Assembly (NCBI GenBank): GCA_947174835.1
Contig: CAMWKM010000007.1
Coordinates: forward strand, 1 to 43,755
DNA: 43,755 nt
Direction: 5' to 3'
Origin: an uncultured Prevotella sp.
Lineage (GTDB): Bacteria > Bacteroidota > Bacteroidia > Bacteroidales > Bacteroidaceae
A program made the position numbers and the translations under genes. Below are positions 1 through 43,755 of this stretch, one piece after another. Position 1 is the stretch's first letter; every line of letters starts with the position of its first letter. The notes beneath the pieces are model-generated. The model was not told the DNA's origin and ran no database searches. It saw nothing but the letters and a program-made list of their open reading frames with translations.

Positions 1-784
1 ACAGGTTGAGGTCGAGGCGGACAGGAATATGGTTGGCATCGTCGGTGACATAGAACCTGATGAGTTCAGTATCTTTGTTCTCCTCACGCTCGATGAACGA
101 GAAGACCAGACAGCGGAACTTCTGGTTGGAGCCCTCTATCTTGAAGTTCTCCTTGCCCAGATATTTCAGCCACGAATTAGTGGCGCGCTTGGCATCGGTA
201 ATGGGCATCGGGATGAGGTCGTTCTTGCTCAGGTTAGAGGCATCGAAGTTGCGAGCCCTGAGGAAAATGCTCATCATGTCGTAGATGCAGTCGGTGTACT
301 CTTTTTCCTGCCAGTGCTGTTTGCCGTCGGCATCGATGCGGTGCATTTTTACTTTGCTGTTGTTCTGAGGATAAGAGTACCATAGTTCGTCGACGTAATA
401 GCGTTTGCCTTCGAGGGCACCTTTGCGGAAGTATAGCGGAGTCAGATTGCGTTCGGTGCAGTAGGAGAGCAGCGTGTCGCGCATCACAAACAAGTTGTCT
501 AACTTGTCGTTGCCACGTGTGATCAGGCTGGTGCGATAGCAGGAAGTGCCGTTGAAGGTGGAGAGAACGGTGGACATGGAGGCTGAGCCTACTTTGACCC
601 AAATGAACTTCCAGTTGAAATAGAGATCGTAGGTGAGAAATTCATTGGCTTTGAAGGCTTTGTTCTTGATGCCGCATGACGACTGTGCCCAGCTGCCGGA
701 CGATGAACAGGCGAGCAGGCAGACCAGTAACAGACACTTTACCATTCCATTTATTCGCAATGACATATTTTCCTTTTTCATCAT
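1..784 (-). CDS. DUF3108-like exported protein (3' end runs off the window)
   Basis: Reverse-strand translation from an ATG overlapping the upstream stop (ATGA at 781-784): MMKKENMSLRINGMVKCLLLVCLLACSSSGSWAQSSCGIKNKAFKANEFLTYDLYFNWKFIWVKVGSASM...; signal peptide followed by a DUF3108-like beginning. No stop before position 1. Confidence 0.72.
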   Translation of the reverse strand, partial: MMKKENMSLRINGMVKCLLLVCLLACSSSGSWAQSSCGIKNKAFKANEFLTYDLYFNWKFIWVKVGSASMSTVLSTFNGTSCYRTSLITRGNDKLDNLFVMRDTLLSYCTERNLTPLYFRKGALEGKRYYVDELWYSYPQNNSKVKMHRIDADGKQHWQEKEYTDCIYDMMSIFLRARNFDASNLSKNDLIPMPITDAKRATNSWLKYLGKENFKIEGSNQKFRCLVFSFIEREENKDTELIRFYVTDDANHIPVRLDLNL

Positions 785-2739
785 CCGTTCTTGTTGGCTT
801 GCTTCTTGACGTATTCGATGCCCAGATTCTTGGCACGATCAATATTGCGGTTCTTCAGTTTTTTCTGCTGATCGGGTTTCTGCTTGATGAGTTTGGTCGG
901 TTTCTGCTCATAGCGCGGACGGGCCGTCAGATTCCACTGACGCGTGTTGTCCCATTTGGCCTTGCAGACTATCATCTCGGGATGATAGTAGACGGGTTCG
1001 GGTTGACGGTCTTCATCGTAGACACCCGTGTCCCAGATACCGTTGCCGTTGAGGTCGATGAAGGCTTTCATGTAGTAGTCGCCTGGCTTGAGATAGGCGA
1101 AGTCAGCAATCTGCTCCTGATCGGTGATAGCCTGACGGAGCACCTTGCCAGAGCCATCAAGCAACTGTACGACGATGGAATCGGCCTTCACCCCACTAAT
1201 CTCCACGGCCAGTGATCCAAACTCCTCCTCGCTGCGCACTTTCAAGCCTTGCTTAAATTCCTCAGACGTCAGGCCATAGATACCCCTGAAGGCGGCAGAG
1301 TCGATTTCCAAACTATATTCCGTGTCTGGCGTAAAGTTGGCTTTCACCTCATAGCCTCGTGCGCTGTATTGTTTCACCTCATGGGGGACACGATACCATA
1401 CGGAGTCTATCATACAATAGAGATGGACCGCACTGGTGTCACATTCGGCCAGTGGCTCGGGCATCTCGATGGTGAGTCGCTGCAGAGGATCCATTTGCCC
1501 ACCGGCACTGAGCTTGAACTTGAGAAACTCTGGGGGCATAATGGAGTCGTAGGGTTGGTCGCGTTTCTTTTTCTTTTCCTGCTCTTTCTGCCATTTCTCA
1601 AAGGCTTTCTGTTTCTCTTTCTGCCGCTTTTCGTATGACACCTTGGCCAGTGCCTCGATGGTGTCGGTCTGACTGACCAATGCTCCCAAAGTGTCGGTCA
1701 TCAGATAAGTGAGTTCCATGCGTAGCGTGTCTTGATTGACCAGCGTGGTGTCGGCCAACCAATAGATAAGAGTGTCGTTCTTGGCCGATGCCTCCAGAAC
1801 GAAAGCACTGTCGGCTTCGAAGTTCAGTCCGCGAATGACGGGCAGCGAATCGCTGCCATAACTGAAAAATAATCCTATCCGATTAGGGGCTTTGCGTTCC
1901 GTTTTAATGAGGTAGCGGTCGGTTTGAGGCTCCTGAAAACAGAGTAATGTGATATCGTCTGGCAAGAAATGTGTAAAAGGTTGGCGGATAATATTCTCGA
2001 TGTGAAGCGAGTCGCGCCAAATGGTATCGGGACGGGCATCAGGCTTCCATGTAGGCACGATGCTGTCGCGCATATAGCCAATCATTTCGCTCTTTTGGCC
2101 GAAGACAAAGTCGCCGTCGACATCCTGCAGGGCATAAATGCGATAGCTGCCCGGGGCAACGCCCTTAATGGTGAACTGTCCGCTGCCGTTAGTACGTGAG
2201 ACACGCATCATCGGTTCGTGGTGGATGATGGTGTCGGAGAAATTCTCATAGAGTCCTACAAGGATGCCCTTGATCGGTTCCAGGTCTTCGGCAGTCAGGC
2301 AATAGCCCGATACCTCAAGCGTGTCGATGTGATCGCCTGTGGAGAAACTGTAAGTGTAGTTGCCCATAGGGTTTCCCTCATTGTTGTCGCTGATGGCATC
2401 GCTGAAATCAATAGTGTAGGTCGTGTTATCCTTGAGCGAGTCTTTCAGTTCTCCGATGATGCGTTTGCCGATAGTCTTAATCTCAGGTGTCTCCAGTTGT
2501 GGAGGTGAGATGATCACCTTGCTTTGCGGATCGTCCAACTTAATGTATTCATTGAAGTTGATCGTAAATTTCCTGGTCTTAATGTTTGTGGCTTTGTCGG
2601 CTGGCGATGAGTTGACCACATAGGGTGGTGTGTCATCGTACCATCCACCGTCGGGACTGCCCATTCGGGCACAGCCTTGCATGAAGGTCCATATAAAAAA
2701 GACCATGAACAAAGCCTGCCAAATGTTCCTATATCTCAT
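781..2739 (-). CDS. Ig-like (Big_5/SbsA-type) domain lipoprotein
   Basis: 652-aa ORF; lipobox-like FMQGCARMGSPDGG, then PPYVVNSSPADKATNIKTRKFTINFNEYIKLDDP, typical of a Bacteroidota Ig-like domain protein. Confidence 0.78.
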   Translation of the reverse strand: MRYRNIWQALFMVFFIWTFMQGCARMGSPDGGWYDDTPPYVVNSSPADKATNIKTRKFTINFNEYIKLDDPQSKVIISPPQLETPEIKTIGKRIIGELKDSLKDNTTYTIDFSDAISDNNEGNPMGNYTYSFSTGDHIDTLEVSGYCLTAEDLEPIKGILVGLYENFSDTIIHHEPMMRVSRTNGSGQFTIKGVAPGSYRIYALQDVDGDFVFGQKSEMIGYMRDSIVPTWKPDARPDTIWRDSLHIENIIRQPFTHFLPDDITLLCFQEPQTDRYLIKTERKAPNRIGLFFSYGSDSLPVIRGLNFEADSAFVLEASAKNDTLIYWLADTTLVNQDTLRMELTYLMTDTLGALVSQTDTIEALAKVSYEKRQKEKQKAFEKWQKEQEKKKKRDQPYDSIMPPEFLKFKLSAGGQMDPLQRLTIEMPEPLAECDTSAVHLYCMIDSVWYRVPHEVKQYSARGYEVKANFTPDTEYSLEIDSAAFRGIYGLTSEEFKQGLKVRSEEEFGSLAVEISGVKADSIVVQLLDGSGKVLRQAITDQEQIADFAYLKPGDYYMKAFIDLNGNGIWDTGVYDEDRQPEPVYYHPEMIVCKAKWDNTRQWNLTARPRYEQKPTKLIKQKPDQQKKLKNRNIDRAKNLGIEYVKKQANKNG

Positions 2740-2752
2740 TCTACCGTTTCTT

Positions 2753-4264
2753 TTATTGATTCATTCCCAACAGCTGCTCCATCTGCTCGCGACTGTTGCT
2801 TAGGCGTGGCACCTTGTGCTGGCCACCCAGTTTGCCTTTGGCTTTCAGCCAATCGTTGAACAAGTTGGGACGGGCAACAACGATCTGTAGATGTTGCAAG
2901 GTGATATCCTTGAAGCGTTTGGCTTCGTAGTCGCTGTTCAGTTCCTGTAGTTTGCGATCCAGGATGTTGGCAAACATCCCGATGTCATCGGGCTTTTTTG
3001 CAAATTCAATCAGCCACTGATGGCAGCACTTCGCATTCTCGTCCATGAAGACGGGTGCAGCCGTATAGTCGAGTATCTGGGCACCTGTCTTTTCGCAGGC
3101 ATAGGCCAGTCCTTTTTCGGCATTGTCGACAATCAGTTCTTCGCCAAAAGCATTGATGAATGATTTGGTACGCCCTGAGATGATGAATTTATAGGGGTTG
3201 GTTGAAGTGAACTGCACCGTGTCGCCAATCATATAGCGCCATAGTCCGCAGGAGGTAGAGATGATCATTGCATAGTTCTTGCCTTTCTCCACACCCCAGA
3301 GAGGTACCACGTTGGGAACTTCCTTTTCAAGTTCGTCCATCGGGATAAACTCGTAGAACACATCGTAGTCGAGCATCAGGAGCATCGACTTGTCGTTGGG
3401 ATCGTCTTGAATGCCAAAGAATCCCTCGCTGGCATTGTAGGTCTCCATATAGTGCATACGGGGACTGGTGATGAGGCGCTCGTACTGCTCACGGTAAGGA
3501 GTGAAGGCCACACCGCCATGAAAGAATACCTCAATATTGGGCCATACCTCTTCCAAATGCTGCTTGTTGGAGAGTTCCATCACGCGATTTAACACGGAAA
3601 GCATCCATGAGGGCACGCCAGAAAGGTTGGTCACATTCTTTTTCATGGCCTCGCGAGCTATGCGATCGCGCTTGATTTCGAAGTCGCTGAGTAGCGCAGT
3701 CTTCTTCGACGGTACGCGAATCAGGTTGACCACGGGGTTGATGTTTTCAATGAGAATGGCACTCAGGTCACCCACCAGCGAACCGGGCAGGTTGTAGTTT
3801 GGGGAATGGCTACCACCCAGAATAAGCCCCTTTCCATCGAACATACGGCTCTGGGGATTGTTGCGCAGGTAGAGAGCAACCACATCAGAGCCACCCTTGT
3901 AGTGCAGGTGTTTCAAACCATCGGGACTGACGGGGATGAACTTCGATTTGTCGTTAGTAGTGCCGCTCGATTTGGCGTACCATTTCACACGGCCTGGCCA
4001 AAGCACGTCAATCTCTCCCTGACGCATACGGTCAATATCATCCTTTAACTCCTCGTAGGTGTTGATGTTGTTGTTGCGTACAAAATCGTTATAATTCTTG
4101 GTTGCGGCAAACAGGTGCTTGCGCCCGTATTCCGTATCCTTGGCTTTGTTCACCAGTCGGGCAAGCACCTCACGTTGCAACTGCTCCCCTTGGGTGTTGT
4201 GCTTTTCCAGTTCGCGCCATCGTGAGGCGAAGAGGTTTCTGGCTATACTGGTAAGACTCATCAT
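2753..4264 (-). CDS. GH3 auxin-responsive promoter family protein (acyl-adenylating-like)
   Basis: 503-aa ORF; motifs WYAKSSGTTNDKSKFIPVS, YNASEGFFGIQDD and ISGRTKSFINAFGEELIVDNAE fit the GH3 family. Confidence 0.88.
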   Translation of the reverse strand: MMSLTSIARNLFASRWRELEKHNTQGEQLQREVLARLVNKAKDTEYGRKHLFAATKNYNDFVRNNNINTYEELKDDIDRMRQGEIDVLWPGRVKWYAKSSGTTNDKSKFIPVSPDGLKHLHYKGGSDVVALYLRNNPQSRMFDGKGLILGGSHSPNYNLPGSLVGDLSAILIENINPVVNLIRVPSKKTALLSDFEIKRDRIAREAMKKNVTNLSGVPSWMLSVLNRVMELSNKQHLEEVWPNIEVFFHGGVAFTPYREQYERLITSPRMHYMETYNASEGFFGIQDDPNDKSMLLMLDYDVFYEFIPMDELEKEVPNVVPLWGVEKGKNYAMIISTSCGLWRYMIGDTVQFTSTNPYKFIISGRTKSFINAFGEELIVDNAEKGLAYACEKTGAQILDYTAAPVFMDENAKCCHQWLIEFAKKPDDIGMFANILDRKLQELNSDYEAKRFKDITLQHLQIVVARPNLFNDWLKAKGKLGGQHKVPRLSNSREQMEQLLGMNQ

Positions 4265-4335
4265 TCTTTGTCTTTAATCGTTGATGGTGCAAAGTTACTG
4301 CAAACTTTTTGAATACGTGCAGTTTTTTACGTTTT

Positions 4336-4938
4336 TTAAAGATAGAAGATGCTCTCAGGCCCCATGTTGAACAGCAGGTCAAGAATGCTGAGATTGGGCA
4401 GAAAACCGTGTTTCTGCTGATAGACCTGATAATAGCGACGGGGCTGGAAGTCTGAATCGGGGATAGGGTGTTTGGGGGTGATGGCCTCACGGAAGTCATT
4501 GTCCTGCTGCCTTACGTATTCTTCTGTGTAAACTGTGTGAGGCTGAATGTCAAGTAATTGGCACATCTTTTGGCGGATGGCTTCGTTGTAGTCGAAGAGT
4601 CGCTCCCAGTTATGCTCAGTAAAGAAAGGGCGTAGATCGTCCTCGTAAAATTCGAAAAACGGTGATTCGCCATAAGCCGACTGCAATGCCTGCCAGTGCA
4701 GATGGCGCCAGTTGCCATGATCGGAAATCAAAACGTCGCGAATCTGTTTGGATTCTCCAAACGAAACAGGTACAGTCAGTGCCTGTATGCCTTGGGTAGT
4801 GGCAATGAGGCAGCGGTTACGATAGGTCTGTTTGGGGAAGGTCTCGTGCAACTCTATGAGAATATGGTCATGGCGATAGAGCTTCTGATACCATTGGACG
4901 GGACCGAAATAGGTGGTGGAGAGCAGAGCGATGGTCAT
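4336..4938 (-). CDS. WbqC-like family protein
   Basis: 200-aa ORF beginning MTIALLSTTYFGPVQWYQKLYRHDHILIELHETFPKQTYRNRC; overlaps the upstream signal-peptidase paralog by 4 bp. Confidence 0.82.
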   Translation of the reverse strand: MTIALLSTTYFGPVQWYQKLYRHDHILIELHETFPKQTYRNRCLIATTQGIQALTVPVSFGESKQIRDVLISDHGNWRHLHWQALQSAYGESPFFEFYEDDLRPFFTEHNWERLFDYNEAIRQKMCQLLDIQPHTVYTEEYVRQQDNDFREAITPKHPIPDSDFQPRRYYQVYQQKHGFLPNLSILDLLFNMGPESIFYL

Positions 4939-5480
4939 AATGGTAACAGTATTCGGTCAGTACGCCAGCCGCTCCAGACAGGAGTCGACGGGTCGTGGCT
5001 GTAGACGATGAACGCGGCCCTGCCGATGATGTGTTCTTCGGCAATGAGACCCAGTGAGCGAGAGTCGACAGGATTATTGGGATTGATGGCTTCCAACCAG
5101 TAGTAGTCGGCCTCGGCACAGTTGTTCAGACTTGGTATAATCATCATGGTGCCATCTATCATCAGGCTGTCTCCGGGCAGAGCCTTACAGCGACAGATGA
5201 GGATTTCGTTATGGGTGGAGTCCTGAGGATTCTCAAAAGCCACAATATCGCCCTTGGCAATGGGCTGTTTGCAGATGCGCCCATAGTTGAACAGGCTTTC
5301 AGAACCACCCACACGCAGGCCGTAGCTCCAGCGGTTGACCAATATACGGTCGCCTGCTATGAACACAGGCGACAATCCGTTTCCCTCCACAGTCAACAGC
5401 ATTGCGCCTACTGACCTAAAGACCAGCATCAGTAGGAGCGATGCCAACAGCACAAGAAGAAAACGGAATGTCTTTCTCAA
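4935..5480 (-). CDS. signal peptidase I-like S26 paralog, catalytic dyad apparently substituted
   Basis: 181-aa ORF; N-terminal TM segment, GLSPVFIAGDRILVNRWSYG and LPGDSLMI boxes align with the neighbouring signal peptidase, but Ser and Lys positions are replaced. Confidence 0.8.
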   Translation of the reverse strand: MRKTFRFLLVLLASLLLMLVFRSVGAMLLTVEGNGLSPVFIAGDRILVNRWSYGLRVGGSESLFNYGRICKQPIAKGDIVAFENPQDSTHNEILICRCKALPGDSLMIDGTMMIIPSLNNCAEADYYWLEAINPNNPVDSRSLGLIAEEHIIGRAAFIVYSHDPSTPVWSGWRTDRILLPL

Positions 5481-5489
5481 AGCCTAATC

Positions 5490-7046
5490 TTACTTGATGT
5501 TGTCCACCAGATTGAACAAGCGTCCCCAACGGATGCCACCGCCAAAGAGGCTGCGGTCTGGGTCGCTTGACCACCAGATGAAGATAGGTTTACCCACGAC
5601 ATGGTCTTCCGGCACAAAGCCCCAGTAGCGCGAGTCGGCCGAATTGTGGCGGTTGTCACCCATCATCCAGTAATAATCCATCTTGAAAGTATAGGTGTCG
5701 GTCTCTTCACCATTGATGAATATCTTGCCGTCGCGAACCTCCAGTTCGTTTTTCTCGTAGGCACGGATGGGTCGCTCGTAGATGGCAATGTTGTCCATGT
5801 TCAGGTGTATGGTCTCACCCTTCTTCGGAATCCATACCGGACCATAGTTGTCGCGTGTCCAACCGCTGTTCTTGGTCAATGGATAGACGGTGCCCGACTC
5901 AATGTCCTTGTCGGTGACTACACGGTAATTGCTGATGTAACCGCGATTTTTTAGTTCCTTGACGGCATGGTTGGTCAGTGGCATATAGCCGTCAAATTCG
6001 CTGAGCACCTTGGGATTGAGCACAGAACCGATGGCTGTGTCGTAGTTTTGCAGTCGCTTCAGGCTCTCTACATCCTCGATTGATATGCCTAATTCCTTAC
6101 GAAGTTCATCCATATCGTCTTTCAGTAAGGCCAGAGGCGACATGTTGTTGAATTTCACGAAATAGGTGTACTGCACTTGGTCAGGCTCTTTGTTGGCTAC
6201 ACCGTCTATATAGACAACGCGGTCTTTGATTTCCAGCGTGTCACCAGGCAGACCCACGCAACGCTTCACGTAGTTCTCGCGACGGTCTGTGGGACGGGTG
6301 CCCACCTCGCCAACGGGATTCACACCGTTGTAGCAGAAGTTGGGATTCTGCTTCAGATAGTCAGAGCCCAGACGCTGAATGGTGCTCAGACGCTGAAACT
6401 GCTGCTCCACTGGCAATGAGTCCAAATCCTCGGCAAAGGGATTCATTTGGTCATAGATGCTCCTGCCCACCTCCTGACAGATGCTATAATACTCTGTTTG
6501 GTAAGGTTGGTTGAGGAAGATGGTGTCGCCGGCAGGATAGTTGAACACGACAATATCATTGCGTTCCACCTGTCCCAGACCTTTCACACGACGATACTCC
6601 CAGTGGGGCCATTCAATGTATGACTTGATTTCACCGAAGGGCAACGTGTGCTGTGTCAAAGGTACGGTCAGCGGTGTCTCAGGAATGCGCGGACCATAGC
6701 TGACCTTCGACACGAAGAGGTAGTCGCCTGTCAGCAGCGATTTCTCCAGCGAACTGGAGGGAATGACGTAGTTCTGGAAAAAGAACTGATTGATGAAGTA
6801 GACGGCTACCAGTGCAAATACAATAGCATCGACCCACGACATGATGGTGCGAGTAGGGCCTTCGGCATCTTGCCACCACTTCCAGTTGATTTTCTTTGAG
6901 ATATAGGCATCATAGATGAAGGGCACCACGATGAGGCCCAGCCACGACTTTACCCAAAGGAGGAATAGCAGATAGAGTATCAGCACAATGACAAACTTGG
7001 CCCACTGCTTTTTTATATCCGTTTTTTTCTTTTCTTTCTTCATCAT
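5490..7046 (-). CDS. lepB: signal peptidase I
   Basis: 518-aa ORF; N-terminal TM segments, VIPSSSLEKSLLTGDYLFVSKVSYGPR, ENYVKRCVGLPGDTLEI and YYWMMGDNRHNSADSRYWGFVPEDHVVGK S26 motifs. Confidence 0.93.
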   Translation of the reverse strand: MMKKEKKKTDIKKQWAKFVIVLILYLLFLLWVKSWLGLIVVPFIYDAYISKKINWKWWQDAEGPTRTIMSWVDAIVFALVAVYFINQFFFQNYVIPSSSLEKSLLTGDYLFVSKVSYGPRIPETPLTVPLTQHTLPFGEIKSYIEWPHWEYRRVKGLGQVERNDIVVFNYPAGDTIFLNQPYQTEYYSICQEVGRSIYDQMNPFAEDLDSLPVEQQFQRLSTIQRLGSDYLKQNPNFCYNGVNPVGEVGTRPTDRRENYVKRCVGLPGDTLEIKDRVVYIDGVANKEPDQVQYTYFVKFNNMSPLALLKDDMDELRKELGISIEDVESLKRLQNYDTAIGSVLNPKVLSEFDGYMPLTNHAVKELKNRGYISNYRVVTDKDIESGTVYPLTKNSGWTRDNYGPVWIPKKGETIHLNMDNIAIYERPIRAYEKNELEVRDGKIFINGEETDTYTFKMDYYWMMGDNRHNSADSRYWGFVPEDHVVGKPIFIWWSSDPDRSLFGGGIRWGRLFNLVDNIK

Positions 7047-7058
7047 GATTGTGCCCCC

Positions 7059-7772
7059 TTAGAATTTAAACATATCACTGATGGTCAGCAACCCTTGGTG
7101 TTCCTTGGTGTATTCTGCCGCCAAAACAGCACCCAGTGCAAATCCGCGACGCGAATGGGCATCGTGGGTGATGCTGATAATGTCGGCATCGCTGTCGTAG
7201 CGGATGGTGTGAATGCCAGGCACCTCTCCGCGACGGATATGGTCCACGCGCAGTAGTTTCGGGTCGGTCGTGTCTTCAGCCCAGTCCTCCTTACGGTCCA
7301 GACGTTCTACAATCTCCTCGGCCAGTGTGATGGCCGTGCCGCTGGGATGATCCAATTTGTGCACGTGGTGGGTCTCCTCCATCTCCACGTCGTACTGTGG
7401 AAACTGGTTCATAATCTTGGCCAGGTATCGGTTTACGGCAGAGAAGATGGCCACACCGATTGAGAAGTTCGAAGCCCAGAACAATGTCTTCCCCTTCTCG
7501 CAGGCCTGCTTCACGTCATCGCCGTGCTCCTTCATCCAGCCGGTCGAGCCACTGACCACCTTTACACCCTTGGCCCATGCCTTCAGGTAGTTGCCATAGG
7601 CTGCCATAGGGTTGGTAAACTCGATGGCTACATCTGCCGATGCAAAAGCCTCGCTGTCAAAGTCTTGTTGATTATCAACATCAATGATACTCACAATTTC
7701 ATGACCTCGGCTGATGGCGATCTCCTCAATCATCTTACCCATCTTGCCGTAGCCGATTAAAGCTATCTTCAT
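7059..7772 (-). CDS. dapB: 4-hydroxy-tetrahydrodipicolinate reductase
   Basis: MKIALIGYGKMGKMIEEIAISRGHEIV Rossmann start and EETHHVHKLDHPSGTAITLAEEI signature; the start is moved inside the 7799 ORF. Confidence 0.95.
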   Translation of the reverse strand: MKIALIGYGKMGKMIEEIAISRGHEIVSIIDVDNQQDFDSEAFASADVAIEFTNPMAAYGNYLKAWAKGVKVVSGSTGWMKEHGDDVKQACEKGKTLFWASNFSIGVAIFSAVNRYLAKIMNQFPQYDVEMEETHHVHKLDHPSGTAITLAEEIVERLDRKEDWAEDTTDPKLLRVDHIRRGEVPGIHTIRYDSDADIISITHDAHSRRGFALGAVLAAEYTKEHQGLLTISDMFKF

Positions 7773-7796
7773 TTTAATTCGAATTAAATTGCGGTG

Positions 7797-7804
7797 CAAA
7801 GATA
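7797..7804 (-). promoter_or_regulatory. Bacteroidota -7 element (TATCTTTG) upstream of dapB
   Basis: Minus-strand TAnnTTTG match about 25 bp before the dapB ATG; no clean -33 TTTG seen. Confidence 0.4.
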
Positions 7805-7934
7805 CAAAGAAAATAAGAATTATCCGAAAGCAAAGGTTACAAAATTCGATGAGCCAATCAAGAATTAAGTTTTTTTGTGCTGGGCATTTCTTTATTTTCT
7901 ATACCCGACAGGCTCATAATTCAAAAAAAATACC

Positions 7935-7942
7935 TAATTTTG
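7935..7942 (+). promoter_or_regulatory. Bacteroidota -7 element (TAATTTTG) upstream of DUF3737 gene
   Basis: TAnnTTTG match 27 bp before the ATG at 7969. Confidence 0.4.
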
Positions 7943-7968
7943 CACCGCAAATTATAATAAATAGAGTT

Positions 7969-8814
7969 ATGGAGATAATTAGAAAACAGCATTTTGAGGG
8001 TGAGCGACCGCTCTTTGAAATGCATAACGTCCGATTGGAACAAGTGACTATCGGTGATGGTGAGAGCGCTGTCAAGGAGTGCTCGAATATTGAGGCCGAG
8101 GATTGCCGGTTTTGGGGCAAGTATCCTTTCTGGCATGTTCATGGCTTTAAAATAACCCGTTGCCAGTTTGACGTGGGTGCTCGTTCCGCTTTGTGGTACA
8201 GCGATCATCTGGAAATGAAGGACACACGTATTGACGGACCAAAGATGTTTCGTGAGATGAACGATATCAAGTTGGAGAACGTGGTCATCAACGATGCCGA
8301 CGAAACCTTCTGGAAATGTCGTAATATTGAGGCTAAGAATTTGGAAATTCACGATGGAACCTATCCTTTTATGTTCTCGGAGAATATTAGGATTGACGGT
8401 TTTGTGAGCGACTCAAAGTATGTGTTCCAGTATTGCAAGAATGTGGAACTCCGCAACGCCAAGATTGTGACGAAGGATTCGTTCTGGGAGTGTGAGAACA
8501 TTACCATCTACGACTCTACGCTCGATGGTGAGTATTTGGCTTGGCATACGAAAAACGTGCGGCTGGTGAACTGCCATCTGTCTGGTGAGCAGTTGCTTTG
8601 TTATGCCGATAATCTGGTGCTGGAGAATTGTACGTTTGCTCCAGATTGTGACCGCGTGTTTGAGTATAGCAATGTGGAAGCCGATATCAAGGGGCATATA
8701 GAGAATATCAAGAATCCTACAAGTGGTCATATTTTAGCTGATTCCATCGGTAGTGTTACGATTGACAAGAATATCAAACAACCAGCCAATTGTGTTATAG
8801 AGACGAGAGTATGA
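7969..8814 (+). CDS. DUF3737 family protein (right-handed beta-helix-like)
   Basis: MEIIRKQHFEGERPLFEMHNVRLEQVTIGDGESAVKECSNIEAEDCRFWGKYPFWH and repeated short beta-helix-like segments. Confidence 0.85.
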   Translation: MEIIRKQHFEGERPLFEMHNVRLEQVTIGDGESAVKECSNIEAEDCRFWGKYPFWHVHGFKITRCQFDVGARSALWYSDHLEMKDTRIDGPKMFREMNDIKLENVVINDADETFWKCRNIEAKNLEIHDGTYPFMFSENIRIDGFVSDSKYVFQYCKNVELRNAKIVTKDSFWECENITIYDSTLDGEYLAWHTKNVRLVNCHLSGEQLLCYADNLVLENCTFAPDCDRVFEYSNVEADIKGHIENIKNPTSGHILADSIGSVTIDKNIKQPANCVIETRV

Positions 8815-9968
8815 AGTACAATTTTGATGAAATAGTAGACCGCCGCGGAACAAGGTGTGTAAAGTGGGACGAATGTCCGTCGTCTGATGTGATTCCCTTG
8901 TGGGTGGCCGATATGGATTTCAAGGCAGCCCCTGCCATCCAGGAGGCTGTCCGTAAACGTGCCGAACATGGTGTCTTTGGTTATGCAGTAGTGACGGAAG
9001 ACTACTACGAAGCCATTATTTCGTGGTTTTATCGACGCCATCAATGGACAATCCAACGTGAAGAGATCCTTTATACAACAGGAGTTGTTCCCGCAACGGC
9101 AGTAGCACTACAGGCATTGACCATGCCCGGTGAGAAAGTGCTGATGTTGTCGCCTGATTATAATTGCTTCTTCTCGTCCATCCGTAACAGTGGATGTGAG
9201 GTGTTGGAGACATTCTTGGTGCTGCGTGATGGCCGTTGGCAGGTGGATTGGGATGATTTTGAAGCGAAATGTGCTGATGAGAAAACCACCGTGTTCCTGC
9301 TTTGCAATCCTCATAATCCGACCGGACGAGTATGGACGAAAGAGGAACTGAGCAGGATGAACGAGCTTTGCTTGAAATATGGCGTCAAGGTGGTGAGCGA
9401 TGAGATTCATTGCGAACTCATTATGCCCGGTCATAAGTTCCAGCCTTTTGCTGCGGTCAGCGAGGCTTGCCGACAGAACAGTGTTATCTTGAACTCTTCC
9501 TCTAAGTCGTTTAATATTGCCGGTCTGCAAATAGCCAATATCATTTGTGCGCAACCGGAATGGCGCCGCCGACTGGATCGGGTCATCAATATCAATGAGG
9601 TGTGCGATGTGAATCCTTTTGGACCGGTGGCATTGATGGCGGCCTACAACGAGAGTGAGGACTGGATTGACGAGTTGAACCAGTATGTGTGGGGCAACTA
9701 TCAGGCTCTTTGTCAGTTTGCCGAGAGTCATCTGTCGGAATGGAAGGTAGGTCCTATGGAAGGCACTTATCTGCCGTGGATCAATATATCGGCTTTGGGG
9801 CTCTCTTCTCAAGCCTATGCCGATCAACTGCTTAGCAAGGCGAAAGTGTGGGTAAACCCCGGTACAATGTACGGACCGGAATCGGGTGAGGGCTATATCC
9901 GCTTGAATATTGCCTGTCCTCGCAGTGTGCTGATGGAGGCTCTTAACAGAATCAAAGATGCAAAGTGA
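8811..9968 (+). CDS. MalY/PatB family pyridoxal-phosphate aminotransferase (cystathionine beta-lyase-like)
   Basis: MKYNFDEIVDRRGTRCVKWD...VIPLWVADMDFKAAPAI; LCNPHNPTGRVW; SSSKSFNIAGLQ PLP-binding site; ATGA overlap with DUF3737. Confidence 0.92.
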   Translation: MKYNFDEIVDRRGTRCVKWDECPSSDVIPLWVADMDFKAAPAIQEAVRKRAEHGVFGYAVVTEDYYEAIISWFYRRHQWTIQREEILYTTGVVPATAVALQALTMPGEKVLMLSPDYNCFFSSIRNSGCEVLETFLVLRDGRWQVDWDDFEAKCADEKTTVFLLCNPHNPTGRVWTKEELSRMNELCLKYGVKVVSDEIHCELIMPGHKFQPFAAVSEACRQNSVILNSSSKSFNIAGLQIANIICAQPEWRRRLDRVININEVCDVNPFGPVALMAAYNESEDWIDELNQYVWGNYQALCQFAESHLSEWKVGPMEGTYLPWINISALGLSSQAYADQLLSKAKVWVNPGTMYGPESGEGYIRLNIACPRSVLMEALNRIKDAK

Positions 9969-9973
9969 AGAAT

Positions 9974-11986
9974 ATGGAAACGAAGTTGAATGAAAACAAT
10001 AATATGCAGATTGGGGAGCAACTTCCTGAGAATGCGTTTCGTGAGTTGAAGGACGGAGAGAATTATCAGCCACTGATGTCGCCTCATGGCAGTTTTCCTG
10101 AGGTGAATACATGGTCAGTGACATGGGGTGTGTTGATGGCTATGCTCTTTTCGGCAGCCGCAGCCTATCTGGGACTGAAAGTCGGTCAGGTGTTTGAGGC
10201 TGCTATTCCCATTGCCATTATTGCTGTGGGTGTCTCGACTGCCGCCCATCGTTCGAAGGCTTTGGGTGAGAATGTCATTATCCAGTCTATCGGTGCCTGT
10301 TCCGGTGCCGTGGTGGCCGGTGCCATTTTCACGCTACCTGCCATTTATATTCTTCAGGCCAAATATCCCGATATGTCGGCATCGTTCCTGCAAGTCTTCA
10401 TGGCCTCGGCACTTGGCGGTATTCTCGGTATTCTGTTCCTGATACCTTTCCGCAAGTATTTTGTCAAGGAGATGCACGGCAAGTATCCCTTCCCGGAGGC
10501 AACGGCCACTACGCAGGTATTGGTTAGTGGTGCCAAAGGTGGTGACCAGTCGAAGCCTCTCCTATTGGCAGGATTGGTAGGTGGCTTCTATGATTTCATC
10601 GTGGCTACTTTTGGATGGTGGAACGAGACGGTTACCAGCCGCATGATCGGTTGGGGTGAACTGCTTGCCGATAAAACTAAACTGGTGTTCAAGTGCAATA
10701 CCTCTGCCGCAGTACTGGGTCTGGGTTATATTATTGGCTTGCGCTATGCCATCTATATATGTCTGGGTTCGGTGGCAGTTTGGTGGCTCATCGTGCCGGG
10801 TATGGCTCTGATTTTTGGTGATCAAGTCCTGAGCTTGGGTGGAGTGGAGGCCACAACGGCTGTCGGTGATATGTCGGCTGAGGAGATTTTTAAGACTTAT
10901 GCCCGTTCCATCGGTATTGGCGGCATCGCAATGGCCGGTGTAATCGGTATTATCCGCTCGTGGGGCATCATCAAAAATGCCGTTGGGCTGGCTGCCAAGG
11001 AGATGAAAGGTGGTAAGGATGATTTGCAGAACAATACACTTCGCACCGATAGAGATCTCTCGTTCAAGTTCATTGGCATCGCATCATTGTCGGCTTTGCT
11101 GATTACTTTCGTGTTCTTTTGGCTGGGCGTGATGCACAACGTGACATTTGCCGTAGTGGCTATTCTGCTGGTGACGGTCATTGCTTTCCTGTTCACCACT
11201 GTGGCAGCCAATGCCATAGCTATTGTGGGGTCAAACCCTGTGAGTGGCATGACGCTGATGACACTGATCTTAGCCTCAGTGGTAATGGCTGCCGTTGGGC
11301 TGAATGGATCTGGCGGTATGCTTGCTGCATTGATTATGGGCGGTGTGGTTTGTACGGCATTGTCGATGGCAGGCTGTTTTATCACCGATCTGAAAATAGG
11401 CTATTGGTTAGGCTCTACACCTCGTAAGCAGCAGCAATGGAAGTTTTTGGGCACACTGGTCAGCGCTGCCACAGTGGGGGGGGTGATGATGCTGTTGAAC
11501 CAGACTTATGGTTTCGACCCCAATCAGGAGGGACATCTGGTGGCTCCTCAGGCCAATGCAATGGCGGCAGTCATTGAGCCGATGATGAATGGTGCGGGTG
11601 CACCTTGGTTGCTTTATGGCATTGGTGCTGTCTTGGCCATAGTGCTGACGCTGTGTAAGATTCCTGCTCTGGCTTTTGCCTTGGGTATGTTCATACCTTT
11701 GGAACTGAATATACCTTTGCTCGTTGGCGGTGCTATCAATTGGTATGTCACTTCGCGCTCGAAAAATAAGACCGAGAATGATGCTCGTGGTGAGAAAGGT
11801 ACGCTCATTGCCTCTGGGTTTATTGCCGGTGGTGCCTTGATGGGAGTGGTCAGTGCGTTGCTACGCTTCGGTGGTTTCAACCCCATCAGCGAGTCGTGGT
11901 TGGCTAATCCGTTGAGTGAGGCTTGTGCCCTTGTTGCTTATTTGTTATTGATATGGTATTTCGTTAAGGCTACGAAAACAAAATAA
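9974..11986 (+). CDS. OPT family oligopeptide transporter
   Basis: About 670-aa multi-TM protein: TWSVTWGVLMAMLFSAAAAYLGLKVGQVFEAAIPIAI..., HGKYPFPEATATTQVL (GTG at 9965 is an alternative start). Confidence 0.9.
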   Translation: METKLNENNNMQIGEQLPENAFRELKDGENYQPLMSPHGSFPEVNTWSVTWGVLMAMLFSAAAAYLGLKVGQVFEAAIPIAIIAVGVSTAAHRSKALGENVIIQSIGACSGAVVAGAIFTLPAIYILQAKYPDMSASFLQVFMASALGGILGILFLIPFRKYFVKEMHGKYPFPEATATTQVLVSGAKGGDQSKPLLLAGLVGGFYDFIVATFGWWNETVTSRMIGWGELLADKTKLVFKCNTSAAVLGLGYIIGLRYAIYICLGSVAVWWLIVPGMALIFGDQVLSLGGVEATTAVGDMSAEEIFKTYARSIGIGGIAMAGVIGIIRSWGIIKNAVGLAAKEMKGGKDDLQNNTLRTDRDLSFKFIGIASLSALLITFVFFWLGVMHNVTFAVVAILLVTVIAFLFTTVAANAIAIVGSNPVSGMTLMTLILASVVMAAVGLNGSGGMLAALIMGGVVCTALSMAGCFITDLKIGYWLGSTPRKQQQWKFLGTLVSAATVGGVMMLLNQTYGFDPNQEGHLVAPQANAMAAVIEPMMNGAGAPWLLYGIGAVLAIVLTLCKIPALAFALGMFIPLELNIPLLVGGAINWYVTSRSKNKTENDARGEKGTLIASGFIAGGALMGVVSALLRFGGFNPISESWLANPLSEACALVAYLLLIWYFVKATKTK

Positions 11987-11994
11987 ACGCTGAT

Positions 11995-13365
11995 ATGAGA
12001 CAACTGCTGACTACCCTTTTGGTAATGACTGCTCTCAGTCTACAGGCTAAGGACTATAATATTATGGACTATGGTGCCAATAACAATCTGGAATTCAACA
12101 GTACGTGGGGCATCCAAAATGCCATTGATCAGTGCGCCAACGAGGGTGGTGGGCGTGTGGTGGTGCCTGCCGGTGAGTTCATGATGGGCACCATTATACT
12201 GCGCAGCAATGTCAACCTGCATCTGGAACAGGGGGCTACGCTTTATGGATCAACCGACCTGAAAGACTACAAACGTGTGAAGTCCAGTTATGTATCATTG
12301 CGAACTCATACCGAGACTATCCAGTTGATCTATGCCGATTCAGTAGAGAATGTGGTCATTGATGGCTATGGTACGATTGATGGACGCGGACGGGCTTTTG
12401 AGAAATTGTCGTGGAATGATGAGGGTATCACCCGTCCTCATCTGTTGCGTTTCATTCAAAGTCGTCATATTACCATCAAGGATATCACACTTAAAAACTC
12501 TGGTTGCTGGATGCAACACTATTTGGCTTGCGATCAGGTTATGATCGATGGAATCAGAGTTTTTAATCGTAATAACTATAATAATGATGCGCTTGATCTG
12601 GATGGCTGTCACGATGTGGTGGTGAAGGGGATGATGGCTGATTCTGATGATGATGCCATCACCTTGAAAAGCACCTCTCCCCGTCTTTGTGAGAATATCA
12701 CCATCAGCGATTGTGTGGTGTCGAGTCATTGCAATGCCATTAAACTGGGTACAGAGACCAATGGTGGCTTCCGCAATATCAATATTCGTGGAATTGTTGT
12801 AAAACCCAGTAGCGACCAAAAAGAAAGGTTCTTCGGACAGTGGATAGGCATATCGGCCATTTCATTGGAAATCGTTGATGGAGGAGTGTTGGAGAATGTC
12901 AATGTCTCGAATATTACTGTCGAGGGTACCGAGTCGCCCATCTTTGTCCGTTTAGGAAATCGTGGACGAGGTTATATTGCCGAAGACTTGAATGCAGGTA
13001 AGATCGTACCTATAGACCATGTGGGACGCATCAGTGGTGTCCATCTTGATAATATTCAGATCTATCGTGCCGGTTCTATAGGCTGTAGTATCACAGGTTT
13101 GCCGGGCTATCCCGTTGAGAATGTTTCATTGTCGCGTATCACCCTGCATCACAAAGGTGGTGTCAAGGAAGCAGATTTGTCGGCTATTGCTGACTCTATC
13201 AAAGATGAGAAGGAGAAGGAATATCCAGAGGCTACAATGTGGGGCAACCTGCCTGCTAAGGGCTTTTATGTCTGTCATGCTCGCAATATCAAGTTTGCGG
13301 ATATTGAGATTCGTACTGAGCAGCCCGATGTCCGTCCTGATTTCGTCCGTGAAGATGTGGATTAG
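11995..13365 (+). CDS. glycoside hydrolase family 28 (polygalacturonase-like)
   Basis: Signal peptide, DYNIMDYGANNN..., VVVPAGEFMMGTIILRSNVNLHLEQGATLYGS, RNNYNNDALDLDGC and DSDDDAITLKS motifs. Confidence 0.9.
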   Translation: MRQLLTTLLVMTALSLQAKDYNIMDYGANNNLEFNSTWGIQNAIDQCANEGGGRVVVPAGEFMMGTIILRSNVNLHLEQGATLYGSTDLKDYKRVKSSYVSLRTHTETIQLIYADSVENVVIDGYGTIDGRGRAFEKLSWNDEGITRPHLLRFIQSRHITIKDITLKNSGCWMQHYLACDQVMIDGIRVFNRNNYNNDALDLDGCHDVVVKGMMADSDDDAITLKSTSPRLCENITISDCVVSSHCNAIKLGTETNGGFRNINIRGIVVKPSSDQKERFFGQWIGISAISLEIVDGGVLENVNVSNITVEGTESPIFVRLGNRGRGYIAEDLNAGKIVPIDHVGRISGVHLDNIQIYRAGSIGCSITGLPGYPVENVSLSRITLHHKGGVKEADLSAIADSIKDEKEKEYPEATMWGNLPAKGFYVCHARNIKFADIEIRTEQPDVRPDFVREDVD

Positions 13366-13439
13366 TGATGCTCTTTCTTCAAAACATTTTCTTGTAAATA
13401 TCTTAGATTCCAATGCTTTTAAGGCTATGAAATGTGCAG

Positions 13440-15818
13440 TCAAAATAAGACAAACACAGATTCATTACCTTGAAAGCGTATGACGAAAGTACCGTCCGAG
13501 AGTGCTTTTTGTCTTTCTCTTGATCCGTCTCTTGTTCGCCATACTTCAATTTTGCGTGGTGAGGCGATGAATCTTATAGTTACATCCTGATCCGTTTCAC
13601 CAATATTCGCCAGGAAAAACATTTCCTTACCATCCATTGTACGGTGCGTATGTACTATGTTGTCAGAAGAAACAACAATAGGACGTATGACATCTGTCCC
13701 CGAATCCAACGTAGTAATACCTGTTCTCTCTAATTCTTCAAGTATATCACGTACTTCTTCCGGTATCTCAACTCCCTTGGCTACCAATACAGCCTTATAT
13801 GTCTGTCGTATGTAATCAGTGCAATGCAACATGGCATCTGTTGTACACACATCCCAATCAAGTCCTTGCAAACCCTCAGGTAAACGGTGTGTGAGTGTCT
13901 TTATCGGGACATCATCGCCCAAATATATCAAAACATCCGGAGCAGCTTTCCCTTGACGAAGCATATACATACTGCGTGCAGCAGCCTCCCAAACAGGTTT
14001 CATATCATTCCATTTTGGATTGGAACGGTTTATAGCATACTCTCTGCCGGCAACGTATGGTGCAACTGGCGATACATCTGGCATGTGTGGGGTAGCACAC
14101 ACTACAAATTCCTGTGCGCCAAAAGCAAAGGCGATATCGGCTACGTGCTTCAAATCTGCCGGATTATCTTTATATTCTGCATCGGTCATGGCTTCAGCCG
14201 ATGCTATAGGTTTGCCATAAAGATGGGCTGCAGAAGAACAATCTTTCACGTCGTAAGCACCGTCACGTTGATATGTCCAAAATTCTCCCTGCGGTTTGTC
14301 TACTACTTTCTTCACTGCTATAGCATCGCCTGTGATACAAAGAGCATTTCCTATAGCCTGAGCAGTGAATACAAGTCCATTCTCTGAAGCGCGTTTTTGA
14401 AATGTACCATAATAATTGTCCGTCATACAATCGCTGATAGTTCTACGCAAATCCTTCAGTACCTTTATGGTTTTCTCTTTTGATTCTACTATGTATCCGG
14501 CTAAAACAGGCAAATATGGTGCTAAATCATATCCTCGTCGGCTTTTAAATTCATCAAGCATAAGGGGAGTCCAATTCTGCGAACCACCCTCGTGCGAATC
14601 CATTGTAACTCCACATACATTGTTAATATTTGCAGAACGAAGGCTGTCAAGTATCGGCTGAACATAGCTATCCCAATGTAAATTGGCCGCTTCAACAGAC
14701 AATTTATCACATTCATACCCCAATAGGTTCTGCCGGCCATGCTTCGACTTTGCCCCAGTTATATCAGAATACAACCATAATATCGTCCATGTTCCTTCAG
14801 GAAGTACTATGTTTGCATAACAATCCGAACGGATGCCGTCAAGCCTTATAATATCATTAAGACGGATGATGTCTGTTGCATCATAGTCAGGTGTGACTTC
14901 TCCGTCAGCAAAGTCTGAGTGTAAGGCAGCACATTCCTCCCAACGGTCCAGTTTAGCCTCTGTCCCTACACTCCAATAACGCAGCGTGTCCGTTCCGGAA
15001 TACATAACTCTCCAATGCTTTCCCGATGTGGGAACAAAGGCATTGGTGCGTAATGGATACGCCCCTTGACCGGCATACATCGGTTTAATACTCATTACGT
15101 CACACCATACGATACTGTCGTCGCTTACCTGCAATACTCCAATGTCCGGCAATCGGTTGAAACCATAGCCACGGAACCCATTGTTATCGACAACAGAGTC
15201 ATTGTCTGGCCGTTGCATAGCTCCGTTGCGTCCTTTTCCTTTTGGTTTGTAGCGAGCGGTAAAATGCCGCATTTTATCGTCGTTTTTCTTACAAGGCAAT
15301 GCCATCAGTGCTATTGTCTTGCAATGTGAAGGACGCGACGGCAATCCTGCTTTAATAGCATTTATATCTAAAGGTGTCACACCATCGGACACAATTCTAC
15401 ATGTATCGGAAGCCACTCTCCGCATGGCATGATCCGTATTAATCCACTTTCCGCCAGCCACATAGCCGTTTGATATATTGATTTCAAACGTCAGTCCGGC
15501 CTTTTGAGCCTCATTAGCCGCAAGCTTAAGGTGCCTCCACCATTCTGGAGAAAAGCCGTCCTCTGCATCATTGTCCTTAGGATTTCTAAAGTGATTTTGG
15601 TCATAATATACCACACCGCCAAAACCGGCCTCTCGCAAAGCCTTGACATCGGCCACTATACCATCGTCATTGGTTGCACCATAACCAAAGAACCACCATG
15701 TCTTCATGCGATATTCTCCGGATGGATGACGCCATGAACTGAAAGACTGTGCTAACGTGCACGGCAGGAAAATACTGTAATATAATGAAATAAACAAAAG
15801 TGCCGGTCTTAGTTTCAT
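13440..15818 (-). CDS. glycosyl hydrolase, GH106 (alpha-L-rhamnosidase)-like
   Basis: Start set at MKLRPALLFISLYYSIFLPCTLAQS (signal peptide); MKTWWFFGYGATNDDGIVADVKALREAGFGGVVYYDQ and SPEWWRHLKLAANEAQKAGLTFEINISNGYVAGGKWI resemble GH106. Confidence 0.75.
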   Translation of the reverse strand: MKLRPALLFISLYYSIFLPCTLAQSFSSWRHPSGEYRMKTWWFFGYGATNDDGIVADVKALREAGFGGVVYYDQNHFRNPKDNDAEDGFSPEWWRHLKLAANEAQKAGLTFEINISNGYVAGGKWINTDHAMRRVASDTCRIVSDGVTPLDINAIKAGLPSRPSHCKTIALMALPCKKNDDKMRHFTARYKPKGKGRNGAMQRPDNDSVVDNNGFRGYGFNRLPDIGVLQVSDDSIVWCDVMSIKPMYAGQGAYPLRTNAFVPTSGKHWRVMYSGTDTLRYWSVGTEAKLDRWEECAALHSDFADGEVTPDYDATDIIRLNDIIRLDGIRSDCYANIVLPEGTWTILWLYSDITGAKSKHGRQNLLGYECDKLSVEAANLHWDSYVQPILDSLRSANINNVCGVTMDSHEGGSQNWTPLMLDEFKSRRGYDLAPYLPVLAGYIVESKEKTIKVLKDLRRTISDCMTDNYYGTFQKRASENGLVFTAQAIGNALCITGDAIAVKKVVDKPQGEFWTYQRDGAYDVKDCSSAAHLYGKPIASAEAMTDAEYKDNPADLKHVADIAFAFGAQEFVVCATPHMPDVSPVAPYVAGREYAINRSNPKWNDMKPVWEAAARSMYMLRQGKAAPDVLIYLGDDVPIKTLTHRLPEGLQGLDWDVCTTDAMLHCTDYIRQTYKAVLVAKGVEIPEEVRDILEELERTGITTLDSGTDVIRPIVVSSDNIVHTHRTMDGKEMFFLANIGETDQDVTIRFIASPRKIEVWRTRDGSRERQKALSDGTFVIRFQGNESVFVLF

Positions 15819-15823
15819 AACTG

Positions 15824-15831
15824 CAAAAGTA
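15824..15831 (-). promoter_or_regulatory. Bacteroidota -7 element (TACTTTTG) upstream of the GH106-like gene
   Basis: Minus-strand TAnnTTTG match immediately upstream of the chosen ATG. Confidence 0.35.
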
Positions 15832-15988
15832 AATTTAACTTCTAAGAGTTTGGAAAGTATGCTATTTGCGCCTCGTAAACCATATAGTAAGACCTCGTAA
15901 GTATGATACTTAGATAGCGTAAACACTATAGTAACACTATTTAAGACTTATGCCATTGAAAGCATAAAATTAAATCTATAGTCAAGGC

Positions 15989-16978
15989 TTACGCTTCTTT
16001 GTATATGACTTTGTTGGCACCGCTTGTGATTTTCAAGGCTTCCGGATGCTCCTTGATAAACGAATCAATATGGCGCACACGCTTGTCTTCCAATATTTCA
16101 TCCATGGCAATGAGTATGCCAGTCTCTTCTACATCACCAAAACCATAGTTGATGGCAGTACCAAAAAGTTTCATCGTAGGTGACAGACTCATATAGGCAT
16201 TGACCAATGGTGGAATATTGTAGCCTAAGGAACGTATCTCATGGTTAAGTATCCGATAGTCTTCTTTGAAGTCATTCTTGCAGAATATTTTTGCCAAGTC
16301 TTCCTCAGGCGTTTCAATTTCCAGCGGTTTCATCGGTACAACCAAGTTCTCCTTGTCGTCAAAGTGCTTTCTGAGAAAGTATAGAATCATGTCGCGTCCT
16401 TCACGGATGTAACTGGGATACATCGTCATTTTGCCAAAGAAATATTTGACATCAGGCATGATAACAGTCAGGGCACCCAGACCATCCCAAAGATTGTCAA
16501 GGGCAAAGAGACTCTTGGAACCCATCTTTGAGCTCTGGTAAGGTAGGCTGACAAACGAACGTCCTAACTCAATGGTATAAGGCATATACTCTTTTAGGAA
16601 CTTTTCTGAAAAATGGAACATGTGACTGGTTGCCAATTTAGGTTGTCCCTTCTCGTCGATTTCCCATTTGCTACCCTCCAGATAGCGGTAGCCACCGATG
16701 ATTTCTTCGACCTCAGGATTCCAGACAATCAGCTGCTTATAGCAGTTCTCGCAGGTATCGAACTCGTCGATGTCCACTTCCTTACCGGTTCCGCCACCAG
16801 CCTCACGAAAAGCTATTTCGCGCAACCGACCTATTTCGCGCATCACGTTAGGTGCCTGATGAGCCGTCAGGATGAAAATCTGATTGTTGCTTTTGTTCGT
16901 CATGCGCAACTGCAGATCTTGTGTCAGTTCTTTCTTGAGCGCTTCAACTGGTACGGGGTCAATGATAGGGAGTTCCAT
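15989..16978 (-). CDS. glsB: GNAT N-acyltransferase, GlsB-like (N-acylglycine / glycine lipid synthesis)
   Basis: 329-aa ORF with the acyl-ACP-dependent GNAT/OlsB-like pattern REIGRLREIAFREAGGGTGKEVDIDEFD...IIGGYRYLEG; paired with a PlsC-type gene as in Bacteroides glsB-glsA. Confidence 0.75.
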   Translation of the reverse strand: MELPIIDPVPVEALKKELTQDLQLRMTNKSNNQIFILTAHQAPNVMREIGRLREIAFREAGGGTGKEVDIDEFDTCENCYKQLIVWNPEVEEIIGGYRYLEGSKWEIDEKGQPKLATSHMFHFSEKFLKEYMPYTIELGRSFVSLPYQSSKMGSKSLFALDNLWDGLGALTVIMPDVKYFFGKMTMYPSYIREGRDMILYFLRKHFDDKENLVVPMKPLEIETPEEDLAKIFCKNDFKEDYRILNHEIRSLGYNIPPLVNAYMSLSPTMKLFGTAINYGFGDVEETGILIAMDEILEDKRVRHIDSFIKEHPEALKITSGANKVIYKEA

Positions 16979-16999
16979 TGTTATTGTTTGTCTTTGCTT

Positions 17000-17830
17000 T
17001 TAGTTTTGTCTTTGTGGTAGTTTATAAACTTCTTCCTTAATGAAATTCGCCCATTCTATCGGTGTTTTCTCGTTTGTTAGCGATTGCCAGGGGATGGGTT
17101 TCCCGAAAGTGATCGTAAATGTCTTGCCCGTGTTCTTGAACATTTCATCGGCCAAAAATAGCATGGCAATATTGACTTTCTTGAAATAGCGGTCGCTGAT
17201 GTTTGACAGACGATAGAAGAAATTACTGTTACGGCCTTCGATATGGATGGGAACGATGTCGCGCTGATATTCTATACTTTTGCTGACAAAAGTCTTTTTC
17301 CATTCCAGATCGCGTATGATGCCGTTTCTTTTTCGTGAGCATAGCCCTGCGGGAAACATCAAAATGTGGCTGTATCCTTGGAATCCGGCTTCCACCATAG
17401 CTGGGAAATCGCGTCCTTGTTTGCCTGTCTTGTTGATAGGAATGCAGAGTGGAGCCAGTCCGGGGAGGTTCATCAGCAAGTCGTTGACAAGATAGCGGAA
17501 TTGTCCATCGTAATGCTCTCCGATAATGGAACCGATAGCTACGCCATCAATACCACCCAAAGGATGGTTGCTGACAAAGGTATATCTTTGGGGATCGTCT
17601 TTGGCTGGCATATTCTCTAAACCTTTCACAATCAGTGTCACGTCCAAAAATTTTATGCAGGCTTGCAACCATTCCGTGCCCTTAAGGTCACGCACGTCCC
17701 ATAGGAAATCATTCACTTGTTTCTCGTGTACAATATGTCGGAGCCACCAAACCAATGGACGCGGAACCCACCGTGCCTTCTTTCCCATCTTTGATTTGAG
17801 AATCTGATCGATGTCAATTGTTTTTTTCAT
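17000..17830 (-). CDS. glsA: PlsC-like O-acyltransferase, GlsA-like
   Basis: 276-aa ORF; FVSNHPLGGIDGVAIGSIIG (NHxxxxD motif), FPAGLCSRK; adjacent to the GlsB-like gene. Confidence 0.75.
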   Translation of the reverse strand: MKKTIDIDQILKSKMGKKARWVPRPLVWWLRHIVHEKQVNDFLWDVRDLKGTEWLQACIKFLDVTLIVKGLENMPAKDDPQRYTFVSNHPLGGIDGVAIGSIIGEHYDGQFRYLVNDLLMNLPGLAPLCIPINKTGKQGRDFPAMVEAGFQGYSHILMFPAGLCSRKRNGIIRDLEWKKTFVSKSIEYQRDIVPIHIEGRNSNFFYRLSNISDRYFKKVNIAMLFLADEMFKNTGKTFTITFGKPIPWQSLTNEKTPIEWANFIKEEVYKLPQRQN

Positions 17831-17870
17831 TTCGTGCCTCTTGGCATAAGCCGTACATGATATTGCCGTG

Positions 17871-17878
17871 CAAATTTA
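17871..17878 (-). promoter_or_regulatory. Bacteroidota -7 element (TAAATTTG) upstream of glsA-like gene
   Basis: Minus-strand TAnnTTTG match about 40 bp before the ATG. Confidence 0.35.
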
Positions 17879-18065
17879 CGGAAAAACTTTCACATCCGTT
17901 ATCTTTTTTTGTGAAAAAAACTCATTTTTACACTTATTTAGTTCTTTTGCCTATTGAGATAGTGCGCTATAGGAGCATAAATGAATTGCACAAAAGTCTC
18001 TAAATGTGTAACAAAGAATGGCTAAAGAGGTTAAAAAGTGAAAAAACAGAACTTTTTTAGAAAAT

Positions 18066-18095
18066 AATGTGGAGAATTGTGGGGGATTGTGGAGT
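18066..18095 (+). promoter_or_regulatory. Candidate MraZ box: three tandem 10-bp units with TGTGG core
   Basis: aatgtggaga/attgtggggg/attgtggagt; TGTGG at 18068, 18078 and 18088, exactly 10 bp apart, just upstream of TAACTTTG and mraZ. Confidence 0.7.
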
Positions 18096-18103
18096 AAAAT
18101 GCT

Positions 18104-18111
18104 TAACTTTG
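18104..18111 (+). promoter_or_regulatory. Bacteroidota -7 element (TAACTTTG) of the mraZ/dcw promoter
   Basis: TAnnTTTG match 29 bp before the mraZ ATG (18141). Confidence 0.6.
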
Positions 18112-18140
18112 CACCGAAGTCTTCATTTAATAATGTTCGT

Positions 18141-18590
18141 ATGCGATTTTTAGGTAATATAGAAGCAAAGACCGATGCTAAGGGCCGCGTTTTCCTGCCT
18201 GCCACATTCCGTAAGGTGTTGCAGGGAGAAGGCGAAGAGGTGTTGGTGTTGCGCAAGGATGTGCACCAGCGCTGTCTGGTGCTCTATCCTGAGAGTACTT
18301 GGAATCGTAAAATGGATGCCCTTTTGGCGAAGATTAATGAATGGGACGATGTGGGTCAGCAGGTGCTACGGCAGTATGTGTCGGAAGTGGAAGTGCTGAC
18401 ACTCGATGGCAATGGCCGTTTTCTAATACCGAAGCGCTATTTGCAGATGGCGGACATCAGCCAGTCGGTACGCTTCATAGGCGTTAATGACGCAATAGAA
18501 ATATGGGCGGTGGAAAAGACCACAGAGCCATTCCTCTCAGCCGAGGAGTTCGCAGCGAAATTAAAAGAATTGATGACTACCAGCCTCTAA
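18141..18590 (+). CDS. mraZ: division/cell wall cluster transcriptional regulator MraZ
   Basis: MRFLGNIEAKTDAKGRVFLPATFRKVLQ...; AbrB-like double domain; first gene of the dcw cluster. Confidence 0.95.
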   Translation: MRFLGNIEAKTDAKGRVFLPATFRKVLQGEGEEVLVLRKDVHQRCLVLYPESTWNRKMDALLAKINEWDDVGQQVLRQYVSEVEVLTLDGNGRFLIPKRYLQMADISQSVRFIGVNDAIEIWAVEKTTEPFLSAEEFAAKLKELMTTSL

Positions 18591-18595
18591 CGGAC

Positions 18596-19510
18596 ATGAT
18601 CAAAACAGCAGAGACATATCACGTGTCTGTCCTTTTGAAGGAAAGCGTTGACGGGCTGGATATCCAGCCCGATGGCATCTATGTTGATGTCACCTTTGGT
18701 GGTGGCGGCCATTCGAAGGAGATTCTCTCCCGTTTGGGCGTAAATGGGCATCTGTATAGCTTTGATCAAGATACCGATGCTGAGTTGAATATTGTGGATG
18801 ATGATAGATTCACGTTCGTGCGTAGCAATTTCAGATATCTGAAGCAGTGGATGCGCTACTATGGGGTGGATGGCATTGATGGTCTCTTGGCTGACTTGGG
18901 GGTTTCGTCACACCATTTTGATGATGAGTCGCGTGGATTCTCATTCAGATACGATGCTCCCCTTGATATGCGAATGAACAAGCGCGCGGGGATGACAGCT
19001 GCTGAGGTGGTCAATGAATATACGGAGGAACAGTTGGCCGATGTGTTCTATCTTTTTGGAGAGTTGAAGAACGCCAGAAAGCTGGCTGCGATGTTGGTTA
19101 AGGCTCGTCGGCAGAAACCTATTGAGACCACAGCCCAACTGTTGACGGTGACGGAGCATCTCTTTGCTCGGGAGCGGGAGAAAAAGGAGATTACAAAGAT
19201 GTTTCAGGCTCTACGCATCGAGGTGAACCATGAAATGGATGCCTTGCGCGAAATGTTGTTGGGAGCCAGTCAGCTACTCAGGCCGGGCGGTCGACTAAGT
19301 GTGATTACTTATCATTCGTTGGAGGATCGTATTGTGAAGAATGTGATGCGTACTGGTAATGCAGAAGGAAAGGTCGAACAGGATTTTTTCGGTCGTGTAA
19401 AATCGCCCTTACACCTTATTAGTAATAGGATTATCTCACCTTCCGATGAGGAGTTGGAAAGGAATCCGAGAAGTAGAAGTGCCAAATTGAGAATAGCAGA
19501 AAAGATATAG
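18596..19510 (+). CDS. rsmH: 16S rRNA (cytosine(1402)-N(4))-methyltransferase
   Basis: MIKTAETYHVSVLLKESVDGL...YVDVTFGGGGHS; DGLLADLGVSSHHFD; RPGGRLSVITYHSLEDRIVK. Confidence 0.97.
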   Translation: MIKTAETYHVSVLLKESVDGLDIQPDGIYVDVTFGGGGHSKEILSRLGVNGHLYSFDQDTDAELNIVDDDRFTFVRSNFRYLKQWMRYYGVDGIDGLLADLGVSSHHFDDESRGFSFRYDAPLDMRMNKRAGMTAAEVVNEYTEEQLADVFYLFGELKNARKLAAMLVKARRQKPIETTAQLLTVTEHLFAREREKKEITKMFQALRIEVNHEMDALREMLLGASQLLRPGGRLSVITYHSLEDRIVKNVMRTGNAEGKVEQDFFGRVKSPLHLISNRIISPSDEELERNPRSRSAKLRIAEKI

Positions 19511-19518
19511 ACAGGTAT

Positions 19519-19995
19519 ATGGCAGATGACGAGAAAGACCTGCAGCCGAAAGTAGAAGAAGTTTTGGCTGTTGAGGTGACAGAAGAACAGCCCCAGAAAG
19601 CGGAAGATCAGCCAAAGGTCAAGGAGCCTTCGGCTCTGCAGCGAATGAAGGAGCAGATTAGCGAGGACGACGATGCCCCCGTTAGTTCACTTTCTTTGCG
19701 CCAGATTGTGGGTGGTGATTATCTTTTTACGCTTGTCCGCCATCATGTGATGCTTATCCTGCTGGTTGTCATCATTACGACTGTTTATATAGGTTTCCGC
19801 TACCAATGCCAACAGGATGTTATTGAGATCAACCGTCTGGAAGGCGAATTGGCAAAGGCAAAATATAAGGCTATGTCCAGTTCGAGTGATCTAACTGAGA
19901 TGTGCCGTCAGAGTAATGTGCTCCGTCTGAATCAGGACACGTTGCTGAAGATTAGCGATCAGCCACCGTTTATCATTGAAGTACCCGAGGAATGA
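19519..19995 (+). CDS. ftsL: FtsL-like bitopic division protein with long acidic N-terminal tail
   Basis: 158 aa; single TM (HHVMLILLVVIITTVYIGF) then a coiled-coil-like segment, located between rsmH and ftsI. Confidence 0.75.
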   Translation: MADDEKDLQPKVEEVLAVEVTEEQPQKAEDQPKVKEPSALQRMKEQISEDDDAPVSSLSLRQIVGGDYLFTLVRHHVMLILLVVIITTVYIGFRYQCQQDVIEINRLEGELAKAKYKAMSSSSDLTEMCRQSNVLRLNQDTLLKISDQPPFIIEVPEE

Positions 19996-20011
19996 AGTAG
20001 AGGAGAAGCGT

Positions 20012-22159
20012 ATGAGTAAGTTCAACAAAGACAAAGTGATGCAGCGATATCTGATAGTGGCTGTGTTGCTGACACTGGTAGGTGTGGCAGTGATTGCCAA
20101 GGCTGGCTACATGATGACTGCCAAGAAAAGCTATTGGGAGACGGTGGCTAATAGTTTGAAGAGTGATTGCGACAGTGTGCGTCCAAATCGTGGCAATATC
20201 TTAAGCTGTGACGGACAGTTGCTGGCCAGTAGTATTCCTGAGTATAAAATCTTTATGGACTATCAGGCCGGTGGCAATGAAGATACTGCTTGGGTGCACA
20301 AGCGTGATACCCTGTGGCGTAATAATCTGGATAGTCTCTGTGAGGGGCTTCATACCATCTTCCCTGCATGGACGGCAGAGCAATTCAAGACTCGTCTTGA
20401 ACAGGGACGTAATAAGGTGATTGTGAATCCGAAGACCGGTGTCAAGACGGTAGGTGCCCGTCATTGGGCCGTTTGGCCAAAGCGTATAAGTTACAGTACC
20501 TATTGTGAGGTGGCTGAGTTACCTTTTTTCAATCTGCCGGCTAATAAGGGTGGCTTCCATTACGAGAAGTTTGAGGCTCGTCGTCGTCCTTTCGGCTCAC
20601 TGGCAGAACGTACCATAGGTGGTATCCGTAGTTTTGAGGGTGGCAGAGATACTGCTCGTTTCGGGCTTGAACTTTACTATGACTCGTTGCTTCGTGGCAA
20701 GATGGGTATTCAGCGCAAACAGAAAGTACTTAATAAGGTAGTACCCTTCATTATGACTCCTCCTATTGATGGGGCTGACATCGTCACAACTATTGATGTG
20801 AGTATGCAGGATTTGGCAGAGCAGGCGCTGGTTGAAGAACTCAAGAAGTGGAATGCTTCGATGGGTGTGACTATCTTGATGGAAGTGAAGACTGGTGACG
20901 TTAAGGCTATTGTTAATATGCGTCGTGGGGCTGATGGAGAATATCATGAGCTCTACAACGATGCTATCAGTTATCGCTGTGAACCGGGTTCAGTCTTTAA
21001 GACTGCCTCTTTCTTGGTTGCTCTTGATGATGGAGTGGTTGATACGAATTTCGTTATTCCTACCGGTAATGGAGTGATGAAGATGCATGGTGCTAATATG
21101 AAGGATCATAACTGGCATCATGGTGGCTATGGCGATATCAATGTGGCTCGTACGCTGGAGGTTAGTAGTAACATTGGTGTGAGTTATGTCATTGACAAGT
21201 TCTATGGTTCCAATCCTACTAAGTATGTGGAAGGACTTTACCGGGTGGGTATCGGTGAGGATCTGAAACTTTCTTTTATTGGTTATTTGCCGCCCAATAT
21301 CCGTATGCCGAACACCACGACAACTGATCGGGCTAAATATTGGAGTAAGACCACACTTCCTTGGATGAGTATTGGCTATGAGACTCAAATCGCCCCCATT
21401 AACACGGTGACGTTCTATAACGCTATTGCTAATAATGGAAAAATGATGCGTCCGCGTTTTGTAAAAGAGTTTATAAAAGATGGCGAGGTGGTGGCGACAG
21501 TTCAGCCAGAGGTTATCAAGGATCAGATAGCTAAGCCTCAAAGCATTAGAACGATGCAGACTATTTTGCGTCATGTAGTCAGTCAGGGACTTGGCAAAAA
21601 GGCTGGTTCGCACTCTTTTCAGGTGGCCGGCAAGACTGGTACGGCTCAAGTGTCTCAGGGACATGGCGGCTACAAAAACGGCACGGTGGAATACTGGTTG
21701 AGTTTTTGTGGTTATTTCCCGGCAGATAATCCTCAATACACCTGTATTGTCTGCTTAAAGAAGTTGGGACTGCCCGCATCGGGTGGCGCTATGTCGGGTG
21801 CTGTATTTCATAAGATTTCTGAAGGCGTGATGGCCAAGAGTCTAAAACTCCGTGTTGAAGATGCCTGTGACTCTTCCTCTGTTTTCCAACCTGATGTAAA
21901 GAGTGGTGATGTAACGGCTGCCAACTATGTCCTGAATCGTCTGAATATCAATGCCAGCGACATAAATATAGAGGCTCCTGAATTTCGGCAGCATGTGATG
22001 CCCAATACTATTGGTATGGGTGCCCGTGACGCAGTCTATCGGATAGAGAGTCAGGGTGTGAAGGTTCGTCTGATTGGCATAGGTAGTGTGAAACACCAGA
22101 GTATTGCGCCAGGGACTGTATTGAAATCGGGTATGGTCTGTACATTGGAATTGAAATAA
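20012..22159 (+). CDS. ftsI: penicillin-binding protein / peptidoglycan transpeptidase with C-terminal PASTA domain
   Basis: N-terminal [29 protein letters not shown] (SxxK), KTGTAQ box and one PASTA-like C-terminus. Confidence 0.95.
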
Positions 22160-22172
22160 AAGAGAACAAAAT

Positions 22173-23627
22173 ATGGAATTGAGTGAACTAATTAAGAATC
22201 TGGCTGTCAAAACAGTAGAAGGTCCGGTCAATATTGATATTACTGATGTTGACATTGACTCCCGTCAGGTCGATTGCGGTCATTTGTTTGTGGCCATCAA
22301 GGGTACTCAAACAGATGGTCACCAGTATATTGCCAAGGCTATTGAACAGGGAGCAGCTGCTATTCTTTGTGAAGATCTGCCAATGGAGCGTAAGGAGAAC
22401 GTGACCTATGTGCAAGTGACTTCGACAGAAGCTGTTGTCGGTCAGGTGGCTACGACCTTTCAGGGAGATCCTACATCGAAGATAAAGCTGGTGGGTGTGA
22501 CAGGTACTAATGGTAAGACGACCATTGCCACCTTATTATATAATATGTATAGGAAACTGGGATTCAAGTGTGGTTTACTTTCAACGGTGTGTAACTACAT
22601 TGAAGGTGAACCTGTGCCTGCCAGTCATACTACACCCGACCCAGTGGAATTGAATCGTTTGCTTCGCAAGATGGTTGATGCTGGTTGTCAATATGTGTTT
22701 ATGGAGTGTTCCAGTCACGCTATTGCCCAGCGACGTATTGGCGGACTGAAGTTTGCTGGCGGTATCTTCACCAATTTAACGCGTGACCATCTGGACTATC
22801 ATAAGACTGTAGAGAACTATCGTGATGCAAAGAAGGCTTTCTTCGATATGTTGCCAAAAGGTGCCTTTGCCATTACGAATGTTGATGATAAGAACGGAAT
22901 GTATATGGTTCAGAATACTAAGGCTACGGTGAAAACCTATTCTACTCGTACAATGGCCGATTTCAAAGCTCGTTCCATCGAATGTCACTTTGAGGGAATG
23001 TATCTTGATATTGATGGTCATGAGGTCGGTGTTCAGTTCATTGGCAAGTTCAATGTGAGCAACTTGCTGGCTGTTTATGGTACTGCTGTGATGTTGGGAC
23101 AGAATCCTGAGGAGATTCTTGTGGTGCTGAGCACGCTGAAGAGCGTTGCCGGTCGACTGGAACCTATTCACTCATCTGAAGGGTTTACGGCAGTGGTCGA
23201 CTATGCTCATACACCAGATGCTCTGGAGAATGTATTGAAGGCTATCCATGAGGTGCTTGACGGAAAAGATGGGAAGATTATTACGGTCTGTGGTGCAGGT
23301 GGTAATCGTGATAAGGGTAAGCGTCCTCTGATGGCTCAAGAGGCTGTGAAACAGAGTGACCGTGTGGTTATCACGAGTGATAATCCTCGTTTCGAGGAGC
23401 CTCAGGATATCATCAATGATATGTTGGCTGGGCTTGATCAGAAACAGATGAAGAAGGTCATCAGCATTGTAGACCGTCGTGAGGCTATTAAGACGGCTGT
23501 GATGTTAGCCCAGAAGGGTGATGTTATTCTCATTGCCGGCAAGGGGCATGAGGACTATCAGGAGATTAAGGGCGTGAAGCATCATTTTGATGACCGTGAA
23601 GTGGTGCGTGAGTTCTTTCAGATTTAA
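22173..23627 (+). CDS. murE: UDP-N-acetylmuramoyl-L-alanyl-D-glutamate--2,6-diaminopimelate ligase
   Basis: [20 protein letters not shown] motif ([13 protein letters not shown]), [10 protein letters not shown]. Confidence 0.96.
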
Positions 23628-23656
23628 GTTCACTTTATTAAACACTAATATTTGAG

Positions 23657-24928
23657 ATGTTATATTACCTTTTCCGATTTCTCGAACAGTTCAATATCCC
23701 AGGCAGTCACTTGTGGAGTTACATTTCATTCCGTGCCTTGTTGTCTCTGATACTGTCACTGATGATCTCTGCTTGGTTTGGTGAGCGGTTTATCAAGTTT
23801 ATGAAGCGTAGGAAGATTTTTGAGACAGAACGTGATCCTGCTATTGATCCGTTTGGTACACAGAAAAGGGGAGTACCCACGATGGGAGGTATTGTTATCA
23901 TTGTATCAATCCTCATACCTGTCTTGTTGCTTGGTCGTATCCGCAATGTTTATCTTATTTTAATGGTTGTCACAACCGTGTGGCTGGGTTTCCTTGGTTT
24001 CATGGACGACTATATCAAGATATTCCGCAAAAATAAAGAAGGGCTCAAAGGTAGATATAAGATTGTTGGGCAGGTCTCCATTGGCTTCATTGTTGGATTG
24101 GTACTCTATCTGAGTCCTGATGTGGTTATGCGGGAAAATATCAATGACCCACAGCAGCCTCGTACTGAGTTGGTAAAACATGAAGCGGTAGCTCATAAGT
24201 CACTGAAGACGACAATCCCCTTTACTAAGCATCATAATCTGAGTTATTCGGAGCTAATGTCGTTTGTTGGTAAGTATAAGGTTGCTGCAGGTTGGATTCT
24301 CTTTGTGTTGGTTACCATCTTTGTGGTGACGGCTGTTTCGAATGGTGCTAATCTGAATGATGGTTTGGATGGTATGTGTGCGGGTAACTCTGCTATTATT
24401 GGTGTAGTATTGGGTATCTTTGCCTATGTGTCGTCGCATATCGGGTATGCCTCCTATTTTGATATTATGTATATTCCTCATAGTGAAGAACTGGTGGTTT
24501 TCCTCTGTGCTTTTGTGGGTGCTATGATTGGTTTCCTTTGGTACAATGCCTTCCCTGCTCAGATATTTATGGGCGATACGGGCTCATTGACCATTGGTGG
24601 CATTATTGGCGTTTGCGCCGTTATCATTCATAAAGAACTGATGTTGCCTATTCTTTGTGGCATCTTCTTTGTAGAGAGTTTGAGCGTCATCATTCAGACT
24701 CAGTGGTTTAAGTGGATGAAGCGGAAAGGACAGCGAGTTCGCGTATTTCGTGCGACACCTATTCATGATACTTTCCGCAGACTTGACTCTCAACTTGATC
24801 AAACGTCGCGCTATATATTGAAAGGCTGGCCTCGTCGTCCGTTCCATGAGGCGAAGATTACTATTCGCTTTTGGATTGTGACGATTATTTTGGCGGCATT
24901 TACAATCATAACACTGAAGATAAGATGA
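23657..24928 (+). CDS. mraY: phospho-N-acetylmuramoyl-pentapeptide-transferase
   Basis: GTQKRGVPTMGG, LGFMDDYIK, NGANLNDGLDGM, MGDTGSLTIGG. Confidence 0.96.
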   Translation: MLYYLFRFLEQFNIPGSHLWSYISFRALLSLILSLMISAWFGERFIKFMKRRKIFETERDPAIDPFGTQKRGVPTMGGIVIIVSILIPVLLLGRIRNVYLILMVVTTVWLGFLGFMDDYIKIFRKNKEGLKGRYKIVGQVSIGFIVGLVLYLSPDVVMRENINDPQQPRTELVKHEAVAHKSLKTTIPFTKHHNLSYSELMSFVGKYKVAAGWILFVLVTIFVVTAVSNGANLNDGLDGMCAGNSAIIGVVLGIFAYVSSHIGYASYFDIMYIPHSEELVVFLCAFVGAMIGFLWYNAFPAQIFMGDTGSLTIGGIIGVCAVIIHKELMLPILCGIFFVESLSVIIQTQWFKWMKRKGQRVRVFRATPIHDTFRRLDSQLDQTSRYILKGWPRRPFHEAKITIRFWIVTIILAAFTIITLKIR

Positions 24929-26259
24929 AGAAAAGAATCGTTATACTGGGAGCCGGTGAGAGTGGAGCCGGTGCTGCCGTACTAGCTAAGAAAAAGGGCT
25001 TCGATGTGTTCGTATCAGATATGTCGAAAATAGCTCCACGTTATAAGCAAATGCTTGACGAGCGCCATATTGAATGGGAGGAGGGATTACATACTGAGGC
25101 GCTTATCCTTAATGCTGATGAGATTATCAAGAGTCCTGGCATTCCTGATACGGCTCCGATGGTGCAGAAAGCCAAGAATCAGGGTATCGGTATCATTAGC
25201 GAGATTGAGTTTGCTGGTCGCTACACCGACTCGAAGATGATCTGCATCACGGGGTCAAATGGTAAGACCACGACCACCTCTCTCATCTACCATATATTCA
25301 AGAAGGCTGGCTATGATGCTGGGCTGGCTGGTAACATCGGTAACTCGCTGGCTTTGCAGGTAGCTGAAGATCCGCATGCTTATTATATCATTGAGTTGTC
25401 ATCGTTTCAGCTTGATAATATGTATGATTTCCATGCTAACATTGCTATCTTACTAAACATTACGCCCGATCATCTGGATCGCTACAACTTCGAGATGCAG
25501 AACTACGTAGATGCTAAAATGCGCATAATCCAGAATCAGACACCACAGGATGCTTTTATTTATTGGAATGATGATCCTATCATTCAGCGTGAACTGAAGA
25601 AATACGATATAAAGGCTATTCAGTTTCCATTCTCAGAATTGAAGGAGAAAGGTTCTATTGGTTATATTGAGAAAGGACAATACACCATAGAGCAACCTGA
25701 GCCTTTCAATATGGAGCAGGAATTTCTAAGTTTGACGGGTCGCCACAATATCTATAACTCACTGGCTGCTGGCATTGCCGGTAACATCGCCAATATTAAG
25801 AAAGAGATCATCCGCCAGTCACTTAGCGATTTCCCAGGCGTGGAGCATCGTCTGGAAAAAGTGGCTACTGTGCGTGGGGTCCACTATGTGAATGACTCGA
25901 AGGCCACCAACGTGGATGCCTGTTGGTATGCCCTCGATTCGATGAAAACACGTGTGGTGCTTATTGTGGGTGGTAAGGACAAAGGAAATGATTATGATCC
26001 TATCAAACCGCTTATCTGTGAAAAATGTTCAGCATTGGTCTATCTGGGTGCCGACAACCAGAAGTTACATGATAACTTCGATAATTTGGGTATCCCTGTA
26101 CGTGATACCCACTCAATGCGTGAGTGTGTGGATGCCTGTTATGCGCTGGCTCAATCAGGAGAAACTGTGCTGCTTTCCCCTTGTTGCGCATCGTTTGACT
26201 TATTTAAAAATATGGAAGACCGTGGCGAACAATTTAAGGAACTGGTGAGGAATCTATAG
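24925..26259 (+). CDS. murD: UDP-N-acetylmuramoyl-L-alanine--D-glutamate ligase
   Basis: MKKRIVILGAGESGAGAAVLA, ITGSNGKTTTTSLIYH, LNITPDHLDRY; ATGA overlap with mraY. Confidence 0.95.
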   Translation: MKKRIVILGAGESGAGAAVLAKKKGFDVFVSDMSKIAPRYKQMLDERHIEWEEGLHTEALILNADEIIKSPGIPDTAPMVQKAKNQGIGIISEIEFAGRYTDSKMICITGSNGKTTTTSLIYHIFKKAGYDAGLAGNIGNSLALQVAEDPHAYYIIELSSFQLDNMYDFHANIAILLNITPDHLDRYNFEMQNYVDAKMRIIQNQTPQDAFIYWNDDPIIQRELKKYDIKAIQFPFSELKEKGSIGYIEKGQYTIEQPEPFNMEQEFLSLTGRHNIYNSLAAGIAGNIANIKKEIIRQSLSDFPGVEHRLEKVATVRGVHYVNDSKATNVDACWYALDSMKTRVVLIVGGKDKGNDYDPIKPLICEKCSALVYLGADNQKLHDNFDNLGIPVRDTHSMRECVDACYALAQSGETVLLSPCCASFDLFKNMEDRGEQFKELVRNL

Positions 26260-26323
26260 AATTATAGTGGCAGTAGTACTATATACATAGTGTCATAGCA
26301 ACTATCAATGAAAGAAGAAAAGA

Positions 26324-27598
26324 ATGGAAAATAGAATCGGCAATCTCTTTAAGGGTGACAAAGGCATTTGGACGGTGTTCCTTTTCCTTTGTTTGATCAG
26401 TATTATTGAGGTATTCTCGGCATCGAGTACGCTGACTTATAAGACCCATAATTATATAGGGCCTTTGATCTACCATACAACAATGATATTGGCGGGTTTG
26501 GTGGTTATGATAATCACACTAAATATTCCTTGCCGATACTTTAAACTGATGACACCCATTTTGCTTATCATTACCTATGCCACTTTACTCTGGGTGCTCA
26601 TAGGTGGTGAGAGCATCAATGGTGCCAATCGAGTTATTCAGTTGCCGGGCTTTACTTTCCAACCTTCAGAGATTGCAAAAGGTACGATGGTACTGGCTAC
26701 GGCACAGGTGCTTAGTGCTATGCAACGCGAGGATGGCAGTGGTGCCGATCCGTTGGCTATGAAGTATGTACTTTTCCTTGTGGTGCCCTCAGTTGTATTG
26801 ATTGGTATGGAAAACCTTTCAACAGCTTTGCTACTTTTCGGTGTGGTGTTTATTATGATGTTCATCGGTCGTATACCCAAGGAGCAGATGGGTAAACTGA
26901 TGGGTGTCTGCGTTTTGTTAGCTGCGCTCTTCCTTGTGCTTGTATTTTCGGTGGCTACTCTTGATAAAGAAGGTCAGCAACTGGAGCAGGCTCAGGCAAC
27001 AGGTGTAGAGATGGTCGCCAAACCTGCCAAAAGTGATCGTTCTATGTGGGACAAATTTACCCATCGTTTTTGGACTTGGAAGAATCGTATTGTTAACAAG
27101 GATAAGCAGAAGAACGTTTCTGCAGAGGAATATAAGGTGACTGACAAAAACTATCAGGTGACACATGCCAATCTGGCTATCGCCTCATCAGGTATCATTG
27201 GCAAAGGACCAGGCAATTCGCTTGAGCGTGATTATCTGCCGCAAGCCTTCTCTGACTTTATCTTTGCCATTATCATTGAGGAGATGGGACTTATCGGTGC
27301 TATTGCGGTAGTGTTCCTTTATATCATCTTACTGTTTCGTGGTGCCCGTATAGCAGGTCGCTGTGAGAACAATTTCCCTGCTTTCCTCGTGATGGGTCTC
27401 GTTTTATTGCTTGTCATCCAAGCTGCTATCAATATGTGTGTGGCTGTTGATTTCGGCATTGTGACGGGTCAGCCTCTGCCTCTTATTTCGAAAGGTGGAA
27501 CCTCTACTATCGTTAATTGTGCCTATATTGGTGTTATCTTGAGCGTCAGCCGCAGTGCCAAGCGTAGGGATTTATCTTCTCAACCTGTTAAATCTTAA
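26324..27598 (+). CDS. ftsW: FtsW SEDS peptidoglycan polymerase
   Basis: Multi-TM; NGANRVIQLPGFTFQPSEIAK, DFIFAIIIEEMGLIG, GQPLPLISKGGTSTI. Confidence 0.95.
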   Translation: MENRIGNLFKGDKGIWTVFLFLCLISIIEVFSASSTLTYKTHNYIGPLIYHTTMILAGLVVMIITLNIPCRYFKLMTPILLIITYATLLWVLIGGESINGANRVIQLPGFTFQPSEIAKGTMVLATAQVLSAMQREDGSGADPLAMKYVLFLVVPSVVLIGMENLSTALLLFGVVFIMMFIGRIPKEQMGKLMGVCVLLAALFLVLVFSVATLDKEGQQLEQAQATGVEMVAKPAKSDRSMWDKFTHRFWTWKNRIVNKDKQKNVSAEEYKVTDKNYQVTHANLAIASSGIIGKGPGNSLERDYLPQAFSDFIFAIIIEEMGLIGAIAVVFLYIILLFRGARIAGRCENNFPAFLVMGLVLLLVIQAAINMCVAVDFGIVTGQPLPLISKGGTSTIVNCAYIGVILSVSRSAKRRDLSSQPVKS

Positions 27599-27605
27599 GA
27601 CAAAA

Positions 27606-28718
27606 ATGAAAGAAGAATTGAGAATCATTATCAGTGGAGGCGGAACAGGGGGACATATCTTCCCTGCTGTTTCGATAGCTAATGCTATCCGTGAGTTACG
27701 CCCTGATGCCAAGATTCTGTTTGTTGGTGCCGAGGGACGTATGGAGATGCAACGTGTGCCTCAGGCTGGTTACGATATCAAGGGTTTACCTATTCGTGGT
27801 TTCTTCCGTCCGTTGTGGAGATTTTCCAATATCGGAGTGGCTATTGACTACTTGAAGAGTAAGCGTATGGCTAAAAATATTCTCCTTGAGTTCAAACCGC
27901 AGGTGGCCGTTGGCGTCGGTGGCTATGCCAGCAGTGCTGCGTTGGGAGCCGCTAATAGTCTGGGCATCGCTACATTGATTCAGGAGCAGAATAGTTATGC
28001 AGGCTTGGCCAATAAAAAACTGGCAAAACAGGCTTCGAAGATCTGTGTAGCCTACGAAGGTATGGATCGTTTCTTCCCAAAGGAAAAGATCATGATGACT
28101 GGCAATCCTGTGCGTCAGTCCTTGCTTCAGTCTGAGATGATCCGTGAGGAAGCACTCGCTACTTTTGGTCTGTCTTCCGACAAGAAAACCATTCTGTTGG
28201 TAGGTGGCAGTTTGGGTGCACGCACTATCAACGAAAGTGTGCTTCAGCATCTGGAGAAGATAGAGTCGTCTGATCTCCAATTCATTTGGCAGACAGGTAA
28301 GTATTATAGTGAACAGATAGCTGCCGACTTGAAACAGAAGGGGCGTCCTAAGAATCTGGTAGTTTGTGATTTCATAGCTGATATGGCAGCAGCTTATCGT
28401 GCCGCTGATCTCGTTATCAGTCGTGCTGGTGCCAGCAGTATCTCCGAGTTCTGCCTTATCGGAAAGCCTGTTATTCTTGTGCCCAGTCCCAATGTGGCTG
28501 AGGATCATCAGACAAAGAATGCATTGGCACTGGTTAACCGTGATGCAGCCCTTTATGTAAAAGATGCAGAGGCCAAAGAAAAGTTGATTCCTTTAGCTAT
28601 TACGACAGTGAGCGATGAAGCTAAGTTGAAGTTGCTGAGCGAGAATGTACTGAAGATGGGTTTGCCAGATTCTGCACGCATCATTGCAGAAGAAGTGTTG
28701 AAATTAGCAAAAGTATAA
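27606..28718 (+). CDS. murG: undecaprenyldiphospho-muramoylpentapeptide beta-N-acetylglucosaminyltransferase
   Basis: IIISGGGTGGHIFPAVSIA, GVGGYASSAALGAA, SRAGASSISEFCLIGKPVILVPSP. Confidence 0.97.
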   Translation: MKEELRIIISGGGTGGHIFPAVSIANAIRELRPDAKILFVGAEGRMEMQRVPQAGYDIKGLPIRGFFRPLWRFSNIGVAIDYLKSKRMAKNILLEFKPQVAVGVGGYASSAALGAANSLGIATLIQEQNSYAGLANKKLAKQASKICVAYEGMDRFFPKEKIMMTGNPVRQSLLQSEMIREEALATFGLSSDKKTILLVGGSLGARTINESVLQHLEKIESSDLQFIWQTGKYYSEQIAADLKQKGRPKNLVVCDFIADMAAAYRAADLVISRAGASSISEFCLIGKPVILVPSPNVAEDHQTKNALALVNRDAALYVKDAEAKEKLIPLAITTVSDEAKLKLLSENVLKMGLPDSARIIAEEVLKLAKV

Positions 28719-28727
28719 GATACTATA

Positions 28728-30104
28728 ATGGTAACAAAGAATATCAAATCCGTTTATTTCGTTGGTGCCGGAGGCATCGGTATGAGTGCGTTGGTGCGCT
28801 ATTTCATTCATCGTGGCCTTGTGGTGGCTGGCTATGACAAAACGCCCTCTGAACTGACCCGCTGTCTGGAGAAAGAGGGGGCGCTCATTCATTATGAGGA
28901 GAATGTTGATGAGATTCCCCATTCCTGCAAGAATCCTGAGCAATGTTTGGTGATCTATACTCCAGCTATTCCTGCTGAACATAAGGAATTGCAGTATTTT
29001 CGTGATCATGGCTTTGAGATACAGAAACGTGCTCAAGTGCTTGGCACATTGACCCGTCAGATGAAAGGGTTGTGTGTGGCAGGCACTCATGGTAAGACCA
29101 CCACGTCAAGTATGTGTGCCCATATTATGCACCAAAGTCGCTTGGATTGTAATGCCTTTCTGGGGGGAATCACCAAGAACTATGGTACCAATTATATAGT
29201 CTCCAACTCCGACTATGTGGTTATTGAGGCCGATGAGTTTGATCGTTCTTTTCATTGGCTTTCACCTTGGATGACCGTTATCACTTCAACAGATCCTGAT
29301 CACCTTGATATTTATGGCACGAAGGAGGCCTATTTAGAGAGTTTTCGTCACTATACCGAACTTATCCAGCCAGGTGGTGCTCTCATTATTCATCGAGGAC
29401 TTGAGATGCATGAACATTTGCAAGAAGGTGTGCGTCGCTATGATTATGCGCTCAATGAAGGCGACTTTCATGCTGAGAATATTAAGATAGAGAATGGTGA
29501 GATTGTATTCGATTTTATCTCGCCTATTGAGAGTGTCAGGAATGTGCAGTTGGGGCAACCCGTACCCATCAATATTGAGAATGGTGTGGCTGCTATGGCT
29601 ATGGCTCAGTTGGCTGGCTGCACTGCGGAAGAACTGCGTTATGGCATTCGAACTTATAGTGGTGTTGACCGTCGTTTTGATTTCAAGATTAAAACTCCGC
29701 AATTGGTGTTCCTCAGCGATTATGCTCACCATCCAAAGGAAATCTATCAGAGTGCACGAAGTATCCGACAACTCTACAAGAATCGGCATATCACAGCCAT
29801 CTTCCAGCCTCATCTCTACAGCCGCACTCGTGATTTCTATCAAGATTTCGCAGAGGCTCTTAGTCAATTGGATGAGGTTATATTGACGGAGATATATCCC
29901 GCCCGCGAGCAACCTATTGAGGGTGTAACTTCTCAACTTATCTACGATTGTCTGGCTTCTGGTGTTGAGAAGCAGATGATCAGTAAAGATGGTGTACTTT
30001 CACTGCTTAAAAGCCGTTCGTTCGATGTACTTATTGTACTGGGAGCAGGCGATTTGGACAATCAGGTGCCTCAGATGACGAAAATCCTGAAAGGTAAAAT
30101 GTAA
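28728..30104 (+). CDS. murC: UDP-N-acetylmuramate--L-alanine ligase
   Basis: VYFVGAGGIGMSALVRYF, VAGTHGKTTTSSMCAH, DYAHHPKEI. Confidence 0.97.
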   Translation: MVTKNIKSVYFVGAGGIGMSALVRYFIHRGLVVAGYDKTPSELTRCLEKEGALIHYEENVDEIPHSCKNPEQCLVIYTPAIPAEHKELQYFRDHGFEIQKRAQVLGTLTRQMKGLCVAGTHGKTTTSSMCAHIMHQSRLDCNAFLGGITKNYGTNYIVSNSDYVVIEADEFDRSFHWLSPWMTVITSTDPDHLDIYGTKEAYLESFRHYTELIQPGGALIIHRGLEMHEHLQEGVRRYDYALNEGDFHAENIKIENGEIVFDFISPIESVRNVQLGQPVPINIENGVAAMAMAQLAGCTAEELRYGIRTYSGVDRRFDFKIKTPQLVFLSDYAHHPKEIYQSARSIRQLYKNRHITAIFQPHLYSRTRDFYQDFAEALSQLDEVILTEIYPAREQPIEGVTSQLIYDCLASGVEKQMISKDGVLSLLKSRSFDVLIVLGAGDLDNQVPQMTKILKGKM

Positions 30105-30124
30105 TTTAATTGCAGACGAACCGA

Positions 30125-30865
30125 ATGAATTGGAAAACAATACTTACCACTATGTGCAGTCTGGCGATGGTAGCCTATCTGGTGTTTGCCTTTGCAACAC
30201 TATCCGGGCCTGCCGAGGATAAAGTCTGCCGAGAACTCCGTGTCAGAATAGAAGAGGCTTCGCTGGGTGGATTCTTGTGTTCGTCGGAAGTTCATACAAT
30301 GCTGACTGCCGACCATTTAAGCCCAGAGGGTCTTCAGATGGATAAGATAGATCTGGCTGGTATTGAGACGGCATTGGAGAGCAAGGAACTCATTGAACAG
30401 GCTGAGTGCTACACAATACTCGACAGTGTGGTGATGGTTGAGATTAAGCAACGCGTACCTGTGGTTCATGTGATCAATAGCCAAGGTGAGAACTATTATG
30501 TAGACAGTCATGGTGATCCGATGCCTATCAGCATGTATACCCGTGACTTGTTGGTGGCCACTGGTCATATTAACCGTGCCTATGTCAAGAAGTGTCTGGC
30601 TTCAATGGCCAACCAGATACAAAGCGACCCTTTCTGGCATAGTGAGATAGTGCAATTGAATATTCTGCATGATGGCTCAGTGGAACTTGTGCCTCGTGTG
30701 GGTAATCATGTGATTTATTTAGGTCAGCCTACGGGGGTGAGTAGGAAACTTGATCGTTTGCGTAAATTCTATCTTTATGGTTTGAATGTGGCCGGATGGA
30801 ATAAGTATTCGCGGATCAGTGTAGAATTTGATAATCAGATTATATGTAAGAGGAATACAAAATAG
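30125..30865 (+). CDS. ftsQ: cell division protein FtsQ
   Basis: Single N-terminal TM plus POTRA/FtsQ-like region (IKQRVPVVHVINSQGENYYVDSHGDPMP); sits between murC and ftsA. Confidence 0.88.
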   Translation: MNWKTILTTMCSLAMVAYLVFAFATLSGPAEDKVCRELRVRIEEASLGGFLCSSEVHTMLTADHLSPEGLQMDKIDLAGIETALESKELIEQAECYTILDSVVMVEIKQRVPVVHVINSQGENYYVDSHGDPMPISMYTRDLLVATGHINRAYVKKCLASMANQIQSDPFWHSEIVQLNILHDGSVELVPRVGNHVIYLGQPTGVSRKLDRLRKFYLYGLNVAGWNKYSRISVEFDNQIICKRNTK

Positions 30866-30875
30866 GAATAGATAT

Positions 30876-32360
30876 ATGGCAGAAGTAAAAGACTTTATCG
30901 TAGCGATTGAACTTGGTTCATCGAAGGTGACGGGTATCGTCGGACAAAAGAAGCCCGATGGTAGCATCAGCGTATTGGCGTTGGTCAAGGAAGACTCGTC
31001 TTCGTTCATCCGCAAGGGTGTGGTGTATAATATTGACAAGACGGTGCTATGTCTGAAAAACATAGTCAAGAAACTGGAGGCTCAGTTGAAGACCCGCATC
31101 ACACAGGTCTTCGTCGGTGTTGGCGGACAGTCCATTCGTAGTGTCAAAAATTCTATTGTTAAAGATCTACCTGCTGATAGTATTATTACGCAGGATATGG
31201 TTGTGAGGTTGATGGATGCCAACGGGAATCTTGATTATCCCGATCAGAAAATTATTGATGTAACTGAACAAGAATATCGTGTTGACACTCAACTACAGAT
31301 GGATCCTGTGGGTATTCGTGCTTCGCGATTGGAGAGCAACTTCCTCAACATCTTGGTACGTAATAGTTTTTTCCAGAACCTCAACAAGTGTTTTGAGACG
31401 GCTAATATAAAGGTAGCCGATATGTATCTGGCTCCTCTTGCATTGGCCAATGCTGTGCTAACTGAGGCAGAGAAACGTTCAGGCTGTGCTTTGATTGACA
31501 TCGGTGCCGATACTACTACAGTGTCGGTCTTCTGGAAAAATGTGCTTCGCCATCTGGCTGTTATTCCTCTGGGCTCCAGTAACGTGACCAAGGATATTGC
31601 CTCATTGCAGATGGAGGAGCATGAGGCTGAGCAGATGAAACTGAAGTATGCTTCAGCTTATACTGATAATAATGACATTGACCCCAATCTGAAGTACTCC
31701 ATTGATTCAGCACGCCAAGTGGAAAGTCGCAAGTTCATTGAGATCGTTGAGGCCCGTATGGAGGAGATTATTGAGAACGTGCGTTATCAGATTCCTTCCG
31801 ACTATTACGATAAGTTGCTTGGTGGATTGATTATTACAGGTGGCGGCTCGAATATGAAGGACATAGAGCAGGCTTTCATCACTCATACGCATATAGAGAA
31901 AGTCCGTGTGGCTAAGTTTGTTAATGCGACTATCAATTCCAGAAACGAACAGTTAAAGGCTCGCAATGGTATGCTCAACACCGTGTTGGGATTGCTGCTT
32001 AAGGGGGATATCAATTGTGCCGGTAAAAATATTAATCCCAATGGTAATCTCTTTGAGAGTGAGGAGCAGTCTCCTGTGCAGACTCCAGATCGCAAGCCGC
32101 GCCAGCTTTATGAGAAGGAGACAGGTACCATCCGTACGGTTCAGGAAGAGGAACGGGCTGCTGCGGCTCAGCGTCAGGCTGAAGAGGCACGTCAGGCTGA
32201 AGAGGCACGTCAGGCTGAAGAGGCACGTCAGGCTGAAGAAGCACGTCAGGCTGAAGAAGCACGTCAGGCTGAAGAAGCACGCCGGCGTGAGAATAGTTTC
32301 TTCAACAAAATGAAGAAGGCTCTTACTAAATTTGGTAAAGACATTGTCAGCGAAGAGTAA
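30876..32360 (+). CDS. ftsA: cell division protein FtsA with expanded C-terminal repeat linker
   Basis: MAEVKDFIVAIELGSSKVTGIVG; GCALIDIGADTTTVSVFW; ITGGGSNMKDIEQ; C-terminal (RQAEEA)x6 then amphipathic tail NSFFNKMKKALTKFGKDIVSEE. Confidence 0.96.
   Translation: MAEVKDFIVAIELGSSKVTGIVGQKKPDGSISVLALVKEDSSSFIRKGVVYNIDKTVLCLKNIVKKLEAQLKTRITQVFVGVGGQSIRSVKNSIVKDLPADSIITQDMVVRLMDANGNLDYPDQKIIDVTEQEYRVDTQLQMDPVGIRASRLESNFLNILVRNSFFQNLNKCFETANIKVADMYLAPLALANAVLTEAEKRSGCALIDIGADTTTVSVFWKNVLRHLAVIPLGSSNVTKDIASLQMEEHEAEQMKLKYASAYTDNNDIDPNLKYSIDSARQVESRKFIEIVEARMEEIIENVRYQIPSDYYDKLLGGLIITGGGSNMKDIEQAFITHTHIEKVRVAKFVNATINSRNEQLKARNGMLNTVLGLLLKGDINCAGKNINPNGNLFESEEQSPVQTPDRKPRQLYEKETGTIRTVQEEERAAAAQRQAEEARQAEEARQAEEARQAEEARQAEEARQAEEARRRENSFFNKMKKALTKFGKDIVSEE
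32172..32279 (+). repeat. Six perfect-length 18-bp tandem repeats within ftsA (encoding RQAEEA x6)
   Basis: Units cgtcaggctgaagaggca x3 followed by cgtcaggctgaagaagca x3. Confidence 0.97.
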
Positions 32361-32386
32361 ACATCAATAGAAACCGTAAAAACGAA

Positions 32387-33709
32387 ATGAATATGTTAGA
32401 CAATAACGGAATATTAGAAGATTTCGGTGTACCCGAAGAGCACCATAGCATCATCAAGGTTATCGGCGTGGGTGGTGGCGGTGGCAATGCTGTGAACCAC
32501 ATGTATAGGGAAGGCATCCATGATGTGACCTTTGTAGTGTGCAACACTGATAATCAGGCACTCTGTGATTCACCTGTGCCTATCAAACTTCAGTTAGGTA
32601 GTGAGGGACTTGGTGCTGGCAATCGCCCTGCCAAAGCTCGTGCTGCTGCTGAGGAGAGCGTTGACGACATCAAGCAAATGTTCAATGACGGCACACGCAT
32701 GGCCTTTATTACGGCTGGTATGGGTGGTGGTACAGGCACTGGTGCTGCTCCCGTCATTGCTCGTATCTCGAAAGATATGGGTATTCTTACTGTGGGTATT
32801 GTCACCATTCCCTTCCGTTTCGAGGGTAACAAGAAAATTGATCAGGCCCTTGATGGTGTTGAGGAAATGAGCAAACACGTTGATGCCCTGCTTGTTATTA
32901 ACAATGAGCGTCTGCGTGAGATCTATCCCGACCTTTCTTTCCTCGATGCTTTTGGCAAGGCTGACGATACGTTGTCGGTAGCTGCTAAGTCGATTGCCGA
33001 GATTATCACCCTTCATGGTACGATGAATCTTGACTTCAACGATGTGAAGACCGTGCTTCAGGATGGTGGTGTGGCTATCATGTCGACTGGCTATGGTGAA
33101 GGTGAAGACCGTGTTAAGAAGGCTATAGAAGATGCTCTTAACTCACCTCTGCTTAACGACAACGATATATTTAACTCAAAGAAGATTTTGCTCAATATAT
33201 CGTTCTCGCACCAGAAGGATTCAAAAGACAACTTCATGATGGAGGAGATGAACTATGTGCATGAGTTCATGGACAAGTTTGGCGATTTTGAAATCAAGTG
33301 GGGTGTTGCCATTGATCCGGAACTTGGCAAGAAGGTTAAGGTCACGATTCTGGCCACCGGCTTCGGTATGCAAAATGTTGATGGCATGGAAGAACATCTT
33401 GGTAAGCAGACCCGTGAGGATGTTACTCGTCTGGCTGAGGAGCATGAACGTGCTGCCAAGTGTGAGGAGCGTCGCGGTCGCTATTATGGCGAGGGTGATA
33501 TTGTCAAGCGTCATAAGCGTCGTCCCAATATCTATATATTTGGTCCTGAGGATCTTGACAACGACGATGTCATTTCGGCAGTTGAGTCGACGCCCACCTA
33601 CAAGCGTACGCGCGAGATTCTTGCCAGTATTGGAGGCCAGACCAGTACCTCCGAACCACAGCGTCAGGAGACCGCTGAGCCCCAGCAGGGAGTCATCAGT
33701 TTTGTGTAG
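32387..33709 (+). CDS. ftsZ: cell division protein FtsZ
   Basis: IGVGGGGGNAVNHM, GMGGGTGTGAAPVIA, NNERL; C-terminal VISFV-type tail. Confidence 0.98.
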   Translation: MNMLDNNGILEDFGVPEEHHSIIKVIGVGGGGGNAVNHMYREGIHDVTFVVCNTDNQALCDSPVPIKLQLGSEGLGAGNRPAKARAAAEESVDDIKQMFNDGTRMAFITAGMGGGTGTGAAPVIARISKDMGILTVGIVTIPFRFEGNKKIDQALDGVEEMSKHVDALLVINNERLREIYPDLSFLDAFGKADDTLSVAAKSIAEIITLHGTMNLDFNDVKTVLQDGGVAIMSTGYGEGEDRVKKAIEDALNSPLLNDNDIFNSKKILLNISFSHQKDSKDNFMMEEMNYVHEFMDKFGDFEIKWGVAIDPELGKKVKVTILATGFGMQNVDGMEEHLGKQTREDVTRLAEEHERAAKCEERRGRYYGEGDIVKRHKRRPNIYIFGPEDLDNDDVISAVESTPTYKRTREILASIGGQTSTSEPQRQETAEPQQGVISFV

Positions 33710-33735
33710 ATGTCGCTTTAAAGTGCTATTCAAGA

Positions 33736-33772
33736 AATAATGGCTAAGAGATTTGGCCATTATTTTTTTTTT
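33736..33772 (+). terminator. Rho-independent terminator after ftsZ
   Basis: Perfect 9-bp stem AATAATGGC (33736-33744) / GCCATTATT (33756-33764), 11-nt loop, T-tract to 33772. Confidence 0.75.
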
Positions 33773-33783
33773 GCGTACTTTTG
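33752..33783 (+). promoter_or_regulatory. Bacteroidota promoter for the acyl-CoA ligase gene: TTTG-N20-TACTTTTG
   Basis: -33 TTTG at 33752-33755, 20-bp spacer, -7 TACTTTTG at 33776-33783, 27 bp before ATG 33811. Confidence 0.65.
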
Positions 33784-33810
33784 CAAAATCAATTATAAAA
33801 GGGTACTACT

Positions 33811-35619
33811 ATGCAGATTAATAGCCATCTTTCCAGACTGATATTCGATGTAGCTGCACGTTATGGCGATCGTGAGGCTCTTATTTATAAGAATTTTGGT
33901 GGCAAGCAATGGAAGTCGTGCACGTGGAATCAGTTTGCAGGCATCGTCAGCCAAGTATCAAACGCTATGCTGGCTTTGGGCATCAAGGTACAGGAAAACA
34001 TTGGTATCTTTTCGCAGAACTCAGTGCAGTATTTGTTCACCGACTTTGGTGCGTGGGGCATTCGTGCTGTTACTGTCCCTTTTTATGCCACCAGTAGTGA
34101 GCAGCAGATACAGTTCATGATGAGTGATGCAAATATCCGTTTCCTCTTCGTGGGGGAGCAGGATCAGCTTGAGAAGGCACGCCGTGTATTCCCTACCTGT
34201 CAGTCGTTGGAGCGTATTATTGTCTATGATCCTGCTGTGAAGCTACCGGAAGGCGACTCGACCGTGATGTCTTTTTCCGAATTTTTGAAACTGGGTGAGG
34301 GCTTGTCTCGTCAGCAGGAGGTTGAGCGCCGCCAACAGGAAGCAACAATGGACGATATTGCCAATATCCTCTATACCAGTGGCACCACAGGCGACTCAAA
34401 GGGAGTCGTGCTTTCGATGGGACAGTTTCATGCTGCAATGGAAGCCAACCATAAAAGTGTACCCGTGGATGAGAAAGACCGTGTGTTGAATTTCCTGCCT
34501 TTCACTCATATCTTTGAGCGTGGTTGGGCTTTGCTGTGTATCACGGTGGGTGCCCGTCTGATAGTGAATACCTATCCGCAGGAAGTGCAACAGTCGATGC
34601 GTGAGCAGCATCCCACATGTATGTCGTCGGTGCCTCGCTTTTGGGAAAAGGTTTATCAAGGTGTGCAAGAGAAGATTGAAAGCAGCGGCTCTGTGCAGCG
34701 TGCTGTGTTCAGACATGCACTGGAGGTTGGCCGTAAGCATAACATAGAATATGTGGCTGCCGGCAAGCAACCCCCGATGGCTCTGCATTTGGAGTATGAA
34801 CTGCTGAACAAAACCATATTCTCGCTGGTGCGCAAAGAGTTGGGATTGGAGAATGCGCATTTCTTCCCGACGGCAGGTGCTACAGTGTCAGCCCATATTG
34901 AAGAATTTGTTCATAGCATAGGCTTGAATATGTTGGTGGGCTATGGTCTGACGGAAAGTCTGGCTACTGTCACCTGCGATCTTTTTGGGCAGCCTTATCT
35001 GGTGGGCTCTGTGGGACATCCTATCCAGGGCATTGACATCAAGATTAGCGAGGAGGGCGAGATCCTTCTTAAAGGCCCCACGATCACACGTGGCTATTAC
35101 AACCGTGACGATATTACCCGTCAGTCGTTCACTGACGATGGTTACTTCCGTACAGGTGATTCGGGTTATTTCAAGGATGGTGAACTCTTCCTGAAAGATC
35201 GTATAAAAGATCTCTTCAAGACCTCAAACGGCAAGTATATCGCACCGCAGATGATAGAATCGAAACTATTGGTTGATAAGTATATTGACCAGATTGCCGT
35301 CATTGCTGACCAACGTAAGTTCGTGTCGGCTCTCATCGTGCCGGATTACAAATTGCTGGAGAGTTATGCTCGCCAGAACAATATCGCCTTCAATACCCGT
35401 GAGGATCTATGCAACGATAAACGCATCCGTCAGATGCTGATGGATCGTATAGAGACCTTGCAGCAGCAGTTGGCTCATTACGAGCAGGTGAAACGTTTCA
35501 CGCTGCTGCCCCGTGCCTTCTCAATGGAACGTGGTGAACTGACCAATACGCTGAAGATCAAGCGCCGTGTACTCAACGAGAACTACAAGGAACAGATAGA
35601 TAAAATGTACGAAGAATAG
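33811..35619 (+). CDS. AMP-dependent synthetase / long-chain acyl-CoA ligase
   Basis: ILYTSGTTGDSKGVVLS, VGYGLTESLATVTCD, YFRTGDSGYFKDGELFLKDRIKDLFKTSNGKYIAPQMIE. Confidence 0.93.
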   Translation: MQINSHLSRLIFDVAARYGDREALIYKNFGGKQWKSCTWNQFAGIVSQVSNAMLALGIKVQENIGIFSQNSVQYLFTDFGAWGIRAVTVPFYATSSEQQIQFMMSDANIRFLFVGEQDQLEKARRVFPTCQSLERIIVYDPAVKLPEGDSTVMSFSEFLKLGEGLSRQQEVERRQQEATMDDIANILYTSGTTGDSKGVVLSMGQFHAAMEANHKSVPVDEKDRVLNFLPFTHIFERGWALLCITVGARLIVNTYPQEVQQSMREQHPTCMSSVPRFWEKVYQGVQEKIESSGSVQRAVFRHALEVGRKHNIEYVAAGKQPPMALHLEYELLNKTIFSLVRKELGLENAHFFPTAGATVSAHIEEFVHSIGLNMLVGYGLTESLATVTCDLFGQPYLVGSVGHPIQGIDIKISEEGEILLKGPTITRGYYNRDDITRQSFTDDGYFRTGDSGYFKDGELFLKDRIKDLFKTSNGKYIAPQMIESKLLVDKYIDQIAVIADQRKFVSALIVPDYKLLESYARQNNIAFNTREDLCNDKRIRQMLMDRIETLQQQLAHYEQVKRFTLLPRAFSMERGELTNTLKIKRRVLNENYKEQIDKMYEE

Positions 35620-35622
35620 TCA

Positions 35623-36744
35623 ATGATAACACAGGATCAACTAAAAGACATACTGGAGCGTGCCGACCGACTGAAGCATTACTTGCGAATCGACGAGAAG
35701 CAGATGGAGTACGAGGAGGAAGAACTGCGAACACAGGCTCCTGACTTCTGGGAAGATGCCAAACGTGCCGAGGAACAAATGAAGAAGGTGAAGGGCATCA
35801 AGAAGTGGATTGATGGCTACAATGATGTGCGCACCAAAGCCGATGAGTTGCAATTAGCTTTCGACTTCTATAAGGACGAGATGGTTACAGAAGAGGAGGT
35901 CGACGAGGACTATCGGTTGGCCGTTGAGGCTATAGAGGCGTTGGAACTGATGAATATGCTTCGTCAGAAGGAGGATCCCATGGACTGTGTGCTGAAGATC
36001 AACAGTGGTGCCGGTGGTACTGAGGCGCAGGATTGGGCCTCTATGTTGATGCGTATGTATATGCGATGGGCCGAAGCTCATGGTTACAAGGTGACAATAG
36101 CCAACCTGCTCGACGGTGACGAAGCCGGTATCAAGAGTGTCACCATGCAGATAGAGGGCAGCGAATATGCCTATGGATATCTGAAAAGTGAAAATGGTGT
36201 CCATCGTTTGGTGCGTGTTAGCCCCTTTAATGCTCAGGGCAAACGCATGACCTCGTTTGCTTCGGTCTTTGTCAGTCCATTGGTCGACGATACTATTGAA
36301 GTCTATGTCGACCCGGCCAAGCTCTCATGGGACACCTTCCGAAGCAGCGGTGCGGGTGGTCAGAACGTAAACAAAGTGGAGTCAGGGGTACGCCTGCGCT
36401 ATTGGTACACCGATCCCGATACAGGCGAAGAGGAAGAAATCTTGATAGAAAACACCGAGACGCGCGACCAGCCTAAGAACAAAGAACGTGCAATGGCGCT
36501 GTTGCGCTCGCAACTCTATGACCGAGCCATGAAGAAACGTCTGGAGGCGCAGGCCAAGATTGAAGCGGGTAAGAAGAAAATAGAATGGGGCAGCCAGATT
36601 CGTTCCTACGTCTTTGACGATAAGCGTGTGAAGGATCATCGAACCAACTGGCAGACTTCTGACGTCGATGGTGTGATGAATGGAAAAATTGATGGTTTCA
36701 TCAAGGCTTACTTGATGGAGTTTCCGTCGGAAGGCGATGAGTAA
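35623..36744 (+). CDS. prfB: peptide chain release factor 2
   Basis: RSSGAGGQNVNKVESGVRL GGQ motif; GGTEAQDWASMLMRMYMRWAE; single continuous reading frame. Confidence 0.95.
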   Translation: MITQDQLKDILERADRLKHYLRIDEKQMEYEEEELRTQAPDFWEDAKRAEEQMKKVKGIKKWIDGYNDVRTKADELQLAFDFYKDEMVTEEEVDEDYRLAVEAIEALELMNMLRQKEDPMDCVLKINSGAGGTEAQDWASMLMRMYMRWAEAHGYKVTIANLLDGDEAGIKSVTMQIEGSEYAYGYLKSENGVHRLVRVSPFNAQGKRMTSFASVFVSPLVDDTIEVYVDPAKLSWDTFRSSGAGGQNVNKVESGVRLRYWYTDPDTGEEEEILIENTETRDQPKNKERAMALLRSQLYDRAMKKRLEAQAKIEAGKKKIEWGSQIRSYVFDDKRVKDHRTNWQTSDVDGVMNGKIDGFIKAYLMEFPSEGDE

Positions 36745-36769
36745 TTAATCATAAAATACAATAAGAACT

Positions 36770-36925
36770 ATGGCAAAGAAAGGTAAAGAAAAGAATCTCA
36801 GCGCAAAGCAGAAAGCGTATGCAGCGAAGGAAGAACAGGAGGGACGCAACGTGGTGAACTGGATCTTCGGTGTACTCATCTTTCTGGGAGTACTCTATCT
36901 GGTGTACTCCATCTACAGTGGCTGA
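36770..36925 (+). CDS. 51-aa small single-pass membrane protein
   Basis: Own translation: MAKKGKEKNLSAKQKAYAAKEEQEGRNVVNWIFGVLIFLGVLYLVYSIYSG*; below the ORF-track cutoff, placed between prfB and CYTH. Confidence 0.7.
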   Translation: MAKKGKEKNLSAKQKAYAAKEEQEGRNVVNWIFGVLIFLGVLYLVYSIYSG

Positions 36926-36927
36926 CT

Positions 36928-37410
36928 ATGAGCGGCATGGAGATTGAACGGAAATTCTTGGTGCGCAACGATGATTATAAACGATGCGCACACAAGAATT
37001 ACCGCATCAAACAAGGCTATATTTGCAGCCAACAGGGTCGCACGGTTCGCGTGCGCATTCGCGACAACCAGGGATTTCTGACAATCAAAGGCCCATCGCT
37101 CGATGGCGGACTGAGCCGCTATGAGTTTGAAAAAGAGATTTCACTTGATGAGGCAGAGCACCTGTTCCTGTTGTGCGAACCTGGCATCATTGACAAGACG
37201 CGCTATTTGGTGAGTAGCGGATCACATACTTTCGAGGTCGATGAGTTCTATGGCGATAACGAAGGTCTGGTGATAGCTGAAGTTGAACTGTCCTCACCTG
37301 ATGAGTCTTACGAAAAACCCGATTTTATTGCCAGCGAAGTGACGGGTGACCGCCGTTATTATAATTCCCATTTACGCCGTAATCCCTACAAGTCTTGGGA
37401 GGTTAGATGA
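36928..37410 (+). CDS. CYTH domain protein (class IV adenylate cyclase / triphosphatase fold)
   Basis: MEIERKFLV signature (EIERKF = ExExK), VRVRIRDNQGFLTIKGP, FEVDEFYGDNEGLVIAEVEL. Confidence 0.93.
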   Translation: MSGMEIERKFLVRNDDYKRCAHKNYRIKQGYICSQQGRTVRVRIRDNQGFLTIKGPSLDGGLSRYEFEKEISLDEAEHLFLLCEPGIIDKTRYLVSSGSHTFEVDEFYGDNEGLVIAEVELSSPDESYEKPDFIASEVTGDRRYYNSHLRRNPYKSWEVR

Positions 37411-37433
37411 CTTTTGGCAGGCAAAAAGCATCT
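37405..37433. terminator. Possible bidirectional terminator hairpin between convergent CYTH and muramidase genes
   Basis: AGATG(a)CTTTT / AAAAGCATCT inverted repeat across the 24-bp convergent gap; AT-rich stem with one bulge. Confidence 0.35.
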
Positions 37434-37434
37434 T

Positions 37435-38022
37435 CTATTTATATTTCATGTACGCTTTCAGGAGCTTTTCGTCATATTTGTTTTTGGTATATTGAGGACC
37501 ATTGTAGTGCCTTGCGAACTCTGTCCAGTTAAGTGTACGTAGGAATTTAGACCATCCGTTGGTTTTCAAGAAAGTAGTAAAGAGATCAAGCTGTCTGCCT
37601 TCATTGAGGCTCATCTCTTCCACAAACTCTTGAGCAGTCCGACAGCCACAGGCTGCATAGTTGAATCCCATAATCTGAAACAATCCCCAGCTTGCAGAGC
37701 AGATGGCTGCTTCCTCATGAATAGTACGTGCTTTTTCTAAAAGGGCATATTCTTCCATAGCACTCTTGTAATATCGCAGTTCCCATTTAGGAAATAGAAT
37801 ATCCTCATTGCCTTTTACATAGTTTTCTGGGTTCAATCCTTTCTTCTTTAGTTGATTCCAGAAAATATGACCTTCGAAAAGAATGGCGGGACGATTTGGC
37901 GCAACGAAGCCACCTCGGTTTCCTGTCTCTACTTTCTGTACTGCTTTGATGGTGGCAACTTCAATACCCAGTGCATCTGCACATCGTTTGAAGTCCTCTT
38001 CTGTCAATTTAATAGTTTGCAT
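37435..38022 (-). CDS. N-acetylmuramidase (DUF3380-like, phage endolysin-type)
   Basis: 195 aa; VQKVETGNRGGFVAPNRPAILFEGHIFWNQLKKKGLNPENY..., AAICSASWGLFQIMGFNYAACG; no N-terminal signal peptide visible. Confidence 0.85.
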   Translation of the reverse strand: MQTIKLTEEDFKRCADALGIEVATIKAVQKVETGNRGGFVAPNRPAILFEGHIFWNQLKKKGLNPENYVKGNEDILFPKWELRYYKSAMEEYALLEKARTIHEEAAICSASWGLFQIMGFNYAACGCRTAQEFVEEMSLNEGRQLDLFTTFLKTNGWSKFLRTLNWTEFARHYNGPQYTKNKYDEKLLKAYMKYK

Positions 38023-38031
38023 ATTGGATCT

Positions 38032-38277
38032 TTATTTATTGAATTTACTTGCATTTTCAACTCTTAGTTGGGCTTCTTCAACCTTAGCTAAGATTTTCAG
38101 AGCTTTTTCCGACTTATTTTTGTCTATATTGAGTCTTAGTCTGCATGTGGGACAAAGCAAGTTGTTAGCAAATAGAATTTGCTGAATAGAAGCCGGAATG
38201 AGGTTCCCACAGCGTGGGCATTGTATGCCGGGCGGCTGCTGTTCCTGTTGTTGTATTTTTTGTTTTGGTGGGATCAT
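38032..38277 (-). CDS. small zinc-ribbon-like protein
   Basis: 81 aa; IQCPRCGNLIPASIQQILFANNLLCPTCRLRL (two CPxC knuckles) followed by a charged helical tail; 9-bp gap to the muramidase gene. Confidence 0.72.
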   Translation of the reverse strand: MIPPKQKIQQQEQQPPGIQCPRCGNLIPASIQQILFANNLLCPTCRLRLNIDKNKSEKALKILAKVEEAQLRVENASKFNK

Positions 38278-38288
38278 TATTGAGATAG

Positions 38289-38921
38289 TTATTCTGTTGC
38301 TGTCTTCTTTTTCTGTTTTGTAGAATTTTCTGTCGCATCCTTTATTTGAAGGTTATTAGTAGTCAGGCTTAATAAGTTCGACAATCCTCCGGGCATATCG
38401 GCCTGTTGCATTTTCACCTTCACTTTCATATTGGCTGTAAGTCCTTGTCTTACCTTTCGATCCGTACTGTTTTCAATACGGGAAGCAGCCATTGACGCTC
38501 TTAGTATGACACCTTCTGATGTCCTGTTGTTGTTATTGTCATCGTTGTTGTTATTACTTCTCTTGAGGGAGAATGTGGAATTTTCATCTGTGCTGACCGC
38601 ATCAATAATTTGGATATCGAAGTCGAAATCCGCTTCTTTCACTTGAAGCAGAGGCAACGGCACCAGTGTCATCAGTGGAATGCTGACATGCTGTTGCTTG
38701 GGAACTCCATAATCCTGTATGGTATAGGTGAACTCCAACATTCGGAGTTTTCCTGCCTTACCTGTCTTGGGGTCATAGGACTCGAAGGCTAACTCATAAA
38801 GATAACTCAGATATCTGCGTGTAGATATACTATCTGCATCAATTGTTGCAACCAAAGGACCTGAGATTAGATCCTTCAGGTCCATGATTTGTGTACTTAC
38901 CTTATTGTCTGTTGTTTCCAT
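38289..38921 (-). CDS. DUF2589-like protein B (short paralog, poly-Asn linker)
   Basis: 210 aa; VSIPLMTLVPLPLLQVKEADFDFDIQI and MKVKVKMQQADMPGGLSNLLSLTTNNLQI align with the second DUF2589-like protein. Confidence 0.75.
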   Translation of the reverse strand: METTDNKVSTQIMDLKDLISGPLVATIDADSISTRRYLSYLYELAFESYDPKTGKAGKLRMLEFTYTIQDYGVPKQQHVSIPLMTLVPLPLLQVKEADFDFDIQIIDAVSTDENSTFSLKRSNNNNDDNNNNRTSEGVILRASMAASRIENSTDRKVRQGLTANMKVKVKMQQADMPGGLSNLLSLTTNNLQIKDATENSTKQKKKTATE

Positions 38922-38932
38922 AAGCAGAAGAT

Positions 38933-39712
38933 TTATTCATCCTTTAAAAACATATTTATATTGTTTGGTGACACCTTTAGACGCAAAGTGTGGACGCTGC
39001 CATTTGGCAGGGCGGCAAGTTCCTCAGAGGAAACACATACGTCTACGGACGGCATGAGTTGCTTGCGTTTAACATTCATATCTTTTAATAAAGTTGATAG
39101 ATTCTGCTTTACGGCTGTTCTCATAGTCGTCTTTACTTGTTCGTCATGGTCATTGCTGACATTTCTATCAAGCACTTCCCGTACCTCATTGTGGTTGAGC
39201 AAAGCCTCTTCGCCAACATTCATAACGATCTGCAACAAGGTTTCCTCCTCGATAGAGCCGTCTTCTTTGATGATAGTTGCATACTCTTTTTGTAGGGCCT
39301 TCCGAATCTTATGGCTCAGAAAAGCACTGAAGCCATTCCGTTTCTCCATGTCATTCTCCAGTGTATCCAAAGGTTCTGCATCTTCAGTGTATTTGTCTGG
39401 CAAAGCATTCTTGAAAGCAGGAACGGCATTGTCAAGAAGCAGCCGGGCACAAACTTTCGAAATGTTCCTTATGACATCTTGGAGAGCTGGGGGATTAATT
39501 TCATACAGTTCCATTTCTGGTAATGAATCGGTGATACCGTATTGGATGCATAACTCCATCTCACCCAGGGCTACGGCAGGCAATGCGAACTCGTTTAGTT
39601 GTCCGTCTGAGCTATACATATCTTTCAATGTCATAGCATACAAGTTTGCCTGATGCTGGGCTGAAACCATATCTCGAAGGATAGAACTGATAATAGTGCT
39701 TAACTGGGCCAT
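38933..39712 (-). CDS. Uncharacterised 259-aa protein between two DUF2589-like genes
   Basis: MAQLSTIISSILRDMVSAQHQANLYAMTLKDMYSSDGQLNEFALPAVALGEMELCIQYG...; no family recognised; operonic spacing. Confidence 0.7.
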   Translation of the reverse strand: MAQLSTIISSILRDMVSAQHQANLYAMTLKDMYSSDGQLNEFALPAVALGEMELCIQYGITDSLPEMELYEINPPALQDVIRNISKVCARLLLDNAVPAFKNALPDKYTEDAEPLDTLENDMEKRNGFSAFLSHKIRKALQKEYATIIKEDGSIEEETLLQIVMNVGEEALLNHNEVREVLDRNVSNDHDEQVKTTMRTAVKQNLSTLLKDMNVKRKQLMPSVDVCVSSEELAALPNGSVHTLRLKVSPNNINMFLKDE

Positions 39713-39735
39713 AAGTTTAGATTAAATGATACGTT

Positions 39736-40596
39736 TTATTCGTGATCTGTTGTTGATTTTTTGGAAGAAGTAACTTCCACTGTCAGAGTCTTGTTGCCGG
39801 CAGTTACGGTGTATTGGCCAGTGGTCTTCAGTTCAAAGACCATGCGGTTGCTGTCTTTGGTACCGGTGACTTCGGTATCCTTATCCTTCACCTTGATGGC
39901 CTCTGGCTCAAACAGTCCTTTAGGATTCTTGTAGGTAGCGATGAGTTTCACAGGCTGATCATCATCAGTCAGCACAAAATTGGTCTCGCTGATCTCAAGG
40001 GTTCCGTCGGGATCGCTCACGTCGAGAGCACTGCCAAGCAGTTCGAGAACCTTTGCCAAGCCGGCCGGCATACTGTCCTGTGCAGCTTTCACGGCCACGT
40101 CCATGGTGTATTCTACACTGTATTTCGAATTCTGAGTAGCCTTGGAGTCTTTCTTTGAAGAATAGTTGGCTGTCATGTTGGCCCTCATGCTGAACGGTCC
40201 CCAACCTAACTTGGAAGAGAAACCTCCACCGACATTAAGCGACGAGGATGAGTTTGTCTTAGAAACGGAGGATGACGAAGCTGAGATGTTTGCCTTGAAG
40301 CTGATATCAATGTCTTGTATCGCGATATACGGTATAGGTACGATTGTCAACAGGGGAACATTCAGTTGAGCCATGCGGCCGTTCTGTATAAACTCGAAGG
40401 TTACATTCACAGCTTCTTTCTTACCGGTTTCCGGATCTGTGCTCAGTCCAACCTCCTGAATAAACTGCCATGATGTCTGTGCAGCCATAGCCTGCGCTTC
40501 GATACATGCTTGCAATGGTGCTCCGATGATAGAGCCGAATGGAATCGCCTGCAACGCATTGGTTGCTACTTGCGATGGATTTGCATCAATTTCCAT
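39736..40596 (-). CDS. DUF2589-like protein A with C-terminal Ig-like extension
   Basis: 286 aa; LQAIPFGSIIGAPLQACIEAQAMAAQTSWQFIQEVG..., LNVPLLTIVPIPYIAIQDIDISFKANISA, MDVAVKAAQDSMPAGLAKVLELLGSAL; C-terminal beta-rich tail ending TGQYTVTAGNKTLTVEVTS. Confidence 0.8.
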   Translation of the reverse strand: MEIDANPSQVATNALQAIPFGSIIGAPLQACIEAQAMAAQTSWQFIQEVGLSTDPETGKKEAVNVTFEFIQNGRMAQLNVPLLTIVPIPYIAIQDIDISFKANISASSSSVSKTNSSSSLNVGGGFSSKLGWGPFSMRANMTANYSSKKDSKATQNSKYSVEYTMDVAVKAAQDSMPAGLAKVLELLGSALDVSDPDGTLEISETNFVLTDDDQPVKLIATYKNPKGLFEPEAIKVKDKDTEVTGTKDSNRMVFELKTTGQYTVTAGNKTLTVEVTSSKKSTTDHE

Positions 40597-40659
40597 AATT
40601 TGTCTTTTTTTAGTTGTTAATAATGTTACTGTTATCGAGCCGGACTCTTATTTCGACGG

Positions 40660-40667
40660 CAAAGGTA
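40660..40667 (-). promoter_or_regulatory. Bacteroidota -7 element (TACCTTTG) of the DUF2589 operon
   Basis: Minus-strand TAnnTTTG match in the 129-bp gap, about 63 bp before the DUF2589-A ATG. Confidence 0.5.
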
Positions 40668-40694
40668 GTGTAAAGAGGCAGAACTTTTGATATG

Positions 40695-40721
40695 CATCCA
40701 TTGTATGACCTTTCCATCCAC
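40695..40721. promoter_or_regulatory. Candidate LytTR operator upstream of DUF2589 operon: CATCCAT/CATCCAC direct repeat, 20-bp period
   Basis: CATCCA at 40695-40700 and 40715-40720, 28 bp upstream of the -7 box in the transcription direction. Confidence 0.35.
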
Positions 40722-40725
40722 CCGA

Positions 40726-41124
40726 TCATACGTTTTTGCCTTCTCTGACCCTTTTCCTTGAACCAATAAGCACAAACCTGCTCTTGACCACATTCCGGTA
40801 TTCTCGTCCGATGTTGATGTCCCTCCCGTCAATCATGCGCACAAGGTTTCCGACATACCGTGATATATGTCCCAGATTAACTACAAAAGAGCGATGAATA
40901 CGGATAAACAGTGTCGGTGGGAAGTATTCTGCAACCTCACACATAGGCACAGAGACTGTCATCTTGCTTTCGTCGGCGAGATGGATGTCACAATAATTAC
41001 TTGCTGCTTCTAAATAAAGCACATCGTATATGGATATTCTGCGATATCCAAAGCCATCCATAATGAATACATGTATATCTTTGCAATATACACTTTCTTC
41101 CTTTACCATCTGTTGTGTCTTCAT
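40726..41124 (-). CDS. stand-alone LytTR-family DNA-binding regulator
   Basis: 132 aa; ISIYDVLYLEAASNYCDIHLADESKMTVSVPMCEVAEYFPPTLFIRIHRSFVVNLGHISR; no receiver or TM domain. Confidence 0.88.
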   Translation of the reverse strand: MKTQQMVKEESVYCKDIHVFIMDGFGYRRISIYDVLYLEAASNYCDIHLADESKMTVSVPMCEVAEYFPPTLFIRIHRSFVVNLGHISRYVGNLVRMIDGRDINIGREYRNVVKSRFVLIGSRKRVREGKNV

Positions 41125-41189
41125 AATTTTATCTTTTGATAGTGATTAGTGGAGGTAAAAGTATATATTTTTTAACTTTATAAAAAAAA

Positions 41190-41220
41190 TATCCACTAAG
41201 ATTTGTCTTTTATCCACCAA
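41190..41220. promoter_or_regulatory. Candidate LytTR autoregulatory operator: TATCCACTAA / TATCCACCAA direct repeat, 21-bp period
   Basis: TATCCAC at 41190-41196 and 41211-41217; an inverted partial copy TTAGTGGA lies at 41146-41153. Confidence 0.45.
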
Positions 41221-41300
41221 AATACAGTTGGTCAGATAAAATACTTCTTACAAATGGTTGTGTGACACCACTTTGGGAAACAGATGATGCAAGTGGTTGA

Positions 41301-43613
41301 TTATAGATGCCAAGTCAGTCCCACTTTGGTCTCGAAAGTCTTGGCTGTGATGTCGGTGTAATACTTATATTGAGTGTTACGTATGAAATAGCTACCTGAG
41401 AGGTTGAAGCTCCAACGCTTTTTCAGGTCAATTTCGATAATGGGATTGACTACCAGCAGTCCTGCATTGCCGCGATCCCCCAGTACGGTCAGGTAGTGTA
41501 GGTCGTCGACGTTGTGCAGATCCTTTGTTTCGTAGCCTTTCCATGTGAATAGGCGGAAATATTTGGCGTGGAGAATTATACGGCCAAACGAGTTGAATTC
41601 CAAGTTTGTCTTCGACTTGATGCTGAATCCGCTACCCATGTTGTAGTCGCGCTCAATGACGTTGAAATAGTCGCTCTTGGTGCCGCCCAGCAGAATGGCA
41701 CTGAGGAAGATGCGTTGCTCCAGTTGTGACAGGGCGCCCACTTCGGGCATCAAGATGATGAAACCGGGGCCGAAGGCTGCTGCCTCGCTGATGCGGTAGG
41801 GTGTCAGATCCGAGCCGTCTTTGATGGGCTTCGAGTCAAAATAGTTGAAGTGCTGGTAGATGCCGAACTCTCCCGCTATGTCGTTTTTCTTAAGAACGGG
41901 CATACTCCACAGGCGGCCTACAATGTGCAGGGTGTTGACTAATGGCTGGTTGCTGTTCATGCCCAGGGTCACATCCACGTCGAAGAAGTCGTAAGGTTTG
42001 GTATGGCGTTCACCGTCTACAGGCGTTCCATAGCAGAGGTACATATTGAGGTCAGGAGTATATTCGCCTCGGAACAAGGCTCCGTCGTCAGCTATGTAGC
42101 GAATGCTTGTGGATATGGAGAAGTTGACAGGGAGTGCGTTGTAGTCGTGATATTTATAGTGGGTGCTTCTGATGCGCCATGCGTCACCGCTGATGATGCG
42201 GTGCAGTCCCTGTACTGGATTGATAATGGCGGAGGTGGCTTCACGCAGAAAGCGGTTGAAGCCTCGTTTGCGGTCATCCAACATCAGGCGGCTCAGACGG
42301 TGTGCCATCTCGCCGACGGCAATGCCGCCCATTGTAGTGGCGAAAACATCATTGATGGCAGGCGGCTCCGTCTCGCCAAAGAGTTCCCACATCAAAGAAC
42401 CGCCCAGCGCATAGGGGGCCGATTCCCAGAACGAAAGTCCGTTAGTGCGTGCTGCATTGAAGTAGAGGTTTCCGTGATAGGGATGTGCAAACATATTGGT
42501 GATAAACACGTCGTTGTCCCACACAAAACCCGTTTTGAAATTATGTCGGACGCTGCGCAGGGTAGTCTGTGCAAACTCTTCGTTGGTGGCATAGCGGTCG
42601 AAGAGTTGTACACCGGCATTGATGGCGGATACTTCGGCAGCAGCCCGCCAGGGATGTTTCTTTGCGGGAAGTGCAAAAATAGAGTCTGTTGCTGTTGGCA
42701 CTTCGTCATAGTTCGTCGGAGGGTTATGATGCGGTGTCCAACGACCTTGCCGGAGGGTCATTCCTATTTCTGCCAGCGGTCGGCTACGATAGCTCTTAAG
42801 GTGATGATAATAGCGCGTGTCGCCCCAGCCGACGGAAGCAAACAGCCCCCAGTGCTTGCCCACTTGATAATCAGCATTGATATGCGCCTGTAGCGAGAAA
42901 AGCCTTTCGGGCGCGTCGTTGGAGTGTTGTTCGAAATTCTCAATATGATAGAATCCCAAGTCACCGCTCAGCGATAGTTTCGGAGTGATGGAGAAGTATT
43001 GGCCCAAACGATAGTATAAGGTTCCTGAGAATTTTTCGTCCAACCCCATGTAGTGTGTGCCGATGCCTATCATGTTGTAAGTGCTGTAATTGCGGAAACG
43101 TACACCCACGTTCAGCCTTGTAACCGTGCTTCCCGACAGCATATAGTCGATGACAGTCGTAGGATTGATATTCACCAGTCCGATTTTATGCGCGAGGGTA
43201 TCGTGGGTGATGTTGACCACTCCCACCTGCCAGCCCTTGGGATGCGACCGTGCCACGTTGACCAGTCCTATCTGTGTACCATTCAGCGAGTCGGCATAGT
43301 TGGCAGTGCCTAATTGTAATCCACGCATATAGGCTGAAGATACGTTCAGCAGTCCTGCAAGTTGTATGCCTTTTGGAAGTCCTTGCGCCATGTTGCTTAC
43401 ACCGCTCAGTTGAATACCACGGAAAGGCATAGCTGACATATTAGAGAGTCCCGCCAGTTGCAGCCCTTGTCCTCCGTCGGTAGCAATAGATGAGACGATG
43501 CCTAATTGTATGCTTTTCGCAGAATCCTGTATGCTGACAATGCCCACCGGCAAGCGTTGGGCTTGTGCAGTGAGGGCAAATAGTAATACTGCTAATAGTA
43601 GACATCTTCTCAT
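41301..43613 (-). CDS. DUF3943-like outer-membrane protein with N-terminal LA_2272-type surface repeats
   Basis: 770 aa, signal peptide; repeated G(I/L)Q(L)xGxxN units; VFATTMGGIAVGEMAHRLSRLMLDDRKRGFNRFLREATSAIINPVQGLHRI resembles DUF3943; C-terminal beta-strand ending in aromatic/L. Confidence 0.78.
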   Translation of the reverse strand: MRRCLLLAVLLFALTAQAQRLPVGIVSIQDSAKSIQLGIVSSIATDGGQGLQLAGLSNMSAMPFRGIQLSGVSNMAQGLPKGIQLAGLLNVSSAYMRGLQLGTANYADSLNGTQIGLVNVARSHPKGWQVGVVNITHDTLAHKIGLVNINPTTVIDYMLSGSTVTRLNVGVRFRNYSTYNMIGIGTHYMGLDEKFSGTLYYRLGQYFSITPKLSLSGDLGFYHIENFEQHSNDAPERLFSLQAHINADYQVGKHWGLFASVGWGDTRYYHHLKSYRSRPLAEIGMTLRQGRWTPHHNPPTNYDEVPTATDSIFALPAKKHPWRAAAEVSAINAGVQLFDRYATNEEFAQTTLRSVRHNFKTGFVWDNDVFITNMFAHPYHGNLYFNAARTNGLSFWESAPYALGGSLMWELFGETEPPAINDVFATTMGGIAVGEMAHRLSRLMLDDRKRGFNRFLREATSAIINPVQGLHRIISGDAWRIRSTHYKYHDYNALPVNFSISTSIRYIADDGALFRGEYTPDLNMYLCYGTPVDGERHTKPYDFFDVDVTLGMNSNQPLVNTLHIVGRLWSMPVLKKNDIAGEFGIYQHFNYFDSKPIKDGSDLTPYRISEAAAFGPGFIILMPEVGALSQLEQRIFLSAILLGGTKSDYFNVIERDYNMGSGFSIKSKTNLEFNSFGRIILHAKYFRLFTWKGYETKDLHNVDDLHYLTVLGDRGNAGLLVVNPIIEIDLKKRWSFNLSGSYFIRNTQYKYYTDITAKTFETKVGLTWHL

Positions 43614-43621
43614 ACAGGATG

Positions 43622-43629
43622 CAAAGTTA
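43622..43629 (-). promoter_or_regulatory. Bacteroidota -7 element (TAACTTTG) upstream of the DUF3943-like gene
   Basis: Minus-strand TAnnTTTG match 8 bp before the annotated ATG. Confidence 0.4.
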
Positions 43630-43711
43630 GGATTTTTTTATTGAAATACCATGCTCTATTTATAAAAAGTTACTTCTGATTTCTACATAAGTAAGTAGTT
43701 ACAATTATGTA

Positions 43712-43755
43712 TGAAGCCTCCAACCGCCTCGTTTGAAGCCTCCAAACCACCCGTT
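43712..43755. repeat. 22-bp tandem repeat, two units, truncated by the window end
   Basis: TGAAGCCTCCAACCGCCTCGTT / TGAAGCCTCCAAACCACCCGTT; first 12 nt identical in both units. Confidence 0.7.

Follow-up and report, generated by a model that had tools for sequence, protein, structure and literature searches.

The described systems closest to the locus analyzed here are LytTR regulators, phage endolysins, effector-immunity pairs and the DUF2589 family. LytTR regulators have direct repeats in pairs at their target promoters, spaced by about two turns of the helix (PMC11347149). In LytTR regulatory systems (LRS), lytTR is combined with a gene for a membrane inhibitor. Endolysins of the phage DUF3380/PF11860 type include AP3gp15 (PDB 5nm7) as well as 7q4s and 7rum, and exchangeable hydrolases accompanied by a small, sometimes exported protein are known from effector-immunity pairs and the toxin cargo of secretion systems. 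DUF2589 (PF11655) is a family without described function or system, the sole full-text mention that we found being a comment on Archaeoglobus AF0414-AF0417 in connection with a transcriptome (PMC3949148).

The present locus lies in a window (the whole analyzed stretch of 43,755 nucleotides) of a contig from an uncultured Prevotella sp. It shares with LytTR regulators and the LRS a stand-alone LytTR domain and paired repeats of 20-21 bp period upstream of a promoter. However, no inhibitory membrane protein is encoded beside its lytTR, the neighbors of which are DUF2589-A and a DUF3943 protein, and the TGGAYR repeat sequence is peculiar to this locus type. The muramidase has the catalytic domain and catalytic Glu of the phage endolysins and, in most related cassettes, their N-terminal peptidoglycan-binding domain, but it resides beside DUF2589 genes without holin or spanin, and the closest true phage copy is about 46% identical to it. 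An exchangeable hydrolase with a small, sometimes exported partner is reminiscent of effector-immunity pairs, although the cassettes carry no secretion apparatus and some active-looking copies lack the partner.

Gene content and predicted proteins

The locus consists of six minus-strand genes of the window, encoding LytTR, DUF2589-A, the conserved orphan core protein ORPH, DUF2589-B, a zinc-ribbon protein and a PF11860 muramidase; all coordinates given refer to the minus strand. The original prediction of five minus-strand genes with 9-23 bp gaps behind a stand-alone LytTR regulator was borne out, the open reading frames lying at the positions given there, with gaps of 9, 11, 11, and 23 bp in the five-gene run and 129 bp between lytTR and DUF2589-A. 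The host of this five-gene operon is a gut bacterium. The assignments to PF11655 and PF11860 made at that time also held, with Pfam matches above cut-off for both paralogues and the muramidase. The locus is flanked by CYTH (PF01928) and a DUF3943 protein (Pfam), and a mur/fts cell-division cluster lies upstream. Both flanking genes had been regarded as conserved core genes, which is correct for CYTH, core in the genus (37/40 same-genus genomes), but not for DUF3943: this gene is present in only 16 of the 40 and lies apart from CYTH in those relatives that were compared, which removes the right flank from the conserved core.

DUF2589-B (38289..38921, 210 aa, PF11655 E = 2.4e-18) and DUF2589-A (39736..40596, 286 aa, PF11655 E = 2.3e-27) are both members of the family, scoring 67.4 and 96.7 bits against the curated Pfam cut-off of 23 bits. 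The AlphaFold model of the DUF2589 domain has a mean pLDDT of 58, residues 88-180 being below 50. At the C-terminus of DUF2589-A an Ig-like domain is predicted (approximately residues 195-282, 39751..40014), with AlphaFold block means of 85-93 for residues ~201-280 and Ig-like Foldseek matches. Elsewhere, DUF2589 is fused to DUF6734, Big_1, Big_2, and EF-Tu D2/D3. DUF2589-A is the least divergent of DUF2589-A, ORPH and DUF2589-B in shared loci. ORPH (38933..39712, 259 aa) varies between 13 and 67% identity across 53 homologues; its predicted fold (AlphaFold, pLDDT 82) consists of a long N-terminal helix, beta strands and an inserted helical bundle. The helix-then-strand pattern is similar to that of DUF2589, but the hhalign probability is only 8%. 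The small zinc-ribbon-like protein (38032..38277, 81 aa) contains two CxxC motifs (CPRC...CPTC). For this protein and for ORPH, Pfam, NCBIfam, PHROGs and PADLOC all gave no family match above cut-off. No PDB sequence match was obtained for DUF2589, the ORPH profile matched PDB entries only at E ≥ 0.066, and Foldseek returned no match at E ≤ 0.001 that would identify the fold of the core proteins, the ORPH model having been compared with both PDB and BFVD. The core proteins have no signal peptides and are mostly devoid of transmembrane-like segments.

The endolysin-type muramidase (37435..38022, 195 aa, no signal peptide) matches the N-acetylmuramidase family PF11860 with 216 bits (E = 5.7e-64) and PDB 7q4s, 5nm7, and 7rum. 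Its predicted catalytic residue, Glu32 (codon 37927..37929), aligns with Glu101 of AP3gp15, is invariant and is intact in the window copy. Since neither the muramidase nor the core proteins carry an evident export signal, there is no evident route to peptidoglycan. In other cassettes the muramidase is often accompanied by a small protein, here called X, with a cationic amphipathic N-terminus in 71% of cases vs. 1.3% of background genes; some homologues are exported or lipoprotein-like. X is missing from the window and from several other cassettes. The peptidoglycan-binding domain has also been lost from the window muramidase, and the window copy is thus a derived variant in both respects.

Putative LytTR operators

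The regulator (40726..41124, 132 aa) is a stand-alone DNA-binding protein (PF04397 E = 9.2e-14; PDB 3d6w E = 1.4e-4). A direct repeat, TGGAYR-N14/15-TGGAYR, occurs directly upstream of lytTR and of DUF2589-A, with a 20/21-bp period at both window promoters and in relatives. Putative operator 1 (TGGATA-N15-TGGATA, 41190..41216) precedes lytTR, and its pattern is common to relatives, being found 5' of lytTR in L070/L100, L098, L106-L108, L111, and L123. Putative operator 2 (TGGATG-N14-TGGATG, 40695..40720) precedes DUF2589-A and is kept in L064, L098, and L070/L100; the Bacteroidota -7 promoter box TACCTTTG (40660..40667; motif TAnnTTTG, PMC7366714) lies 27 bp downstream of it. In 29 kb of promoter DNA the pattern, which was derived partly from the window and close relatives, had 14 forward matches vs. 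none for the reversed pattern. Genome-wide it is no more frequent than expected by chance (19 matches, and 19 with the pattern reversed). A LytTR domain together with paired repeats at both promoters is what would be expected of a LytTR regulator, and the putative operators, kept in relatives, support the predicted LytTR control of the operon.

Distribution and mobility of the cassette

The core order DUF2589-A, ORPH, DUF2589-B, zinc ribbon was found in Bacteroidales, Akkermansia, Flavobacteriia (Flavobacterium), cyanobacteria, SAR324, Chlorobaculum, and Acetivibrio; the common gut bacteria Segatella copri, Bacteroides fragilis, and Akkermansia muciniphila are among the carriers. A lack of co-occurrence in other genomes had been named beforehand as the outcome that would count against the original prediction. 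The genes do co-occur, in the same order in dozens of genomes, and this recurrence is more than chance. Among 41 simple cassettes with downstream room, a zinc-ribbon homologue follows DUF2589-B in 39, LytTR is present in 25, the muramidase in 21 and X in 17. Of the recurrent partners suggested for DUF2589, the zinc ribbon is nearly constant, and LytTR and the muramidase are partners in part of the cassettes. Divergence is correlated for every pair of proteins (Mantel p ≤ 0.001, a statistic without species-tree control).

In a sample of the genus, the muramidase and DUF2589 tend to be present in the same genomes (Fisher p = 4e-6), and one muramidase scored as outside cassettes adjoins a cassette zinc ribbon at a contig end. 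The association of DUF2589 with a wall-lytic enzyme is thus statistically clear, but the proposed DUF2589-muramidase unit does not stand as such, because the muramidase is swapped in other cassettes. The enzyme slot contains muramidase plus X, GH25 lysozyme, the trypsin-like protease Trypsin_2, DUF6734, or nothing. Many of the variable neighbors belong to no family, and several matches were below Pfam cut-offs (GDPD, Scabin-like). The invariant unit is DUF2589-A/ORPH/DUF2589-B/zinc ribbon, without the muramidase as a constant member. Acetivibrio (L141) is among the cases with no enzyme downstream of the core, which may therefore also work without cargo.

Carriers are patchy, amounting to 16 of 296 and 19 of 399 genomes (about 5%). 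The flank after CYTH varies among relatives, and the cassette also occurs at another site (e.g., in G319). With patchy carriage, site independence and differing flanks, the operon is a horizontally moving cassette. No mobility genes or empty site were identified for it; DUF3943 is not beside CYTH and post-CYTH content differs between relatives, so no clean empty site is definable. Two S. copri-type cassettes (S. copri Indica and MT839761.1) are 96.9% identical over 3,905 bp and diverge exactly at the DUF2589-A start.

Possible function and alternatives

The four genes, arranged identically in distant phyla beside different enzymes, probably represent an undescribed enzyme-carrying protein assembly. 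We tentatively favor, at a little below even likelihood, a horizontally moving, LytTR-controlled operon encoding a cytoplasmic DUF2589 assembly with an exchangeable enzyme, here an endolysin-type muramidase. LytTR would activate its own gene and DUF2589-A by binding to the TGGAYR repeat pairs in front of them. DUF2589-A, ORPH, DUF2589-B, and the zinc-ribbon protein would form the invariant subunits of the assembly, bearing a swappable enzyme, here the lysozyme-like muramidase, which usually comes with the small membrane-seeking or exported X. Once the switch is thrown, the enzyme might reach peptidoglycan as a lytic payload, directed either at the wall of the producing cell during lysis or at another cell. 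Regulated lysis, gating, vesicle release and remodelling, as considered originally, would be conjectural roles. The favored reading is based on the observed gene content and its constant order, the correlated divergence of the proteins, the operator repeats, the intact catalytic residue, and the exchange and fusion of the enzyme. A broader reading, which we regard as doubtful, is that the four proteins form the center of a widespread nanostructure of bacteria that has so far escaped recognition and whose interchangeable enzymes are delivered to other cells or released there; in Bacteroidota and Akkermansia it would be controlled by LytTR. Its enzymes would be muramidase, lysozyme, protease, DUF6734, and possibly ADP-ribosyltransferase-like and ABC-toxin-like proteins.

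Self-lysis or release is unlikely, although it would account for a phage-endolysin-type muramidase without signal peptide and for the cationic amphipathic N-terminal helix of X. The muramidase would then be the producer's cytoplasmic endolysin, with the DUF2589 proteins and X permeabilizing the inner membrane, or DUF2589 forming a particle released on LytTR-triggered lysis of a subpopulation. That the window retains an active-looking muramidase without X is easier to understand if immunity does not depend on X. However, holin and spanin are absent, the trypsin-like protease or DUF6734 that replaces the muramidase elsewhere would not lyse a cell wall, and the endolysin is missing from most homologous modules outside Bacteroidales. 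Flagella and secretion systems use specialised lytic enzymes to open peptidoglycan. By analogy, the muramidase could open it locally for a DUF2589 structure crossing the envelope, a quite improbable arrangement to which the peptidoglycan-binding domain of most cassette muramidases, the GH25 enzyme in a similar position and the exported or lipoprotein-like X homologues would be suited. The module, however, has no membrane-spanning, secretin-like or ATPase component, and, as described above, its core proteins carry no signal peptides and mostly no transmembrane-like segments.

Searches of flanks, phages, defence systems and structures matched no known system. An abortive-infection-like anti-phage role, with the enzyme killing infected cells, would fit the patchy distribution, a SAR324 copy directly followed by Wadjet JetABC and the type IIG restriction enzyme beside L090; it seems very unlikely given that none of the six window proteins matched PADLOC-DB and no defence family recurred in more than two members among 107 neighbors of 35 loci. 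A defence island was likewise rejected, some defence neighbors being present without recurrence. Least credible, to the point of being hardly tenable, is the view that the locus is left over from a prophage, a tailocin or a secretion module, even though the muramidase family is common in phages and a faecal virome scaffold of 4 kb bears the cassette. That scaffold, MT839761.1, is an unverified 4,044-bp sequence nearly identical to the S. copri Indica cassette and was dismissed as a viral element; in 50,697 phage records DUF2589-A and ORPH are otherwise absent. Among 2.9 million viral contigs the core gave 3 weak or boundary matches, and L177 (IMG/VR), a cassette with a cut-short DUF2589-B beside an integrase-like gene, was judged to be host flank. 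The core proteins matched no PHROG. The window genes scanned include no holin, spanin, terminase, integrase, phage structural or secretion genes and no sheath, tube, baseplate or ATPase, and families recurring in the flanks (the same 107 neighbors) include no phage, secretion or T6SS/eCIS/tailocin components. On the searches of phage and viral collections and the scans of the flanks, a prophage, tailocin, T6SS, or eCIS remnant was rejected, in agreement with the earlier view that this is not an obvious prophage.

In at least seven bacterial groups the order of the four core genes is the same, and the core is linked to a switch and to enzymes that can be exchanged. The enzyme-carrying assembly that we favor would, if real, represent a novel type of cargo-bearing structure, and cultured strains offer a direct way of testing it through its operators and its enzyme. 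Even under another mechanism, DUF2589 moves from an isolated domain to a defined operon with named partners.

Gene Content and Setting

The original prediction had placed six genes at 37435-41124 on the minus strand, and an ORF check of the window bore out all of these positions. The Pfam search agreed with the proposed families, namely LytTR (E = 9.2e-14), the two DUF2589 proteins (PF11655; DUF2589-A, E = 2.3e-27; DUF2589-B, E = 2.4e-18) and the endolysin-type muramidase (PF11860, E = 5.7e-64). The 259-aa ORPH protein had no family match in the four libraries searched, nor did the 81-aa Zn ribbon protein, with its two CxxC pairs, match any family above its cut-off. Gaps within the five-gene run starting at DUF2589-A are 9, 11, 11 and 23 bp, and lytTR is separated from DUF2589-A by 129 bp. 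The window makes up the whole of contig C7 in a draft genome of 2.68 Mb. On one side the locus is flanked by a mur/fts cell-division cluster, an AMP-ligase-like gene, prfB (ligase and prfB named from their own sequence) and CYTH, and on the other by a DUF3943 protein. Gene calls were mechanical.

Conservation of the Core

At the level of the order 16 of 296 genomes carry DUF2589, and at that of the genus 19 of 399 do; the genes often lie side by side in pairs. When 85,488 species genomes were scanned with the DUF2589-A alignment, 138 relatives came up, 80 of which were fetched and examined for gene order with our own ORF caller and iterative HMM searches. The core DUF2589-A - ORPH - DUF2589-B - Zn ribbon is common to Prevotella/Segatella, Bacteroides fragilis, Parabacteroides, Dysgonomonas, Alistipes and Akkermansia, and the identical order was also found in Flavobacterium, Crocinitomix, Reichenbachiella, Okeania, Crocosphaera, Anabaena, Nostoc, SAR324, Chlorobaculum and Acetivibrio. 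The expected co-occurrence in other genomes was seen from Prevotella to Acetivibrio. The host named for a locus may be a binning error, because many genomes are draft metagenome assemblies. A BLAST of plasmids added a Fulvitalea plasmid with a DUF2589 gene, an ORPH-sized gene and another DUF2589 gene, ordered as in the cassette.

The recurrent partners that had been proposed were recovered in a set of 41 simple cassettes whose downstream sequence extends for at least 3.5 kb, close relatives included: the Zn ribbon in 39, LytTR in 25 and the muramidase in 21. A small gene, X, lay between Zn ribbon and muramidase in 17 of the 41 (close relatives counted). Divergence of the cassette proteins was correlated for every pair (Mantel p <= 0.001, r 0.38-0.89; uncorrected for the species tree), mean distance over 63 shared loci being least for DUF2589-A (0.51), 0.62 for DUF2589-B and greatest for ORPH (0.74). 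The locus is real and conserved.

An enlarged form, which lacks the muramidase and has about 5-9 DUF2589 genes surrounding this core, occurs in P. multiformis, Porphyromonas sp. COT-290 and several rumen genomes. In L066, L069, L073 and L140-L152 (P. multiformis and others) these are tandem paralogues around the same ORPH and Zn ribbon, and DUF6734 adjoins or is fused in several of the clusters.

The Probable LytTR Switch

Promoter comparison with close relatives suggested the repeat TGGAYR-N14/15-TGGAYR. The 43.7-kb window holds two copies, one in the gap before lytTR (41190..41216) and one in that before DUF2589-A (40695..40720), both oriented towards the operon; 4 of 100 shuffled windows also reach at least two, so that the count by itself is weak and position carries the argument. 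Promoter DNA (29 kb, 40 loci) gave 14 forward matches vs 0 for the reversed control, and about nine after removal of near-duplicates, including L106, L111 and L123, loci unused in deriving the pattern. Genome-wide, the count is at background (19 vs 19 reversed), and the repeat therefore marks no other regulon in this genome. LytTR proteins bind 9-bp direct repeats that come in pairs, spaced 10-13 bp from each other, and their usual action is activation from a site upstream of -35 (PMC11347149). A TACCTTTG box, matching the Bacteroidota -7 motif (PMC7366714), lies 27 bp downstream of the end of the repeat before DUF2589-A and is kept as TANCTTTG in aligned LytTR-bearing relatives. The cassette is very probably a conserved LytTR-controlled module.

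Muramidase and Variable Positions

A full-length PF11860 gene was found in 7 of 150 same-genus genomes. Five of the seven were in the nine DUF2589-bearing genomes, all within a cassette (Fisher p = 4e-6), and a sixth (G390) sits at the end of a contig, beside a cassette Zn ribbon. The muramidase is part of the cassette, yet exchangeable. A trypsin-like protease follows the Zn ribbon in Flavobacterium (6.7e-8), a GH25 lysozyme lies one gene beyond that position in Crocinitomix (E = 3e-30), DUF6734 (6e-15) ends several large clusters, and in Acetivibrio (L141) the core is present with the same strand empty downstream. DUF2589 is itself fused to DUF6734 in L140, L144 and L146, and elsewhere to Big_1 or Big_2 or to EF-Tu domains 2 and 3; in the last case (L072:1471-2733, minus strand) a GTPase domain match is absent. 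A 172-177-aa protein with conserved-looking Cys follows the DUF2589 genes in L080, L085, L088 and L092, with a papain-/C39-like look (E = 0.036, for L085 only); it is possibly a further enzyme of the variable slot. In L081:10016-19996 (G042), an ABC-toxin-A-like gene, encoding over 2,700 aa with ABC_toxin_N and neuraminidase-like domains, comes directly after two DUF2589 genes and a 137-aa gene.

The gene 5' of DUF2589-A varies and is missing in most loci. It is ADP-ribosyltransferase-like in S. copri (Scabin-like, E = 8.7e-4, below the Pfam cut-off) and carries an HExxH motif in L110. In one cassette pair, 96.9% identical over 3,905 bp, divergence begins exactly at the DUF2589-A start. The S. 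copri Indica gene (L062:4893-5468, minus strand) encodes 192 aa and lies 2 bp before DUF2589-A; a cassette 97% identical to this one has different DNA at that place.

Most of the cassette muramidases carry a peptidoglycan-binding domain at the N-terminus and come after X. In the window enzyme the first six residues are retained and lead straight into the catalytic domain, X being absent; the L169 muramidase is likewise short, and the L070/L100 frame is truncated, lacking X and the binding domain. By this comparison the window copy is derived. Its predicted catalytic Glu32 corresponds to Glu101 of the phage AP3 endolysin (position inferred from aligned ranges), a catalytic residue whose change to Ala costs the enzyme 99.4% of its activity (PMC5674055), and the predicted Glu is invariant. 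Signal-peptide-like and transmembrane-like stretches are absent from all cassette muramidases. The X N-terminus is cationic amphipathic in 71% of cases vs 1.3% of 1,497 other genes, and X homologues that begin with a signal-peptide-like or lipobox-like segment are seen both before and after the muramidase. This would suit a partner placed in the envelope or an immunity protein, but several cassette copies lack X.

Search for a Known System

The view that the locus is not a prophage held: DUF2589-A and ORPH were absent from 50,697 phage records save one unverified faecal scaffold, and 2.9 million viral contigs gave three matches. Among 107 neighbours of 35 loci no phage, secretion or defence family recurred; single loci adjoin Wadjet and a type IIG enzyme. 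The Wadjet case is a SAR324 core module followed directly by JetA3/B3/C3 genes (L166:12117-18584). MT839761.1 (L096), labelled bacteriophage and from a human faecal sample, consists of the cassette alone and ends near its borders, which may reflect an assembly that broke at a mobile cassette. A 194-kb IMG/VR contig (L178:9962-11961) carries a pair of DUF2589 genes, of which the first shares about 30% identity with DUF2589-A, and could hold a true phage-borne DUF2589. Short repeated ORFs downstream of the Acetivibrio core (L141:14054-18674) have a CRISPR-array look.

Solved structures offered no convincing sequence match for DUF2589 or ORPH. AlphaFold modelled the DUF2589 domain of DUF2589-A poorly and its C-terminal Ig-like domain confidently; the ORPH model was fair (pLDDT 82), with no fold match found for it. 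DUF2589 is mentioned once, in passing, across 5.39 million open papers. As far as could be searched, the locus is undescribed, and it is new in the sense that no known system has this core. The mechanism that we propose stands outside that claim: because the core is constant while the enzyme adjoining or fused to it varies, the core may, as a tentative reading, be a scaffold carrying an exchangeable enzyme.
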